Assembly: GCA_014859645.1 (NCBI GenBank) | Contig: JACUTV010000006.1 | Coordinates: forward strand, 1 to 58,213 | DNA from: Campylobacterales bacterium | Lineage (GTDB): Bacteria; Campylobacterota; Campylobacteria; Campylobacterales; Campylobacteraceae | Length of the DNA stretch: 58,213 nt | Reading direction: 5' to 3' | In this document: piece after piece, positions 1 through 58,213 of the stretch | Position numbering within the stretch: position 1 is the first letter of the stretch | Layout of the letters: each line of letters starts with the position of its first letter | Notes under the pieces: generated by a model | Told to the model about the DNA's origin: nothing | The model's input: only the letters and a program-made list of their open reading frames with translations | Databases searched by the model: none | Program-made: the position numbers and the translations under genes

Positions 1-1649
1 AGGTCGGGGTCAACTTCCACAAAAGCATGTCCAAGTTGTCCTTCAACCTTCTCTTTGTCCAACACGCAAAACTCCCGCACGACCGCCACTACAGGCCCTG
101 TGGCTTTTTCGTAAGCTTCCTTGAGGGAGCGGACAAAGCTAATAGTTTTAGAGAGTTCTGACTCGTAAAAATACTCATGGCACGCTACACCACACCCTTC
201 GACAATGCGTTTGATGTCCACCTGCGCAGGATTGCTACGCTCTGGTGTGGTTTGACGCCCTGTCATGGCGGTGGTGGAGTTGTCTAGGATGACAAGCACA
301 AAACGGTGGTTTTGGTACACGGCATTGATGAGTGGCGCGACGCCTGAGTGAGTAAAGGTACTGTCGCCGATGGTCGCTACCACGGTCTTTTTGGGGTCTG
401 CGATGGAAAATCCGCTCGCCATGGAAACGCTCCCGCCCATGCACAAGATGGAGTCGATGGCTCCTTGGTTGAGGCCTAGGGTGTAGCACCCGATGTCGGA
501 AGGGTAAATGGCATGTTCTTTTTTAAAGACGTCCGTGATGGCGTAGTGGACGTCGCGGTGCGGGCATCCAGGGCACATATTGGGTGCCCGACGGGGGAGT
601 TCGCCAGTGAATTTTGGGCTTTGGTACGGGTTTTCTTTTTTAACAATGCCCACATTTGCTAAGGCTTGCATTACTTTGGCTTTGGAGAATTCGTCGATTT
701 CATGGACATGTTTGGTGAGCTTACCGTAGAGTTTTGGGGAGCTTAGTTGTTCTTCAATACAGGGATAGCTCTCTTCAAAAACCACCACTTTTGTGTACGT
801 ATTAAACAAGGTTTCAAGCTCGGTTTTAGGAAGCGGGTAGGGCATGTCGAGTTTGAGGATGTCGGCTTTAATCTTTTGCTCCGCTAGCGTTTCACGCACG
901 TAACCATCTCCTGTGCCACTGGTGAGAAAGAGAACCTTTTCACCTTTAAGGGTGGCTACTTTGGGGGCAATGAGCTCTTTCCAATTCCACGCTTTGATGA
1001 GTTCAAGACGGTCTAATTGTTCAAGGCCTTGGCGAAAGCGTCCCGCAGGAGGCACGGCCGCCCAACGGGGAATATTACGCTCAAAATTTCCCTCAAGTGG
1101 CGCGACACTGCCTCCCTCATCTACCTCACAAATCTCTCTGGCGTGGCACACACGCATCACAGGGCGAAGCATCACTACGGTTTCAAACAGGTGCGAAATC
1201 TTCGTGCCAAGCTTGACCATGTCATAAGCTTCTTGGGGCGTGGCAGGGTCAAGGACGGGAATGCGCGCAAATTTGGCGAAACTGCGGCTGTCTTGTTCGG
1301 TTTGGGATGAGTAAAAGCCAGGGTCATCGGCACTAATGAGAAGCATGGCGCCTTTGAGACCAATATACGAAGCACTCATGAGTGCGTCACTGGCGACGTT
1401 GAGGCCCACTTGTTTCATGGTGGCACAGGTGCGCTTGCCCGCGATGGCACCTGCGTAGGCGACTTCAAATCCTACTTTTTCGTTGGTAGCCCACTCAGCA
1501 TACGCGTCAACCTTAAAGTGCTGTTTGTACTTTTGGAAGTTTGCCAAAATCTCGCTTGAAGGGGTGCCTGGATAGCCTGAAATCATGTCAACGCCCGCGT
1601 GGATGAGCCCCAGTGCGATGGCGTCGTTGCCCATTAATGTCTGTTTCAT
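1..1649 (-). CDS. iorA: Indolepyruvate ferredoxin oxidoreductase, alpha subunit (5' part; runs off the window)
   Basis: The frame is open from an ATG at 1649 down to the window edge, about 549 codons. The enzyme oxidatively decarboxylates aryl pyruvates from aromatic amino acid transamination to aryl-acetyl-CoA and reduces ferredoxin in the cytoplasm. The N-terminus has the pyruvate-binding motif SGYPGTPSSE. The C-terminal half has CPGCPHRD and the thiamine diphosphate segment GDSTFTHSG...ILDNSTTAMTGRQ. IorA proteins are usually about 600 residues, so the C-terminal ferredoxin-like 4Fe-4S region and any iorB lie outside the window. An SD-like GAGG precedes the ATG. The gene is divergent from a Na+ symporter. 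Family assignment is firm; substrate range is inferred. Confidence 0.93.
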   Translation of the reverse strand, partial: MKQTLMGNDAIALGLIHAGVDMISGYPGTPSSEILANFQKYKQHFKVDAYAEWATNEKVGFEVAYAGAIAGKRTCATMKQVGLNVASDALMSASYIGLKGAMLLISADDPGFYSSQTEQDSRSFAKFARIPVLDPATPQEAYDMVKLGTKISHLFETVVMLRPVMRVCHAREICEVDEGGSVAPLEGNFERNIPRWAAVPPAGRFRQGLEQLDRLELIKAWNWKELIAPKVATLKGEKVLFLTSGTGDGYVRETLAEQKIKADILKLDMPYPLPKTELETLFNTYTKVVVFEESYPCIEEQLSSPKLYGKLTKHVHEIDEFSKAKVMQALANVGIVKKENPYQSPKFTGELPRRAPNMCPGCPHRDVHYAITDVFKKEHAIYPSDIGCYTLGLNQGAIDSILCMGGSVSMASGFSIADPKKTVVATIGDSTFTHSGVAPLINAVYQNHRFVLVILDNSTTAMTGRQTTPERSNPAQVDIKRIVEGCGVACHEYFYESELSKTISFVRSLKEAYEKATGPVVAVVREFCVLDKEKVEGQLGHAFVEVDPD

Positions 1650-1673
1650 GGATGATTGCCTCGTGGTAAATTG

Positions 1674-1696
1674 GCACCGCCTTGTCAAGACGGTGC
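1674..1696 (-). promoter_or_regulatory. Stable stem-loop in the iorA 5' leader
   Basis: On the iorA-sense strand a 10-bp stem (GCACCGTCTT pairing with AAGGCGGTGC, one T:G wobble) closes a 3-base loop, ending about 25 bases before the iorA ATG. It could be a 5' stabiliser, a translation-control element or a protein site. There is no U-run after it, so it is unlikely to be a simple terminator. Function is unknown. Confidence 0.5.
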
Positions 1697-1716
1697 TGTA
1701 AAATCGTGTTTTCAAG

Positions 1717-1731
1717 GTTAGTCAAACTAAC
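1717..1731. promoter_or_regulatory. Inverted repeat, possible operator between iorA and the symporter
   Basis: GTTAGT-CAA-ACTAAC is a perfect 6-bp inverted repeat with a 3-base spacer in the divergent intergenic region. Size and position suit a dimeric repressor or activator controlling iorA, the symporter, or both. No regulator gene is adjacent in the window. Confidence 0.35.
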
Positions 1732-1871
1732 TTTACAAAGTGCTTATTTTTGAAGGAATTTCCTTTACATGTAATAATAAGTTACAAATTTACATTTCTT
1801 TTAAGAAAGCCTGTAAAAAGATAAAATTCCTTAAAATGGGATTTTTTTACTCGTTTAGTTTAAAAAAAGAA

Positions 1872-1891
1872 GGGTTAAAAGAGGGGTTAAA
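1872..1891 (+). repeat. Tandem GGGTTAAA direct repeat upstream of the symporter
   Basis: GGGTTAAA occurs at 1872-1879 and 1884-1891, a 12-base period, 56 bases before the small accessory gene. Tandem half-sites near one helical turn apart are typical of response-regulator binding, but this AT-rich leader could produce them by chance. Confidence 0.25.
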
Positions 1892-1946
1892 GATTACTTC
1901 AAGAAAAATCGGCAAGAATAGGTCAAATTTACAAAAAAGGGTACGC

Positions 1947-2117
1947 ATGGGCGTTTTTGACTTTGGCGTGGGCACCGCGTTTTGGCTGACGGTGCTAAGC
2001 ACGCTGTTGTGTGTTGGCTATGGGGCATGGCGGTGGAATAAGGACGATGACACAGCGGTTGACGTGGCACTGAAGAGCTGGGCAAGGGAAGAAGATGCGA
2101 TTGAGGGGGATTTGTAA
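1947..2117 (+). CDS. Symporter small accessory protein
   Basis: A 56-residue protein whose stop codon directly abuts the start of the sodium:solute symporter. It has one membrane segment (about residues 8-27, AFWLTVLSTLLCVGYGAWRW) followed by a short acidic tail. Small single-span proteins encoded just before SSS-family symporters are a recognised accessory type and are thought to be part of the transporter. The frame stays open upstream to 1740, but that stretch is low-complexity and Lys/Phe rich; the ATG at 1947 follows AAAAAAGGG, a good ribosome binding site, so the longer version is rejected. Confidence 0.75.
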   Translation: MGVFDFGVGTAFWLTVLSTLLCVGYGAWRWNKDDDTAVDVALKSWAREEDAIEGDL

Positions 2118-3752
2118 ATGGGCATGATTGAAAATGTAGTCATCATTGCCTATTTGGCAATTGTGGGGTATTTGGGTTTTTTAGGCTTCAAAAAAACAAA
2201 AAATACGACCGATTACTTGCTAGCAGGGCGCGACACCCATCCTTTTGTGATGGCACTAAGTTATGGGGCGACGTTCATCTCCACAGCGGCCATCGTAGGC
2301 TTTGGCGGCGTGGCGGCGTGGCTGGGGAGTTCGCTCCTTTGGTTGACGTTTTTTAACATTTTTGTGGGGATTTTCATTGCCTTTGTGTTTTTGGGCAATC
2401 CTACGCGCAAGATGGGCATTCGTTTGGGCGCGCATACCTTTCCTGAATTGCTAGGCAAGCGTTTCGACTCGAAGTTTATTCAAGTTTTTGGGGGCGTGTT
2501 GATTTTGCTTTTTATGCCCCTGTACGCTTCGGCGGTGCTTATTGGTGGGACGCATTTTATTGCGGCCTATTTTCAAGCCGATTATCACCTTTCCTTGCTT
2601 GTTTTTTCTATCATCATCACAGGTTATGTCATCGCAGGAGGGTTGAAAGGTGTCATGTTTACCGACGCGCTCCAAGGGGTGATTATGTTTGTGGCGATGG
2701 TGCTTTTGGCTATTTTTACCCTAGATTCCTTGGGTGGTTTGAATGAAGCGTACGAAAAGCTTGGCGTCGTGTGGGAAGCGACAGTGGCGCCTTTGTCCGA
2801 TGTGAGCATGAAAGAGTTGAAGCCTGGAAGTGCGGATTTTATGATGAAGCTTTCCATGTTGTGGGGCTTTAAGGGGTGGGCGAGCATGCCTGATTTTCTC
2901 TCCCAAGGGTGGCTTTTTGTCATCACGTCCATCACGCTTGGTGTGGGCATTGGTGTGTTGGCACAACCCCAGCTTGTAGTGCGGTTTATGACGGTGCGTA
3001 GCAAGCAAGAGCTTAACCGCGCGGTGCTTATTGGTGGGGTGTTTATCTTTGCTATGACGGGGATTATTTTCATCATCGGGGCACTGAGTAATGCGTGGTT
3101 TTATGAGTTCAATGAGGGCAAAAATGCTTTGCAAAGTGCAGGCGGGGTCAATCAAGTTATTCCCTATTTTATCAATACGGCCATGCCTAAATGGTTTGCT
3201 TTTATCTTTTTGTTTGCGTTGATTTCAGCGGCCATGAGTACGCTCTCTTCCCAATTTCACACCATGGGAACGGCCGTTGGGCGCGATGTGTACGAACAAG
3301 TGTTTAGAAAAGAAGGCAAAAGTTCCATGCTTGTCACCCGCACGGGCGTAGTGGTGATGATTGTCTTTGCGGTGGTGCTTTCGTACCTCTTTGATGACCA
3401 GCCTGCTATTATTGCAAGGAGTACCGCTATTTTCTTTGCCTTGTGCGCGAGTATCTTTTTGCCCACCTATGTTGGCGGGTTGTTTTGGAAGCGCATGACC
3501 AAAGAAGGGGCTATTGCGTCGATGCTTGCAGGTCTTGTGGTTTCAAGCTTTTGGCTGGTGTTTGTGCATTTTAACGAAGCAAAGCATCTTGGGATTGCTA
3601 AGGCATTGTTCGGGGTGGATTCATTACTTAGTGGAAAGATTATTTTTGTAGATGCACTTGTGGTGGCGTTGCCCATCTCAGCCGTGGTAGCTGTAGTAGT
3701 TTCGCTCATGACAAAGCCCGACGCAGTGGCGTTAAAACGTAGTTTTAGCTAG
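2118..3752 (+). CDS. Sodium:solute symporter (SSS family)
   Basis: A 544-residue inner-membrane protein with about 13 hydrophobic segments and the SSS-family N-terminus (TTDYLLAGRD), so it probably imports an organic solute with Na+. The start overlaps nothing: it follows the accessory gene's TAA immediately and GAGGGGG serves as ribosome binding site. The substrate cannot be read from sequence. Divergence from iorA suggests an organic acid, amino acid or aryl acid, but that is inference. The gene converges with and overlaps the 3' end of a flagellar chaperone-like gene by 8 bases. Confidence 0.88.
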   Translation: MGMIENVVIIAYLAIVGYLGFLGFKKTKNTTDYLLAGRDTHPFVMALSYGATFISTAAIVGFGGVAAWLGSSLLWLTFFNIFVGIFIAFVFLGNPTRKMGIRLGAHTFPELLGKRFDSKFIQVFGGVLILLFMPLYASAVLIGGTHFIAAYFQADYHLSLLVFSIIITGYVIAGGLKGVMFTDALQGVIMFVAMVLLAIFTLDSLGGLNEAYEKLGVVWEATVAPLSDVSMKELKPGSADFMMKLSMLWGFKGWASMPDFLSQGWLFVITSITLGVGIGVLAQPQLVVRFMTVRSKQELNRAVLIGGVFIFAMTGIIFIIGALSNAWFYEFNEGKNALQSAGGVNQVIPYFINTAMPKWFAFIFLFALISAAMSTLSSQFHTMGTAVGRDVYEQVFRKEGKSSMLVTRTGVVVMIVFAVVLSYLFDDQPAIIARSTAIFFALCASIFLPTYVGGLFWKRMTKEGAIASMLAGLVVSSFWLVFVHFNEAKHLGIAKALFGVDSLLSGKIIFVDALVVALPISAVVAVVVSLMTKPDAVALKRSFS

Positions 3753-3981
3753 CGTGGCTTGTGAGGTATTTTTTAGTCTGCTTAAGCTTGGCAAGTTCAC
3801 TGCCAAGCTTAACCCTTTGCGTTTCTAAAAGTGTGATAGCCTCTTTTGTGAGTGCTGCTGCTTCTTCAAGCTCTTCTTTACATGTAAAGGTAGTGGCATG
3901 AAAAGAATTAATCAGCATTTCACATTTGGACAAATCATTGGTGATGATGGCGAGTTTGAACGTTTTTAACCAGTTATTCAT
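3745..3981 (-). CDS. FliT-like small flagellar protein (hypothetical, last gene of flaG-fliD-fliS operon)
   Basis: A 78-residue, helical, charged protein starting MNNWLKTFKLAI. The ATG at 3981 overlaps the fliS stop by 8 bases, implying translational coupling; a longer frame to 4029 lies inside fliS and is rejected. The position corresponds to a small hypothetical gene after fliS in C. jejuni (recalled as Cj0550). In enterics the same slot holds fliT, the FliD export chaperone. No clear FliT signature is visible, so the role is inferred from size, helical content and context. A TTACATGTAA site is embedded and encodes part of FTCK. Confidence 0.65.
   Translation of the reverse strand: MNNWLKTFKLAIITNDLSKCEMLINSFHATTFTCKEELEEAAALTKEAITLLETQRVKLGSELAKLKQTKKYLTSHAS
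3782..3812. repeat. Perfect 12-bp inverted repeat inside the FliT-like gene
   Basis: TTAAGCTTGGCA and TGCCAAGCTTAA flank a 7-base loop. It lies in the last third of the FliT-like gene and 30 bases past the symporter stop codon, so it may end the symporter transcript from within the convergent gene. No long U-run follows in either direction. Confidence 0.55.
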
Positions 3982-4348
3982 GGGTTTGTACACTCTCTCT
4001 CCACGCCTCCAAGAGGTGCTTGGTGACATTAATCACTTCATCTAAGTGGTCCGTTTTGCTTTCGATGTTAGCAAGTGCCAAGAGTTGAAGTTGGCGAATG
4101 TACAAACCACTCAAATAATGTGCCACATCACCCCCAGAGTAATTAAGAGAGTTTAATAGTTCAGCAAAAATAGCCGAACAACGGTTAATCCAGTAAGTCT
4201 TTTTCTCAATATCGTCATTTTCAATGGCTTTTCTTCCTTGTGCTGCGAAGCGCAAGATTCCTTCATAAAGCATTTCAATGAGTTTTTTAGGTGATTCAAT
4301 GGAAACATTGTTACGCGAATACGCCGCGTAGGCTAGATTACTTTTCAT
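3974..4348 (-). CDS. fliS: Flagellar export chaperone FliS
   Basis: A 124-residue, mostly helical protein with the FliS features AYxxNNVxIESPKKLIEMLYEGILRF near the N-terminus and an RCSAIFAELLNSL helix in the middle. FliS binds the disordered C-terminus of flagellin in the cytoplasm and delivers it to the export gate. It lies 11 bases after fliD and overlaps the next gene by 8 bases. Confidence 0.93.
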   Translation of the reverse strand: MKSNLAYAAYSRNNVSIESPKKLIEMLYEGILRFAAQGRKAIENDDIEKKTYWINRCSAIFAELLNSLNYSGGDVAHYLSGLYIRQLQLLALANIESKTDHLDEVINVTKHLLEAWRESVQTHE

Positions 4349-4359
4349 TTAAACCCTTT

Positions 4360-6051
4360 TTATTTACTCTTAAGTTGTGCATCAATCATGGATTGCAGTG
4401 TTGCAAATTGATTGTTTAAATTAGCAATCATGGTGTCATAAGCAGCAAACTGCGCTACCATGGTTGCGTATTTGCTGTCAAGTTGTCCCATTGTGCGCTC
4501 TTTTTCTTTGGAGAGGCGCGTTTGCGCGTTTGTAAACTGCTCACCTAGAAGCGTAATGGAGCCTTTGTCTTTGGAGACCATATTTTCGATGGATTGGTTA
4601 AGTTGGCTAAAGATGCCTTCATTGCTCTCAGAACTTCCCGTAACGGTGCGCGCTGTATAACCAACGGCGTTAAGTCCAGCCGCGTTTCCTTTAACAGAAA
4701 TATCCCAACCATCTTTTTGGCTCAAGATTACCTTGGTTCCAAGGGAGTCTAAAGACGCAGTGATTCCATCTGCGACCAAGGCCTTGTTGATTGCATCACG
4801 CAAGGCTAGGGCATTGTCTTCTGCGGAGCCTCCTGGCGTGGTGAATATAATCGCTGTGCCGTTGATGGTTAGATCCCCATATTTTAAATCAAGCGCGTCG
4901 GCGCTGACGCTATTTTTTGGGGTATAAATAGTGGTGTTTGGAGTGCTCATACCTTTAAAAAAAGACTCAACATCCAAGGCATTGTTGGTGAGTTTTTCCC
5001 TGAGCGTGGATTCTGTTAGCTGAAGAAGCCCACTGTCATTCAGGCCAAGGCCGTATTGATCCAAAGAACGTCCATCTGAATCCATACTTGTTAGCAAACG
5101 GTTCAGTACGGTCTTGATGGCATTGATTTGAGAGTTGCCCTGCAAAGAGCCTGATTTTTTTGACTCGCTGTCATAATCAGTTGCCACAGCAAGGTTGTTC
5201 ACCAAGTCGTTATACGCAGTCACAAAATGGTTCATTTCATCAATTAAAGCATCCGTGTCTTGTGTGACATTAAAGGTTGTTTTGCCTATTTCTGTTAGCT
5301 TGAGCGTTAATCCTACAGTAATGTTATCAACTGTGTTGGTTTCACGTTGCATGTTGATGCCATTGTAGGTGAATATTGCATTGCCAGCGCTTGAGAGTCG
5401 GCTTGTTCCTTCTGCCCCTACGGCATCCGCATGGTTAAGTCCAAGGTCAGTAAGTACTGTATTGCCAGAAAATTCTATTTTTTGGTTGTCGCCTGTTTTG
5501 GCAGATTGGATAATAAGACGGTAAGGGTTTTCCCCTCCTACGTTCATGATGCGCGCCTCGATTTTGCCATCAGTACTATTGTTGATAGCCTCGGCAAGTT
5601 CCGTAAGTGTGGTGGTTGTTTTTACATCAATAGAGTAAGTTTTGCCATCAATGGTGAGACCAAGAGTGTCATTACTACTCCCAAAAGTTGAAGTTTGAGA
5701 GGCTTTGCCCACGGTTTGGAAAATATCTTTTGCCGCAAGTTTAGTGACATCAATGGCAATCTCTTGGGTTAAAACGCCTGCGTCCGCTGTTAACGTAGCG
5801 GATGTTCCAGATGTCTTAACATTTCTACCCTGAAAAAGCAAGTCGCTAGAAAGAGCAGAAGCCGCACTTTTGAGTGAGTTAAGATAGCCCGTGATAGCAG
5901 TTAAGTCTTTTTGTTGCGTCAGATTTTCTTCAAGCTTGTTGTCAATAGGTGTGATTTTTGCTTTCTCATCAACGCCGCGTAGTTTTTCGATGACTTCGTA
6001 GGTTAAAACACTGCTACCAATGCCGAGTGAGCTTAATGCGCCAGTTGCCAT
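4360..6051 (-). CDS. fliD: Flagellar filament cap protein FliD
   Basis: A 563-residue secreted protein. The N-terminus SSLGIGSSVLTYEVIEKLRGVDE and the C-terminal heptad-rich helix (IANLNNQFATLQSMIDAQL) are the conserved FliD coiled-coil ends that anchor the cap on the filament tip; the middle is variable and Thr/Asn/Ser rich, as usual for the exposed domains. There is no signal peptide because export is through the flagellar type III system. It lies 3 bases downstream of flaG and is probably cotranscribed from the sigma-28 promoter there. Confidence 0.95.
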   Translation of the reverse strand: MATGALSSLGIGSSVLTYEVIEKLRGVDEKAKITPIDNKLEENLTQQKDLTAITGYLNSLKSAASALSSDLLFQGRNVKTSGTSATLTADAGVLTQEIAIDVTKLAAKDIFQTVGKASQTSTFGSSNDTLGLTIDGKTYSIDVKTTTTLTELAEAINNSTDGKIEARIMNVGGENPYRLIIQSAKTGDNQKIEFSGNTVLTDLGLNHADAVGAEGTSRLSSAGNAIFTYNGINMQRETNTVDNITVGLTLKLTEIGKTTFNVTQDTDALIDEMNHFVTAYNDLVNNLAVATDYDSESKKSGSLQGNSQINAIKTVLNRLLTSMDSDGRSLDQYGLGLNDSGLLQLTESTLREKLTNNALDVESFFKGMSTPNTTIYTPKNSVSADALDLKYGDLTINGTAIIFTTPGGSAEDNALALRDAINKALVADGITASLDSLGTKVILSQKDGWDISVKGNAAGLNAVGYTARTVTGSSESNEGIFSQLNQSIENMVSKDKGSITLLGEQFTNAQTRLSKEKERTMGQLDSKYATMVAQFAAYDTMIANLNNQFATLQSMIDAQLKSK

Positions 6052-6054
6052 AGT

Positions 6055-6435
6055 CTATCCTTTTTTATCAAAAATAAGTCCGATAATTTCTCTAAAATGT
6101 TCTGAAAGCTTCATGGCTTCCTCGGTTGGAATTTTGCGAATGGTTTTGCCGCTACTTTTCTCCATAACGCTGACATACAGTGATTCGATTTTATCGTTAA
6201 AGCCAAAAGAAATGTTCGTGTTGAGTGATTCCATGTGGGTATTTAAGTTGCGTACAGTTTCAGTTAGCTGCTGTTGAATCTCTTTTTTGTCTTGTGCATT
6301 TTGCGTTTGTGCATCTTTGGCTACTTCGCGCGGAGCATTTGTTTGTTCAACTTGCCTTGCCTCCGGGGCGCTCGAAGAGGGTTTTACTGTGGTAGCAGCA
6401 TCCATCTGCTTGCCAACAGCGCTAAAAATTTCCAT
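6055..6435 (-). CDS. flaG: Flagellar protein FlaG
   Basis: A 126-residue protein: a low-complexity N-terminal half rich in Ser, Ala and Gln, then the FlaG domain with NTNISFGFNDKIESLYVSVM and KTIRKIPTEEAM. FlaG modulates filament length in polar flagellates. The ATG at 6435 follows AAAGGAG, an excellent ribosome binding site. The frame continues upstream to 6642, but this would cover the promoter and the end of aapP, so the shorter start is chosen. First gene of flaG-fliD-fliS-fliT-like. Confidence 0.92.
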   Translation of the reverse strand: MEIFSAVGKQMDAATTVKPSSSAPEARQVEQTNAPREVAKDAQTQNAQDKKEIQQQLTETVRNLNTHMESLNTNISFGFNDKIESLYVSVMEKSSGKTIRKIPTEEAMKLSEHFREIIGLIFDKKG

Positions 6436-6482
6436 CTGCAACTCCTTTTGCTTTGGTGTTTTACTAGTTATTATTGTAAGAC

Positions 6483-6509
6483 ATATCGACGGAATAAAAA
6501 AAAAGTTTA
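6483..6509 (-). promoter_or_regulatory. Sigma-28 (FliA) promoter for the flaG operon
   Basis: Read on the minus strand: TAAACTTT, 11 bases, GTCGATAT. The FliA consensus known from enterics is TAAAGTTT-N11-GCCGATAA, so spacing is exact and each box has only one or two differences. It ends about 48 bases before the flaG ATG. The -35 box shares bases with a TTTACATGTAAA palindrome. The GTCGATAT box also matches the CGATAT -10 known for Campylobacter FliA. Confidence 0.82.
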
Positions 6510-6525
6510 CATGTAAAGAAGTGAT

Positions 6526-6543
6526 GCCCCTGCACTTAGGGGC
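6526..6543 (-). terminator. Stem-loop after aapP, possible terminator
   Basis: GCCCC-N8-GGGGC lies about 11 bases past the aapP stop. On the minus strand it is followed, after a TTTACATGTAAA palindrome, by a run of nine T. The stem is short and the T-run is not adjacent, so termination efficiency is uncertain; it separates the aap operon from the flaG promoter. Confidence 0.4.
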
Positions 6544-6553
6544 TTCATGTGGA

Positions 6554-7297
6554 TTAATGGGAAAGAATTTGTTCGAGAAAGAGTTTAAGGCGGTCAGATT
6601 CTGGGTTTTTGAAGAAGTTATCAGGGGTGTTTTCTTCAACAATCTGTCCTGCGTCCATAAAGATGATGCGATCTGCTACTTTTTTTGCAAAGCCCATTTC
6701 GTGAGTAACGCACACCATCGTACGCCCCTCTCTGGCGAGTTCAATCATAACATCAAGAACTTCTGCAACCATTTCAGGGTCAAGGGCAGAAGTGGGTTCA
6801 TCAAAAAGCATGATTTTAGGGTTCTTGCACAAACTACGCGCAATGGCGACCCGCTGTTGTTGTCCGCCTGAGAGTTGGTTGGGGTATTTATGCGCTTGTT
6901 CGGCGATGTTAACGCGCGTGAGGTACTTCATGGCTAAGGCTTCCGCATCTTTACGCGACATTTTTTTTACCCACATGGGAGAAAGGGTAAGATTGTCGAG
7001 GATAGAAAGATGGGGAAAGAGATTAAAATGTTGAAAAACCATAGCGACTTCTTCGCGGATGGCTTTTATTTTTTTCACGTCATGGGTCAGTTCAATATTA
7101 TCCACCACGATGTTTCCTTCTTGAAACTCTTCAAGGCGATTAATGCAACGGATGAGTGTTGATTTTCCAGAACCAGATGGCCCGCAGACTACAATGATTT
7201 CACCTTTTTTGACACTTAGATTAATCTCTTTTAAGACGTGAAAATCCCCATACCACTTGTTGAGATTATTGATTTCGATAATATTATTTTCTTCCAT
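6554..7297 (-). CDS. aapP: General L-amino acid ABC transporter, ATP-binding protein
   Basis: A 247-residue polar-amino-acid type ATPase. Visible motifs are Walker [10 protein letters not shown] near residue 40, the signature [15 protein letters not shown], Walker [15 protein letters not shown] and the switch CVTHEMGFA. It energises amino acid import at the inner face of the membrane. Last gene of a four-gene operon with the order binding protein, permease, permease, ATPase, which is the AapJQMP arrangement described in Rhizobium. It starts 8 bases after aapM. Confidence 0.93.
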
Positions 7298-7305
7298 AAT
7301 TTGTC

Positions 7306-8394
7306 CTATCGTAAGTTTGTATTAAAGCGTTTTTCAAGTCGTTGGCTAAACCGAGACATGGAATAACAAAAGAACCAAAAGATGAATGTCACAAAGACAT
7401 ACCCTTCTGTTTCAAACCCTAGCCAATAAGAATCCGCGGCACTAAGACGTACCATGCCAAGTAAGTCGAAAAGTCCAATGATAAGTACTAGCGTGGTGTC
7501 TTGAAAAAGGGCGATAGAAACGCCTACTAGGTTAGGAATAGCGACCTTAAGCGCTTGAGGCAAGATGACTAAGCCCATTTTTTGCCAATAAGAAAGCCCA
7601 ATGGCATCTGCTGCTTCGTATTGGCCTTTGGGAATGGCTTGAAGACCCCCGCGAATGTTTTCAGCGATATACGCTGCTTCAAACATTGCAATCCCGATGA
7701 GTGCGCGAAGGAGCTTGTCAAAAGTAATGCCTTCGGGAAAAAACAGAGGCAAAATAATGGAAGACATAAACAAAATCGTAATGAGCGGTACACCACGAAT
7801 AAATTCAATGTATGTCACGCAGATGCTACGAATGATGGGCAAGTCAGAAGCGCGTCCTAAGGCCAAAAATACCCCAATAGGAAAGGCAACGATGATGCCA
7901 GTGGCTGCAACCACGACAGTAAGCATAAGGCCACCCCATCTGTCTGTGGGCACTGCTTCAAGTCCCATCGCTCCGCCGATGGTTAAAATGGCGGCTACAA
8001 CCAAGAAGAGGTTGAAAAGGACAAATTTTGTGAGATTGCCTTTGAGGTAGCGCAAGGCTAACAGCAAAAGAATAAAAAGCCCAAGTCCGAGATTGATGCG
8101 CCATCGTTCACTTTCAGGGTAAAACCCATACATAAACATGTCGAGTTTGTAGTTTATAAACACCCAACAGGCACCGCCGTTTGCCGCACAGTCTTCTCGT
8201 GTGCTTCCTGCGAAAGTTGCATCAAAGTAAGCCCATTGAAGAAAAGGTGGAATGATGATATACAAAAGGCCCACGCCCAAAAGGGTTAAAATAATGTTTA
8301 GAGGCGAAGAGAAAAGATTCTCATGTGCCCAACGCCACGCACCCTTAGAACTAATAGGAGCGGGCTTGATTGGTTTGATGTCATATACGGCCAT
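7306..8394 (-). CDS. aapM: General L-amino acid ABC transporter, permease AapM
   Basis: A 362-residue inner-membrane permease, longer than typical HisM-type permeases (about 220-240) because of an N-terminal extension with extra membrane segments; this length is characteristic of AapM. The conserved HisM/GlnP EAA-loop segment reads [21 protein letters not shown]. The TRExC...GGACW stretch in the first periplasmic loop resembles that of AapM homologues. One base separates it from aapQ. Confidence 0.92.
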
Positions 8395-8395
8395 C

Positions 8396-9550
8396 TTAAC
8401 GCTCCTTAATTTTCATTTTATGGTTAAACCAGTTTAAAATAGCCGAAACAGCCAAACTGATAGTGAGGTACACTAGCATGGTGATGGCGATGATTTCAAT
8501 CGCCTGTCCCACTTGGTTGAGTGATGTTCCAGCAAAGACTGTCACAATTTCAGGATACCCAATGGCTGCAGCTAAGGAAGAGTTTTTAATGAGGTTAAGG
8601 TATTGGTTAATGATAGGAGGGATAGAGATACGAATGGCTTGAGGCAAAATAACAAGTTTAAGGGTTTGGTAGGGGCTTAAACTCAAAGAATCTGCCGCTT
8701 CTCGTTGCCCTTTACTTACTGCCTCAATCCCCGAACGCACTGCTTCGGCGATAAAGGTGGCTGTGTAGATTGTGAGTGCAAAGGTTAAGGCTAAAAATTC
8801 GGGTGAAATGGATTTTCCACCTGAAAAATTAAATCCCCGAAGTTCAGGGTAGCTAAATCCAAAGTCTGCCCCACCAATGAAAAACCCTAGGATAGGAGCA
8901 AGAATAAAGGTGGCAAGACCAATCCAAATGACGGTGAATGGCTCCCCTGTTTTTTCTTGACGAATATTGGCCCAGCGATTGAGGAAAAAGATAGCAATGG
9001 CAGCTAGGACAAGGCTAACAAGAACCGTGATGGTCGTGCTATTCCATGAAAACTGCGGGATGAAAAAACCGCGATTGTTAAGAAAAAAAGTATCAAAAAA
9101 TTCTAAACTTTGGCGAGGGCCAGGAAGGGATTTAAGAACAACGTTGTACCAAAAAAAGATTTGTAAAAGAATGGGGATGTTGCGGAAAATATCGATGTAG
9201 CCCGCAGCAAGTTTGCGGATGAGCCAATTGTTTGAAAGCCTTAAAATTCCGATAAAAATTCCCAACACAGTAGCAAGTATGATGCCAGTAAAGCCAACAA
9301 TAAGCGTGTTGAGCAATCCCACCAAAAAAACACGTCCATGGGTGTCAGTTTCAGTGAAGCTAATAGGGGATTCGTAAATCCCAAATCCTGCCGTTCCTTC
9401 CAAAAATCCAAACCCCGTTTGGATGCCTCTTTGTTCTATATTGTTGAGGGTGTTAACCCCAATATACCACAAAAAAGCAACGAGGCCTACGACAGTTAAA
9501 AGTTGAAAGAGAAAGCCTCTTACCTTTTCGTTTCGTAAAGCAGCTAGCAT
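8396..9550 (-). CDS. aapQ: General L-amino acid ABC transporter, permease AapQ
   Basis: A 384-residue permease that should pair with AapM. The N-terminal segment LLTVVGLVAFLWYIGVNTL is followed by a long insert, then the permease core with the EAA-like RSGIEAVSKGQREAADSL. The start follows AAGGAATTTA, which is fused to a TTTACATGTAAA palindrome. A stem-loop separates it from aapJ, so it is probably translated from a processed or read-through message at lower level than the binding protein. Confidence 0.92.
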   Translation of the reverse strand: MLAALRNEKVRGFLFQLLTVVGLVAFLWYIGVNTLNNIEQRGIQTGFGFLEGTAGFGIYESPISFTETDTHGRVFLVGLLNTLIVGFTGIILATVLGIFIGILRLSNNWLIRKLAAGYIDIFRNIPILLQIFFWYNVVLKSLPGPRQSLEFFDTFFLNNRGFFIPQFSWNSTTITVLVSLVLAAIAIFFLNRWANIRQEKTGEPFTVIWIGLATFILAPILGFFIGGADFGFSYPELRGFNFSGGKSISPEFLALTFALTIYTATFIAEAVRSGIEAVSKGQREAADSLSLSPYQTLKLVILPQAIRISIPPIINQYLNLIKNSSLAAAIGYPEIVTVFAGTSLNQVGQAIEIIAITMLVYLTISLAVSAILNWFNHKMKIKER

Positions 9551-9560
9551 TAAATTCCTT

Positions 9561-9570
9561 TTACATGTAA
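9561..9570. repeat. TTACATGTAA copy joined to the aapQ ribosome binding site
   Basis: On the minus strand the palindrome runs straight into the SD: TTTACATGTAAAAGGA, then aapQ ATG 6 bases later. One of three cases in this window where the iterated palindrome sits immediately 5' of an AAAGGA box. Confidence 0.8.
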
Positions 9571-9577
9571 AGTATGT

Positions 9578-9597
9578 GGGCAGGTGTTAGCCTGCCC
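9578..9597 (-). promoter_or_regulatory. Stem-loop between aapJ and aapQ
   Basis: GGGCAGG-N6-CCTGCCC is a perfect 7-bp GC-rich stem in the 69-base gap after aapJ, with no U-run after it on the minus strand. Such hairpins after periplasmic binding-protein genes are known to protect the upstream mRNA and raise binding protein over permease. That role is inferred here. Confidence 0.65.
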
Positions 9598-9619
9598 AAA
9601 ATATCTCGAAAAAAAGTGA

Positions 9620-10639
9620 TTATCTAAAAGGAGGAGAGTACTGTAAGCCACCTTTATTCCATTGTGCGTTTAGACCACGCTCAATATTAAGGGGAGTGCT
9701 TGTTCCGACGTTTCGCTCAAAGACTTCGCCGTAGTTGCCCACTTGTTTGACGATATTGTAAGCCCACTCAGGTTTCAAGCCAAGGTTTTGGCCCATTTGG
9801 CCTTCTGTGCCTAGGATGCGCTTGACTTCTGGGTCACTTGCTTTTGTTTTAAGCTCATCCGCATTTTTGCTAGTGATGCCGTATTCTTCAGCAGCAACCA
9901 TGGCAAAGAATGTCCATTTAACAATGTTAAACCACTTGTCATCCCCTTGACGCACTACTGGCCCTAGAGGCTCTTTGGAGATGATTTCAGGAAGAACGAT
10001 GTGTCCTTTTGGGTCAGAGAGTTTGGTGCGTAGTCCATAGAGTTGTGAAGCGTCTGAGGTGAGGATGTCACAACGTCCTGCCTCGTAGCTTTGAACCACT
10101 TGGTCGTTGGTGTCATAGGAGACAGTTTTGTATTTCATGTTGTTAGCACGAAAATAATCGGCCACGTTAAGTTCTGTGGTGGTGCCTGTTTGCAAACATA
10201 CAGAAGCACCATCAAGCTCAAGGGCACTTTTAACACCTAGAGATTTTCGTACCATAAAGCCTTGGCCGTCGTAATAGTTGACGCCAACGAAGTTGAGGCC
10301 CAACGAAGTGTCGCGCGACTGTGTCCATGTGGTGTTACGAACAAGGACATCGATTTCGCCAGATTGAAGGGCGGCTAGGCGCTCTTTGGCATTGAGTGAA
10401 ATATAACGCACTTTAGTTGCATCTCCAAGAACAGCCGCAGCAACAGCACGACAACCGTCTACGTCCATGCCGCGGTATTGACCGCCTGAAACAATCTCAG
10501 AAAAGCCTGGCAAGCCACCATCGATACCACATTTAACAAAACCCTGTTTAATCGTGTCATCAAATGTATCTGCTTGCACGCTCAAACTTCCAACACTTAA
10601 TGCAGTCACTGCTGCAAGTGCCAACTTTGTCAACTTCAT
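9620..10639 (-). CDS. aapJ: General L-amino acid-binding periplasmic protein
   Basis: A 339-residue solute-binding protein. A signal peptide (KLALAAVTALSVGSLSVQA, then DTF) precedes VKCGIDGGLPGFSE and the family motif GLNFVGVNYYDGQGFMV. It captures amino acids in the periplasm and docks on AapQM. The ATG follows CGAGGAG. First gene of aapJQMP, followed by a stem-loop that may keep its transcript abundant. Confidence 0.93.
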   Translation of the reverse strand: MKLTKLALAAVTALSVGSLSVQADTFDDTIKQGFVKCGIDGGLPGFSEIVSGGQYRGMDVDGCRAVAAAVLGDATKVRYISLNAKERLAALQSGEIDVLVRNTTWTQSRDTSLGLNFVGVNYYDGQGFMVRKSLGVKSALELDGASVCLQTGTTTELNVADYFRANNMKYKTVSYDTNDQVVQSYEAGRCDILTSDASQLYGLRTKLSDPKGHIVLPEIISKEPLGPVVRQGDDKWFNIVKWTFFAMVAAEEYGITSKNADELKTKASDPEVKRILGTEGQMGQNLGLKPEWAYNIVKQVGNYGEVFERNVGTSTPLNIERGLNAQWNKGGLQYSPPFR

Positions 10640-10977
10640 ACGAACTCCTCGTGGTAAGTTTTAGATTCGTGACACAAGTCCTAGGAACTTATTGCCATGT
10701 CACCTATTGTAATGAGAATTTATACAGTCACCATTAAAAACTCAGCAAAACCCGCGGGAAAAAAGCAATTTTAGCCCCCTTGCTACCATAAGAAACAGGA
10801 AAAGGGAGAAAAAAGTGACACTTTGAACCGACTGTAAGTTCACCATAAGTTTTTGATAAATGACAAGAACGTTGTGATTTTAACATAAAGCAGGCTGTGG
10901 CGAGAAAAAAAATGGTTATTTTTTATGCACAAAACTGTTTTATGCTACAATTTCGAAAATTTACCTTTGGACTGTTT
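10640..10977. other. Divergent intergenic region aapJ / hypothetical gene
   Basis: About 340 bases without a credible gene. Towards aapJ there are TATAAA and TACAAT -10-like hexamers near 10707-10725 on the minus strand, but no clear -35. Towards the plus strand I see only AT-rich sequence; a frame open from 10897 has no good ribosome site and is discounted. No repeat, RNA gene or TTACATGTAA copy was seen. Confidence 0.4.
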
Positions 10978-11343
10978 ATGAAAATCGCACTTTCTTGCCG
11001 TTCTATCTTGTTGGAGAAGGCATTATCTCTCTTTTTAAAGCCCCACATTGTGCCCCTAAAGCAGTGTGATTTTGTCGTATGTGACCACGAAGCAACACTT
11101 GGCACTCCTTTATTCCGCATCGGTATAAACACCCCCTTTCCTTTTAGCAAAAGCGCCCTAATGCTGGCGCTAGAGAATTTTTACACTTCCTTAAAAACCA
11201 CTGCACTGATAGAACAAGAGCCTCTTTGCAGTGTCGCGCCTGTGGCAAAAGACTTTTCCAAGCTCGAAGCAGTGTTGAGTGCCATCACGGCAAAGTACCA
11301 AGAGGATGTGCTCAAGGCAGTAAGGGAACATTATGAAGGATAA
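10978..11343 (+). CDS. Hypothetical protein upstream of rsmD
   Basis: A 121-residue protein, not recognised. The start MKIALSCRSILLEKALSLFL is chosen over an upstream frame extension to 10897 because conserved-looking sequence begins there. It contains FVVCDHEA and a mid-region IGINTPFPFSKSALMLALENFY, so it may be an alpha/beta fold, soluble in the cytoplasm. Its end overlaps rsmD by 11 bases. In C. jejuni a short uncharacterised gene occupies the same slot before the rsmD-flgI cluster (recalled as Cj1460). Confidence 0.7.
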   Translation: MKIALSCRSILLEKALSLFLKPHIVPLKQCDFVVCDHEATLGTPLFRIGINTPFPFSKSALMLALENFYTSLKTTALIEQEPLCSVAPVAKDFSKLEAVLSAITAKYQEDVLKAVREHYEG

Positions 11344-11908
11344 AGCGTTACATGTAAGCATTGGTGGTGGAAAATACCGTGGTAAAAAACTCAAACTCCC
11401 TTCTCTTTCTACAACGCGCAGTACAAAAAGTATTTTAAAAGAGTCCTTGTTCAATACTTTGCAGTTTGATTTGTGTGACGCTGTATTTGTGGAGGTGTTT
11501 GGGGGAAGCGGTTCTATTGGGATTGAGGCGGTGAGCCGTGGGGCAAAACACGCGTATTTTATTGAAAAGGACGCGCCAGCTTTTGGCGTGCTTGAAGAAA
11601 ATTGCGCCAGCGTCGACAAAACGTGCTTTACATGTAAAAGAGGAAACGCTTTTGAGATTTTGCCCAAACTTATCCCTTCTCTTATGGCTCCTGCGTACGT
11701 TTACTTTGACCCTCCTTTTGCCTTTCGCGAGGGAATGGACGATGTGTACCAAGCGTGTTTTGATTTGGCCCAAAGCCTCCCTGTTGCAAATATCAGAATG
11801 CTCATCTTTGAGCACATGCATTCTTTAGACATGCCCCAGTCACTTGGGAGTTTTGTTCTTCAAAAAACCAAAGCCTTTGGAAAGAGCGCCCTGAGTTATT
11901 ACATGTAA
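11333..11908 (+). CDS. rsmD: 16S rRNA (guanine966-N2)-methyltransferase RsmD
   Basis: A 191-residue methyltransferase that modifies G966 of 16S rRNA using SAM. It has the N-terminal GGKYRGKKL stretch, the SAM loop VFGGSGSIGIEA near residues 55-66, and catalytic DPPF at 126-129. Three TTACATGTAA copies fall in this one gene: near the 5' end (LHV frame), in the middle (FTCK frame) and across the stop codon (Tyr-Met-stop). The same methyltransferase precedes flgI in Campylobacter. Confidence 0.92.
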   Translation: MKDKALHVSIGGGKYRGKKLKLPSLSTTRSTKSILKESLFNTLQFDLCDAVFVEVFGGSGSIGIEAVSRGAKHAYFIEKDAPAFGVLEENCASVDKTCFTCKRGNAFEILPKLIPSLMAPAYVYFDPPFAFREGMDDVYQACFDLAQSLPVANIRMLIFEHMHSLDMPQSLGSFVLQKTKAFGKSALSYYM

Positions 11909-11912
11909 AGAC

Positions 11913-11929
11913 TGGAACGCTTCTTGCTT
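11913..11929 (+). promoter_or_regulatory. Sigma-54 (RpoN) promoter for flgI
   Basis: TGGAACGCTTCTTGCTT carries GG at 11914-11915 and GC at 11926-11927, separated by the obligatory 10 bases, and resembles the consensus TGGCAC-N5-TTGC. It lies 35 bases before the flgI ATG. In Campylobacter hook and rod class genes are RpoN-dependent through FlgSR, which fits. Confidence 0.8.
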
Positions 11930-11963
11930 TTTCTTCTCGACCTCTGTCGAAAAAAGGAAAACA

Positions 11964-13016
11964 ATGAAGCGGATTCTTGTTGGGCTACTCTTTCTCTCTT
12001 TTCATTTATATGCCGATCGTGTAAAAGACATCGCCAATGTGATTGGCGTGCGTGAAAACCAATTAATCGGCTACGGCCTTGTGGTCGGCCTTAGCGGCAC
12101 AGGCGATGGCTCGTCTTCCGAATTTACCCTACAGTCCCTCTCCAATCTCCTTCAAACGGTAAACGTAAAAATTAGCCCTGATGATATTAAATCAAAAAAC
12201 ATTGCCGCGGTTATTGTAACTGCCAAACTACCTGCTTTTGCACGTCAAGGTGACACGGTTGATACCATCGTTTCCTCCATTGGGGATGCGAAATCCCTTG
12301 AAGGCGGCACTTTGCTTATTACACCACTCAAAGGGGTCGATGGAGAAATCTACGCCCTTGCGCAAGGTTCTGTAAGTATTGGCGGACGAAATGTTCGTGG
12401 TGCGGGGCAACCAAGTCACGCAACTTCAGGTGCTATTTTTAGCGGTGCTCTTGTGGAGCGTGAAGTGGTATATGATATTTACAACCAAACCAACGTTAAC
12501 CTTAGCCTTAACCATTCGGATTTTAAAACCGCTCTTGCCATCCAGGAAAGCATTAACACCCATTTTGATGAGCGGGTTGCTATTGCAATCGATCCTCGAA
12601 CCGTAACCATGCAGCGCCCTTTGAACTACTCCATGGTGGAATTTTTAGCCAAGACACTAGACTTGCCTGTTGCTTACGAAAAAGAAGAAAAAATCATCAT
12701 CGATGAGCGCACGGGAACCGTAGTGGCGGGAATCAACATCATGGTTGACCCTGTCGTGATTACGCATGGGGAAATTACACTCAAAATTCGACCTGTAGAT
12801 ATGTTCGACCCAGAGGAAGCAGGGCAGGTGGATTTGCGTGATGGGGTTGCCTTGAATGCTAACAATAACTTGCTTAACATGCAAAATGGGCGTACTACGG
12901 TTGCAAATGTAACTCGCGCGTTAAACCGACTGGGCGCAACGCCCAAAGAGATTATTGCTATCTTGGAAAACATGAAGCGCGCAGGTGCTATCCGCGCAAA
13001 GTTGGAGGTCATCTAA
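11964..13016 (+). CDS. flgI: Flagellar P-ring protein FlgI
   Basis: A 350-residue periplasmic protein forming the P-ring around the flagellar rod. Signal peptide [14 protein letters not shown] precedes [33 protein letters not shown] and the C-terminal [15 protein letters not shown]-like end ([23 protein letters not shown]) are family hallmarks. Length is typical. The stop and the next start share one base (TAATG). Transcribed from the sigma-54 promoter just upstream. Confidence 0.96.
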
Positions 13017-13303
13017 TGAACATTGATACAAGTCTTGCCATGCTTTCTCGTCCCCATCAAGTCCCAACCGTGAAGATTGAGACAAAAGATGATGCGAGGC
13101 TCAAAGAGCAAACAGATAAATTTGAAGCGTTTTTTATTAAACAAGTGTTGGATATCGCCCTAAAAAATGAAAACACACTGTTCCCTAAAGACCCTGGGGA
13201 TAAGATTTATCAGTCCATGTATAACGACACGATGAGTGAGAGTTTCAGTGGGTCATTTGGATTTAGTGAGTTGTTATTTAATTTTTTGAAGGAACAAAGT
13301 TAA
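13016..13303 (+). CDS. flgJ: Rod-binding protein, FlgJ N-terminal domain type
   Basis: A 95-residue protein matching only the rod-binding domain of Flg[28 protein letters not shown] and [10 protein letters not shown]. The peptidoglycan hydrolase domain of enteric FlgJ is absent, as is usual in Campylobacterota, so cell-wall cleavage for the rod must come from another enzyme. It acts in the periplasm after export through the flagellar apparatus. Overlaps flgI by one base. Confidence 0.88.
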
Positions 13304-13326
13304 TAAATTAGGCGCACTGCCGATGT
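13301..13326 (+). promoter_or_regulatory. Candidate sigma-28 promoter for flgM
   Basis: TAATAAAT at 13301-13308, 10 bases, then GCCGATGT at 13319-13326. The -10 is close to the FliA consensus; the -35 is weak and the spacer is one base short. It ends 35 bases before flgM. FliA control of its own anti-sigma factor is expected from other bacteria. Confidence 0.45.
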
Positions 13327-13361
13327 AGTAGGAAAGTTATTTTTACGACAAAGGAAGTGCC

Positions 13362-13559
13362 ATGATTCAAGCGGTGCAATCGCAAGCCTCAGTGCTCGCG
13401 TCGCAAGTGTCGCAACGTAGCGACAAAAACGAACCAGTAGATATAAAAACCAAAGAGACGGACCGAGTAACTGCCCTTAAAGAGCAGATTACTAAAGGAA
13501 CCTACGCGATTGACCTCGAACAAACAGCTAACGCTGTGGCAGGGGAGTTGCTCGGCTGA
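13362..13559 (+). CDS. flgM: Anti-sigma-28 factor FlgM
   Basis: A 65-residue protein. The C-terminal half RVTALKEQITKGTYAIDLEQ and TANAVAGELL is the FlgM region that binds sigma-28; the N-terminal part is Gln/Ser rich and probably disordered, as in other short FlgM proteins. It holds FliA inactive until exported or sequestered. It starts 58 bases after flgJ, behind an AAGGAAG box, and is followed by flgN. Confidence 0.9.
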   Translation: MIQAVQSQASVLASQVSQRSDKNEPVDIKTKETDRVTALKEQITKGTYAIDLEQTANAVAGELLG

Positions 13560-13588
13560 TCTCTTTACCTTAACCGTAAAGGACGATC

Positions 13589-14017
13589 ATGCTTCATCAT
13601 TACCTGCAAAGTGCCACCAAGGACATCCAGAGCCTTATTGAGCTTACACAAACAGACATTGTAGAGATTAAAGAGGCAAGGCATCACCATGTTCAAGAGC
13701 GCGCAAAACTAAAAAATGATTTCATTCACTCGTTTCAAACGAAAAAAACCCTCCTTGATGGTGAGCTAGTAAAACTTGTGGAAGAAAACCAAGGCAAAGA
13801 GCTTTCTGAGCTACTAGGTGAAGAAGAAAAAGAGGGGTTGAGTGCTATGAAAGAAGAGCTTGCCACTCTTCATAAACTCAATAAAGAATACGCTAAATAT
13901 GTAGTGATTGTGGGTGAGTTTTACAACTCTTTGCTAGAAAGCATGTTTCCTCGTGAGATGGATGGATACCACAAATCCACACCAAAACCTGCTTCACTTC
14001 TGAAAGTGAGGGCATAA
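13589..14017 (+). CDS. flgN: FlgN-like flagellar export chaperone
   Basis: A 142-residue, strongly helical and charged protein (LIELTQTDIVEIKEARHHHVQERA; repeated Glu/Lys-rich coiled-coil). It ends two bases before flgK, the classic position for FlgN, the cytoplasmic chaperone for the hook-filament junction proteins FlgK and FlgL. Sequence similarity to enteric FlgN is weak by eye; the call rests on size, helicity and context. Confidence 0.78.
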   Translation: MLHHYLQSATKDIQSLIELTQTDIVEIKEARHHHVQERAKLKNDFIHSFQTKKTLLDGELVKLVEENQGKELSELLGEEEKEGLSAMKEELATLHKLNKEYAKYVVIVGEFYNSLLESMFPREMDGYHKSTPKPASLLKVRA

Positions 14018-14019
14018 CC

Positions 14020-15873
14020 ATGAGCCTCTTTAGTACGCTTAATACAGGGGTTTCTGGACTGAATACCTCTAGTTTGTCTATTGCCACTTCAAGTCATAAT
14101 ATTGCCAATGTAAATAATCCTCATTATACACGCCAACGTGTTATAACTTCCGCAAGCATCCCTCTTAGTACGGTGCCAGGAGATGTTGGTACGGGTGTAA
14201 AAGTTGATACGATTGCGCGGATTCATGATGAGTTTTTGTATACGCGTCTTAAACAAAGTAGCAACATGCTTTCATATACTAGCTACTCTCAACAGCGCCT
14301 TCAAGAGGTTGCGCGGTATTTTCCTGATTTAAATGATGTGGGGATTCAAAAAGATATAAAAAACTACTACAAAGCGTGGAATGATTTTGCCTCCAACCCT
14401 AGCGAAGGGGCGCAAAAAATCAACCTAATTCAAAATGCAAAAACCATGGTTTCCAATATTCAAAACACGCGAAATCAAGTGCGAACCCTACAAGATTCTG
14501 TCAATGATGAACTAAAAACCAACGTGGATGAGCTTAACCGCATAGGGGAGCAAATTGCTAAAATCAACGGTGAAATTGGTAGGGTTGAGAGCTTAAACCA
14601 AAATCGTGCCAACGATTTACGCGATCAACGCGATCAACTCGAACAGACGATGGCGGGATTGGTTGACTTTTCTGTCTTTAAAGGAACAATGGTAACAGAA
14701 AATGTCATTGATGCAAACTTAACAGATCAAGGAAAGGATTACCACCTTAATATCGCAGGATTTTCTTTTGTAGACGGGCCAACGTTTCATCCTATTGTGA
14801 TTGATAATGCCAAGAATGGAAGTGCATATTACTCCATTTATCATGAACAGCAAGACGGCAGACGCGTGGAGATGACGGGATTGTTGCAAGGTGGAAAGAT
14901 GGGTGCGATGCTTGATTTGCGCGGGCGCATTATTGAACCAGACGGAAATGGGTACCCAAAAGATGGTACCTTGCAAGAGTATGTTGATGATTTAGATTCC
15001 TTTGCAAAAACCCTTATTGTGCAAACCAATAATCTATACGCACAAAGTGCGCAAGCACGCATGGAGTCTTCCTCTATGAGAGGATTGACGCCCACTACGC
15101 CGTTGATGAATTTTGATAGCAGCTTCCAGCGTGGCAGCTTTGATGTGGTTATTTACGATGCACAAGGCAAGGAAGTGGCACGGAAAAATGTTGAAATCAA
15201 TGCGTTAACTACCATGGATGATGGTTCGGCGCAAAGCGTTGTAGGACAGTTTAATCGCAATTCGGATGACAATCAAGACAATGATGCCACCAATGATGTG
15301 GACGATTATTTCTTTGCTAACTACAATTATGACCCTGAGACCAAACAAGGGTCCCTTAGTTTTGCTCCAACAGACGCACAGGCTGGGTATACGATTGCCG
15401 TTGAAGATAAGGGCAGTAACTTTGCTGGCGTGGTTGGCATGAGCCGTTTTTTTGAAGGCGATAGTGCGGCAAACATAAAAGTAGACAGCGCGCTCATTAC
15501 TGACCCTAGCAAACTTCAAGGTTTTAATGCTCCTGTTGATGGAAATAATACACTTGCCAATGCCATGGTGCAAATGCAATACGACAAACTCTCCTTTTAC
15601 CGTTCCAACGGGACAGTTGCCAGTGAAACTGTTGAGAGTTTTTACCGCTTTGTGACGGTAAAAGTGGCCAGCGATACAGAGTCTGTTGGGCGCAGTAACG
15701 ATACTAACAAAGCCCTTTACAATACGATTTATTCTGAATACCAATCTGTAAGTGGGGTTAGTCTTGACGAAGAATTAATAAGTTTGATGAAATTTCAAAC
15801 CGCTTATTCGGCTAATGCAAAAGTGATTACCGCCATCGACCAAATGCTTGATGTGCTTCTTGGGATAAAATAG
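14020..15873 (+). CDS. flgK: Flagellar hook-filament junction protein FlgK
   Basis: A 617-residue secreted protein. The N-terminus SLFSTLNTGVSGLNTSSLSI with HNIANVNNPHYTRQR, and the C-terminus SGVSLDEELISLMKFQTAY with AKVITAIDQMLDVLLGIK are the diagnostic FlgK ends that coil together in the D0 domain. The acidic stretch RNSDDNQDNDATNDVDDY around residue 408 is in the variable exposed region. No signal peptide; exported by the flagellar type III machine. Confidence 0.96.
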   Translation: MSLFSTLNTGVSGLNTSSLSIATSSHNIANVNNPHYTRQRVITSASIPLSTVPGDVGTGVKVDTIARIHDEFLYTRLKQSSNMLSYTSYSQQRLQEVARYFPDLNDVGIQKDIKNYYKAWNDFASNPSEGAQKINLIQNAKTMVSNIQNTRNQVRTLQDSVNDELKTNVDELNRIGEQIAKINGEIGRVESLNQNRANDLRDQRDQLEQTMAGLVDFSVFKGTMVTENVIDANLTDQGKDYHLNIAGFSFVDGPTFHPIVIDNAKNGSAYYSIYHEQQDGRRVEMTGLLQGGKMGAMLDLRGRIIEPDGNGYPKDGTLQEYVDDLDSFAKTLIVQTNNLYAQSAQARMESSSMRGLTPTTPLMNFDSSFQRGSFDVVIYDAQGKEVARKNVEINALTTMDDGSAQSVVGQFNRNSDDNQDNDATNDVDDYFFANYNYDPETKQGSLSFAPTDAQAGYTIAVEDKGSNFAGVVGMSRFFEGDSAANIKVDSALITDPSKLQGFNAPVDGNNTLANAMVQMQYDKLSFYRSNGTVASETVESFYRFVTVKVASDTESVGRSNDTNKALYNTIYSEYQSVSGVSLDEELISLMKFQTAYSANAKVITAIDQMLDVLLGIK

Positions 15874-15876
15874 CGC

Positions 15877-16683
15877 GTGAGACGTTTGCCTGTCGTGAGT
15901 GTGATTGTTCTTGGAGTGATTGTTTGTACCTCCTTTTTTGGGCATTGGGTCTATCCTGTTTCTGCCACCGCTTTGCAACCAGACGCCCTCTTGTTACCCC
16001 CTTCTTTTACTCATCCGATGGGAACCGATAGGCTAGGGCGCGATGTGCTTGCCCGCGTGATTGCAGGAGGACAGGTCTCCTTGCTCATTGGTACGGGCAG
16101 CGCTTTTATCGCGAGTTTGGTGGGCTTGATGATAGGCGTGAGTGCTGGTTTTTTGGGAAAAACAGCCGATAAAACCATTGTGGTGTTGATTGATTTGTTT
16201 TTAACCTTCCCTACGTTTTTCTTATTGCTTGCTTTGGTGAGCTATGTGGAGGCTTCGGCATGGGTGTTGATTGTCGTGATTTCCATCACAGGGTGGATGG
16301 GAATGGCGCGCTTGATTCGCAGCGAGAGTTTTGGCATCGCGCAAAAACCTTTTATTAAAATCCTTGTGATGGCAAAGGTTTCTTCTGTGAAAATCATCCT
16401 TAAATACTTCGCCCCTTTGTTGGCTCCGATATTTTTCATCAGCTTTACCTTTGGGGTAAGCGGCGCTATCTTGGCTGAGAGCGGACTCTCTTTTTTGGGG
16501 ATTGGTATTATGCCGCCACAAATGAGTTGGGGGACGATTTTAGCAGAAGGAAAAGAGGTGCTAGACATCGCGTGGTGGCTTAGTTTTTTCCCAGGATTGA
16601 TGATTTTCGGGGTGACGTATGCGTTGATTACCCTCTCAGACTACTTCCAATCAAAGACCAATCAAAATGAACTCCACACTTAA
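15877..16683 (+). CDS. DppC/OppC-type ABC transporter permease (orphan)
   Basis: A 268-residue inner-membrane permease with a GTG start three bases after the flgK stop. It has the DppC N-terminal pattern HPMGTDRLGRDVLARVIAGG (about residues 47-66), six or so hydrophobic segments and an EAA region before ESGLSFLGIGIMPPQMSWG. These permeases normally work with a DppB partner, ATPases and a binding protein, none of which is here, so the partners must be elsewhere. Peptide, nickel or another substrate is possible. It overlaps the next gene by 17 bases. Confidence 0.85.
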   Translation: MRRLPVVSVIVLGVIVCTSFFGHWVYPVSATALQPDALLLPPSFTHPMGTDRLGRDVLARVIAGGQVSLLIGTGSAFIASLVGLMIGVSAGFLGKTADKTIVVLIDLFLTFPTFFLLLALVSYVEASAWVLIVVISITGWMGMARLIRSESFGIAQKPFIKILVMAKVSSVKIILKYFAPLLAPIFFISFTFGVSGAILAESGLSFLGIGIMPPQMSWGTILAEGKEVLDIAWWLSFFPGLMIFGVTYALITLSDYFQSKTNQNELHT

Positions 16684-17416
16684 AACCCGCCTAGAAGCGG
16701 AGGTGCAAAAGCGCAACCACCCTTGCGAACTTCTCCCCACCGCCTCTCCTGATCCCTTGTGGATCGCGCAGCAACATCAAGATGAATTTAGCGCGTTAGT
16801 GTGTGCGTTGTTTGCCTATGGCAATGCGCGGGCTATTGTAAATTACCTCTCCACCTTCCCTTTTGAAGCCTTACATGTAAAGCGTGAAGCGCACATACGT
16901 GCCTTTACGTGGAAACCTTATCGGTTTCAAAGTGCACGTGATGTGGAAGCGTTTGTGATTGCCCTATGGCGGCTCAAACAAGAAAGCGCACTGAACGCAG
17001 TGTTTTTGCAAGGTTACAAGGCTTCGCACAGCGTGGCACAAGGGGTTGCTAGTATCATGAGTGCGCTGTATGCAAACACAACCTACCGCAGCAGGGGTAT
17101 GGAATTTTTAATCGGAAAACCCTTTACATGTAAGCCCAAAAGCCCATTAAAACGGTGGATGATGTACTTGCGTTGGATGGTGCGTAAAGACGCCATTGAT
17201 CTTGGACTTTGGCACGGTGTGGCGCGCAAGGATTTGCTCATGCCTCTTGATACACACACCTACAAAGTTGCCCACGCTTTGGGGCTTTTAAAGCGAAAAA
17301 GTTATGATTTTCGCGCCGTTGAGGAACTCACGTGTGCCCTAAAGGTGTTTGATGAAAATGATCCTGTCAAATATGACTTTGCTTTGTTTTGTTTAGGCCA
17401 AGAAAAAGGCCTTTGA
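16667..17416 (+). CDS. TIGR02757 (DUF2400) family protein
   Basis: A 249-residue protein of unknown function. The family's conserved C-terminal block is clear: KRWMMYLRWMVRKDAIDLGLW, split here as residues near 160-180, then PLDTHTYKVAHALGLL and NDPVKYDFALFCLG. The fold is helical and distantly like helix-hairpin-helix DNA glycosylases, so DNA binding is conceivable but unproven. Contains two TTACATGTAA copies, read as LHVK and FTCK. Confidence 0.85.
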   Translation: MNSTLKTRLEAEVQKRNHPCELLPTASPDPLWIAQQHQDEFSALVCALFAYGNARAIVNYLSTFPFEALHVKREAHIRAFTWKPYRFQSARDVEAFVIALWRLKQESALNAVFLQGYKASHSVAQGVASIMSALYANTTYRSRGMEFLIGKPFTCKPKSPLKRWMMYLRWMVRKDAIDLGLWHGVARKDLLMPLDTHTYKVAHALGLLKRKSYDFRAVEELTCALKVFDENDPVKYDFALFCLGQEKGL

Positions 17417-17462
17417 TGGGCATTTTGGGCAATGTTTCATCTAAACTTAACAAAACGACTGC

Positions 17463-17468
17463 TATAAT
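17463..17468 (+). promoter_or_regulatory. Sigma-70 -10 element for the atpB operon
   Basis: TATAAT preceded by GC, 30 bases before the atpB ATG. No recognisable -35, which is normal for Campylobacterota promoters. The 82-base gap after the TIGR02757 gene makes a promoter here likely. Confidence 0.6.
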
Positions 17469-17498
17469 CAGCCAAAAATTTACACAAAGGCGTGCTGG

Positions 17499-18179
17499 AT
17501 GAAAGACCTCTTTCTCTTTTCGGGATTTGTTTCTTACGACCACTCTTGGAGTTTTATTTTCCATGTCATTTTAACGGCAATCGTATGTTTACTCATTGCT
17601 CGTGCAGCAACTTCATCAATGCAATTGGTACCGCGCGGGGTGCAAAATGTTGCTGAGGCATATTTGATGGGCGTCATGAAAATGGGCCGTGATACCTTTG
17701 GTTCCGAAGAACTTGCTCGCAAATATTTACCCATGGTTGCCACAGTAGGTTTGATGGTCCTTATCGCCAATGTGATGGGTATCATTCCTGGATTTCACTC
17801 TCCTACGGCAGACATCAACTACACGTTAGCATTAGCGATTATCGTCTTCCTTTACTACAACTACGAAGGTATTCGTAGCAACGGAGTAAAAAAATACTTT
17901 GCTCACTTCATGGGACCTTCCCCTTTCCTTGCACCTATTATGTTCCCTGTTGAAATTCTCTCCCACATGTCACGGGTAGTTTCACTCTCTTTCCGACTTT
18001 TTGGCTGTATCCGTGGTGATGACCTTTTCTTGGCCATTATTCTTGTGTTGGCTCCTTGGATTGCGCCCTTAGCACCATTTACTTTACTCACGGTTATGGG
18101 ACTACTTCAAACCTTTGTTTTCATGATGCTCACTACCGTTTACCTCGCGGGCGCAGTGGTTATAAGTGAGGACCATTAG
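17499..18179 (+). CDS. atpB: F0F1 ATP synthase subunit a
   Basis: A 226-residue integral membrane protein forming the proton half-channels of the F0 motor. The conserved arginine helix appears as SRVVSLSFRLFGC, and the last helix has LLQTFVFMMLTTVYLAGAV. As in other Campylobacterota, atpB is separate from the main atp operon. An SD-like AAAGG lies before the ATG. Confidence 0.95.
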   Translation: MKDLFLFSGFVSYDHSWSFIFHVILTAIVCLLIARAATSSMQLVPRGVQNVAEAYLMGVMKMGRDTFGSEELARKYLPMVATVGLMVLIANVMGIIPGFHSPTADINYTLALAIIVFLYYNYEGIRSNGVKKYFAHFMGPSPFLAPIMFPVEILSHMSRVVSLSFRLFGCIRGDDLFLAIILVLAPWIAPLAPFTLLTVMGLLQTFVFMMLTTVYLAGAVVISEDH

Positions 18180-18187
18180 GCACGCCA

Positions 18188-18472
18188 TTGGCCTCAAAAC
18201 CCCTTTTTGATACGCTGGCCACACTCTTAGCAGGTGCCTCTTGGGCATTTGCTTTAGTGGGCGCTAGCGTTGGTTTTTACCTCTTTTTTCCCTACGGATT
18301 GTTAGGTGCTTTGCTTGTCTCCTTTGTCGCTGCTTTGCCTGGTTTATTGTGTGTGATTTTTTTTGAAATTGCATTACTACAAAAGCAAAAATTAGAAGAG
18401 ATGAAACGCCATACGGAACTTCTCGAATCCATCGATGCCAAATTAGATGTTCGCTTCTTATCTCATCACTGA
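18188..18472 (+). CDS. Small membrane protein downstream of atpB
   Basis: A 94-residue protein with two membrane helices (about residues 11-34 and 38-62) and a charged helical tail LLQKQKLEEMKRHTELLESI. It begins with TTG 8 bases after atpB and overlaps the next gene by 26 bases. A similarly small membrane gene follows atpB in C. jejuni, as I recall. Function is unknown; an F0 assembly helper is a guess from position. Confidence 0.7.
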   Translation: MASKPLFDTLATLLAGASWAFALVGASVGFYLFFPYGLLGALLVSFVAALPGLLCVIFFEIALLQKQKLEEMKRHTELLESIDAKLDVRFLSHH

Positions 18473-19007
18473 TCCCCATTTTTATTCCCAAGACCCTGCT
18501 GTTTTATGCGAGACCCTTGCGGTCGTTTTTGCTCATCACACTCCAACCTATGCGTGCTTGCGCGATAAAAGTGCTTCAAATTACTCCGCGTTAGCCAAGA
18601 TTTTTATCCCTTTCGTTCAATCCCGCGGGGTGAAGGCGGTGTTGCACAGCAATGTTGACCTAGCGCTTGCCTTGGGTGCAGACGGGGTTCACCTTCCTTT
18701 TCCTTTGGCACACCGTATTGCACAGGCAAAAGAAAAAGGGTTGTACGTGATGGCAAGTACGCACACCCATGAAGAAGCATTAACCGTTCAAAAAGAAGGC
18801 GCTGATGCGATTACGTTTAGTCCTATTTTTCCTACTCCAGACAAAGGCCCGGCCGTTGGTTTAGAGAAACTAAAAGAAATAATCGGTATACTAAGCCTCG
18901 ACGTATTCGCACTTGGTGGCATTGTTACCGATGCACAAATTCGCTTGTGTAAACAAGCGGGCGCATCCGGATTTGCCTCCATTCGATACTTTTGTAATCC
19001 ACGCTAA
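18447..19007 (+). CDS. Thiamine phosphate synthase-like (ThiE/TenI superfamily) protein
   Basis: A 186-residue TIM-barrel protein. It shows ThiE-family blocks: [10 protein letters not shown] (where ThiE has LR.K), [29 protein letters not shown] and FALGGIV. It is shorter than typical ThiE (about 210). It could make thiamine phosphate from HMP-PP and thiazole phosphate, or be a TenI-type aminase; the conserved GPxxG and S residues favour a catalytic phosphate site. No other thi gene is adjacent. Confidence 0.8.
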
Positions 19008-19015
19008 GGCAACCC

Positions 19016-20443
19016 ATGTTTGAAACCGTCATTGGGCTTGAGGTTCACGCTCAGCTTAACACAAAAACAAAAATCTTTTGCGCGTGTTCGACACGTTTTG
19101 GAGACGCCCCTAATACCAACGTATGTACTGTTTGCTTGGGCCTCCCAGGCGCACTTCCTGTACTCAACAAAGAAGCAGTAAAAAAATCCATCAGCTTTGG
19201 AACGGCAGTCAATGCCACGGTCAACAAAACTTCTATTTTTAACCGAAAAAACTACTTTTATCCCGACCTTCCCAAAGGCTACCAGATTAGCCAGTTTGAA
19301 GTTCCTATTGTGGAAAAAGGGGAGATTTTTTTAGATTTTGAAGATGGCGCCCAAAAACGCATCGGTGTGACACGCGCACACTTGGAAGAAGACGCAGGGA
19401 AGAACATTCACCATGGCAACGAAAGCCACGTAGATTTGAACCGTGCAGGGACACCGTTACTAGAAATCGTCAGTGAGCCGGATTTACGCAGTAGCGAGGA
19501 AGCGGTGATGTATTTGAAAAAACTCCATGCTATTTTGCGCTACCTCGACATCAGTGACGCCAACATGCAAGAGGGAAGTTTTCGGTGTGACGCAAACGTT
19601 TCCATCCGTCCCAAAGGCGACACGAAGCTTTACACTCGCGTGGAAATCAAAAACCTAAACTCTTTTAAATTCATTCAAAAAGCCATTGAGTTTGAAGTAA
19701 CCAGACAGCGCGAAGCCTGGGAAGATGGGCTGTATGCGCGCGAAGTGGTGCAAGAGACCAGACTCTTTGACACCCAAACGGGAGTGACCCGCAGCATGCG
19801 CGGTAAGGAAGACAGCGCAGAGTACCGTTATTTTCCAGACCCCGATTTATTGCCAGTGATTATTCCTGAAACGATGTTGGAAGAGTGCCGCAAGATCCCC
19901 GAACTTCCCGATGAGAAAAAAGCACGTTTGGTGAAAGAATACGGCATCAAAGAGTACGACGCCGCAGTCATTACAGGCTCGGTGGAAATGGCCCATTATT
20001 TTGAAGCGATGGTAAAAGAAGGTGCGGGGGCAAAAACTTCGGTGACGTGGCTTACGGTGGAGCTGTTGGCGCGACTAAACCACGGGCTTAGCATTGAAAC
20101 CTCTCCAGTGGATGCGTGCACACTTGGGAACCTGGTAAAACGCATTGAAGATGGCACCATTAGTGGCAAAGCAGCCAAAGAAGTGTTGGATTACTTAATG
20201 GAACATGCGGTCAGTGTGGACGTAGCCATCGAAACACTGGGCTTAATGCAAGTGAGTGATGATGGAGCGATTTTGGAAATCATCGATGCCATTATCGCCG
20301 CTAACGCAGACAAAGTAGCAGAATACAAAGATGGTAAAGAGCAACTCTTTGGCTTTTTTGTAGGCCAAACCATGAAGGCAAGCAAAGGCACCGCAAACCC
20401 TGCCAAAGTCAACGAACTCTTGCGATCAAGACTCAATGGTTAG
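19016..20443 (+). CDS. gatB: Asp/Glu-tRNA(Asn/Gln) amidotransferase subunit B
   Basis: A 475-residue protein of normal length. Conserved parts seen are [22 protein letters not shown]...[13 protein letters not shown] with zinc-ligand cysteines, [22 protein letters not shown] and [10 protein letters not shown]. The C-terminal YqeY-like domain ends [19 protein letters not shown]. With GatA and GatC it amidates mischarged Glu-tRNA(Gln) and Asp-tRNA(Asn), which Campylobacterota need because they lack one or both direct synthetases. Confidence 0.97.
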
Positions 20444-20446
20444 CCT

Positions 20447-21340
20447 ATGCAGGTAGGTGTTATTGGCGGGGGAAAATGGGGCCAGGCACTGCATTTTGCC
20501 TTTTCACAAAACCACGAAAGCCGCTTGTATTCGCGCACACCAAAGGACGTGGAAGGGTTTGCTTCCCTTGAAACGGTTTTAGCCCATTCATTACTCGTAT
20601 TTGCCTTGCCCGCCCAAGTGGTAAGAGAGTGGTTAGAAACCCACTTTGTGGATGAGGGTCAAAGTATTTTGGTGGCGGCTAAGGGGATTGATGTGGCGGA
20701 GCATGTGTTTTTAAATGAGATTTTCGCCAAGCATCTTCCTAGTGAGCGTCTTGCTTTTCTCTCTGGCCCTTCCTTTGCAGCCGAAGTGATGCGTTCGCTT
20801 CCTACGGCACTGGTGATTAGTTCTTCCTCTGCCTCTCTTGCCAACACCTACCAAAAACTTTTTCCAGCCTTTATTAAAACCTACGCCAACGACGATGTTG
20901 TCGGTGCGGAAGTGAGTGGGGCGTACAAAAATGTCATTGCAATTGCCAGTGGTATTTGCGATGGCTTGGAACTGGGCAACAATGCAAGAGCAAGCCTAAT
21001 CGCAAGGGGGCTAGTAGAAATGGCACGCTTTGGGGCGCATTTTGGCGCCAAGGAATCCTCCTTTTTAGGACTCAGTGGCGCAGGAGATTTGTTTTTAACA
21101 GCTTCAAGTACCCTCTCGCGCAACTACCGCGTTGGGCTAGGCTTAGCGCGTCAAAGACCCCTTGCACAGATTCTTAAAGAACTAGGCGAGGTGGCTGAGG
21201 GGGTTTATACGGCCAAGGCTATTGAATCCATGAGCGTTCAACATGGGATTTATACGCCTATTGCCAAGGAAGTAGCGCGCATGCTTGAGGGAAAATCGCC
21301 CCTTGAGAGTTTGCGTGATTTATTGAGCCAATCCGCATGA
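20447..21340 (+). CDS. gpsA: Glycerol-3-phosphate dehydrogenase [NAD(P)+]
   Basis: A 297-residue cytosolic enzyme that reduces dihydroxyacetone phosphate for phospholipid synthesis. It has the Rossmann start GVIGGGKWGQAL, LSGPSFAAEV, GAYKNVIAIASGICDGLELG with the catalytic lysine, and FLGLSGAGDLFLT. It is about 40 residues shorter than E. coli GpsA, as in other Campylobacterota. It starts 3 bases after gatB and overlaps the next gene by 4 (ATGA). Confidence 0.95.
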   Translation: MQVGVIGGGKWGQALHFAFSQNHESRLYSRTPKDVEGFASLETVLAHSLLVFALPAQVVREWLETHFVDEGQSILVAAKGIDVAEHVFLNEIFAKHLPSERLAFLSGPSFAAEVMRSLPTALVISSSSASLANTYQKLFPAFIKTYANDDVVGAEVSGAYKNVIAIASGICDGLELGNNARASLIARGLVEMARFGAHFGAKESSFLGLSGAGDLFLTASSTLSRNYRVGLGLARQRPLAQILKELGEVAEGVYTAKAIESMSVQHGIYTPIAKEVARMLEGKSPLESLRDLLSQSA

Positions 21341-22407
21341 AATTTTCTTTACATGTAAGCCTTTTGTGTGGCCTTTTTGCCTCCGTTCTTTTTGCTTCTC
21401 CCTCGGTGCAAACCATGTTGGGGCAGATGGTGATGGTGGGATTTGAAGGCCAAGAGAGCGCGCAATTAACCCCTGTAGTAAAAGCAGTGAAAGAGGGCCA
21501 GATTGGTGGGGTGCTTTTGCTTGGGCGCAATATCGCAAGTTCTACACAGCTCAAATCCCTCACCCATGCCCTCCAATCTCGCGCATCGGTGCCGTTGTTG
21601 ATTGCCGTAGACCAAGAAGGCGGAAAGGTGGCGCGTTTGAATGCTACCAATGGATTTGAAGCCTCTCCATCAGCCAAGGAAGTGGCGATGGACATGAGCC
21701 TTGAAGCGGCGTCGGCCTTGTATAAAAACATGGCCAAAGAGCTAAAAGCCCATGGCATTAACTATAATCTCGCCCCTGTAGTAGACCTTGAAAATCCCAA
21801 CTCTCCCATCATTGGAAAAATTGGGCGAAGTTTTAGTCCTTATGCCACCACGACAAGCGTGTATGCACAAGCATTCGTAGACGCGTTCATGCGTGAAAAT
21901 GTTGCCACTTCGTTGAAGCATTTTCCAGGACACGGGAGTGCGATGAGTGATTCCCATCTTGTCTTAACCGATGTCACGCAGACGTGGAGTTTTGAGGAAT
22001 TGCGGCCTTATTATGATTTTATTCAACTAGGTAAAGCCCAAAGCATTATGGTAGCACACGTATATTTGCGCCGTTTTGACCCTGATTTTCCCGCTTCGCT
22101 TTCAAAGATTTTAGTGCACGACCTCTTGCGTGAACGTATGGGCTTTAAGGGTGTGGTGATTAGTGATGACCTGCTCATGAAAGGTGTTTCGCACACGTTT
22201 TCCTTTGAAGAGCGTATTATTCATAGTATTAATGCGGGTGTAGATATCCTCATCGTTTCAGATTTTTATATGGAAAATGTCCCTGTGCCAGAGCGTATTC
22301 GCTCGATCGTCACAGAGGCACTGAGTCGTGGGGAGATTGAGCTACAAGCCATCGAAGAAGCATACACACGCATCTTAGCCTTTAAAAAATCCCTGCAACC
22401 TCAGTAG
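21337..22407 (+). CDS. Glycoside hydrolase family 3, NagZ-like, with signal peptide
   Basis: A 356-residue enzyme with the GH3/NagZ motifs KHFPGHGSAMSDSHL, VDQEGGKVARL and GVVISDDLLMKGV, whose aspartate is the likely nucleophile. The family removes N-acetylglucosamine from muropeptides or other beta-glycosides. Unlike cytoplasmic NagZ of enterics, it begins with a hydrophobic leader (FSLHVSLLCGLFASVLFAS), so periplasmic placement is likely. The leader codes through a TTACATGTAA copy. Overlaps gpsA by 4 bases and the end of convergent truA by 7. Confidence 0.88.
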   Translation: MKFSLHVSLLCGLFASVLFASPSVQTMLGQMVMVGFEGQESAQLTPVVKAVKEGQIGGVLLLGRNIASSTQLKSLTHALQSRASVPLLIAVDQEGGKVARLNATNGFEASPSAKEVAMDMSLEAASALYKNMAKELKAHGINYNLAPVVDLENPNSPIIGKIGRSFSPYATTTSVYAQAFVDAFMRENVATSLKHFPGHGSAMSDSHLVLTDVTQTWSFEELRPYYDFIQLGKAQSIMVAHVYLRRFDPDFPASLSKILVHDLLRERMGFKGVVISDDLLMKGVSHTFSFEERIIHSINAGVDILIVSDFYMENVPVPERIRSIVTEALSRGEIELQAIEEAYTRILAFKKSLQPQ

Positions 22408-23129
22408 TAGATGCGCGTCAAATAAAGCCCGTTTGGCGGCACGGGTTTTGTGAAAACTTGGCGTTTGTTGGTAAGTTGTGCCTGCAAGTCCTCTAGTGAC
22501 AAAATACCTCTCTCATGGGCGAGGGCAGCCCCAATCATCATCCGCACTTGCGAACGTAAAAACCCACTTCCGCGAAAAGAAAAAATACTCAACTGCTTAT
22601 GGGTATACGCCCGTGCATCAAACAAGATGCGAATATTGTGAGTCGTGGGACTTCCAACTTTTTTGAACAAACTAAAATCGTGGATGCCTATAAAACACGC
22701 CAACGCGTCGTTGACGCGCCCAAGGGAAAGAGGTTGGGCTTGAAAGAGTCGGTAAGGGGCCAAAAAAGGCGAAAAGGTACCGTGATCAACCACGTAGCGG
22801 TATTGCCTTGCTTTGGCACTGTAACGCGCATGTAATGTTCCATCAGTAAGCGTGATTTTTGTGATGGTGGCGTAAGGAGCAAGGTGGGGATTGAGCGCGG
22901 ATTGTAGCAATGAAGTATCACGCCAATGGGGTGGCAAGTCTACATGTACCACTTGCCCAAGGGCATGCACCCCTTTGTCGGTGCGTCCCGCTCCCGCAGG
23001 CGTAGAAAAAATGTTAAGCTTGCGCAAGGCGGTGATGAGGCATTGCATCACAGTGTTGGTGTCGTGGGCTTGTTGCTGAAACCCTCCAAAACGTGATCCA
23101 TCATAAGCAAGAGTCAAAAACGCACGCAT
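22401..23129 (-). CDS. truA: tRNA pseudouridine(38-40) synthase TruA
   Basis: A 242-residue enzyme that isomerises uridines 38-40 in the tRNA anticodon arm. It shows LAYDGSRFGGFQQQ, the catalytic block AGRTDKGVHALGQVVH with its aspartate, and FRGSGFLRSQVRMMIGA. The ATG at 23129 is one base after the lptF stop; an in-frame TTG at 23147 inside lptF is less likely. Last gene of the minus-strand housekeeping operon. Confidence 0.95.
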   Translation of the reverse strand: MRAFLTLAYDGSRFGGFQQQAHDTNTVMQCLITALRKLNIFSTPAGAGRTDKGVHALGQVVHVDLPPHWRDTSLLQSALNPHLAPYATITKITLTDGTLHARYSAKARQYRYVVDHGTFSPFLAPYRLFQAQPLSLGRVNDALACFIGIHDFSLFKKVGSPTTHNIRILFDARAYTHKQLSIFSFRGSGFLRSQVRMMIGAALAHERGILSLEDLQAQLTNKRQVFTKPVPPNGLYLTRIYY

Positions 23130-23130
23130 C

Positions 23131-24165
23131 TTAGTATCTTCGCACAATCTTTCGCTGAAAATAAAACCAAGAAGCTACCAAGAAAAGGCCAAAAATCAAA
23201 GGAATACTCAAAAGCGGCAAGGCCTTATTGACAAGCATAATAAGAGCAAAATAGGCAAAAAGTACCAGAAAAGTGGCTCCGTAAATCCCCCGTTTTTGGT
23301 AGCGGTAAGTGACAATACCAAAACTTAAGGCAAAAAGCGCGGATGCCATGGGAAAAAGGGCAACTAGAACGTCAAGGGAAAGTCCTTCGGCGCGACGTTT
23401 GTTGGTCCTAGCTTCCTTCCAGTATTGGGCCAATGAGACAACCTCAGCAAGGGAACCACTTCCGTAGGTTTGGATAAACATTTCATCAAAAATGAGCTCA
23501 TGCATGCGGGAAGGGGAAAATTCATACCCGCGCCCTTTTTCTAGGGAGAGGGTCAGTTCCCCTTGGGCGTTGGCAATCCTTCCTTCTTCGGCAAGCAAAA
23601 GGCGTTCATTGTTTTGTTCGCTTTTCGTGGCATACATCACAACCTGTTCGTATTCGTCCCCGCCATCTTTTTCATGTTTTCCTTCGATAAAGACAAGCCA
23701 ATCGGAAAAGCGCTGACCAAACTCGGCCGCTTTGAGCGTGAGTTTGGCGTTAGTGCGCTTGTAGTCAATAAAATTTTTATTGAGCTGCCCAGCGATAGGG
23801 AGTAAAACAAGGGCGTTGACCAACAAAAGAAGGGAAGTAAGCGTGGCAAGAAGAAAAAAGAAGCGGGCAATTTTCTTAGGAGAGTAGCCCAATGTAAAAA
23901 GCACAATGGTTTCATTTTCCCGTGAAAGCTTGAAAAGGGTAAGTCCCAACGAAATGAAGAAGGAGATGGGAATGGTAAACAGTAAGATTTGAGGAAGCAT
24001 GAAAAGATAGAGTTTGCCCAGTTCAAAAAAAGTGATTTCAATCACCGAAGTAACCCGCGCTATCTGAATGAAAAAAACGATCGACATGATGAAAAAAAGC
24101 GTGGCAAACAAGGAGCCAAACATGGAGAAAAAATGGCTTAAAAAATAACGGTTGATTCTATCCAT
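23131..24165 (-). CDS. lptF: LptF/LptG-family permease
   Basis: A 344-residue YjgP/YjgQ-family protein: an N-terminal pair of helices, INRYFLSHFFSMF start, a periplasmic beta-rich region (about residues 130-250) and four further helices. In the Lpt ABC complex these permeases extract LPS from the inner membrane. The partner LptG and ATPase LptB are not nearby. ATG at 24165 follows GAGGTTTATT and overlaps the prepilin peptidase stop by 8 bases; an in-frame TTG 12 bases upstream is rejected. Confidence 0.88.
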   Translation of the reverse strand: MDRINRYFLSHFFSMFGSLFATLFFIMSIVFFIQIARVTSVIEITFFELGKLYLFMLPQILLFTIPISFFISLGLTLFKLSRENETIVLFTLGYSPKKIARFFFLLATLTSLLLLVNALVLLPIAGQLNKNFIDYKRTNAKLTLKAAEFGQRFSDWLVFIEGKHEKDGGDEYEQVVMYATKSEQNNERLLLAEEGRIANAQGELTLSLEKGRGYEFSPSRMHELIFDEMFIQTYGSGSLAEVVSLAQYWKEARTNKRRAEGLSLDVLVALFPMASALFALSFGIVTYRYQKRGIYGATFLVLFAYFALIMLVNKALPLLSIPLIFGLFLVASWFYFQRKIVRRY

Positions 24166-24883
24166 AATAAACCTCAATGAGCTTGGATATGGGGGTTTGA
24201 AACAGATATGTTACAAAAAGTCCCATGGATAAAAAAGGGATGAAAGGCAGGGCAATCTCTTTTTTGGAGAAAAAATAAAAGGCAAAAAGCGCCAATACCG
24301 CAGCCATGTAAATAGCCACGAGCCCTAAGCTAACACCTACCACAGCGCCAATGATGGCTGCGATGAGAATGTCAGCTTCTCCCATAGCTTCTTTTTTAGT
24401 GAGGGTAGAAACGCCCATGCGTAACAACGCAAAGCCGCCTGCGAACAACAACCCATACTCCACAGAAAGAAGTATATCCCCGCTTAAAAAAGCAAGCCCA
24501 AGGGCAGGAAAACTGAGCGCATCAGGGACGGCTTTGTAGCGAAAATCAACCACCGAAAGGGCCAGCAGTAAAGCAAAAATAAGCCCTAGTATCAGCGCTT
24601 CAGCCCAAGGTTCCCACAGTGCCACGAGCACAAAAACCCCTGCACATGCTAGTTCCATAAGAGGATATTGAATGCTAATGGCCGCTTTACATGTAGCGCA
24701 TTTCCCGCGAAGGAAGAGCCACGACAAAAGGGGAATGTTATGATACCACTGCAAAGGCGTCTTACATGTAAGGCAATGGGAACTTGGAAATACTACGCTT
24801 TTCCCTAAAGGAAGGCGATAAATAGCCACGTTTAAAAAGGAGCCCACGCACAATCCCAGTAATCCCATCAGCCCAGTTACCAT
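24158..24883 (-). CDS. Prepilin peptidase (A24 family)
   Basis: A 241-residue polytopic protease that cleaves and may N-methylate type IV prepilin-like leader peptides. It has GSFLNVAIYRLP at the N-terminus, the two zinc-type CxxC pairs (CLTCK and CATCK), and the catalytic aspartates in VVDFRYKAVPD and GEADIL (usually GxGD). The start is placed one base after uppS; upstream in-frame sequence overlaps uppS. Both CxxC pairs are encoded through TTACATGTA sequences, one perfect and one with a mismatch. Confidence 0.9.
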   Translation of the reverse strand: MVTGLMGLLGLCVGSFLNVAIYRLPLGKSVVFPSSHCLTCKTPLQWYHNIPLLSWLFLRGKCATCKAAISIQYPLMELACAGVFVLVALWEPWAEALILGLIFALLLALSVVDFRYKAVPDALSFPALGLAFLSGDILLSVEYGLLFAGGFALLRMGVSTLTKKEAMGEADILIAAIIGAVVGVSLGLVAIYMAAVLALFAFYFFSKKEIALPFIPFLSMGLFVTYLFQTPISKLIEVYYG

Positions 24884-24884
24884 A

Positions 24885-25556
24885 CTAAAGCCCTCCAAAA
24901 CGCCGGTTGGCCTGAGTGAAAGAGTCCATGAGTTCTTCGAGTTCTTTACATGTAAAGGCAGGCCATAAGGTGGGAGTAAAACGTAACTCCGCGTACGCTG
25001 CTTGCCACAATAAAAAATTGGACAACCGCATTTCGCCTCCTGTGCGAATGAGTAAATCCACGGGAATCGGGTTGTCCAGTGCTCCTTCAAGAGCATCGGG
25101 TGTGATGGGCGTGTGTGCACTTGCAAGGCGTTGTGCCGCGCGGGCGATTTCATCCCAGCCACCGTAGTTGAGTGCTAGTACTTGCGTGAGGCCTGTATTG
25201 TGAGCGGTCGCTTCTTTGGTGTGGGCGATGGCTTTTTTGAGAGAAGGAGAGAAAGGATGCATGTCTCCCATGACATCAAAGCGTATGTTATGTTCCAAAA
25301 GCGTGGGAAGTTCTTGCTTTAAAAATTTCGCCAAAAGCTTCATGAGAAAGTCCACTTCCGTGCTAGGGCGCTTCCAATTTTCCGTACTAAAGGCATAGAG
25401 CGTTAACATGCGTACACCCGCTTTAGCCGCGTATGTTGTCACTTCTCGCACTACCAAAGCGCCTTTTTCATGCCCTTTGGCGCGCGGCAAATCTTGTGCG
25501 TTTGCCCAGCGTCCATTGCCGTCCATGATGATGGCAAGATGGGAAAGTGTATTCAC
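24885..25556 (-). CDS. uppS: Undecaprenyl diphosphate synthase
   Basis: A 223-residue cis-prenyltransferase that makes the lipid carrier for cell wall and LPS sugars. It has IIMDGNGRWA with the catalytic Asp, KGHEKGA, TLYAFSTENWKRP and the C-terminal RTGGEMRLSNFLLWQAAYAE. It is slightly shorter than the E. coli enzyme, as in relatives. A TTACATGTAA copy codes the FTCK near the C-terminus. Confidence 0.96.
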   Translation of the reverse strand: MNTLSHLAIIMDGNGRWANAQDLPRAKGHEKGALVVREVTTYAAKAGVRMLTLYAFSTENWKRPSTEVDFLMKLLAKFLKQELPTLLEHNIRFDVMGDMHPFSPSLKKAIAHTKEATAHNTGLTQVLALNYGGWDEIARAAQRLASAHTPITPDALEGALDNPIPVDLLIRTGGEMRLSNFLLWQAAYAELRFTPTLWPAFTCKELEELMDSFTQANRRFGGL

Positions 25557-25559
25557 GAG

Positions 25560-26285
25560 CTATCCCTTCACATCGAGCAACGCATGGGTGCCTTCCCACA
25601 GGGGCGTAAGTGTGTCATTAGGGGAGAGTGAAAGCGCAAAGGGGAGGGCTTGCGTATGGTGTTTTAAAAAGGTAGCAGTGCGTTCAAAAAGCGCTTCAAG
25701 GGTCAGTGTGTGTTTCATTAAGTTGAGTGTTCCTCTGAGGGCTCCAAGGTTTTCATAAGCAAGGTAGAAGTCTACCAAAGAGTCGTTTAAATTCTTATTT
25801 TCTTTCCATTGGATGAGAAAAGGACGCTCTTGTATCATCAAAGGCAGGTGGATAATGCCCTCATGAAGGGCTAAAAGCATGGAGCTAAGGGTGTGAAAGA
25901 GGGATTTGCTTTGGGTGAGGTAAAGTTCATGAAGGAGCCACTGTTTTAACACCAAAGAGGGCTCTTTTGCTTCCAGAAGCATTTCGAGAAAATCGAAAGA
26001 TTCCATCTCCAATAACCCTTCATCTGATTGGAGTACGCGGGGCTTTAGGCGCAAATGGCTGATGGTTAAAATGCCTTCTTTGGACTCACTAAAGTTTCCC
26101 CAATAACGCTGTGCCACGCCTAGTTCTTTGTGGCTTCTTGTGGTCATCTCTTTGTGTCCCACTTTGAGCCGATACCGCCCATGCCCCACCTTTTCAAGCA
26201 CTTCAATGCTAATGGGAAGTGCCGCGTTAAAGCGAATGGTATGGTGCGTTTTAAGGGCGCGCGTGAGGGACTTGGCAAGACTCAT
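25560..26285 (-). CDS. Conserved hypothetical protein between coaBC and uppS
   Basis: A 241-residue protein, not recognised. It has no signal peptide or membrane helix. The first 60 residues look like a small beta domain (ISIEVLEKVGHGRYRLKVGHKEMTTRSHKEL), reminiscent of the N-terminal region of flagellar hook-length proteins, and the rest is Leu-rich helix. It abuts coaBC and lies 3 bases before uppS. A hypothetical gene holds the same slot in C. jejuni (recalled as Cj0823), so it is a conserved lineage gene. Confidence 0.75.
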   Translation of the reverse strand: MSLAKSLTRALKTHHTIRFNAALPISIEVLEKVGHGRYRLKVGHKEMTTRSHKELGVAQRYWGNFSESKEGILTISHLRLKPRVLQSDEGLLEMESFDFLEMLLEAKEPSLVLKQWLLHELYLTQSKSLFHTLSSMLLALHEGIIHLPLMIQERPFLIQWKENKNLNDSLVDFYLAYENLGALRGTLNLMKHTLTLEALFERTATFLKHHTQALPFALSLSPNDTLTPLWEGTHALLDVKG

Positions 26286-27473
26286 CTAAAAACACGCCTC
26301 AACCAGCTCCAATGCGGCTTCAAGTTTGCCAAGTGGCGCAAAGGTAATCTCTTTGTCTGCTGTGAGAAAGTGTAGCTGTGTGGTATCACTCCCAAACGTG
26401 AGCGTTTCGTTTAGGATGTTTAAACACACTCCGTCAACTCCTTTGGCGTTTAACATAGCGCGCGCATTGGCATGGGCAGTTGCGGGGTTAGTTTCTGCTT
26501 TAAAGCCGATGCACCGTATGCCTGTGGCTGCTGCTTGGGTGAGAATGTCTTCATTTTCCACCAGTTCCAAGTTCCACGAAGTGCCTAAATCACTTTTTTT
26601 CGCTTTTCCTTCAAAGGGCTTTTTGGGAAGATAATCGCTCACTGCCGCGGCCATCATGAGTGCCGTGTGCGAAGGAAGGAGCTCAAAAAGCGTGCGCTTT
26701 AAAGATGCTGTGTTGGTGTAAGAATAACGGGCAAAAGGAAGGTGCGGGGCGTGTGGAGAAGCACTGGTGAGTAAGGTCGGCTGTGCTCCTTTTAAAAAAA
26801 GAGCCAAAGCCAAAGCTTCAGCCATTTTTCCACTGGAATGATTGCTAAGGCAGCGCACCGCGTCAATGGCTTCGGTGGTGCCTCCACCTGTGACAAGGAT
26901 TTTTTTACCCAAAAGGGCAGGGGTGCGTAGAAGGGTTTGGGCGATATACCAAAACACACTCTGGGGTTCCGCCATAGCGCCTTTGCCATGGGTTTGGCAC
27001 GCAAGGAGTTTGGCGATGGGTTCGACGATGCAAGCACCTCGTTGGCGCAACAGTTTTAGGGACACTTGGGTGGCGGGGTGTTCTATCATGTGCGTGTTAG
27101 CCGCGGGGGCTAGCACAAGGGGGTGCGGACACGCAAGGGCTGTTTGAAGTAGCAAGGCATCGGCAATACCGTGAGAGAGTTTGTTAAGGGTGTTGGCCGT
27201 GGCGGGAGCGATGCAAAAAAGTTCCGCCCAACGGTGGATATGAATGTGATTCTCTTGGCTTGCCCAATCTTCACTCTGCGCGTGTATGACCCGCTCACCT
27301 GTGATGGCTTCAAAGGTTAAAGGCGTGACAAAGCGCTTGGCTTCTTCGCTCATGATGACGCGTACGCTCGCACCTGCTTTGATGAGTAAACGGGCGAGTT
27401 CGACGCTTTTGTAAGCGGCAATGCTTCCTGTGACGCCCAGTAGAATCCGTCGACTGGTTAAGAGATGTTCCAT
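26286..27473 (-). CDS. coaBC: Bifunctional phosphopantothenoylcysteine decarboxylase / phosphopantothenate-cysteine ligase
   Basis: A 395-residue two-domain enzyme of coenzyme A synthesis. The N-terminal flavin decarboxylase part has LGVTGSIAAYKSVELARLL, SEEAKRFVTPLTFEA and PATANTLNKLSHGIAD; the C-terminal ligase part starts ILVTGGGTTEAIDAVRCLSN with NHSSGKMAEALA. Length is typical. It starts two bases after glmU. Confidence 0.95.
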   Translation of the reverse strand: MEHLLTSRRILLGVTGSIAAYKSVELARLLIKAGASVRVIMSEEAKRFVTPLTFEAITGERVIHAQSEDWASQENHIHIHRWAELFCIAPATANTLNKLSHGIADALLLQTALACPHPLVLAPAANTHMIEHPATQVSLKLLRQRGACIVEPIAKLLACQTHGKGAMAEPQSVFWYIAQTLLRTPALLGKKILVTGGGTTEAIDAVRCLSNHSSGKMAEALALALFLKGAQPTLLTSASPHAPHLPFARYSYTNTASLKRTLFELLPSHTALMMAAAVSDYLPKKPFEGKAKKSDLGTSWNLELVENEDILTQAAATGIRCIGFKAETNPATAHANARAMLNAKGVDGVCLNILNETLTFGSDTTQLHFLTADKEITFAPLGKLEAALELVEACF

Positions 27474-27475
27474 GG

Positions 27476-28774
27476 TTACTTCTTTGTTGGAAAAAAACGG
27501 TGGAAAAAACCCGCTTTGATAGAGAGTTTCGCGCGGCTAATGGCCAACGCCCCTGAGGGAATATTTTGCGTGATGGTTGACCCTGCGGCAATGAGAACAT
27601 CGTCCTCAATGACCACAGGGGCGATGAGTTGGGTGTCGCTACCGATAAAAACATTTTTTCCAATCTGCGTGCGGTGTTTGGCTTTGCCATCATAGTTACA
27701 TGTAATCGTCCCGCATCCTACATTGGTGCCCTCGTCGATGCTTGCATCTCCAAGGTAGCTTAGATGTCCCGCTTTGACCCCGTTGAGGGTAGAGTTTTTC
27801 ACTTCCACAAAGTTACCAAGGTGAGAATCTTGGATGTGGCAATGGGGGCGAATCCGCGCCAAAGGGCCTACGTGAGAGCGGATAATGGTGCTTGATTCGA
27901 CGACGCTGTTGGCTTTGATGGAGGAGCTGATGATGGTCGAATCTCCCAAAATACTCACGCCATTTTCAAGAAAACATTCCCCTTCAAAACGCGCTCTGGC
28001 GTCAAGAAAGATGGTTTCAGGAAGGCGCATGCTAACCCCTTGTTCCATCCATTTTTCCCTCAAACGCTGTTGCATGGTGGTTTCGGCTTGAGCAAGGTGG
28101 AGTTTAGAGTTAACACCCATAAACGCCTCTTCATCCACCATGACCGCTTTGACCGCTTCACCTTGGCTAGTGGCAATTTCCACAAGGTCCGTGAGGTAAT
28201 ACTCTTTTTGAGCATTGGAATTTTGCAGTTTCGGTAGTGCGTTTTCTAGGAATTTTTTGTGAAACACGTACACGCCCGCATTCACTGTGCGCAACGCTTT
28301 TTCTTGTGGGGTGGCGTCTTTTTCTTCGACGATGTGAGTGACGTTGCACGCAGCATCTACAACAACCCTGCCATATCCAAAGGGATTGCGCGCTTCAAAA
28401 ACGCTCACAACGACGGCTGCGTCGTGGTTTAGTAAGGGAACGAGCGAGTGGGCTTGCACCAAAGGCATGTCGCCATTTAAGACAAGTATGGTGTCGTGCT
28501 TGGGGTGTGCGGCCTTGATAGCCCCGCCTGTGCCTGGAAAATTGGCGTGGTCTTGGAGGACAAAGGTGACACCCTCAAAATACGAAGCCATAGCAGCCTC
28601 AATGGCCTCGTGTTCGTGGTAGAGCACCACGTGAATATCATCACTCAATGTTTTGGCTTCGCAAAGGATGTGATAGAGCATCGGATGACCGCTAATGGGG
28701 TGTAAAACCTTTGGCAAAGAAGACTTCATGCGTGTGCCAAACCCCGCAGCCATGATGACAATCGAAAGATTCAT
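27476..28774 (-). CDS. glmU: Bifunctional UDP-GlcNAc pyrophosphorylase / glucosamine-1-phosphate acetyltransferase
   Basis: A 432-residue enzyme making UDP-GlcNAc for peptidoglycan and LPS. N-terminal uridyltransferase motif: IVIMAAGFGTRMKSSLPKVL; LNGDMPLV follows. From about residue 240 on there is a left-handed beta-helix with hexapeptide repeats and the acyltransferase segment VGCGTITCNYDGKAKHRT. The ATG at 28774 follows GGGAG-like sequence; the in-frame extension to 28846 covers the intergenic region. First gene of the minus-strand operon down to truA. Confidence 0.96.
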   Translation of the reverse strand: MNLSIVIMAAGFGTRMKSSLPKVLHPISGHPMLYHILCEAKTLSDDIHVVLYHEHEAIEAAMASYFEGVTFVLQDHANFPGTGGAIKAAHPKHDTILVLNGDMPLVQAHSLVPLLNHDAAVVVSVFEARNPFGYGRVVVDAACNVTHIVEEKDATPQEKALRTVNAGVYVFHKKFLENALPKLQNSNAQKEYYLTDLVEIATSQGEAVKAVMVDEEAFMGVNSKLHLAQAETTMQQRLREKWMEQGVSMRLPETIFLDARARFEGECFLENGVSILGDSTIISSSIKANSVVESSTIIRSHVGPLARIRPHCHIQDSHLGNFVEVKNSTLNGVKAGHLSYLGDASIDEGTNVGCGTITCNYDGKAKHRTQIGKNVFIGSDTQLIAPVVIEDDVLIAAGSTITQNIPSGALAISRAKLSIKAGFFHRFFPTKK

Positions 28775-28851
28775 GGGAGCGTCCTTATTAAAAAATGGTA
28801 TTGTATCAAAAATAGGTGAGAAGCGGTTTAAGCGTTTGCCTCGCAATTTCC

Positions 28852-28861
28852 TTACATGTAA
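28852..28861. repeat. TTACATGTAA copy between glmU and motA
   Basis: Extended to a perfect 18-bp palindrome, TTCCTTACATGTAAGGAA (28848-28865), in the divergent glmU/motA intergenic region. It lies about 67 bases before the candidate motA -10 and about 75 bases before glmU. Confidence 0.75.
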
Positions 28862-28927
28862 GGAACCCCTTGTGCCTATTCGTAAAGGCTTAAAGGTTCT
28901 TTAACCAATCTTTAACCCAAAAGTAAC

Positions 28928-28933
28928 TAGAAT
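28928..28933 (+). promoter_or_regulatory. Candidate -10 for motA-motB-fliP-cvfB
   Basis: TAGAAT, 30 bases before the motA ATG and following AACTAG context; AAGGGG serves as ribosome binding site. No flagellar-class sigma promoter was found in this gap, so vegetative transcription is suggested. Confidence 0.4.
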
Positions 28934-28963
28934 ATCCGCATCTTTCACAAGGGGCGTAAACGC

Positions 28964-29728
28964 ATGGATTTGGGAACGGTTGTTGGGTTAGTCTTGACGC
29001 TAGCACTTTTAGCAGGCGCAATGGCTATGGGTGTAGGGGTAGGTCCTTATATCGATGTTCCTTCTATTCTCATCGTATTTGGCGGTACAACAGGTGCGCT
29101 GCTCACTGGTTTTAAGATGGAGCAGATGAAAAACATGGTCAAAATCTTTATGATTGCGATCAAACCTCCTCAAGAAAATGTTCCAGAACTGATCAAAAAA
29201 ATGGTAGATTATTCCACTAAAGCACGTCGGGATGGCATCTTGGCACTGGAAAATGATGCAAACAACGAGTCCAATGCATTTTTACGCAAAGGCCTTTCTA
29301 TGGCGGTGGATGGGAACGAGCCTGATAATATTCGTGATTTGCTTGAAATTGAGATGGAGCAAACCAGTGCGCGCCACAAAAGCAACGCAGATATTTTTGA
29401 CCGTATGGCGGGATATGCGGGTTCGATGGGGATGATTGGTACGCTTATTGGCCTTGTGGCGATGCTACTAAACATGGCAGACCCCTCAGCCATTGGTCCT
29501 GCGATGGCCGTAGCCTTGCTTACGACCATGTACGGCGCGATGATTGGTAACATTGTGGGCTCCCCCGTAAACAGTATCTTGCTTATCCGAGACAGCGATG
29601 AGACCTTGGCAAAAACGCTTATTTTGCAAGGTATTATGGCCATTCAAGCCGGAGACAATCCACGCACCCTTGAAGCTAAGTTGCTCTCTTTCTTGCCTCC
29701 CAATGAACGCACGAGTCAGTTTGAGTAA
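28964..29728 (+). CDS. motA: Flagellar motor stator protein MotA
   Basis: A 254-residue inner-membrane protein with four helices: two near the N-terminus (LGTVVGLVLTLALLAGAMAM) and two after a cytoplasmic loop with RRDGILALE and the charged residues that contact the rotor. GGYAGSMGMIGTLIGLVAML-like sequence (MAGYAGSMGMIGTLIGLVAM) is the conserved third helix. With MotB it forms the ion channel that drives flagellar rotation. Confidence 0.95.
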   Translation: MDLGTVVGLVLTLALLAGAMAMGVGVGPYIDVPSILIVFGGTTGALLTGFKMEQMKNMVKIFMIAIKPPQENVPELIKKMVDYSTKARRDGILALENDANNESNAFLRKGLSMAVDGNEPDNIRDLLEIEMEQTSARHKSNADIFDRMAGYAGSMGMIGTLIGLVAMLLNMADPSAIGPAMAVALLTTMYGAMIGNIVGSPVNSILLIRDSDETLAKTLILQGIMAIQAGDNPRTLEAKLLSFLPPNERTSQFE

Positions 29729-29737
29729 GCAGTAACC

Positions 29738-30517
29738 ATGGCCAAGAAAAAAGACCCCTGCAATTGTCCCAAATGTTTGCCAAACTGGTTGGCGGCATTT
29801 GGCGACTTGATGTCTTTGTTGCTGTGTTTTTTTGTCCTTTTGCTTTCCATGTCTACCATGGACGCTAAAAAAGTCCAAGAAGCCATCGGCTCTCTCGCAG
29901 GTGCATTGAGTGTTCTTGAAGGTGGTACCAAGACAGAAATCAGCCGTGAACGCCAACAACAAGCCACCCCCATCGAGCAACAAGAAGAGACCACACAAAT
30001 GGTCAAAACCCTTGCGCGTACCATTACAGATGTCAATGAAATGCTTAAAGCAACAGGTTCTCCTGAGGTCACCTTGGAAGAATCCGAAGATGGATTTATT
30101 ATTCGCCTGCCTTCTAATCTGCTCTTTCGCCCAGGATCTGCGGCCATCGACAACGACGACGCCATTTTATTTTTAATACGCATTGCCATGGTAGTGCAGC
30201 AGCTTCCTGAGGATTTGCACATTAACGCAAGAGGCCATACGGACAACACGCCACCTGCCCAAGATAGTCCCTTTAGAGACAACTGGGAGCTCTCATCAGC
30301 CCGCGCGGTAAGCGTGATTAAAGAGTTACTTCAAAACAACATCAAGCCCGAACGTGTGGTGGCTTCAGGAAAATCTTCCTATGAGCCTTTGGCCTCCAAT
30401 GCGACGGCTGAAGGACGAGCAAAAAACAGACGCGTAGATTTGCATTTTTATTCTCTTAACAAAGACAATAAAGGTGCAGCCCAACAAAGTGTTCTTGACC
30501 AACAAGGTGCGCAGTGA
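29738..30517 (+). CDS. motB: Flagellar motor stator protein MotB
   Basis: A 259-residue protein: a short N-terminus with CNCPKCLPNW, one membrane helix AFGDLMSLLLCFFVLLLSM containing the ion-binding Asp near residue 23, then a linker and an OmpA-like peptidoglycan domain (RGHTDNTPPAQDSPFRDNWE, SSARAVSVI). It anchors the stator to the wall. Whether the stator uses H+ or Na+ cannot be decided by eye. Starts 9 bases after motA. Confidence 0.95.
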   Translation: MAKKKDPCNCPKCLPNWLAAFGDLMSLLLCFFVLLLSMSTMDAKKVQEAIGSLAGALSVLEGGTKTEISRERQQQATPIEQQEETTQMVKTLARTITDVNEMLKATGSPEVTLEESEDGFIIRLPSNLLFRPGSAAIDNDDAILFLIRIAMVVQQLPEDLHINARGHTDNTPPAQDSPFRDNWELSSARAVSVIKELLQNNIKPERVVASGKSSYEPLASNATAEGRAKNRRVDLHFYSLNKDNKGAAQQSVLDQQGAQ

Positions 30518-31251
30518 GAATTCTTTTTGGGATTTTTCTTTTTTGCGCCTCTTTGTTGGGCGTGGATGAGACAGTAACGATTCCTACGGTTAACCTTAGC
30601 CTGAGCGCACCTAGTTCGCCCGAACAGTTAGTCACAAGCCTCAATGTTCTTATCGTTTTAACCATCTTGGCCCTTGCGCCTTCGTTGATTTTCATGATGA
30701 CCAGTTTTTTGCGCTTGGTGATTGTCTTTTCTTTTTTGCGCCAAGCTATCGGAACCCAGCAAATGCCGCCCAATACGGTGGTCATTTCCTTGGCGCTGAT
30801 TTTAACCTTTTTCATCATGGAGCCCATCGCAAAACAGTCTTATGAGGTGGCCGTAAAACCCTACCTTGCGGAAGAAATCAGTTATCAAGAAGCCTTTACT
30901 CTGGGCGTGGAACCTTTTAAAGAGTTTATGATTCGCAACACAAGGGAAAAAGATTTGGCCCTGTTTTTTCGGATTCGTAACCTTGAAAACCCTGCGACCG
31001 TCCAAGATGTGCCGTTGACTGTGGCAGTGCCCGCGTTTATGATTAGTGAGCTCAAAACAGCCTTTGAGATAGGCTTTTTGCTTTACTTGCCCTTTTTGGT
31101 GATTGACATGGTGGTGAGCTCTGTATTGATGAGTATGGGGATGATGATGTTGCCGCCTGTTATGATTTCGATGCCTTTTAAGTTGCTTATCTTTGTGTTG
31201 GTGGATGGCTGGAATTTACTTGTTGGAAATTTAGTGGAGAGTTTCAGATGA
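30514..31251 (+). CDS. fliP: Flagellar export gate protein FliP
   Basis: A 245-residue membrane protein of the type III export gate. A cleavable signal (ILFGIFLFCASLLG) precedes family blocks SLIFMMTSFLRLVIVFSFLR, RQAIGTQQMPPN, and VPAFMISELKTAFEIGF. GTG start overlaps the motB stop by 4 bases. In C. jejuni fliP also sits next to glmU. Confidence 0.96.
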   Translation: MRILFGIFLFCASLLGVDETVTIPTVNLSLSAPSSPEQLVTSLNVLIVLTILALAPSLIFMMTSFLRLVIVFSFLRQAIGTQQMPPNTVVISLALILTFFIMEPIAKQSYEVAVKPYLAEEISYQEAFTLGVEPFKEFMIRNTREKDLALFFRIRNLENPATVQDVPLTVAVPAFMISELKTAFEIGFLLYLPFLVIDMVVSSVLMSMGMMMLPPVMISMPFKLLIFVLVDGWNLLVGNLVESFR

Positions 31252-32090
31252 CACAAACCTTGCAGATAGGCCGTATAAATCAGCTCATGATTGAGCGAAA
31301 AAGTGACCCAGGATTGTATTTAAAAGCGGGCGATGGGGAAGAAGTTTTACTTCCAAACGCCTATGTTTCCATCACTATGGAAATTGGCCAAATGGTAGAA
31401 GTGTTTATTTACACAGACTCCGAAGACAGACTAGTTGCTTCGACACGCATGCCTGAGGCGCGTTTGGGTGAATTTGCCCTAATGGAAGTCAAAGATGTTA
31501 CCTCTTTTGGTGCCTTTTGTGATTGGGGTTTGCCAAAAGAGTTATTTGTGCCTGTAAAATTTCAAAAAACACCTTTTAAGATTGGCCAAAAACGGGTCAT
31601 TCGAGTGAGTTTGGACGAACAAACCAACCGCCTTATTGGCGTGGAAAAATTTGGCAAATTTCTCACCGCACGTCGCCCTGATTTTGCTATAGGCGATGCC
31701 GTAGCGTTGTTCATCCTTGCTTCCACACCCCTTGGTTTTAAAGCTATCATCAACAACCGTTTTACAGGAATGCTCTTTCATAATGAAGTGTTTGAACCTT
31801 TACATGTAGGGCAACGCACCAAAGGGTATGTGAAAGAAGTACGGATGGATGGCAAGATAACCCTCTCCTTGCGTCCTTTGGAAGATGGCGACGGGTTTGC
31901 GAAAGAAAAAATCCTTACGGTTTTGCGTGCCAACGGTTACGCGCTTCCTTTTGCTTACAAAGCCTCACCCGAAGAAGTGTATGCCCATTTTGGACTCAGC
32001 AAAAAAGCCTACAAGCGCGCACTAACGCAACTCCAAGCCGAAGGAGTAATTAGCCTCAACGATGAAGGAATGCGTTTTATCGGTGCCTAA
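31248..32090 (+). CDS. CvfB-like S1 RNA-binding protein
   Basis: A 280-residue protein built from tandem S1/OB domains and a C-terminal winged helix, as in CvfB: MEVKDVTSFGAFCDWGLPKELFVP-like second S1 region, VGVEKFGKFL, GYVKEVRMDGKITLSLRP, then LTQLQAEGVISLND at the end. CvfB binds RNA and affects virulence gene expression in Staphylococcus; its role here is unknown. ATGA overlap with fliP couples the two. It overlaps the convergent DMT gene by 14 bases. A one-mismatch palindrome codes the LHVG. Confidence 0.85.
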   Translation: MTQTLQIGRINQLMIERKSDPGLYLKAGDGEEVLLPNAYVSITMEIGQMVEVFIYTDSEDRLVASTRMPEARLGEFALMEVKDVTSFGAFCDWGLPKELFVPVKFQKTPFKIGQKRVIRVSLDEQTNRLIGVEKFGKFLTARRPDFAIGDAVALFILASTPLGFKAIINNRFTGMLFHNEVFEPLHVGQRTKGYVKEVRMDGKITLSLRPLEDGDGFAKEKILTVLRANGYALPFAYKASPEEVYAHFGLSKKAYKRALTQLQAEGVISLNDEGMRFIGA

Positions 32091-32925
32091 GGGTCGCTAG
32101 AGAGTTGAGCGTAATGGCGCTAAGAATAATGGCGCCTCCTAGAAATGTGGCTTGGGTGGGAATCTCCCCTAGCCACCACCATCCCCAAAAAGGGGCCAAA
32201 AGACTCTCCGCAATCATCAGGAGTCCCATGTGCGCAGGGATGAGATACTGGGTGCCTGTTCCAATCAAAATGCGTGAAAACGGGGTGACAAAAAGCCCCA
32301 TAAGTGCCACAAAAAAAAGTCCTTGCAGCGAAATCTCAAAAGAAAAACTAAGGCCACAAAAAAGTGCCATGAAAAACCCGCCAAACGAGACAAAGGCTAC
32401 CCGACTGGCTTTTTTGTAGCGCGAGAGGGTGACAAACAAAAAAGACATACACACCACCGCACCCATGGCGTAGAGGTTACCGTAAAAATCCCCCGTGCCC
32501 AAGTCGTCTGAGAGGATGACATACAAGCCGATAAACACAAAAAAAGCAGCCACGTAAATGCGCAACGGGGTAGGTTCTTTTAAAATGACAAGGGCAATGA
32601 GCGCGCTTATGACGGGGGCACTGGCGAGAATTAAGACAGTGTTGGCGATGCCCGTGAGAGAGACGGCCATCACAAAACAGTAATTGCCCACGCCCATGCA
32701 AAAACCCGCCAAAAGGGCCCCTTGGGGTTGTGCGCTTAGGCTTTGTTTCCATACTGTGATACCACGTGAAAGCAAGATGAGCTGTGTAGAGAGCACTACG
32801 AAAAGGCCAAAATAGACTCCGACCACTACGCCTGGGGCATCAGCAAGGCGGATGAGCGGCGCTTCGGCACTCATGAGCGCTACCCCTGCTAAGGTGATGA
32901 GCAACCCTTTGGTTTCTGGACCCAT
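32077..32925 (-). CDS. EamA/DMT-family membrane transporter
   Basis: A 282-residue protein with ten predicted helices in two EamA repeats; SGPVISALIALVILKEP-like (SAPVISALIALVILKEPTP) closes the first repeat and IAESLLAPFWGWWWLGE the second. Such proteins export metabolites, often amino acids or nucleosides; the substrate is unknown. It starts 9 bases after the membrane protein gene and may belong to the ABC operon on the same strand. Confidence 0.85.
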   Translation of the reverse strand: MGPETKGLLITLAGVALMSAEAPLIRLADAPGVVVGVYFGLFVVLSTQLILLSRGITVWKQSLSAQPQGALLAGFCMGVGNYCFVMAVSLTGIANTVLILASAPVISALIALVILKEPTPLRIYVAAFFVFIGLYVILSDDLGTGDFYGNLYAMGAVVCMSFLFVTLSRYKKASRVAFVSFGGFFMALFCGLSFSFEISLQGLFFVALMGLFVTPFSRILIGTGTQYLIPAHMGLLMIAESLLAPFWGWWWLGEIPTQATFLGGAIILSAITLNSLATLRHR

Positions 32926-32934
32926 TTTTATCCT

Positions 32935-33888
32935 TTAAAGCCACACGCCATTTCTAAGATAATACCCAAGAGGGTAGGCGCTTAGTATGAGCACAAGAAG
33001 TGTGTTGCATGTAAAGGAGAGAGTGTACCAAAACTTTTTCACAGGACGCTGAAGCAAGGCGCCAACAAGGGTAAAAACACCACCAAGGAGACCCAGAAAA
33101 AGCAGAAGATAGAGCAAATAACCGATGAAATAGTATTCGCTTTGCAGCAAGCAAAAAGGGCATTTGTGGGTGGGAAGTTCGTAAACATAGGGAGAAAAAA
33201 AGCGAATAAGCGCTTGAAGTGTTGCGCCCATCCACGCTAACGCCACAATCCCATAAAGAATCGGGCGGCGCAGGTAATATAGTAGGCCAAGTAGTCCATA
33301 AAGGCCAAAAAACAGCCCCAATAAAACGCTATTTTCGTACCAAACACTGGTGTTTGTGCTTTGGTCAAAAAGCACGCTACAACAGGCCACGGGCGCATCA
33401 GTGGGGATGTTGAGAAAATGGGCAAGTTCAAGTAAAAACTCCACCACTAAAACAAAAAAAAGCCCTTGAAAAAGCAAGAATTTTTTCCGTGTAAAAGGGT
33501 AGGTGGGTTCACTCAAATCCACACGGTGGAGTAAAACCCAGGCGCACAATAAAAAAAGCGTAAGGATTTTGACAAAAAACATCCACACACCCCAAGGCGT
33601 AGCGCTGACAATCCCCGCACCGCACATGGCGCCAAGTACATGTAAGGAAAGTCCGTCGATTACCCAGATAAAGAAAAAAAACAAGGGAAGTTTGAGCAGT
33701 AAAATAAACATGATAATCGTGGCAACCAAATAACTTTTTTTATTAAGCGTGTACTGGTAAGGGGTGGTTTGACGTGGGTCAAAATCAAGGCCAATGCGCA
33801 ACGAAGCAAGGAGTGCCACAAGGCCCAAAAAGAGTAAAATTCCCTCCACTAAAAGCAAGGTTTGGACATAGGGGTTTGTTAAAATCAC
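32935..33888 (-). CDS. Polytopic membrane protein with CPFC motif, ABC-operon member
   Basis: A 317-residue protein with about eight hydrophobic helices, not recognised. Between helices there is CCSVLFDQSTNTSVWYENS and later HKCPFCLLQSEYYFIGY, a CxxC pair facing one side of the membrane. The CPFCLLQ resembles the CxxC context of DsbB/VKOR-type redox proteins, but overall similarity is not evident. Its start overlaps the ATPase stop by 4 bases, so it is translationally coupled to the transporter. A copper, heme or thiol role is possible but only inferred. Confidence 0.75.
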   Translation of the reverse strand: MILTNPYVQTLLLVEGILLFLGLVALLASLRIGLDFDPRQTTPYQYTLNKKSYLVATIIMFILLLKLPLFFFFIWVIDGLSLHVLGAMCGAGIVSATPWGVWMFFVKILTLFLLCAWVLLHRVDLSEPTYPFTRKKFLLFQGLFFVLVVEFLLELAHFLNIPTDAPVACCSVLFDQSTNTSVWYENSVLLGLFFGLYGLLGLLYYLRRPILYGIVALAWMGATLQALIRFFSPYVYELPTHKCPFCLLQSEYYFIGYLLYLLLFLGLLGGVFTLVGALLQRPVKKFWYTLSFTCNTLLVLILSAYPLGYYLRNGVWL

Positions 33889-34538
33889 ACACGCCGTCCG
33901 TGAGAAAGCGCTACATGGTTACTGTTCCATTTTAAAAGCAGTGGGTCATGGGTGGCGATGAGCAAAGTTTTTCCCGCTTCGCGCAAGGCATCAAAGGTCT
34001 TTAAAAGTTCCTTCGTAAGCGTGGCATCGAGGTTGGCACTGGGTTCATCCGCAAGGATAATATCGGGGTCATTAATGAGCGCACGTATAAGGGCCACCCG
34101 CTGTTGTTCGCCTCCTGAGAGAAAAGAAGCCAGCGTGTGTTGGCGCTCAAAAAGCCCAAAACGTTTTAAGAGTTCCTGTGCACGCGGGGTAGTGTCTACG
34201 CCATCAGGCAAGGCAGGCAGGGCGAGGTTGTGTAGCACGCTGAGTCTTGGGATGAGATGAAATTGTTGAAAAATGATGCCAATGTGTTTGCGCCGAAGGC
34301 GTGAAGCGAAGTGTTCGGGCAACGAAGAAAGGGGCTCTTTGGCCACATGAATACTACCTTGGCTAGGTTGATACAAGCCCGCACACAGGGCAAGTAAGGT
34401 GCTTTTACCACTCCCGCTTGCTCCTGTTAAAAGGACGCATTCCCCTTGCTTTACATGTAAGGAAATATCCCAAAGGGCTTGAAAGGCTTGGGGCGTGCCT
34501 TCGTTAAAAGTCTTACTCACTTGTTCTGCGCGAATCAT
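33885..34538 (-). CDS. MacB/LolD-type ABC transporter ATP-binding protein
   Basis: A 217-residue ATPase: Walker [13 protein letters not shown] near residue 40, Q-loop FQQFHLIPRLSVLHNL, signature FLSGGEQQRVALIRAL, Walker B DIILADEPSANLD, and switch IATHDPLLL. It drives the FtsX-type permease encoded just upstream. ATG at 34538 overlaps the permease stop by 4 bases, so the start extension to 34577 is rejected. A TTACATGTAA copy codes the LHVKQ. Confidence 0.88.
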   Translation of the reverse strand: MIRAEQVSKTFNEGTPQAFQALWDISLHVKQGECVLLTGASGSGKSTLLALCAGLYQPSQGSIHVAKEPLSSLPEHFASRLRRKHIGIIFQQFHLIPRLSVLHNLALPALPDGVDTTPRAQELLKRFGLFERQHTLASFLSGGEQQRVALIRALINDPDIILADEPSANLDATLTKELLKTFDALREAGKTLLIATHDPLLLKWNSNHVALSHGRRV

Positions 34539-35695
34539 CGCATCACCTCTCCAGCGTCTTCCACGCTCGCTTTCCACGCGGGGATGATGGAAGCGGCTAG
34601 ATACAACGGCACAGTGGCAAAAAAGAGTAAGAAAAAAAGTGGCACGTCTAGGGAAAAAGGAAGAGAAAAAGCAGGGCGCAAGGCGCTGTAGCCTGTGAAC
34701 ATTAACCTTAAAAGCGGAGCGTCTAGGAAAAAGACATACCCAAGAGCAAGGGTGAAACCCACTAAAAACCCGCCTACACTGATGAGGGCGGCTTCGGTGA
34801 GTTTGTGCTTAATGATGTGTTCAACTTCCCATCCAAGGGCTTTTAAAATCCCAATTTCGCGTTTTTCTTGGGAGCTTAGACCACTGGCTTTGTCGTATAA
34901 AATCATGGCAAAGGTTACAAAACAAACTAAACTTAGCGCCAAAAACCATCCGCCTTTCATGTCATACAAATTTAAGTAGCGTTGGATGAGCGCCTCTTTA
35001 GAAAGAATACGCAAGGTGGGGTTCTGCGCGGCGATTTTAGAAGCCACGGTGCCAATCTCTTCTTCGTTGAGCACCTTAATAAAAGCATCGGTGCAACCTT
35101 GTGGCAAGCCTAAAATGGCGCGCGCTTGCGCCATGGGCATGAGGATGACATCATTGCTCAGCAAGGAAAGTTCGTGGTCGAAGGTTCCAGCAAGGGTGAG
35201 TCTTTCAAACCCGCCGCCGTGTTTTAAAAAAGAAAGGGAATCGCCAGACATATATTTCTTAAGCAAAAGTACCAACGAAGGTGAGGTGAGCAGGGGCGGG
35301 AAAGGGGTGTTAAATTCTTCCAAATGAGCACTAGAAGCAAGGGCGTTGTACTGTTCCGCGTAAGGTTCAATCCCCACAAGGGTGACATAGAGTTTATCGA
35401 GCTCCAAATAATACATCCCCCAGACTCGCCCTTGCACCATACTCACTCCCGCAATCCCCCAAAAAGGCTCCAAGGTCGCAGGGGAAATAGGTGCAGTTTG
35501 GCCACCTTGAAGTTGCTGGACTGTGAGTTCAGGCAAAGAAGAAGCACTGTGCAAAAAAGCGTGTTTTAGGCTATGGGTAATCATGAGTGACGCACTCAAA
35601 AGCCAAACCAAAAAGGTGAAGATGACACCAATAAGTAAGTTTTTACGCCCAAATCTCCCTAAAGAATGCAGGGTATAATCAAAAAGCGTCCTCAT
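34535..35695 (-). CDS. FtsX/MacB-type ABC transporter permease
   Basis: A 386-residue permease: one N-terminal helix (LLIGVIFTFLVWLLSASLMI), a periplasmic domain of about 200 residues, then three C-terminal helices with QEKREIGILKALGWEVEHIIKHKL, the FtsX-family coupling region. Members act as mechanotransmitters or move lipids, lipoproteins or small molecules rather than importing nutrients. Both ends overlap neighbours by 4 bases (ATGA). Confidence 0.87.
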   Translation of the reverse strand: MRTLFDYTLHSLGRFGRKNLLIGVIFTFLVWLLSASLMITHSLKHAFLHSASSLPELTVQQLQGGQTAPISPATLEPFWGIAGVSMVQGRVWGMYYLELDKLYVTLVGIEPYAEQYNALASSAHLEEFNTPFPPLLTSPSLVLLLKKYMSGDSLSFLKHGGGFERLTLAGTFDHELSLLSNDVILMPMAQARAILGLPQGCTDAFIKVLNEEEIGTVASKIAAQNPTLRILSKEALIQRYLNLYDMKGGWFLALSLVCFVTFAMILYDKASGLSSQEKREIGILKALGWEVEHIIKHKLTEAALISVGGFLVGFTLALGYVFFLDAPLLRLMFTGYSALRPAFSLPFSLDVPLFFLLFFATVPLYLAASIIPAWKASVEDAGEVMR

Positions 35696-35952
35696 GGAAG
35701 GCGTCTTGTTTGGATAAAGCTTCCGCGCACGTGTTCACGAAGTTCAGGATGGGTGTCAAACACACTCCACGGGGGCTGGGTAAGCGGGTGGCGCAAAAAC
35801 AGATGGTTGGAATGGAATGCGGGCGTGGCAAAACCCGTGATAGCCGTAAACAAAGTGTGCGAAGAAGAAGCAGTATAAAGGGAGCCAAGTGTCCCGCTAA
35901 GTGTCCCAAAAAGCGCTATTGCGCCAACGAAAAACCACCGCTTGTGCGTCAT
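35692..35952 (-). CDS. Small membrane-anchored protein, first gene of the ABC operon
   Basis: An 86-residue protein, not recognised. An N-terminal hydrophobic segment (WFFVGAIALFGTLSGTLGSLY) suggests a signal anchor; the remaining 60 residues are rich in His, Pro and Phe (FHSNHLFLRHPLTQPPWSVF). Its stop overlaps the permease ATG by 4 bases, matching the coupling throughout this operon, which argues that it is real. In some related clusters this slot holds a NosL-type copper lipoprotein; no such lipobox is seen here. Confidence 0.65.
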   Translation of the reverse strand: MTHKRWFFVGAIALFGTLSGTLGSLYTASSSHTLFTAITGFATPAFHSNHLFLRHPLTQPPWSVFDTHPELREHVRGSFIQTRRLP

Positions 35953-36068
35953 CTGTTTCCTGTTTTTTTAAAGTGACAAAAGTATAGCTTGTTGGTGTTA
36001 AATGTTTGTTAAAACATGGACATAATGGGAAGAAGAGGGGGCTTAATGGCTTCGTTAAAATATAGTGC

Positions 36069-36074
36069 TAGAAT
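36069..36074 (+). promoter_or_regulatory. Candidate -10 for the plus-strand DMT transporter
   Basis: TAGAAT within TGCTAGAATGG, 76 bases before the ATG at 36150. The 197-base divergent gap holds only this and AT-rich sequence; a minus-strand promoter for the ABC operon was not identified. Confidence 0.35.
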
Positions 36075-36149
36075 GGCGTTTTGGTTTTAAGTGCGAAAAA
36101 GTGCTAGACATTAAAATCGCGTAAATGTTGCGAAGAAGGAAGTAAAACA

Positions 36150-37013
36150 ATGGGCTATTTGATAGCAACTACCCTCATGTGGGCCTTTTCTTTTAGTTTT
36201 ATTGGGGAATTTTTAGCAGGAGAAGTAGACAGTTATTTTGCGGTTTTGGTGCGCGTAGGTTTAGCCAGCCTTGTGTTTCTTCCTTTTACAAAATTTCGCG
36301 GCATCCCACGGGGATTGCAAGGGAAAATCATGGGCATTGGAGCGGTTCAAGTTGGCGTGATGTACCTCTTTTTTTACCACTCTTTTGCGTACCTTCGTGT
36401 GCCTGAGGTAGTGCTTTTTACGATTTTCACCCCTTTTTACGTAACCCTTATTTACGATGCGATGGGTCGCAGGTTTCGACCTTTGTATTTAGTGAGTGCA
36501 GGCGTGGCGGTGCTGGGGGCGTACATCATTCGATTTCATCACGTTGATACGGGGTTTTTGGTAGGGTTTTTGCTAGTCCAAGGTGCCAATGTGTGTTTTG
36601 CTTTAGGACAGAGTGCTTACAAAAAAGTAATGGAATCCCACACAACATTCAACCAGCGTGATGGATTTGGGTACTTTCACTTGGGTGCTTTGGGGGTTGT
36701 TAGTGTTGCTTTTGTGCTTTTTGGAGACACCACCCGCATCTCTCCCACCCTCACACAATGGGCGGTCTTGCTTTGGCTTGGGATGGTTGCTTCTGGAGCG
36801 GGGTACTTTTGGTGGAATAAAGGAGCGTGTCACGTGGACGCAGGTGTTTTAGCGATTATGAACAACGCACTGGTTCCAGCGGGCCTTTTGGTCAATCTTT
36901 TTCTGTGGGGAAAACCGGCTAATTTTTCCACACTTATAATAGGTAGCATTGTGATTGGATGTTCCCTTTGGTTACACCATTATTTCATGAGAACTTACTC
37001 TCAGACTCCGTAG
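36150..37013 (+). CDS. EamA/DMT-family transporter
   Basis: A 287-residue, ten-helix transporter with two EamA repeats, beginning MGYLIATTLMWAFSFSFIGE. It differs clearly from the other DMT protein in this window and is nearer carboxylate/amino acid exporter-like members, with WWNKGACHVDAGVLAIMNNA in the second repeat. AAGGAAG precedes the ATG. Monocistronic, between the ABC operon and the Mrp operon. Substrate unknown. Confidence 0.85.
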   Translation: MGYLIATTLMWAFSFSFIGEFLAGEVDSYFAVLVRVGLASLVFLPFTKFRGIPRGLQGKIMGIGAVQVGVMYLFFYHSFAYLRVPEVVLFTIFTPFYVTLIYDAMGRRFRPLYLVSAGVAVLGAYIIRFHHVDTGFLVGFLLVQGANVCFALGQSAYKKVMESHTTFNQRDGFGYFHLGALGVVSVAFVLFGDTTRISPTLTQWAVLLWLGMVASGAGYFWWNKGACHVDAGVLAIMNNALVPAGLLVNLFLWGKPANFSTLIIGSIVIGCSLWLHHYFMRTYSQTP

Positions 37014-37040
37014 TTTTGGGGTATTTTAAAAAAATATAGC

Positions 37041-37046
37041 TATAAT
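37041..37046 (+). promoter_or_regulatory. Sigma-70 -10 element for the mrp operon
   Basis: TATAAT in an AT-rich context (AAAAATATAGCTATAATGG), 54 bases before the mrpA ATG. A small hairpin, TCCAC-N6-GTGGA, lies in the leader at 37067-37082. Promoter call is good; hairpin role unknown. Confidence 0.65.
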
Positions 37047-37099
37047 GGAGTCATTTTTTACACTTTTCCACATCCGCGTGGAGTCAACGGTAGGTGCAT

Positions 37100-39922
37100 A
37101 TGACATTAGATGTGATAGGCCTGCCCCTGACGGTATTATTGCCGTTTTTGGGAGCAGGAGTGGTAGCATACCTTGCTAAGGTACACAGAGTTGCAAGCGC
37201 GTGGGGAGCAGGTGTCATTACTCTTTTGTCTCTTGCCTTTTTGTCACAATTGGCACATTTGCCATTTGAGGGACACACGCTTGTTCAATCATGGACGTGG
37301 ATTGAAAGCATCGGGCTGAATTTTTCCTTTCGCCTCGATGGGTTGGGCATGTTTTTTGCCTACTTGATTTTAATCATCGGGTTATTGATTGTGATTTATG
37401 CGCGGTATTATCTCTCAAGCAAAGACTCCATGGGAAGGTTTTATGCGTATCTGCTCTTGTTTATGGGTTCCATGGTGGGTATCTCTTTGTCCGAAAACAT
37501 CCTTCAAATGGTGGTTTTTTGGGAATTAACCTCACTGAGCTCTTTCTTGCTTATCAGCTTTTGGCAACACAAAAAAGAGGGACGCGATGGCGCGATGATG
37601 GCTCTTGTGGTCACGGGCGCTGGAGGGTTAGCCCTTCTTGGGGGCGCGTTGCTGTTGGGGCACATTGTAGGAAGTTATGAACTTTCGGTGATTTTGGCTA
37701 GTAGGGAAGTCATCATAGCGAGTCCTTGGTATACGCCAACAGTACTTTTAGTGCTTTTGGGTGTTTTGACCAAGTCGGCGCAATTTCCCTTTCACTTTTG
37801 GCTTCCTCACGCTATGGCGGCACCTACGCCTGTATCAGCCTACCTTCATTCTGCTACCATGGTCAAAGCGGGTATCTTTTTACTTGCAAGGTTGTATCCC
37901 GCTCTTAGTGGCACGACCGAATGGATGCTCATCGTCACTGGTGCAGGGCTTGTTACGCTTTTATTGGGCGCATTTACGGCATTTTTTAAACACGATTTAA
38001 AAGCTTTGTTGGCCTATTCGACCGTGAGCCATTTGGGGTTGATTACCTTGCTTTTTGGGCTCTCTACACCTCTTGCAGTAGTGGCGGCACTTTTCCATAT
38101 CATGAACCATGCGGCCTTTAAAGCGTCTTTGTTTATGGTCGCAGGTATCGTAGACCACGAAACAGGTACGCGAGATATACGCCGATTGAGTGGATTGCTT
38201 TGGCTGATGCCACACACCGCAACCTTGGCGATGATAGGCGCTGCTTCCATGGCAGGAATTCCTTTATTTAACGGCTTTTTGAGTAAAGAGATGTTTTTTG
38301 AACGCACGGTGATAGACGGCTTTAACTTTTTGCTTCCTGTGCTTGCTACTCTTGGCGGTGCGCTTTCGGTGGCCTATTCAATACGTTTTATAGCGGATGT
38401 CTTTTTTGGCCCTAAAGCAGAAGGGTTGGAAAAAACGCCCCATGAGCCTGTTCAGGGGATGAAATTCTCCGTCAATATTTTAGTGGCCATTTGTTTTGTG
38501 GTGGGCGTTATCCCGATGTATACCGCGGCGCCTATCTTGGCCGTAGCCGTGGAAGGCTCTTTGCAGGGGCAACTACCACACTACTCTTTGGCGTTGTGGC
38601 ACGGGTTTAACATACCGCTTCTCATGAGTGCTTTGGCGCTTGCGGGCGGGATTTACATGTACACTAAGCGCGTGGCTTTACTTGCATGGTATGAAAAAGG
38701 GTATGCGCATATTGATGCTAGGATTCCTTACAATGCCCTGCTTGATGCATGCTTTTCTCTTGCTAAACGCTGTAGTGGCACGCTGCATACGGGTTCATTG
38801 CAATTTTCAATTTACAATCTCATCGGCGCTTCGTTGGTCATGGGTGTGATTGGATTTACGTATGGTTCAGCACCTTTGTTTGGCGAGCGTGCTTTTTTGC
38901 CCGTGGATTGGATTAGCATTATCGTCACCGCAGGCTTGATAATCGCGGCACTTTCCACGGTGAGATTTCACCGTAAACGGTTGCTTGCGCTTGTGATTAT
39001 TGGGATGGTGGGGTTGATTGTTTCGTTGATATTCATCAAATTTTCTGCTCCAGATTTGGCCTTGACGCAGTTAAGTGTGGAAGTGGTTACGGTAGTACTT
39101 ATCCTACTCGCTCTGTACTATTTGCCCGCCACAACCCCCAAAGAATCTTCACGCCATAAAGTCAAATACGATGCCAGCATCGCTGTTCTTGGTGCGGTGG
39201 GGGTATTTATATTAACGCTTTCCATTTTAACCCGCGAATATACGACTATCGGGGATTATTTTCTTGCCAATGCCCTTAGTGGCGGCGGGGGAACCAACGT
39301 GGTCAATGTTATCTTGGTTGATTTTAGGGGGTTTGATACCTTGGGTGAGATTACCGTGCTTGGGATTGCAGGATTGGGCATTTTTGCAATGCTTCAAGGC
39401 TTAAGACTCTTTTCGCCCTCACGAGACGAAAACGGCGTGCGTTGGTCCAATGACATCCACCCGCACATCATGCAATCTTTGTTGCGTTTATTAATGCCAC
39501 TGATGTTGCTTGTTGCAGTATATATTTTCTTGCGTGGCCACAATTTACCAGGAGGCGGGTTTATCGCGGGATTGATCGCCGCGGTGGCGCTTATTGTGCA
39601 GTACTTGGCCAATGGCATTGAGTGGACAAGTAAACGGCTTGCGTTTGATAAGCACTTTTTGATTGGTTATGGGGTGTTGATTGCGGGTGTGACAGGGTTG
39701 GTGTCCATGTTGCTTGGGTACCCTTTCCTGACTTCTGCCTTCACGCATGTGCATTGGCCGATTGTGGGTGAGTTTGAGATTGCCAGTGCCATCGCCTTTG
39801 ATTTGGGTGTCTTCTTGGTGGTAGTGGGGGCAACGGTGATGATCTTAGTGCAGCTTGGAAAGCTAAGCCTCACTTCTCATAAGCTCACCGATGAAATGAA
39901 CCAAGCGAAAGAGGAAAAGTAA
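37100..39922 (+). CDS. mrpA: Mrp-type Na+/H+ antiporter subunit A fused to subunit B
   Basis: A 940-residue membrane protein. The first 500 residues are an ND5/NuoL-like proton channel domain with FPFHFWLPHAMAAPTPVSAY and HSATMVKAGIFLLARL. A middle MbhD/MbhE-like part follows (SAPDLALTQLSVEVVTVVL). The last 150 residues are an MnhB domain with GHNLPGGGFIAGLIAAVAL. A-B fusion is the group-2 form seen in Sinorhizobium Pha and many proteobacteria. The complex expels Na+ (and sometimes K+) using the proton gradient. ATG at 37100 follows GGTAGGTG; a GTG 6 bases upstream is less likely. Confidence 0.93.
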   Translation: MTLDVIGLPLTVLLPFLGAGVVAYLAKVHRVASAWGAGVITLLSLAFLSQLAHLPFEGHTLVQSWTWIESIGLNFSFRLDGLGMFFAYLILIIGLLIVIYARYYLSSKDSMGRFYAYLLLFMGSMVGISLSENILQMVVFWELTSLSSFLLISFWQHKKEGRDGAMMALVVTGAGGLALLGGALLLGHIVGSYELSVILASREVIIASPWYTPTVLLVLLGVLTKSAQFPFHFWLPHAMAAPTPVSAYLHSATMVKAGIFLLARLYPALSGTTEWMLIVTGAGLVTLLLGAFTAFFKHDLKALLAYSTVSHLGLITLLFGLSTPLAVVAALFHIMNHAAFKASLFMVAGIVDHETGTRDIRRLSGLLWLMPHTATLAMIGAASMAGIPLFNGFLSKEMFFERTVIDGFNFLLPVLATLGGALSVAYSIRFIADVFFGPKAEGLEKTPHEPVQGMKFSVNILVAICFVVGVIPMYTAAPILAVAVEGSLQGQLPHYSLALWHGFNIPLLMSALALAGGIYMYTKRVALLAWYEKGYAHIDARIPYNALLDACFSLAKRCSGTLHTGSLQFSIYNLIGASLVMGVIGFTYGSAPLFGERAFLPVDWISIIVTAGLIIAALSTVRFHRKRLLALVIIGMVGLIVSLIFIKFSAPDLALTQLSVEVVTVVLILLALYYLPATTPKESSRHKVKYDASIAVLGAVGVFILTLSILTREYTTIGDYFLANALSGGGGTNVVNVILVDFRGFDTLGEITVLGIAGLGIFAMLQGLRLFSPSRDENGVRWSNDIHPHIMQSLLRLLMPLMLLVAVYIFLRGHNLPGGGFIAGLIAAVALIVQYLANGIEWTSKRLAFDKHFLIGYGVLIAGVTGLVSMLLGYPFLTSAFTHVHWPIVGEFEIASAIAFDLGVFLVVVGATVMILVQLGKLSLTSHKLTDEMNQAKEEK

Positions 39923-40272
39923 TGGAAGTATTAATAGCCCTTATTATTGCCACCCTCGCGGGGGCGGGGATTTTTTTAGCGCTGAAAGCACGAACGTACC
40001 CCGTAGTGCTTGGGTTAACGATGCTAACCTATGCTGTAAATTTGTTTTTGTTTGTGATGGGGCGTTTACATGTAAACATGCCTCCTGTGCTACGCGATGG
40101 AGTTGAAGCGTATGTTGATCCTGTGCCGCAGGCCTTGGTGCTTACTGCTATTGTCATTAGCTTTGGGATGACAGCCTTTGTGATTGTTTTAGCGCTTCGA
40201 GCGCAGCATGAACTTGGGAATGATCATGTCGATGGCGCAGGAATGTGCCAGGCTACAGGAGAGAACCAATGA
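39922..40272 (+). CDS. mrpC: Mrp antiporter subunit C (NuoK-like)
   Basis: A 116-residue protein with three helices, homologous to NuoK. It has the conserved DPVPQALVLTAIVISFGMTA. TAATG links its start to mrpA and ATGA links its end to mrpD. A perfect TTACATGTAA lies in the second helix-loop region and codes LHVN. Confidence 0.92.
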   Translation: MEVLIALIIATLAGAGIFLALKARTYPVVLGLTMLTYAVNLFLFVMGRLHVNMPPVLRDGVEAYVDPVPQALVLTAIVISFGMTAFVIVLALRAQHELGNDHVDGAGMCQATGENQ

Positions 40273-41786
40273 CCCACACTGCGATTTTACCGATTCTACT
40301 GCCACTGTTTGGGGCGATTGCTATACTATTTGCCAAAGTGTTGAGCCATAAAGCCCAACAAGTACTTTCTATGACGCTAATGGTTTTACTGGTTTTGCTT
40401 AACCTTTGGATTATGTACTCCATGACCAGTGCAGACCATATGGTGTACCAACTTGGCAACTGGGCGGCACCTTTTGGTATCACCTTGGTGTTGGATTCTT
40501 TATCGGCCACCATGGTGTTGCTTACTTCCGTGCTTGCTTTTGCAGCCTTGTGGTATGGGGTTGCTACGGGCGTGGATGGAAACAGTGTGCATTTTCACGT
40601 GTTGTTTCACTTGCAACTTTTTGGGATTAACGGTGCTTTTTTAACGGGCGACGTTTTCAACCTCTTTGTCTTTTTTGAAATCTTATTGCTTGCTTCTTAT
40701 TCGCTGTTGCTCCATGGAAATGGAAGGGAGCGCACTAAGGCAGGCTTGCATTATGTGGTTATCAACCTTGTGGGTTCCACCCTCTTTTTGTTTGCTGTGG
40801 GAACCTTGTACGGGATTTTGGGCACCCTTAACATTGCGGATATGGCGTTGAAAGTGAGTGAACTTTCTCCTGATAATGTCAATGTTGTGGCGGCGGCGGG
40901 CTTGTTGCTGTTGTTGGTATTTGGCCTAAAAGCGGCCATGTTCCCCTTGTATTTTTGGCTTCCAGGAGCATATTCACGCACGAGCGCGCCCGTGGCAGCG
41001 TTGTTTGCCATTATGACCAAAGTAGGGGTGTACAGCATCATTCGTGTGCACGGGACGATTTTTGGGAGCGAAGCAGGGGAATTGAGTTTTTACCACTTGC
41101 CATGGGTATTGTTGTTGGGACTCATTACGTTAGTATTAGCAACCCTTGGGGTTATGAGTGCAAAAGCGCTTAAGGAACAAGTAGCTTACTTGGTGCTCGC
41201 TTCCGTGGCGACACTGCTCATTGCTCTTGGCATCAACACTCCCGAGTCTCTTGGGGGAGCGTTGTATTACATGCTACATTCCACGTTGGCCGCGGGCGGA
41301 TTCTTTTTGCTAGCAGACAGTATTGGTGCATTGCGTGGAAAATACCACGACGCCATCACCCAAACCCCTGTGTTTAAAAAGATGATTTTTGCAGGAAGTT
41401 TGTTTTTTGCATACGCTGTTGCTATGGCAGGAATGCCGCCATTATCGGGCTTTTTTGGAAAGATGATGATTCTCTCAGGCGCTCTTGAGAGTAGCTATGT
41501 GGGGGTTGTGTACTTCTTTGTTTTGGTGACGGGATTGTTTGTCATCATCTCTTTAACGCGCACAGGATCTTTGATGTTTTATGACACCAATAAAGAAGAA
41601 ACATCCCTTGATATAGCGGTGAAGACCTCTTGGTTTTTCCCTGCACTCTTTTTGTTGAGTATGAGTGTGGGCTTGGTGGTGTTTGCCAACCCTGTTTCTG
41701 GCTTTTTGAGCGATACAGCAACCATGTTGTATGATGCAAAAGGGTATATGCAGCTTGTATTGCAACCCATGATGGAGGGACAATAA
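40269..41786 (+). CDS. mrpD: Mrp antiporter subunit D (NuoM/N-like)
   Basis: A 505-residue, about 14-helix antiporter-like subunit: FFEILLLASYSLLLHGNG with the conserved glutamate, KAAMFPLYFWLPGAYSRTSA and LFAIMTKVGVYSIIR. The ATG at 40269 overlaps the mrpC stop by 4 bases; an upstream GTG at 40245 lies inside mrpC and is rejected. Confidence 0.93.
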   Translation: MTHTAILPILLPLFGAIAILFAKVLSHKAQQVLSMTLMVLLVLLNLWIMYSMTSADHMVYQLGNWAAPFGITLVLDSLSATMVLLTSVLAFAALWYGVATGVDGNSVHFHVLFHLQLFGINGAFLTGDVFNLFVFFEILLLASYSLLLHGNGRERTKAGLHYVVINLVGSTLFLFAVGTLYGILGTLNIADMALKVSELSPDNVNVVAAAGLLLLLVFGLKAAMFPLYFWLPGAYSRTSAPVAALFAIMTKVGVYSIIRVHGTIFGSEAGELSFYHLPWVLLLGLITLVLATLGVMSAKALKEQVAYLVLASVATLLIALGINTPESLGGALYYMLHSTLAAGGFFLLADSIGALRGKYHDAITQTPVFKKMIFAGSLFFAYAVAMAGMPPLSGFFGKMMILSGALESSYVGVVYFFVLVTGLFVIISLTRTGSLMFYDTNKEETSLDIAVKTSWFFPALFLLSMSVGLVVFANPVSGFLSDTATMLYDAKGYMQLVLQPMMEGQ

Positions 41787-42295
41787 TGGAAGAAAATAAA
41801 AAACAAAGTAGGTGGTTCCCCCATCCTGTTTTGAGTATTTTTTTGCTGATTTCATGGTTGTTGCTCAATAATACTGTGGCCATGGGCCATGTGGTCTTGG
41901 GAAGCATTTTGGCGATTTTGATTCCGTGGTTCACGTCGCGGTTTTGGCCTGAGAAGCTTTGCCTGAAAAATCCAGGGGTATTTGCACGGTTTGCCTTGGT
42001 GGTGGCTTATGATATCATCATTGCCAATGTCACGGTCGCGCGGTTGATTCTAAGCCCCAATGACCTTTTGAAGCCTGATTTTATGGAAATTCCTTTGGAT
42101 ATCGAACATCCACTGGGGATTAGTGTCTTAGCCAGTACCATTTCTTTGACCCCTGGAACGGTTTCGAGTGATTTGAGTCAAGATAAAAAAACATTGCTTG
42201 TGCATGCTTTACATGTAGAGGACAAGGAAGAGGAAATTGCGCGAATTAAAGCGCGCTACGAGAAGCCATTAATGGAGGTCTTTAAGCCATGTTAA
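41786..42295 (+). CDS. mrpE: Mrp antiporter subunit E
   Basis: A 169-residue membrane protein with two or three N-terminal helices and a cytoplasmic domain containing LASTISLTPGTVSSDLSQD, the conserved MnhE block. TAATG coupling with mrpD and a 7-base overlap with mrpF. A one-mismatch palindrome codes LHVE near the end. Confidence 0.92.
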   Translation: MEENKKQSRWFPHPVLSIFLLISWLLLNNTVAMGHVVLGSILAILIPWFTSRFWPEKLCLKNPGVFARFALVVAYDIIIANVTVARLILSPNDLLKPDFMEIPLDIEHPLGISVLASTISLTPGTVSSDLSQDKKTLLVHALHVEDKEEEIARIKARYEKPLMEVFKPC

Positions 42296-42558
42296 GTTTT
42301 GTTTTACCTGCGGCGTTTATTATGATCGTGTTGGCGTTGATTTTCAATATGTACCGATTGGTGTGGGGGCCGAGTGTGCCTGACCGTATTTTGGCGCTAG
42401 ATACTTCGTACATCAACGCGGTTGCCTTGTTGATTTTGTTTAGCTTGTACCTTAAAAACACCCTTTACTTTGAAGCTGCCTTATTGATTGCACTGATGGG
42501 TTTTGTGGGAACTGTCGCATTTAGCAAGTATTTGCTACGTGGCGATATTATTGAATAA
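42289..42558 (+). CDS. mrpF: Mrp antiporter subunit F
   Basis: An 89-residue, three-helix subunit; GPSVPDRILALDT is the conserved MnhF signature. Overlaps mrpE by 7 bases and precedes mrpG by 9. Confidence 0.92.
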   Translation: MLSFVLPAAFIMIVLALIFNMYRLVWGPSVPDRILALDTSYINAVALLILFSLYLKNTLYFEAALLIALMGFVGTVAFSKYLLRGDIIE

Positions 42559-42567
42559 GGAAAAGCT

Positions 42568-42867
42568 ATGGAAATCATCATTTCACTGTTAATACTCATA
42601 GGGGCTTTTTTTACACTGGTTGGGTCCATTGGACTGCTTAAGTTGCCAGATTTTTTTATGCGATTGCACGGCCCAACCAAAGCGACTACGTTGGGCGTGG
42701 GGTCGATTTTGATTGCTTCGACGTTGTATTACATCACGTTTAAAGGTGAGATTAGTTTGCATGAAATTCTCATCACCCTCTTTTTGTTCATCACGGCACC
42801 TGTAAGTGCGCATTTGATGGCAAAAGCTGCGTTACATGAGCGTAAAAAAGAGAAATTGAAAGATTAA
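42568..42867 (+). CDS. mrpG: Mrp antiporter subunit G
   Basis: A 99-residue subunit with three helices and the MnhG motif KLPDFFMRLHGPTKATTLG. It completes the ABCDEFG set of the Mrp complex (A and B fused). AAGGAAAAG precedes the ATG. A long stem-loop 11 bases after the stop ends the operon. Confidence 0.92.
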   Translation: MEIIISLLILIGAFFTLVGSIGLLKLPDFFMRLHGPTKATTLGVGSILIASTLYYITFKGEISLHEILITLFLFITAPVSAHLMAKAALHERKKEKLKD

Positions 42868-42877
42868 ATACAGCGCA

Positions 42878-42908
42878 GTGCCCTTGAAGTTTCTGCTTTC
42901 AAGGGCAC
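42878..42908. terminator. Bidirectional stem-loop between mrpG and the GGDEF gene
   Basis: GTGCCCTTGAA pairs perfectly with TTCAAGGGCAC over an 9-base loop, in the 53-base gap between convergent genes. There is no U-run on either side, so it may be an mRNA 3'-end stabiliser or a terminator of the U-less kind. Confidence 0.65.
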
Positions 42909-42920
42909 GTGAAAAGGCGC

Positions 42921-43922
42921 TTAAGCGCTAAAAACAGAAGCTTGGTTTTTGCCTCTTGATTTTGCTACGTACAACGCGATATCAGCTTTTTGGATTAACG
43001 CTTCGGGCGTGTTGGCATGGTCAGGGAAAAGCGCAATTCCGATGCTTGGCGAAAGAGAAAGGCTGTGTTTTTTAAAATCCATCACTGGTTTAAAGAGTTT
43101 GAGGATTTTATGGGCTACATGTAACGCATCATCTTTGTCTGAATCTTTCAACAACACCAAAAACTCGTCCCCACCAAAACGCACAAGGGTGTCAGATTCT
43201 CTCGTGGCCGCTCTTAAAAATTCTGCTGCTTTAATAAGCACGTCATCCCCTATGTTATGCCCCAAAACATCGTTAATGCGCTTGAAATTATCGAGGTCTA
43301 AAAAGAGTAAAGCCAAAGGCTTTTTGTTGCGCTGTGCTTCTTTAAAGGCATGATTTAGTCGGTCTTGGAATAAATAGCGATTGGGCAAATTGGTAAGTTG
43401 GTCGTAATTAGCCTGACGGAAAATAACATCACGTTGTTTGACAAGTAAGGCTTCAGCGGCTTTAAGTTTGTTGATAGTTTTGGTTGCATTTTCCATCATA
43501 GAAGAGAGTTCTTTGGATTTAGAAGCTTCTCGCCTTCGAGATTCCATGAGTGGCGTTTGATCGTAAATCAGTACCATAACACGGCTGTTATCATAGGGCA
43601 CAATGGTCATGTCTTGTTGCATAAAATCAAAGTTTGCGCGATTGCTTAAGGGGAGGGGAATAGGAAGTAAAAAGCCTTCTACGCTTGCAATGGAAAAGGT
43701 TGGACTCCCGAGCTTCAAGGTGGTTTTAATGCGTCTAGAAAGGGTTTTTACGCGCTCTTCATCAAGGGCAAAAAGCTCTCTTAAAGGTAGACTAATGGCA
43801 TTTTGCTGGGGAATATTGGTATGAATAGCCATCCAACGGTTCCACGTGTAGACTTTTAACTCCGCATCCACAACCATAACGCCAATATGTACCGCATCGA
43901 TTAAAAGTTCCGCGCGAATCAT
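42921..43922 (-). CDS. PAS-GGDEF diguanylate cyclase
   Basis: A 333-residue cytoplasmic protein: a PAS-like domain (residues 5-125, VHIGVMVVDAELKVYTWNRW), a coiled-coil linker (about 128-165) and a GGDEF domain with GGDEF at 250-254. An RxxD I-site (RESD, 241-244) sits five residues before it, so product inhibition by c-di-GMP is likely. It should make c-di-GMP in response to a PAS-sensed cue. It overlaps the CheC-like gene by 4 bases. Confidence 0.93.
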   Translation of the reverse strand: MIRAELLIDAVHIGVMVVDAELKVYTWNRWMAIHTNIPQQNAISLPLRELFALDEERVKTLSRRIKTTLKLGSPTFSIASVEGFLLPIPLPLSNRANFDFMQQDMTIVPYDNSRVMVLIYDQTPLMESRRREASKSKELSSMMENATKTINKLKAAEALLVKQRDVIFRQANYDQLTNLPNRYLFQDRLNHAFKEAQRNKKPLALLFLDLDNFKRINDVLGHNIGDDVLIKAAEFLRAATRESDTLVRFGGDEFLVLLKDSDKDDALHVAHKILKLFKPVMDFKKHSLSLSPSIGIALFPDHANTPEALIQKADIALYVAKSRGKNQASVFSA

Positions 43923-44521
43923 GAAAACATCTTTTGAAGCATTAGGGTGAGTTTTTCAAGCATGGAATTGCTAAGGAGAATAAACATGTGTCCTTGAATA
44001 TTTTTCTCCGCAACATCAAGTGCGGTGGAGATGACAATAGCATTATCGTATTCAAGGGCTTCGTGAAAGGTTGAGGAACCAATGCAACTAATTTTTTGAA
44101 TGTCCGGTACAGCAAACAAGGATTCTCCTTCAAGCATTTGGCTAAGTTGCCCGATACACGAAGCAGTGAGAATATTGGTAAGCTCCAAAAGTGCTGCTTG
44201 AGTATCTTCATTTGAATTGGGCGATTCGTGCAGTAAGAGGGTGGTAAACTCTTTGGCGGACTCTTCTGAAAAAGCAAAGATAACCTCTCCGCCAAAAGAG
44301 CCAAAAAACCGTTGTTTGGTTGCATAAAAGGCCGTGGTTTCGCCCATATGTGAAAGAATAGTTTCATGGAGCTTGTAAATAGGGATGGTATGAATGGACG
44401 GCACGCGCAAATGTACATAACTCTCTAGCATGTCACCAATGAGTGATGCGGCAAGTCCAAAAGAGATGTTGATGCTTTCTAAAAGTGCATCGTTTTGGCG
44501 TTCGTCAAACATGGTCGTCAT
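43919..44521 (-). CDS. CheC-like phosphatase
   Basis: A 200-residue protein of the CheC/CheX/FliY family. The N-terminal helix DALLESINISFGLAASLIG fits the phosphatase consensus D/S-x3-E-x2-N (D11, E15, N18), and a second copy LLELTNILTASCIGQL has E113 and N116 but lacks the acidic first residue. It most likely dephosphorylates the response regulator encoded immediately upstream, with which it overlaps by 17 bases. Both ATG codons at 44521 and 44512 are possible. Confidence 0.83.
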   Translation of the reverse strand: MTTMFDERQNDALLESINISFGLAASLIGDMLESYVHLRVPSIHTIPIYKLHETILSHMGETTAFYATKQRFFGSFGGEVIFAFSEESAKEFTTLLLHESPNSNEDTQAALLELTNILTASCIGQLSQMLEGESLFAVPDIQKISCIGSSTFHEALEYDNAIVISTALDVAEKNIQGHMFILLSNSMLEKLTLMLQKMFS

Positions 44522-44891
44522 GGATTTTCCCTGTTGCTAAGTCTAGTAAAACAGCTCTAAGTTTATCGGTTTCGATGGGTTTGTACAAAATTTCTGTGGC
44601 ACCAAGTGCTAGGACGCGTTCTTTAGTGAGTTTTTGTCGGTCCGCTGAAATCATAATCACAATCGCCTTGGGGTCAAAGGCGCGGATTTCTTCCAAGGCT
44701 TCAAAGCCATTTTTCTTGGGCATAGTAATATCCAAAAGCACAATATCAGGACGATGCTCTTTGTAGAGCGCAACCGCAGCCTCGCCATCTTCTGCCTCAA
44801 AAATAGTAGCGCGTTTGCGCAAGGCTTCAGGCAAGGTTTGGATAGACCAATTTCGAGAAAGCCGCGAATCATCAACGATAAGAAATTTCAT
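44505..44891 (-). CDS. CheY-like single-domain response regulator
   Basis: A 128-residue receiver domain without output domain. Acidic D7/D8, phospho-acceptor D54 in IVLLDITMPKKNG, S82 and K104 in ILYKPIE are all in place. It would signal by protein contact, probably to the CheC-like or PAS-GGDEF proteins of its operon or to the flagellar motor. AGGGGG precedes the ATG. No histidine kinase lies nearby. Confidence 0.92.
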   Translation of the reverse strand: MKFLIVDDSRLSRNWSIQTLPEALRKRATIFEAEDGEAAVALYKEHRPDIVLLDITMPKKNGFEALEEIRAFDPKAIVIMISADRQKLTKERVLALGATEILYKPIETDKLRAVLLDLATGKIHDDHV

Positions 44892-44914
44892 GTAAACCCC
44901 CTAAAAAAGTCTTG

Positions 44915-44920
44915 ATTATA
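44915..44920 (-). promoter_or_regulatory. Sigma-70 -10 for the response regulator operon
   Basis: TATAAT on the minus strand (AGCTATAATCAAG), 24 bases before the ATG. Upstream T-rich sequence fits Campylobacterota promoters. Confidence 0.6.
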
Positions 44921-45000
44921 GCTAAAAATGATAACAAATGGGTTAACAGTTGCTTTATGCGACAGGGTAAAAAGAGTACTTTATCTCTCGTTGTTTTTCT

Positions 45001-45010
45001 TTACATGTAA
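45001..45010. repeat. TTACATGTAA copy in the doxX promoter
   Basis: CTTTACATGTAAAG lies just upstream of the doxX -10, overlapping the expected -35 position, so a protein bound here would affect initiation. One of the intergenic copies of the iterated palindrome. Confidence 0.75.
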
Positions 45011-45018
45011 AGAATTGG

Positions 45019-45024
45019 TATACT
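45019..45024 (+). promoter_or_regulatory. Candidate -10 for doxX
   Basis: TATACT preceded by TTGG, 29 bases before the ATG. The same GGTATACT context occurs before ftsK at 48586. Confidence 0.5.
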
Positions 45025-45052
45025 TTCGCAAAACAACATAAGGAAAAATGAC

Positions 45053-45484
45053 ATGGGTGTTATTGAAAAAAAGCTTGCCGTACTCTTGAGTGCGGATTTG
45101 GGTAAATTGGTATTGCGTGTAGCTATTGCGGTGTTAATGCTGTTCCATGGGTTTAAAAAGATTAGCTCAGGAATCACAGGCATTAAAGCTTTGGTTGTAA
45201 AAGGAGGGTTTCCAGAAATCCTTGCTTATGGAGTGTACGTGGGCGAACTGGTTGTTCCTATTTTACTCATTTTAGGACTTTTTACGCGCCTAAGTGCTTT
45301 CTTTTTTGCTGCAACAATGGGTTTTGTACTCACCTTGGCTTTCTCGGGCAGAATGTTTGCGCTTGATGGCAGAACAGGCGGACTCGTCGCTGAACTTCCA
45401 CTACTTTACCTTTTGTGCGCTCTTGCTGTGTTTTTCTTGGGGGCAGGGAAATACAGCCTAGACAACAAATTGGGGCAAGCCTAG
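45053..45484 (+). CDS. DoxX family membrane protein
   Basis: A 143-residue protein with four helices. The DoxX pattern is visible as LVLRVAIAVLMLFHGFKKI, PEILAYGVYVGELVVPILLILG and TRLSAFFFAATMGFVL. The family includes thiosulfate:quinone oxidoreductase subunits and many membrane proteins of unknown redox role; this stand-alone member gets no specific function. AAGGAAAA precedes the ATG. Confidence 0.85.
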   Translation: MGVIEKKLAVLLSADLGKLVLRVAIAVLMLFHGFKKISSGITGIKALVVKGGFPEILAYGVYVGELVVPILLILGLFTRLSAFFFAATMGFVLTLAFSGRMFALDGRTGGLVAELPLLYLLCALAVFFLGAGKYSLDNKLGQA

Positions 45485-45575
45485 TAAAAACTGGGCTTGT
45501 TGTGCACTTGGAACAGTTGAGAAAAAATAGTTTTAGTGTTAATAGAAAAGGTGTTGATTGAGAAAAATTATGAGG

Positions 45576-45662
45576 TGGTACCTGAGGGCGGACTCGAACC
45601 GCCACGACATCACTGCCACTGGATTTTGAATCCAGCGTGTCTACCAATTTCACCACTCAGGC
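45576..45662 (-). tRNA. tRNA-Leu (anticodon CAA)
   Basis: An 87-base class II tRNA with encoded CCA. The acceptor GCCTGAG pairs with CTCAGGT (one G:U); the anticodon stem CTGGA/TCCAG encloses the loop TTCAAAA, giving CAA; a long variable arm follows; the T-arm has GTTCGAGTC. Reads UUG leucine codons. Confidence 0.97.
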
Positions 45663-45688
45663 GTTTTAAAACGAGAAGAGAATAGTAC

Positions 45689-45728
45689 AAAAAAAAAGCT
45701 TAAGGCTTTGTAAAAAACCCTAAGCTTT
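45689..45728 (-). terminator. Rho-independent terminator after hup
   Basis: On the minus strand AAAGCTTAGG and CCTTAAGCTTT form a 10-bp stem with a one-base bulge, followed by a run of T overlapping the stem end and extending beyond it. It lies 22 bases after the HU stop and before the tRNA. Confidence 0.8.
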
Positions 45729-45749
45729 AGAAAAAATAACAATTAGAGA

Positions 45750-46028
45750 TTATTTACCAGCTACTGAATCTTTCAGTTTTTTTCCTACTTTAAATTTTAC
45801 AGCTTTGCTTGCAGGGACGTCAACAACTTTATCGGTTCCTGGTACGCGAGCCTTACGTGCAGCACGAGTTGCAGTACTAAATGTTCCAAAACCGATAAAG
45901 CTTACGCTTTTATCAGCAACAAGTGCATCACCGATTGTCTCAAGTGCAGCATCAATTGCCTTTTGAGTATCTTTTTTTGAAAGCCCTGCTTTCTCTGAAA
46001 CCGCCTGAATAAATTCAGCTTTCTTCAT
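45750..46028 (-). CDS. hup: DNA-binding protein HU
   Basis: A 92-residue nucleoid protein: MKKAEFIQAVSEKAGLSKKD at the N-terminus, IGFGTFSTATRAARKAR at the base of the DNA-clasping arm and KFKVGKKLKDSV at the end. Bends and compacts DNA. AAAGGAT precedes the ATG at 46028; the frame extends upstream to 46100 but without homology. Confidence 0.96.
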   Translation of the reverse strand: MKKAEFIQAVSEKAGLSKKDTQKAIDAALETIGDALVADKSVSFIGFGTFSTATRAARKARVPGTDKVVDVPASKAVKFKVGKKLKDSVAGK

Positions 46029-46059
46029 TAGCCATCCTTTAATGAGTTGTAATTCGGGC

Positions 46060-46065
46060 ATTGTA
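46060..46065 (-). promoter_or_regulatory. Candidate -10 for hup
   Basis: TACAAT on the minus strand, 31 bases before the ATG, embedded in the palindrome CATTGTACAATG (46059-46070). A T-run precedes it on the sense strand. Confidence 0.45.
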
Positions 46066-46108
46066 CAATGTTTTTTTAGAAAACACAATAATATTTTCAA
46101 AAAAATAG

Positions 46109-46135
46109 TAAAGAAATATACCGTATCGTCGATGT
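46109..46135 (+). promoter_or_regulatory. Candidate sigma-28 promoter upstream of flgL
   Basis: TAAAGAAA, 11 bases, GTCGATGT. Spacing equals the FliA consensus and matches the flaG promoter in this window (GTCGATAT). The downstream half of the -35 is weaker. It lies 10 bases before a sigma-54 site. Confidence 0.55.
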
Positions 46136-46144
46136 TTAACGCAG

Positions 46145-46161
46145 TGGAATCAAAATTGCTT
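46145..46161 (+). promoter_or_regulatory. Sigma-54 promoter for flgL
   Basis: TGGAATCAAAATTGCTT has GG at 46146-46147 and GC at 46158-46159, exactly 10 bases apart. It ends 31 bases before the flgL ATG, with a TTACATGTAA copy (46163-46172) covering the expected transcription start. Confidence 0.78.
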
Positions 46162-46162
46162 G

Positions 46163-46172
46163 TTACATGTAA
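46163..46172. repeat. TTACATGTAA copy at the flgL transcription start
   Basis: TTACATGTAAAG lies four bases past the GC of the sigma-54 -12 element, so it should span the +1 region of flgL and could act as an operator. It is followed by AGGAG, the flgL ribosome binding site. Confidence 0.7.
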
Positions 46173-46192
46173 AGAAAAACAGGAGACGTTTC

Positions 46193-48568
46193 ATGCGTAT
46201 TACAAATCAACTTTTTTTCAATAATACCCAGAGTAATTACCAAAGTAGCATGAAAGGGTTGCATAACACCAATCAACAACTTTCCAGTGGGTTAAAGATT
46301 CAATACAGCTTTGAAGATACAGGAATCTATGTAGATGCAATGCGTTTGGATTACGAGGCGAGTACGCTAGCACAGGTTAAGCAAACGAGCGCTAAAGCGC
46401 AATCTTTTGCCAACAATACGGACAAGGCATTCAACCAATTTTCCAGCTCCCTTGACCAGTTTAAAATCAAACTAACACAAGCGGCTAATGACGGAGCAAT
46501 GTCAGATACAAGCCGTGAGGCCATTGCCAATGAATTAGAAGCAATCAGAACGCACCTCGCAAGCGTTGCTAATACCTCCATTAATGGTACATTTCTATTT
46601 TCGGGAAGCGCAACAGATGTTAAGCCTATTGGTGCAAATGGCTCCTATAAGGGTAATGGAGAATCTTTGAATGCTCTCGTGGGTTCACAAGTGCAGCTTG
46701 CCTATAATATTGACGGGCAATCGCTTTTTTTAGGCTCTAGCGGAGATTACAATAAAAAAGTATCTGCCAATATGCCCATGTTTAACCTGACAAAGCTTCA
46801 TCCAGGTGTCATGCAGGGTAACGAGGGCGAGATTTCAGTCCCAACGTATCTTAAAACCACGGATACGATTCGCGATATGGTAGGCGACACAGACGCCGAT
46901 ACTGCCAATGATCCAAATGCGGTCTTTTATGTCTCAGGCGTTAACAGCCATGGTACATCTTTTAATACAAAAATAGAAATGACAAGCAATGCATCGGTGG
47001 AGGATTTTCTAGAGCGTATCGGTCACGCCTATGGCAACACTTCTACTAGTAAAGTCGTTGATGTTTCATTGAATGACCATGGTCAAGTGGAAGTGACAGA
47101 TTTGCGCAAAGGGAGCAACCAATTAGAATTTCATATTTTTGGAGCAGTTGATCGTAGCGCAGCTGCTGGTACGGCTGGTAATGCAGACGCAACAGATTTG
47201 GATGCCTTATTTGCCAATCAGAATGTGGATATAGTGGAGTTTATGCGCAGTGATTTTAGTGCTAACGCCACCCTTCCAACGGTTGCTTCGAGAGAAGATT
47301 TTACGCGACCTGGAACTTTTAAAATGGGCGTACCGCTTACCTTAGGGGATGGTAGCCATGCAAATGCTGCTACAAATCTTGATGCACTTTTCCCCGCCAA
47401 CGTCGACCATGTTTTGGTGGGAGCAACCCCATTGTCTGTAGCGGGAAATACCGTGCAAGACCTGCTTAGTGCTATTGAGACAGAAGCTGCACTTCCTGCA
47501 GGAAGTGCACGCATTGAAAATGGGCAAATTCTTGTGGAAGATACCACGAGTGCCTTTTCACTTACTCTAACCACACGAGATGTTGCTAATGTGAATGTGG
47601 CGGGATTTAAAACCTTTGATGCGGCGAATTTTGAACGCCGTGGTTTTGAGCTTGACGGCAACCAACTCTCTGGCAATATTTCCCAGATTGTGAATGAAAC
47701 GGGAAATTATGCCGTTTCAAACACCAAACTTTCCGAAGCCTCCAATACGGGAACTGTTGATGGGACGACGTTCGCATTAGAATTTGTAGACATCCAAGGG
47801 AATGTGCGCAAAGCAGAAATTAACCTTGCAAGCCCTCAAAGTACCTTTAGTGTTGACATGGATAATGATGGGGTGATGGATGACACCTATGTCATTTTTA
47901 ATGGAAAGGGCGAGGATACGGCAGCCGATGATGTGACATACCGACAACTTATGGATATAGTAGGGATGGTAACGTCCAATGTGTTTCCTATGACACCTGA
48001 TGATGCGGGCTACAATACGGCTATTACTAATTCGCGCAACCGTGTCGATGTGAATCTAGACCACCAAGGACACATTCAGATTGTAGATAAAACTAGCTCT
48101 GTGTCGCAAATGCGATTAACCATGCATGATGCAAATGCCAATGATTTTAGCACACCAAGCACACTAAACTTCATGTCCAATAATGCCATTGTGGTCGATG
48201 AACCTTCTTTGGATATTTTTAAAGATTTGGATGCCATGATTGAAGCCGTGCGTAATGGAACTTACCGCGCTGATGGAACAAACGGTGACCGAAATCCTGG
48301 GATTCAAAACTCCCTTGAGCGCCTTGATCATATTATGGACCATTTCACAAGACAACACACCAAAATCGGGGCCTTATCTAATGCCTTGCGAGATTCAAAA
48401 GACCGTGCCACACTCCTTGAGGTGAATGTCAAATCTGTCAAATCTGAAATTATTGACGCGGATTACGGCGAGACGATGATGAAGTTTCAACAATACGTGC
48501 TTTCTTACCAGGCGATGCTTTCGTCGATTTCAAAAATCAATCAGCTCTCTTTGGTGAATTACATGTAA
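46193..48568 (+). CDS. flgL: Flagellar hook-associated protein FlgL
   Basis: A 791-residue junction protein. The N-terminus MRITNQLFFNNTQSNYQSSM, with LNTNQQLSSG-like LHNTNQQLSSGLKI, and the C-terminus YGETMMKFQQYVLSYQAML with INQLSLVNYM are flagellin-type D0 helices. It is far longer than enteric FlgL (about 317) owing to a large exposed central insert, as in Campylobacter. ATG at 46193 follows AGGAG. The last codons Tyr-Met-stop are formed by a TTACATGTAA copy. Confidence 0.93.
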   Translation: MRITNQLFFNNTQSNYQSSMKGLHNTNQQLSSGLKIQYSFEDTGIYVDAMRLDYEASTLAQVKQTSAKAQSFANNTDKAFNQFSSSLDQFKIKLTQAANDGAMSDTSREAIANELEAIRTHLASVANTSINGTFLFSGSATDVKPIGANGSYKGNGESLNALVGSQVQLAYNIDGQSLFLGSSGDYNKKVSANMPMFNLTKLHPGVMQGNEGEISVPTYLKTTDTIRDMVGDTDADTANDPNAVFYVSGVNSHGTSFNTKIEMTSNASVEDFLERIGHAYGNTSTSKVVDVSLNDHGQVEVTDLRKGSNQLEFHIFGAVDRSAAAGTAGNADATDLDALFANQNVDIVEFMRSDFSANATLPTVASREDFTRPGTFKMGVPLTLGDGSHANAATNLDALFPANVDHVLVGATPLSVAGNTVQDLLSAIETEAALPAGSARIENGQILVEDTTSAFSLTLTTRDVANVNVAGFKTFDAANFERRGFELDGNQLSGNISQIVNETGNYAVSNTKLSEASNTGTVDGTTFALEFVDIQGNVRKAEINLASPQSTFSVDMDNDGVMDDTYVIFNGKGEDTAADDVTYRQLMDIVGMVTSNVFPMTPDDAGYNTAITNSRNRVDVNLDHQGHIQIVDKTSSVSQMRLTMHDANANDFSTPSTLNFMSNNAIVVDEPSLDIFKDLDAMIEAVRNGTYRADGTNGDRNPGIQNSLERLDHIMDHFTRQHTKIGALSNALRDSKDRATLLEVNVKSVKSEIIDADYGETMMKFQQYVLSYQAMLSSISKINQLSLVNYM

Positions 48569-48585
48569 ACTAAGTGAGGGGTTGG

Positions 48586-48591
48586 TATACT
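48586..48591 (+). promoter_or_regulatory. Candidate -10 for ftsK
   Basis: TATACT in GGTTGGTATACTCTTGG, 27 bases before the TTG start. Nearly the same sequence precedes doxX. Confidence 0.5.
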
Positions 48592-48603
48592 CTTGGTTTT
48601 GAT

Positions 48604-48613
48604 TTACATGTAA
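48604..48613. repeat. TTACATGTAA copy forming the ftsK ribosome binding site
   Basis: TTTACATGTAAAGGATTG: the 3' half of the palindrome supplies the AAAGGA box for the TTG start at 48618. The palindrome could occlude or expose the ribosome site. Confidence 0.75.
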
Positions 48614-48617
48614 AGGA

Positions 48618-50795
48618 TTGACGATCTTACGCGAAATACTCTTCATTTTATCGGTAGCATTTTTAGTTTATTTTGGTATCGCAACACTTGTAAGTGAAGC
48701 CGCTTTTGTGGGCTCTTTTGGCCGAGGATTGGGGCTTTTGAACCAAGACCTTTTTGGGTACCTTGGGTTTGTGTATCCGTTTTTATTAATCATTCCTGCC
48801 TTTATTGCGTACCGTCTTCAAAACCTGAGTGCGAGGATTGCTGAAATCACCCTTGCCACTCTTTTGTTATTTGCCAATTTTCTTATTTTTCAAGCGACGG
48901 TTGTGCACGATGCATTGCGTGGTGAGATTGGCTTTGCTATTGTAGAAATGCTCCAGACGTTCATTGGCACCTTTGGCGTGTGGGTATTTATCGTCATGGT
49001 GTTTGTACTTTCCTTGGTGATTTTACTGGATTCGAGTTTTGATGTTTTTGTAAAACTTTTCAAGCGCAAAGCTTCTTCTTTTGTACAAGACCTTCCAAAA
49101 CCGTCATTTTCTTCGGAAAAAAAAAGAGACGAACCTGCTGATGAAGCGCCATTATTTACGCCAAAACCAGTAAAAGAACCCCTTGTTCAGCCACGTATTT
49201 TGGATGAAGAAACCCCTTTTATCATCGAAGAAGAAATGGAAAGTGTTGCTGTGGAGACGGAAGAACTACCTCAAGAAACCAGTGCAGAAGCCCCTGTGCA
49301 TCATGGGGCAGTTGAAATCCTCAATGAGTTAGAAGAAAATAAAAAACTCTTAGAAGAAATCGAAAAAGGGGAGCAAGAAAAGCCCAAAGATTTTAAACTC
49401 CCTTCATTAAAATTTCTCGCTGACCCACCTAAAAAAGGGTTGCAAATCAGCGAAGCAGAAATCGACCAAAAGATTTCTGATTTGCTCGATAAACTCCGTC
49501 GCTTCAAGATAGACGGGGACGTGGTGCGTACCTACACAGGCCCAGTGGTAACAACCTTTGAGTTTCGCCCTGCGCCGCACATCAAAGTCTCAAAGATTTT
49601 GACCTTACAAGATGACCTCGCTATGGCGCTCAAAGCCCAGACGATTCGCATCCAAGCACCCGTGCCGGGCAAAGATGTAGTAGGTATTGAAATCCCTAAC
49701 AAACACATTGACACCATTTACCTCAAAGATATTTTAGAAAGCGACGTGTTTAGAACCTCTTCTTCGCCACTGACTATCGCCCTTGGGAAAGACATCGTCG
49801 GGAATCCTTTTGTGACAGATTTGAAACGCCTGCCACACTTACTCATCGCGGGGACTACAGGAAGCGGGAAGAGTGTGGGGATTAACTCCATGTTGCTCTC
49901 TTTGCTTTACCGAAACTCTCCTGACACCCTTCGGCTGTTGATGATTGACCCAAAAATGCTAGAATTTTCCATGTACAACGGCATCCCTCATTTGCTCACA
50001 CCTGTTATCACGCAAGCCAAACAAGCCGTGACGGCATTGGCAAATATGGTGGCGGAAATGGAGCGGCGGTATCAGATTATGAGCCGTACCAAAACTAAAA
50101 ATATCGAAGGTTACAACGAAAAATGCAAGCGCGAAGGGAAACCGCAACTACCCTTCATTTTAGTCATTATTGACGAGTTGGCAGATTTGATGATGACAAG
50201 TGGCAAGGATGTGGAGTTTTACATCGCCCGTTTGGCGCAAATGGCACGTGCTAGTGGGATTCACCTTATTGTCGCCACCCAACGCCCTTCGGTTGATGTG
50301 GTTACGGGGCTCATTAAGGCCAATTTACCCTCACGCATTAGCTACAAAGTAGGGCAAAAGATTGACAGTAAAGTCATTTTAGACTCCATGGGAGCTGAGT
50401 CTCTTTTGGGGCGAGGAGATTTGCTCTTTACTCCTCCTTCTTCCCCTGGCCTCATCCGCTTGCACGCACCGTTTGCTAGCGAGAAAGAGATTGAAACCGT
50501 GGTTGAGTACCTCAAAACGCAACGCGAAACCCAATACGACCAAAGTTTTTTAAAAGAGAGCAGTCCGGAAGCTGGCGGCGGGGCAGGAGAGTTTAGGCCA
50601 GAAGATGGAGACATTGATGAGCTTTTTGATGAAGCTAAAGGCATTGTGTTGAGCGAGCAAAAGACCTCCATTAGTTACATTCAGCGCCGTCTTCAGATTG
50701 GGTACAATCGTGCTGCGCGGATTATTGAACAGCTTGAAAACATGGGGGTGCTTTCAGCGCCAAACAACAAGGGCCAACGCGAGATTCTTGATTAA
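48618..50795 (+). CDS. ftsK: DNA translocase FtsK
   Basis: A 725-residue protein: four N-terminal membrane helices (to about residue 145), an acidic Pro/Glu-rich linker, a RecA-type motor with Walker A AGTTGSGKSVGIN and Walker B FILVIIDELADLMM, and a C-terminal gamma winged helix (QTSISYIQRRLQIGYNRAARIIEQL-like). It pumps chromosomal DNA at the septum and activates XerH/XerCD. The start is TTG behind AAAGGA; there is no better ATG upstream. Confidence 0.95.
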   Translation: MTILREILFILSVAFLVYFGIATLVSEAAFVGSFGRGLGLLNQDLFGYLGFVYPFLLIIPAFIAYRLQNLSARIAEITLATLLLFANFLIFQATVVHDALRGEIGFAIVEMLQTFIGTFGVWVFIVMVFVLSLVILLDSSFDVFVKLFKRKASSFVQDLPKPSFSSEKKRDEPADEAPLFTPKPVKEPLVQPRILDEETPFIIEEEMESVAVETEELPQETSAEAPVHHGAVEILNELEENKKLLEEIEKGEQEKPKDFKLPSLKFLADPPKKGLQISEAEIDQKISDLLDKLRRFKIDGDVVRTYTGPVVTTFEFRPAPHIKVSKILTLQDDLAMALKAQTIRIQAPVPGKDVVGIEIPNKHIDTIYLKDILESDVFRTSSSPLTIALGKDIVGNPFVTDLKRLPHLLIAGTTGSGKSVGINSMLLSLLYRNSPDTLRLLMIDPKMLEFSMYNGIPHLLTPVITQAKQAVTALANMVAEMERRYQIMSRTKTKNIEGYNEKCKREGKPQLPFILVIIDELADLMMTSGKDVEFYIARLAQMARASGIHLIVATQRPSVDVVTGLIKANLPSRISYKVGQKIDSKVILDSMGAESLLGRGDLLFTPPSSPGLIRLHAPFASEKEIETVVEYLKTQRETQYDQSFLKESSPEAGGGAGEFRPEDGDIDELFDEAKGIVLSEQKTSISYIQRRLQIGYNRAARIIEQLENMGVLSAPNNKGQREILD

Positions 50796-50798
50796 GCT

Positions 50799-50808
50799 TT
50801 ACATGTAA
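50799..50808. repeat. TTACATGTAA copy forming the RND pump ribosome binding site
   Basis: CTTTACATGTAAAGG lies between the ftsK stop and the RND ATG at 50812, again with the palindrome's end supplying AAAGG. The spacer to the ATG is only about two bases, unusually short, so a downstream GTG at 50818 is an alternative start. Confidence 0.7.
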
Positions 50809-50811
50809 AGG

Positions 50812-53800
50812 ATGCGCGTGAATCTTATTATTGAATTCTTTATTGGCCGCCCTAGGCTAAATTACCTCCTTTTTTTCTTTTTAATTTTAGCGGGCGTCGT
50901 GTCCTATGTGACCATGCCCAAAGAAATCTTTCCCCCTTTAGCTCTTGATAAAATCTCTATCACGGGGTTTTATTCGGGTGCTAGTCCAAACGCCCTTGAT
51001 AAAATGGCAGTCTCTCGGATTGAAGATGAAATTAGCAATGTGTCTGGGATTCGCTCAGTAGAATCCACTATCGCTTCTGGGCGTTTTTCGATGGTGGTTG
51101 AGCTTGAAAAGAGTGCAGATAAAAACGACGTGCTTCAAAAAATCAAAGACGGTATCGCGCGGGTGCGTCCTGATTTACCCGCTGATATGGATGAGCCTAA
51201 TGCGACCTTGTTTGCCTTTTCAATTCCGCTCATTCTTGTCAATATCAGCTCTGATACACTTAGTATTGATGCGCTAGTAGAGATTGCAAAGGCGTTTAAA
51301 TCAGACCTTTCTCAGATTGAAAACCTCACTAATTTGCAAATCTACGGCGAAGGTGAGCGGGTAATCGAGATAGTCCTTGATACACGCAAACTCGAAGCTT
51401 ACGGCCTTTCTTCGGCATCGATGGCGACAGCTATTGGGCGGATTTCTTCTATTTTTCCCATTGGAAAACTGGAAGAAACGGGAGGAAAACATGCATTTAT
51501 TTCGACCTATAACGGCAAAGAACCCCATGAGCTTCTTAATGCATTACTTCGGATTGATGGAAAATCACTGCGCCTTGGAGACGTAGCGACCATTGAAAAG
51601 CACTACACGCAAACAGACACGCTTTCTTCTTTTGAAGGCAGACGTTCCCTAAGCGTCAACGTGGCAAAAACCGAAGAGGGCAATGCCATGGCGCTAGCGA
51701 GCAAGGTCAAAGAGCGCGTTAACGAACTGGCTATGCGTTACCCTGGGGTAACTGTAGGGACGTTTTCTGATACTTCCGTGTACATTGAAAACCGTCTAAA
51801 TACGGTGGTTTCCAACATCCTATTTGGGCTTATCTTGGTTGGTTTAGTGATGCATTTGCTTGTGAATCACCGCATTTCGCTAGTAGTGATTATCGGGGTG
51901 CCCACCTCGTTTATCATCGCGCTTTTGTTCATGGACTTGGGCGGTTATAGCATCAATATGATGACTCTTTTAGGTGCGCTCATCGCCATTGGGGTGATTG
52001 TGGATGATGCGATTATCGTAGCGGAAAACATCCAGCGCCACATTGAAGAGGGGATGGCGCCCAAAGAAGCGGCGATTGTGGGCACCAAAGAAGTGGTGAC
52101 TCCCGTGCTTGCCGCGTCCTTTACGACGATTTTTGCGTTTTTGCCCATGCTGATTATGAGTGGTGAGATGGGGCAGTTTATCAAGCTCATTCCCATTGCT
52201 ATTAGCGTGCTTATTTTAGCTTCATTGATTGAATCGTTCATTTTTTTACCTATCCATGCGTCTCATTTGTTGCGCCCAAAGGACAAACAGGTGGATTGGT
52301 CGCGGGCGATGGACGTCTACATCAATTTTGTGCGCAAGCTCATCAAATACCGCAAAACCACCTTGTTTACCTTTTGGATTTTGGTTCCTGCGTTGATTGT
52401 TGGGGGATTTGCGCTGAGTAAGTTTAAAATCTTTCCAGAATTTGACGGCGATCAGATGAATATCAGTTGCAAACTTCCCGTGGAGACAACTTTGGAAGAA
52501 ACCCATGGGATTGCTAGGGCGCTTGAAGCGGAAGTACTGCGCCTAAAAGAGAAGTATTTTATTGAAAATGTGACGGTGATTTCGGGCTTTCGCATGAACG
52601 CCAAAGGAGAAGGAGAGGAGGGGACTAACCTGTTTCACCTTTTTGTGGATTTGAAGCGGGCTAAGCCTGACAACCTTGTTTCCAAGTACATCACGCCCAT
52701 TCTTTCCTTTGACCTCAAAAGCATGGACTATGAACGCACGTTCAAATCGTATGACATTGAAGCACAGCTGCGAGACGAACTTGTGGCTTTCATGGCGCAG
52801 TATGAAACGGTAAATTTTGAAGTGCAAGGGCCAAATGCTGGGGTTGTAAGCATGCCCATTGAGCTTTTTGTGTATGCGGCGCAAGATGAGGATGCCAAGG
52901 TGGCTATTGCGCGTATTAAGCGCGCGCTAGGGGGCATTAAAGGGACGAATACCATCGGAGATGACGCCACACTTGGTGTACCAGAAATCAAGTTAAAAGT
53001 CACGCCCTACGGGGAGATATTGGGTATAGACGAAGGAACGCTCGCGCGGGTTTTGGGTGAATATTTTTTAGAATCTTCTCAGGCCAAAGGATTTGATGAT
53101 GAGGGATTCTTTGACGTAATTTTAAAGGAAAAAAACCACAACTCTTTGGAACGATTGCGCAGTTTCATGTTGACCTTGGATTCGGGAAAACAAGTAGCAC
53201 TGCGGGATGTGGTAGAGTTTGTAGAAGTGGAAAATTACGAAAAAATATTTAAAAAAGACGGTAAAAAACGGTGGATGGTCTTTAGTAATGTTGCCAGTGA
53301 CATCACGCCTAGCGAAGTGCTAAAAGAGCTTAAGCCCACGTTGGATGCTATTGCTAGCGAGGGTGTTGTGAATGTGGGGTTTGGGGGAGAGAAAGAACAA
53401 AACGACCAGCTTGTCCGCGAAATGAGCATGGCCAGTGCTATTGCATTGTTTTTGATTTTTGTGACGCTTTTGGTAATGTTTGATTCGTACCGTTTGGCGT
53501 TTATCATCCTTTCTGTCGTGCCTTTTTCCCTTCTTGGGGTGGTGGCAGGTCATAGTATCATGGGGATGGATTTGTCCATGCCTTCGATGATTGGCGCCCT
53601 TGGATTGGCGGGCGTGGTGATTAATGATGGGATTATCATGCTTGATTTTATCCGTAAAACCACGACGATGGAAGCGCTTTTGGGGCGGGCAAAACTGCGC
53701 CTTCGCCCCATTGTCTTGACATCCATTACCACCCTTGCAGGACTTTCTACGCTCATCTTTTTCCCTTCAGGCCAAGCGGTCATCTTGCAGCCTTTGGCAG

Positions 53801-53889
53801 TTTCGCTAGGCTTTGGGTTGTTGTGGGGAACGTTTTTAAATCTTGTGTATTTGCCCACACTCTATGCTTTCGTTTCAAAAGTTAAGTAA
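50812..53889 (+). CDS. RND-family efflux transporter permease
   Basis: A 1025-residue inner-membrane pump of the AcrB/MMPL-like superfamily: an N-terminal helix, two large periplasmic loops and two sets of helices. The proton-relay aspartates are in GALIAIGVIVDDAIIVAENI. No membrane-fusion protein or outer-membrane channel is encoded beside it. This, and sequence such as YVTMPKEIFPPLALDKI, suggests the AcrB-like, possibly stand-alone, Campylobacterota type. Substrate unknown. It lies 16 bases after ftsK. Confidence 0.88.
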   Translation: MRVNLIIEFFIGRPRLNYLLFFFLILAGVVSYVTMPKEIFPPLALDKISITGFYSGASPNALDKMAVSRIEDEISNVSGIRSVESTIASGRFSMVVELEKSADKNDVLQKIKDGIARVRPDLPADMDEPNATLFAFSIPLILVNISSDTLSIDALVEIAKAFKSDLSQIENLTNLQIYGEGERVIEIVLDTRKLEAYGLSSASMATAIGRISSIFPIGKLEETGGKHAFISTYNGKEPHELLNALLRIDGKSLRLGDVATIEKHYTQTDTLSSFEGRRSLSVNVAKTEEGNAMALASKVKERVNELAMRYPGVTVGTFSDTSVYIENRLNTVVSNILFGLILVGLVMHLLVNHRISLVVIIGVPTSFIIALLFMDLGGYSINMMTLLGALIAIGVIVDDAIIVAENIQRHIEEGMAPKEAAIVGTKEVVTPVLAASFTTIFAFLPMLIMSGEMGQFIKLIPIAISVLILASLIESFIFLPIHASHLLRPKDKQVDWSRAMDVYINFVRKLIKYRKTTLFTFWILVPALIVGGFALSKFKIFPEFDGDQMNISCKLPVETTLEETHGIARALEAEVLRLKEKYFIENVTVISGFRMNAKGEGEEGTNLFHLFVDLKRAKPDNLVSKYITPILSFDLKSMDYERTFKSYDIEAQLRDELVAFMAQYETVNFEVQGPNAGVVSMPIELFVYAAQDEDAKVAIARIKRALGGIKGTNTIGDDATLGVPEIKLKVTPYGEILGIDEGTLARVLGEYFLESSQAKGFDDEGFFDVILKEKNHNSLERLRSFMLTLDSGKQVALRDVVEFVEVENYEKIFKKDGKKRWMVFSNVASDITPSEVLKELKPTLDAIASEGVVNVGFGGEKEQNDQLVREMSMASAIALFLIFVTLLVMFDSYRLAFIILSVVPFSLLGVVAGHSIMGMDLSMPSMIGALGLAGVVINDGIIMLDFIRKTTTMEALLGRAKLRLRPIVLTSITTLAGLSTLIFFPSGQAVILQPLAVSLGFGLLWGTFLNLVYLPTLYAFVSKVK

Positions 53890-53911
53890 CCTTTACATGT
53901 AAAGGTTACTT
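53884..53911. terminator. 28-bp perfect palindrome at the end of the RND gene
   Basis: The palindrome is centred on TTACATGTAA (53893-53902) and extended outward by CC/GG, A/T and more to 14 bases per arm: AAGTAACCTTTACA and its complement. It spans the RND stop codon. As an RNA it could form a long hairpin; there is no U-run, so termination is plausible but unproven. Confidence 0.55.
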
Positions 53912-53998
53912 CGTCTAAAAATACCTATTTTATGTACTGCAACGACACCTACTGACCCTATCAAACCTCTTTTTGTTGGCATTTTCTTCCATTATTTT

Positions 53999-54027
53999 TG
54001 CTAAATATAAGCTTAAAAAGGTATAGT
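53999..54027 (+). promoter_or_regulatory. Sigma-70 promoter for proVWX
   Basis: TTGCTA at 53999-54004, 17 bases, TATAGT at 54022-54027, then a leader of about 60 bases to proV. The other 90 bases of the gap show nothing further beyond the upstream palindrome. Confidence 0.55.
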
Positions 54028-54093
54028 GAAACCCTCGATGTGTAATTTTACTACACTACAAATGCTATTTTACAACGCAATAAAGGACAAAAT

Positions 54094-55290
54094 ATTTCAG
54101 AAAATAGGAATAAAAAGCTTATTGTAAGCAACGTTTACAAGATTTTTGGTGACCATCCTCAAAAAGCCATTAAAATGTTAAAGCAAGGTATCGATAAAGA
54201 TGAAATCTTTGAAAAGACCGGCATGAGCGTTGGCGTTAAGGATGCGAGTTTTGAGATATACGAGGGTGAAATTTTCGTTGTGATGGGCCTTTCAGGCTCG
54301 GGAAAATCCACCTTGGTACGTCTTTTGAACCGTCTTATAGAGCCCAGTTCTGGGCAGATTATTATCGATGGGGTTGACATTACTAGCCTCAAAGATAAAG
54401 ATTTAATTGAGATTCGAAGAAAAAAACTCTCCATGGTGTTCCAGTCTTTTGCACTCATGCCGCACATGAACATCATCGACAATGTCTCTTTTGGGTTAGA
54501 ATTAAGTGGTATAGATAAAACTTCGCGTTATGAGAGTGCCAGAGGCGCTTTAAAACAAGTAGGACTAGAACAATACGAAAACTCTTACCCCAGTGAGCTA
54601 AGCGGCGGCATGCAACAGCGCGTCGGTTTAGCCAGAGCGCTGGCCAATGACCCGCAAGTACTGCTGATGGATGAGGCCTTTTCTGCGCTAGACCCCTTGA
54701 TTCGCACTCAAATGCAAGATGAGCTTTTAGAATTGCAGGAAAAATCCCAACGTACAATCGTTTTTATCTCTCACGACCTAGACGAAGCCATTCGCATAGG
54801 GGACAGGATAGCAATTATGCAAGGGGGTGAGATATCGCAAATTGGAACTCCTGAAGAGATCATTGCTCATCCTGCCAACGACTATGTGCGTTCCTTCTTT
54901 CAAGGCGTTGATGTTACTTCAGTCTTAGGCGCTTCGCATATTGCCAGAAAAACCCTGCCAACGTTTATCAAAAAAGAAGGCTTTGGTATCAAATCTGCTC
55001 TTCGGTACATTGATGATTACAATAACGACTACGGCGTTTACGTCGAAAAAAACGGCAAATTTTTAGGCTTAATTACGGTGGAGTCCTTGAAAAAATCAGC
55101 CACGCTAGAAGAGGCCATTGTTGACAATAGTAGCATTCTAGATACCGTCCCTATCAAAGATTTGATTGGCACGGTGGCTGATTCGCAGTACCAAAGTGTC
55201 GTTGTTGACATAGAGGGCAAATACAAGGGAACCATTTCAAAAACAAGGCTCTTAAAAACCTTAGACGAAGGAGTCAACGATGGCGAGTGA
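54094..55290 (+). CDS. proV: Glycine betaine/proline ABC transporter ATP-binding protein, with ATT start
   Basis: The first ATG in frame is at 54175, but the frame continues upstream coding [20 protein letters not shown], the conserved ProV N-terminus. No ATG, GTG or TTG occurs in frame between the stop at 54043 and 54175. An ATT at 54094 lies 6 bases after AAAGGA, the ideal position, and gives 398 residues, the usual ProV length. Walker [10 protein letters not shown], signature [16 protein letters not shown], Walker [13 protein letters not shown] and two C-terminal CBS domains are present; CBS domains sense ionic strength in this family. Confidence 0.88.
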
Positions 55291-56290
55291 TCCATGGGGT
55301 AATGCAGCGACCGCTCAAGAAGACAGAGCGACAACTATGGATTGGTCCAAGACAACCTCTCAAGAGGCGGAACAATTCGACATCTTGCGCCCTTTTAGTG
55401 ATGAAGCCATTATCCCTTTTGGAGAATGGACCAACCAAGGAATTGACTGGACAGTAACCCATTTTAGGGATTTTTTCTTGATGACAAAGATGCCAATCGA
55501 CGTGATGTTGAAGGTTATCGAAAACTTTTTACTTTCCCTTTCTCCTTACATTGTGATGGGATTTTTTGTATTTTTAGCCCTGCAGTTTGCCACGAAAAAG
55601 CTAGCCCTTGGCACCTTTGTTTCATTTGTTATTATCGGTTTTATCGGGGCATGGGAAGCTACTATGGTGACCTTGGCATTAGTCTTGACGGCGGTTATTT
55701 TCTCGCTGCTCATTGGGTTGCCGCTAGGTATTTGGAGTGCTAAAAGCGACAGGGTGGATTCTGTGGTTCGTCCCGTGCTAGATGCCATGCAAACGACCCC
55801 TGCGTTTGTCTATTTGATACCCATTGTGATGCTTTTTGGGATTGGAAATGTGCCTGGTGTCATTGTGACGATCATCTTTGCCTTGCCGCCGCTCATTCGC
55901 CTCACAAATCTTGGCATACGCCAAGTCCCCGAAGACCTCATTGAAGCCTCGCGTTCCTTTGGGGCAAACGAACGGCAGATGCTTTTTCGCGTTCAAATAC
56001 CCGTTGCCATGCCCACCATCATGGCAGGCGTAAATCAAACCCTAATGCTAGCCCTTTCCATGGTTGTTATTGCTTCCATGATTGCTGTGGGTGGGCTTGG
56101 GCAGATGGTGCTTCGCGGGATTGGCCGTCTTGATGTGGGGTTAGCCGCGGTTGGCGGGCTTGGGATCGTGCTTTTGGCTGTCATTTTAGACAGGTTAACC
56201 CAGTCCATGGGAAAGAAAAACAAAGACGACAAGTTGCAATGGTTCCAAAAAGGACCCATTGGCTTTGTCTATAAAATAATTCAAAAATAA
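55280..56290 (+). CDS. proW: Glycine betaine/proline ABC transporter permease
   Basis: A 336-residue permease. An N-terminal extension of about 90 residues, acidic and Asn/Gln-rich, precedes the six-helix core with [21 protein letters not shown], the EAA loop [21 protein letters not shown] and [14 protein letters not shown]. Such an extension is known in ProW. Overlaps proV by 11 bases. With ProV and ProX it accumulates compatible solutes. Confidence 0.94.
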
Positions 56291-56309
56291 ATTCTAAAAA
56301 GGAGAAAAA

Positions 56310-57263
56310 ATGAAATTTTTTACAGCAGCGCTATCGTTAGTGGTGGCAAGTTCGCTCTTTGGAGCAAAGGTGACGGCGGTTAAAACAAATATTGCCGAAG
56401 AGGGATTTCAGATGTACATTGTTGTTGAAGCGCTCAGGGCGTTGGGGCACGATGTGGAGGTTACAGAAGGCGTTGAATACCCCATCGCTTACAAAACCGT
56501 GGCACAAGAAGAGAAAAACGTTGCTTTTATGGCCGCAAGTTGGGACCCTTTGCAAAACAACATGCGAAAGGCTGTTGGGGATGAAAATCTCTTTATTGGT
56601 GGTAAATACATCGAAAATTGCGCCCAAGGGTACCTTGTGGATAAAAAAACTGCCGAGCAATACAACATCAAGTACATCAATGACCTCAAAGACCCCAAAA
56701 TCGCAAAGCTTTTTGACAGCAACGGCAATGGAAAAGCAGACCTCGCAGGATGCGCACCAGGTTGGGGATGCGAAGCGGTTATTGAGCACCAACTAGACGC
56801 TTTTGGTCTAAGAGACACCATCACGCACAACCAAGGGCAATACTCCGCCATCGTTACTGACGCGATTGCCAGATACAAAACAGGAAAGCCAATCCTTTAC
56901 TACACATGGACGCCTTACTGGGTGAGCGGTCGGCTTGTGCCTGGACAAGATGTGGTGTTTTTGCAAGTCAAAGAATCCGCCCACCCCGTGCTTGAAGATA
57001 CCGCATTGCCTAATGGCGCAAACTACGGTTTTGCTGTAAACGCCCAGCGTATTGTTGGCAACAAAAAAGTAAGCGAACACCAGGACATTGCAAAGCTTTT
57101 TTCCATCATGAAGCTCAGCGTTAACGATGTGAGTGGAGAAAACATGCTCATGACAAATGGCGAAAACAAAGAAAGAGACGTAATGCGTCACGCCAAAATG
57201 TGGGTTGAGAGCAACAAAGCCACCTTCGATAAGTGGATTGCTGAGGCTAAAGCAGCCAAGTAG
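56310..57263 (+). CDS. proX: Glycine betaine/proline-binding periplasmic protein
   Basis: A 317-residue protein with signal peptide FFTAALSLVVASSLFGA. It keeps near-diagnostic ProX blocks: ADLAGCAPGWGCEAVIEHQL with the disulfide cysteines, THNQGQYSAIV and YYTWTPYWVS, whose Trp and Tyr residues form the quaternary-amine cage. AAAAAGGAG precedes the ATG. Last gene of proVWX; a hairpin follows. Confidence 0.96.
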   Translation: MKFFTAALSLVVASSLFGAKVTAVKTNIAEEGFQMYIVVEALRALGHDVEVTEGVEYPIAYKTVAQEEKNVAFMAASWDPLQNNMRKAVGDENLFIGGKYIENCAQGYLVDKKTAEQYNIKYINDLKDPKIAKLFDSNGNGKADLAGCAPGWGCEAVIEHQLDAFGLRDTITHNQGQYSAIVTDAIARYKTGKPILYYTWTPYWVSGRLVPGQDVVFLQVKESAHPVLEDTALPNGANYGFAVNAQRIVGNKKVSEHQDIAKLFSIMKLSVNDVSGENMLMTNGENKERDVMRHAKMWVESNKATFDKWIAEAKAAK

Positions 57264-57269
57264 CCCCTG

Positions 57270-57297
57270 AAAGGGTTTGCCCCAAAGCAAGCCCTTT
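57270..57297 (+). terminator. Terminator stem-loop after proX
   Basis: AAAGGGTTTGC and GCAAGCCCTTT form an 11-bp stem (one G:U) with a 6-base loop, 6 bases after the proX stop. A TTTTT tract follows at some distance, so strength is uncertain. Confidence 0.65.
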
Positions 57298-57318
57298 GCT
57301 TCTACTTTTTGGTAGAGA

Positions 57319-57351
57319 TTCCTTACATGTAAGCGCGTTACATGTAAGGAA
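57319..57351. terminator. Inverted pair of TTACATGTAA palindromes between convergent genes
   Basis: Two copies (57323-57332 and 57338-57347), each extended with TTCC or GGAA outside, flank GCGCG. The 14-base arms TTCCTTACATGTAA and TTACATGTAAGGAA form a perfect inverted repeat. It lies 5 bases before the slipin stop on the minus strand and could end transcription from both sides. Confidence 0.6.
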
Positions 57352-57356
57352 AAGTA

Positions 57357-58100
57357 TTAGGATTTTGGAGGCACAAGCAACTTGCCAAGGTCGCTTGAAA
57401 AAGGAAAGACGATGGTGTTGGTCTTGTCACCAGAAATGTCGTTGAGGGTTTGCAAGTAGCGCAATTGCAAAGCTTGGGGGTTTTGCGCCAAAATATTGGC
57501 GGCTTCGAGGAGGTTTTGACTCGCTTCAAGTTCGCCTTTGGAGTTGATGACTTTAGCGCGGCGTTGACGTTCGGCTTCAGCTTGCTTGGCGATAGCGCGA
57601 ATCATGCTCTCATCAAGGTCGATGTGTTTAATCTCCACATTAGAAATCTTAATCCCCCACGTGTCGGTTTGTTTGTCTAAAATCTGCTGAATGTCGTGGT
57701 TGAGCTTTTCTCGCTCGGCTAACATTTCATCTAGCTCATGACCACCTAGCACGGAACGCAGGGTTGTTTGGGCTAACTGCGATGTGGCGGTACTAAAATC
57801 TTCCACTTGAATGACTGCTTTTTCGGGGTCAATAACACGGTAATACACCACTGCATTAACCCGCACAGAAACGTTGTCATGAGAGATGACATCTTGGGAA
57901 GGAACATCTAATACTACGGTGCGCAAGTCCATTTTTTGGATTTTTTGAATAAAAGGAACGACCAAGATAAGCCCTGGGCCTTTAACCCCTGTAAAACGTC
58001 CAAGGGTGAACATCACCCCTCGTTCGTATTCTTGTAAGACGCGAATGGAAGCGGCAATGATGAGAAGGATAATCATTGCAATATAGAGAGCGGTAATCAT
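57357..58100 (-). CDS. Slipin (stomatin-like SPFH-domain protein)
   Basis: A 247-residue protein with an N-terminal membrane anchor ([20 protein letters not shown]) and an SPFH/band-7 domain: [38 protein letters not shown]-like ([20 protein letters not shown]), then an Ala/Glu helical oligomerisation region. These proteins form membrane rings or scaffolds and often act with a NfeD-family protein, encoded just upstream. The exact process is not known. Confidence 0.9.
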
Positions 58101-58102
58101 TT

Positions 58103-58213
58103 TTACTCCTTTAGATGGATGGATTTGAGCATGAGTTTAAGGCCTTTGAAGCCTGTAATTTCAACGCGTTGATGAAGGATGAGAGGTTCGTGAGACTTAC
58201 CTGTCCAAAGCTC
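58103..58213 (-). CDS. NfeD-family protein (C-terminal 36 residues only)
   Basis: The frame is open at the window edge and ends [19 protein letters not shown] and [13 protein letters not shown] before a TAA two bases upstream of the slipin ATG. This fits the C-terminal OB-fold of NfeD (W-x-A/G-x-S...G-x2-V-x-V/I). NfeD-slipin operons are common. Only the end is present, so the membrane and any protease domains cannot be assessed. Confidence 0.8.

Follow-up and report, generated by a model that had tools for sequence, protein, structure and literature searches.

Why does a transporter gene of a Campylobacterales bacterium end inside a long perfect palindrome, and does this symmetry belong to the one site or to a larger family of sequences? 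In the stretch of DNA that was analysed (58,213 nucleotides, hereafter the window), the stop codon TAA of an RND gene (53887-53889) lies within the left arm of AAGTAACCTTTACATGTAAAGGTTACTT, a perfect palindrome of 28 bp (53884-53911) with 14 bases per arm and no mismatches. This agrees with an earlier note on the same DNA, which had claimed a perfect palindrome of this length, formed by the symmetric extension of a 10-mer, TTACATGTAA, across the stop codon of the gene (Table 1). It is the longest perfect palindrome of the window. The runner-up is a 22-bp perfect palindrome, TGCACTTCCTGCAGGAAGTGCA, located at 47488-47509 within a flagellin-domain gene (46160-48568), and is not based on the 10-mer.

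As RNA, the region 53870-53930 folded into a stem of 12 bp topped by a CAUG loop, with an energy of -12.6 kcal/mol (z -3.64). In the RND transcript the arms would pair in this form at the stop codon, and the resulting hairpin would probably end or protect the mRNA. An RNA hairpin directly at the stop codon is shared with intrinsic (rho-independent) terminators; the RND hairpin differs from these in having no U-tract from 53912 onward, and a terminator scan found none at the hairpin starting at 53884. The sole Rfam match in the window was a tRNA gene on the minus strand (45579-45662). In the sister species (genome G001), 28/28 bases of the palindrome are identical; this conservation is not specific to the arms, because the surrounding bases are nearly unchanged too. 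In another genome of the family (G012), a copy of the 10-mer is found approximately 37 nt past the RND stop codon, and the palindrome there measures only 14 bp.

Table 1. Palindromes, copies of the 10-mer and the RND gene in the window.
Feature	Position	Strand	Basis or remark
28-bp perfect palindrome; as RNA, 12-bp stem and CAUG loop	53884..53911	.	RNA fold; kept in G001
Core copy TTACATGTAA of the 28-bp palindrome	53893..53902	.	motif count
RND (AcrB/AcrD/AcrF family) transporter gene	50812..53889	+	ORF; Pfam ACR_tran E 4e-147
Copy of TTACATGTAA	1765..1774	.	
Copy of TTACATGTAA	3878..3887	.	14-bp palindrome
Copy of TTACATGTAA	6507..6516	.	
Copy of TTACATGTAA	9561..9570	.	
Copy of TTACATGTAA	11348..11357	.	
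Copy of TTACATGTAA	11628..11637	.	
Copy of TTACATGTAA	11899..11908	.	ends ORF 11333-11908 with its own TAA
Copy of TTACATGTAA	16871..16880	.	
Copy of TTACATGTAA	17124..17133	.	
Copy of TTACATGTAA	21349..21358	.	
Copy of TTACATGTAA	24762..24771	.	
Copy of TTACATGTAA	24946..24955	.	14-bp palindrome
Copy of TTACATGTAA	27696..27705	.	
18-bp exact palindrome around the copy at 28852	28848..28865	.	divergent gap
Copy of TTACATGTAA	34451..34460	.	
Copy of TTACATGTAA	40066..40075	.	14-bp palindrome
18-bp palindrome around the copy at 45001	44997..45014	.	divergent gap; absent from the earlier note
Copy of TTACATGTAA	46163..46172	.	
Copy of TTACATGTAA	48559..48568	.	ends ORF 46160-48568 with its own TAA
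Copy of TTACATGTAA	48604..48613	.	
Copy of TTACATGTAA	50799..50808	.	right past the FtsK-family stop codon; 14-bp palindrome
Pair of copies (57323, 57338), 5 nt apart, 14-nt complementary arms	57319..57351	.	second gene-end hairpin

The core of the palindrome is a member of a large family. TTACATGTAA is its own reverse complement and is present in 24 copies in the window, compared with 0.02 expected. The 2.78-Mb genome G000 contains 1,084 copies, while the reversed control sequence was found once. In samples of G000 and of genome G138, it was the most over-represented 10-mer of all. Among 122 sampled G000 copies, the positions flanking the core prefer A or G (R) and then G, reading outward. 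In three samples, one-base variants were in excess solely at the first or last base (46, 113 and 18 versus 1.3, 4.2 and 1.9 expected), while internal one-base variants did not exceed chance (6, 25 and 9 versus 8.2, 26.5 and 13.9 expected). The copies are also spaced more evenly than random in 5-kb windows of G000 (variance/mean 0.62, p 0.013) and G001 (0.73, p 0.003); in G138, the evenness was not significant (0.82, p 0.17).

Exact conservation of the element was evaluated by aligning G000 with G001. The sampled part of G001 offered an alignable counterpart for 26 of the 122 sampled G000 copies, the other 96 having no orthologous stretch there, and 24 of the 26 copies were identical. In the same alignment, with an overall identity of 82.6%, only 25% (coding) and 31% (intergenic) of control 10-mers were identical. 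The flanks of the aligned copies diverged at the general rate.

Such properties could be those of a binding site for an abundant dimeric protein that organises the chromosome or regulates genes, the long arms of the RND copy being incidental. The perfect dyad symmetry of the core and of its two outward positions, strict conservation, even spacing and the existence of variant sites that share the CATG centre are in line with it. However, a thousand sites, mostly inside genes, would be unusual for such a protein, the hairpins formed at gene ends and by pairs of copies would be left unexplained, and no candidate protein was found. We regard this explanation as rather unlikely.

The position of the copies relative to genes was determined using our own simple gene caller rather than a standard one, and the same caller served for the G235, hairpin-energy, pair and arm analyses below. 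Intergenic copies accounted for 56/122 in G000, 111/346 in G001 and 42/122 in G138, an enrichment of 4.8 to 5.2 fold over the intergenic share of bases. In all three samples, the position of copies peaked 0-20 nt past stop codons, and several genes take their stop codon from the TAA of the element itself. Convergent gaps held more copies per kb than gaps of other orientations. This peak and this density are what could be expected if the whole family consisted of transcription terminators. Yet 54 to 68% of the copies in the three samples were coding, the arms of most copies have too few bases to make a strong hairpin, and U-tracts are not generally present. In two of the three samples, moreover, convergent gaps (of which 18 to 29% carried a copy) contained the element no more often than tandem gaps did. 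A further genome, G235 of family f16, is more extreme: 20/20 sampled copies were coding, some of them in genes that read as housekeeping genes when their first residues were inspected by eye. Because every sampled copy is coding in G235 and close pairs number just 3 there, hairpins and gene-end use are not the general role of the element. That the family as a whole serves as terminators is highly improbable.

We next consider the length of the symmetric extension, which the earlier note had proposed to compare between intergenic and coding copies. Across three genome samples, an extension of at least 6 was found in 11/147 copies at gene 3' ends, where 0.67 were expected when flanks were swapped within each class. 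The corresponding values were 1/77 for other intergenic copies (0.28 expected) and 2/365 for coding copies (0.42 expected). Gene ends thus differed from all other positions (11/147 versus 3/442, Fisher p 3e-5), and 0/2,000 flank swaps reached 11; in this count, the RND site was entered twice, once per sister species. The excess was therefore confined to gene 3' ends and did not extend to intergenic copies in general. The arm and energy tests left out copies that lay within 40-50 bases of the end of a stretch (589/590 kept). For gene-end copies, hairpins were on average lower in energy than their flank-swapped control in G001 and in G138, and equal to it in G000.

The extension of the RND copy itself was compared with the 122 sampled G000 copies after shuffling flanks among copies, those within 25 bases of a stretch end being dropped. 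An extension of exactly 9 was expected 0.02 times. An extension of exactly 4, which forms an 18-mer, was observed in 4 copies and expected in 1.6. The palindrome at 28848-28865, which the earlier note presented as a shorter case of the same phenomenon, is indeed exact over 18 bp, but palindromes of this length are weaker cases and near chance.

Close pairs of copies, 3 to 25 nt apart, gave a similar picture. Genome-wide, 62 were counted in G000, 45 in G001 and 42 in G138, while about 10, 10 and 12 were expected under uniform placement, an expectation that ignores the clustering of copies in intergenic DNA. Complementarity between the outer flanks of the pairs exceeded every shuffle in G001, ranked near the top of the shuffles in G138 and did not stand out clearly in G000. 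Among the listed pairs with spacers of at least 7, the inner flanks were complementary above shuffles as well (8 and 5 of 2,000 reached the observed mean). The pair at 57319-57351 is an example from the window: it sits 14-29 nt past the stop codon of the minus-strand gene 57357-58100, and G001 retains the pair with another loop. Close pairs thus look like hairpins too, and other gene ends may obtain the same role as the RND gene end either from one long-armed copy or from two copies a few bases apart.

Long arms could also arise by mutation. Template switching at an existing palindrome would perfect a quasi-palindrome, and the products may be tolerated only in noncoding DNA. Consistent with this, few coding copies have long arms (the 2/365 given above) and the arms show no enrichment of wobble pairs; no preference for G-U over A-C was found, and this comparison could not separate symmetry at the RNA level from symmetry at the DNA level. 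However, since only one of the 77 other intergenic copies is long-armed, tolerance alone does not explain the bias towards gene ends. The close pairs with their complementary outer and inner flanks also point to a gene-end bias, although the numbers that speak against template switching are small. We consider this origin of the arms improbable. As for the selection that the earlier note had invoked, for either a hairpin or a large dimeric site, the extension is non-random, and because the excess of long arms is seen at gene ends only, to which a larger dimeric site would be indifferent, a hairpin at the 3' end is favoured over such a site. In conclusion, the arms exceed chance and fit a 3'-end hairpin, albeit one without a U-tract.

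The distribution of the element among relatives is patchy. Within the window's family, for which 120 genomes were counted, TTACATGTAA exceeded 800 copies in three (G000, with the number given above, G001 with 1,059 and G012 with 804); one genome (G007) had 54 copies, genomes of genus g10 had 1 to 287, and the rest had 0 to 8. A 14-mer form, CTTTACATGTAAAG, was present in 32/298 genomes of the order, chiefly in family f20. A scan of viral contigs with this 14-mer returned at least 120 stretches that looked like chance, and was set aside. Over the 3,000 bases that were compared, one contig of G138 (C2) was 100% identical to a plasmid of Sulfurospirillum diekertiae, and we therefore read family f20, genus g31, as Sulfurospirillum. 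Ten Sulfurospirillum genomes were counted: seven had 1,099 to 1,496 copies of TTACATGTAA, and the others had 411 (G257), 238 (G227) and 49 (G192). In G192, internal one-base variants were slightly above chance (14 versus 9.4 in 160 kb), as if the element were decaying. In family f16, G235 had 340 copies and G214 had 367, while three other genomes of the same two genera had 1, 10 and 48; the two high counts suggest separate or recent gains.

Samples of two relatives suggest that they carry variant forms in which the CATG centre is kept. In G154, which belongs to a sister genus and is nearly devoid of TTACATGTAA, TATCATGATA occurred 10 times in 100 kb versus 0.8 expected; this variant is only suggestive, because it is weaker and mostly coding. 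In the sample of G257, 17 copies of the standard form were accompanied by 12 occurrences of TTACATGTCA and TGACATGTAA.

A palindrome in hundreds of copies per Mb that is replaced by other palindromes in relatives resembles the highly iterated palindromes (HIPs) of cyanobacteria and their alternate HIPs. For HIP1, it has been proposed that the sequence is made or kept by a DNA methyltransferase together with repair, and its description (PMC4390886) lists perfect palindromy, very high copy number, replacement in relatives and one-base variants limited to the two end positions, all of which are shared by the element studied here. The model expects a methyltransferase wherever the motif occurs (PMC4390886). 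In contrast, among three Pfam families (N6_N4_Mtase, MethyltransfD12 and DNA_methylase), no methyltransferase tracked the element and no member was common to the high-copy genomes; G235, with its 340 copies, was without all three families at the cut-offs used. In addition, the element is an AT-rich 10-mer while HIP1 is GC-rich, and the strong gene-end bias and the pairs found here do not figure in the HIP description consulted (PMC4390886). A HIP-like origin is, in our view, an unlikely explanation.

A closer likeness is found in the sequences by which some bacteria recognise their own DNA during natural transformation. We know of no uptake sequence that is palindromic, and in this respect the element differs: any two of its copies are inverted relative to each other. 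The DNA uptake sequence (DUS) of Neisseria and the USS of Pasteurellaceae, as they have been described, share several features with the element: a copy number in the hundreds to thousands, equal to roughly one copy every 1-3 kb, strict conservation, enrichment between genes, inverted pairs close together at gene ends, and dialects in related genera. For the neisserial DUS, two accounts report strict conservation, a bias towards the core genome, dialects and inverted-pair terminators (PMC2397512, PMC3630211), and DUS and USS are described there as fewer in acquired DNA. In the first 100 kb of the 200.7-kb plasmid pSulSP, the only plasmid counted, 2 copies were found in the first 50 kb and 10 in the next, which holds cobalamin and dehalogenase genes; the chromosomal density of G138 is about 22 copies per 50 kb. 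The element, a candidate uptake signal, differs further from DUS and USS in that it occurs in Campylobacterota and has internal near-misses only at chance level.

The element would most likely be a self-recognition tag of the DNA-uptake-sequence kind. A dedicated DNA-binding receptor would read it during natural transformation, and such use would keep the element intact. For a DUS or USS, a cognate pilin receptor such as ComP would be expected in genomes that carry the motif. The competence genes that were searched support neither side, since ComEC was present in 26/26 and a secretin in 24/25 genomes searched, with or without the element, so that neither family separates these genomes and no receptor or competence gene in them is tied to the element. 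A literature search on the 10-mer, on Sulfurospirillum and on uptake signals of Epsilonproteobacteria found no description of the element. The uptake reading is the most likely one but unproven.

At the RND gene, a copy of this genome-wide, self-complementary element (core TTACATGTAA, R and then G outward) may have been recruited as a 3'-end hairpin. Because the element is palindromic, a single copy can double as the core of a hairpin at an mRNA 3' end, as at the RND stop codon. We assign a probability of roughly 0.45 to the reading of the 28-bp palindrome as a copy of a genome-wide DUS-type tag recruited in this way. A broader proposal is put forward more tentatively: TTACATGTAA would serve Campylobacterota as a DNA uptake sequence, the first palindromic one, sister genera would use dialects of it, and a single copy could double as a hairpin core.

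Few bacterial groups are known in which short sequences are kept letter-exact in about a thousand copies. If the element is an uptake signal, it would offer a route to the genetic manipulation of Sulfurospirillum and its relatives. It would also allow a test of the coevolution of uptake signals and their receptors, for which the low-copy genome G192 and genus g39 would be natural comparisons. If it is not an uptake signal, then some other chromosome-wide recognition system would exist in these bacteria. The 28-bp hairpin at the RND stop codon would stand as an example of how a genome-wide signal may become part of mRNA ends.

Follow-up and report, generated by a model that had tools for sequence, protein, structure and literature searches.

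The window, a stretch of 58,213 nucleotides of contig JACUTV010000006.1 from a Campylobacterales bacterium, carries proV, proW and proX one after the other as an operon (Table 1). All three products scored above their NCBIfam cut-offs, and ProV, when read from the ATT codon discussed below, matched NF007480 with 534.6 bits against a cut-off of 444, over positions 4-400 of the 400 in the profile. The close packing of proV and proW is not peculiar to the window, as 47 of 48 loci have a proW start that lies 1-23 nt upstream of the last base of the proV stop codon. Directly after the upstream gene, which codes for an RND-type transporter, there is an inverted repeat, GTAACCTTTACATGTAAAGGTTAC (53886-53911), which is probably the terminator of that gene and would separate it from proV.

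Table 1. Features of the proV region, with coordinates in the window.
Feature	Position	Strand	Remarks
Palindrome TGTAATTTTACTACA (TGTA-N7-TACA), probable operator of the proV promoter	54041..54055		motif in 21/39 non-canonical loci
In-frame stop TAA upstream of proV	54043..54045	+	such a stop at most 6 codons before the start in 20/39 loci
Out-of-frame ATG reading frame overlapping the proV start	54062..54127	+	conserved in G000 and G001; rejected as source of the N-terminus
Shine-Dalgarno AAAGGA (core AAGGA 54083-54087)	54082..54087	+	6 nt before ATT
ATT start codon of proV	54094..54096	+	ATT/ATC/ATA/GTC in 39 loci; codon periodicity begins directly after
proV, glycine betaine/proline ABC transporter ATPase, 398 aa from ATT	54094..55290	+	NF007480, 534.6 bits
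First in-frame ATG; start for NTG-only gene finders (371 aa)	54175..54177	+	no SD; loses the conserved VxNVYKIFG segment
proW, permease	55280..56290	+	ATG overlaps the proV end by 11 nt; NF008196, 496.5 bits
proX, substrate-binding protein	56310..57263	+	NF008334, 399.1 bits

A first-pass annotation, made from the letters of the window, had claimed that no ATG, GTG or TTG occurs in the proV frame back to the preceding stop, and this is true of the whole span from the TAA at 54043-54045 to the ATG at 54175. By a rough estimate, an NTG-free span of 43 codons would arise by chance in about 10-15% of cases, and it is not remarkable alone. The start region reads AAA GGA CAA AAT ATT TCA GAA AAT AGG AAT AAA AAG CTT ATT GTA AGC AAC GTT TAC AAG ATT TTT GGT, with the ATT at 54094-54096 placed 6 nt after the AAAGGA at 54082-54087; the first ATG follows 27 codons downstream, in the same frame. 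When translated from this ATT, the N-terminus of ProV could be aligned from residue 8 onward with ProV-type ATPases of solved structure (PDB 7ahc), and in both this alignment and that with NF007480 the conserved N-terminus was seen to precede the first ATG, as had been supposed. The warning that automatic annotation would cost the protein 27 residues is likewise supported, as the ATG at 54175 gives 371 aa instead of 398. We took the ATT of the window to be a real start because of homology and conservation, and not because of the absence of NTG codons alone.

Relatives were gathered by searches at the level of the order, of two sister families and of the phylum, and by one scan of named genomes, which together gave 48 non-redundant Campylobacterales proV loci; where neighboring candidates existed, the start codon was picked by hand via the spacing from the Shine-Dalgarno sequence (SD). 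The start place was occupied by ATT in 21 loci, ATC in 15, ATA in 2, GTC in 1 and ATG in 9. Thus, 39 of the 48 loci, from 16 coded genera, have a non-canonical start, among them by name Sulfurospirillum arcachonense, species of Arcobacter, Poseidonibacter and Halarcobacter, and uncultured Sulfurovum. The nine ATG loci were limited to two genera (g31 and g82). Outside the phylum, ATG was found at the matching place in 63 of 63 proV matches (Vibrio, Motiliproteus, Ectothiorhodospiraceae, Spirochaetes, Bacteroidota and others). An alignment with sister species had been proposed as a way of finding an ATG at the place of 54094; in the relatives aligned, ATT stood there instead: the sequence was GGA TAA ATT ATT TCA in the sister species G001 (97% amino acid identity), GGA TAA AAT ATT TCG in G152, from another genus (84%), and TAAGGAGAAAGT ATT AAG AAA in G136, from a third genus (58%). 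Because of the stop two codons before the ATT in G001 and G152, an upstream in-frame start is impossible there. The single GTC start belongs to L049 (genome G501), and its two sister sequences, L050 and L155, have ATC. Genomes G552 and G553 carry two proV copies each, and both copy types read (L153/L154 and L157) have ATC.

Differences per codon position were then counted in 158 pairs of relatives. They were flat over the 15 codons upstream (0.59/0.61/0.60), became periodic over the 22 codons after the ATH codon (0.20/0.13/0.40) and remained so in the rest of proV (0.12/0.04/0.40). The lack of periodicity before the codon and its clear presence right after show that coding begins at the ATH codon. 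We consider it very improbable that the real start is the ATG further downstream, at 54175 in the window, with the conserved stretch before it as an untranslated leader. Most loci do have an in-frame ATG 24-27 codons downstream, and a protein started there still exceeds the NF007480 cut-off (500 bits). However, the 22 codons in between show the coding signature just described, and a SD match of at least 4 nt was found before the ATH codon in 37/39 loci and before the next downstream ATG in 1/39, with a match of 3 nt at best in the other 38. The SD before the ATH codon is an ordinary one, with a match of 4-5 nt in 28/39 loci. Moreover, the first downstream NTG in L039, L044 and L065 comes only at codon 43, and the VxNVYKIFG segment, which would be lost from the downstream ATG, is present in the solved homologues. 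We take this segment to carry the first strand and the A-loop aromatic residue of ABC ATPases.

It is more improbable still that the out-of-frame ATG at 54062 initiates and that a -1 frameshift then leads into the proV frame. The frame at 54062-54127 is present both in the window and in the sister species G001, but no SD precedes it. Past the ATT, G000 (the genome of the window) and G001 differ by GAA/GAG and AAT/AAC, exchanges that leave the ProV residues as they are and alter residues in the other frame. A crossing NTG frame was absent in 27/39 loci, and a programmed -1 frameshift, which would require a conserved overlapping upstream frame, was rejected on that count. An in-frame upstream NTG was absent in 24/39, and in 15 loci no NTG could supply the N-terminus, either in frame or via a crossing out-of-frame frame; the earlier idea of an upstream frameshift that links proV to a normal start is therefore rejected for the family. 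An in-frame ATG at -12, within ATGGAG, could initiate in six loci; ATGGAG is in frame in these six and out of frame in four, so that the ATG seems to be a side effect of the SD, and we rejected it as the start. Finally, a sequencing or assembly error or a one-off mutation in the window's strain, two readings that the first-pass annotation had also offered, is supported solely by the assembly being a draft (249 contigs) and is refuted, with next to no probability left, since 39 non-redundant loci from independent genomes of 16 genera carry the same kind of codon (ATT/ATC/ATA/GTC) there. We conclude, from the comparison of sequences, that translation of proV starts at a conserved ATT/ATC across a Campylobacterales clade. 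The start codon is well supported: the codon itself, its SD, its conservation and the onset of coding, like the overlap of proV with proW, can be read off the DNA, and homology, the SD, conservation in 39 loci and coding onset all back the ATT at 54094, 6 nt after AAAGGA, that was first proposed.

As a control, about 158 ORF pairs, some of them antisense frames, were sampled between G000 and G001. Of these, 23 were flagged, most having a SD before the first ATG, and three SD-poor or odd flagged frames that were inspected proved to be antisense frames. No second clear gene without a SD-preceded NTG start was found in the approximately 158 sampled pairs, a few flagged frames being undecided. At least in its own genome, then, proV is unusual.

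We propose that the AUU at 54094, placed by the AAGGA SD, is read by the ordinary initiator tRNA as fMet to give the 398-residue ProV, and that AUU or AUC, rarely AUA or GUC, has been kept across the Campylobacterales as a weak start. By discriminating against initiation complexes that lack AUG, GUG or UUG pairing, IF3 would allow few proteins to be made per proV mRNA. Since the proW start lies within the 3' end of proV, translational coupling probably extends the brake to the permease. The osmolyte pump would be scarce except when its transcription is strongly induced or initiation becomes less faithful. We infer low yield and dependence on IF3, by analogy with the S. aureus and Streptomyces starts described below, as well as coupling and a physiological purpose. 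A built-in translational brake on ProV and, via the overlapping proW start, on the transporter is likely, and it is probably enforced by IF3; the earlier suggestion that the start could throttle the transporter fits the conservation. As one explanation, the AUU start, the brake on ProV via IF3 and the coupled limit on ProW seem to us together the probable account.

The brake would differ from IF3 autoregulation. In the same genomes, infC starts with TTG in 27 of 30 loci of family f9, and two of the other three also have TTG on separate reading; infC of the window's own genome starts with TTG as well. An autoregulatory loop of the infC type was rejected for proV, as the product is ProV and not IF3, and infC itself has TTG. 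The classical AUU-IF3 feedback is accordingly missing from these genomes, and to ascribe control of proV to IF3 is to extrapolate. The TTG of infC is itself conserved (L159-L188, L190 and L192-L195, from Arcobacter-type families and the window genome), and in most f9 loci it lies two codons after the stop that ends the upstream frame.

In the phylogenetic tree, 38 of the non-canonical sequences, all but G136, formed one clade (support 100/99), and G136, with ATT, was the sister of the ATG subclade (100/98). Parsimony requires two switches between ATG and non-ATG starts: the non-ATG start was gained twice, or was gained once and reverted once. The third start base among the 38 is T in 20, C in 16, A in 2 and G in none; it changed 11 times, which is the neutral rate, as the 59 fourfold sites average 11.8 changes. 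A pyrimidine is found in 36/38, against 51% at the fourfold sites, where C makes up 8%. G occurs at least once at 49 of the 59 fourfold sites and is absent from 10; a neutral site would lack G with odds of about 1 in 6, and the absence of G is weak evidence taken singly. The wobble base is free among the non-G letters, with a pyrimidine preferred, and selection against ATG at the proV start is suggested, not proven. That the third base drifts between T, C and A as fast as neutral sites do also speaks for a start that is real but merely tolerated, the output of ProV being good enough without a regulated response or IF3-dependent control. So do the TTG of infC and the lack of any standout RNA structure in the leader that could hide the start, as folding energies were like those of shuffles (z -0.85 to 0.82). 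However, ATG was never regained among the 38 clade sequences although it is one mutation away, and the pyrimidine bias also argues against mere tolerance, which we hold to be unlikely, if not implausible. There is a rather slim chance that, through the AUH start, synthesis of the osmolyte pump directly reports the fidelity of initiation. If this were true, osmotic shock would alter the ionic state or IF3 activity, non-AUG initiation would rise and ProV would be made at once; start-codon discrimination would be part of an osmotic switch, without IF3 autoregulation.

The translational brake, which we prefer, may be joined by control of transcription. The TGTA-N7-TACA palindrome was found within 160 nt upstream of 21 of the 39 non-canonical loci (for example, L035, L047 and L074), where 0.43 were expected from first-order shuffles, and in none of the nine ATG-start loci. 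Lying near the probable transcription start of proV, it is probably an operator of the proV promoter. Transcriptional control and a weak start could together give a tightly off, inducible pump.

To our knowledge, very few non-NTG starts are known in bacteria, and fewer still are kept across many genera. The start of proV adds a transporter operon, in a phylum without a described case in the literature searched; that literature, with most subscription papers outside our reach, held no report of an AUU start in proV or in Arcobacter. We expect annotations of Arcobacter, Sulfurospirillum and their relatives to give proV either too short or lengthened to a spurious ATG. With an ATG-using sister subclade, genomes with two copies and ATT, ATC, ATA and GTC variants, proV also offers a natural test of why weak starts persist.

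The infC gene, for IF3, starts with AUU, AUC or AUA in E. coli and others. Like that of proV, this AUH start follows a good SD and has been retained in many species; the infC product, however, is IF3, and the start closes a feedback loop, whereas the product of proV is a transporter ATPase. The AUU start of pcnB in E. coli is reported to limit translation of a gene other than that of IF3 (Binns and Masters, 2002, cited in PMC13009471). It resembles proV in having AUU on a non-IF3 gene, and differs in being another gene in another phylum. The GTC start of Streptomyces sigR is repressed by IF3 and mis-annotated in all available genomes (PMC5472188). It is, as in proV, a clade-wide non-canonical start on the first gene of an operon, and L049 proV also has GTC; sigR, however, codes for a sigma factor for which the balance with its anti-sigma factor is important, whereas the effect of the proV start is a predicted one. 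In S. aureus, the AUU of cvfC1 and the AUA of ccpN are conserved and were found by ribosome profiling; in poor medium they give about 10% of what AUG gives, a level stated for three genes of this species (PMC13009471). Both ccpN and cvfC1 share a conserved AUH with proV, but they have extended SDs and proV an ordinary one. The AUU start of pncA/BBE22 in Borrelia burgdorferi was, like that of proV, missed by annotation, which truncated the protein by about 24 residues (PMC13398362), but this is a single plasmid gene. The conserved non-canonical start of proV is thus a new case by gene and phylum, of a kind known from infC, pcnB, sigR, ccpN and cvfC1.
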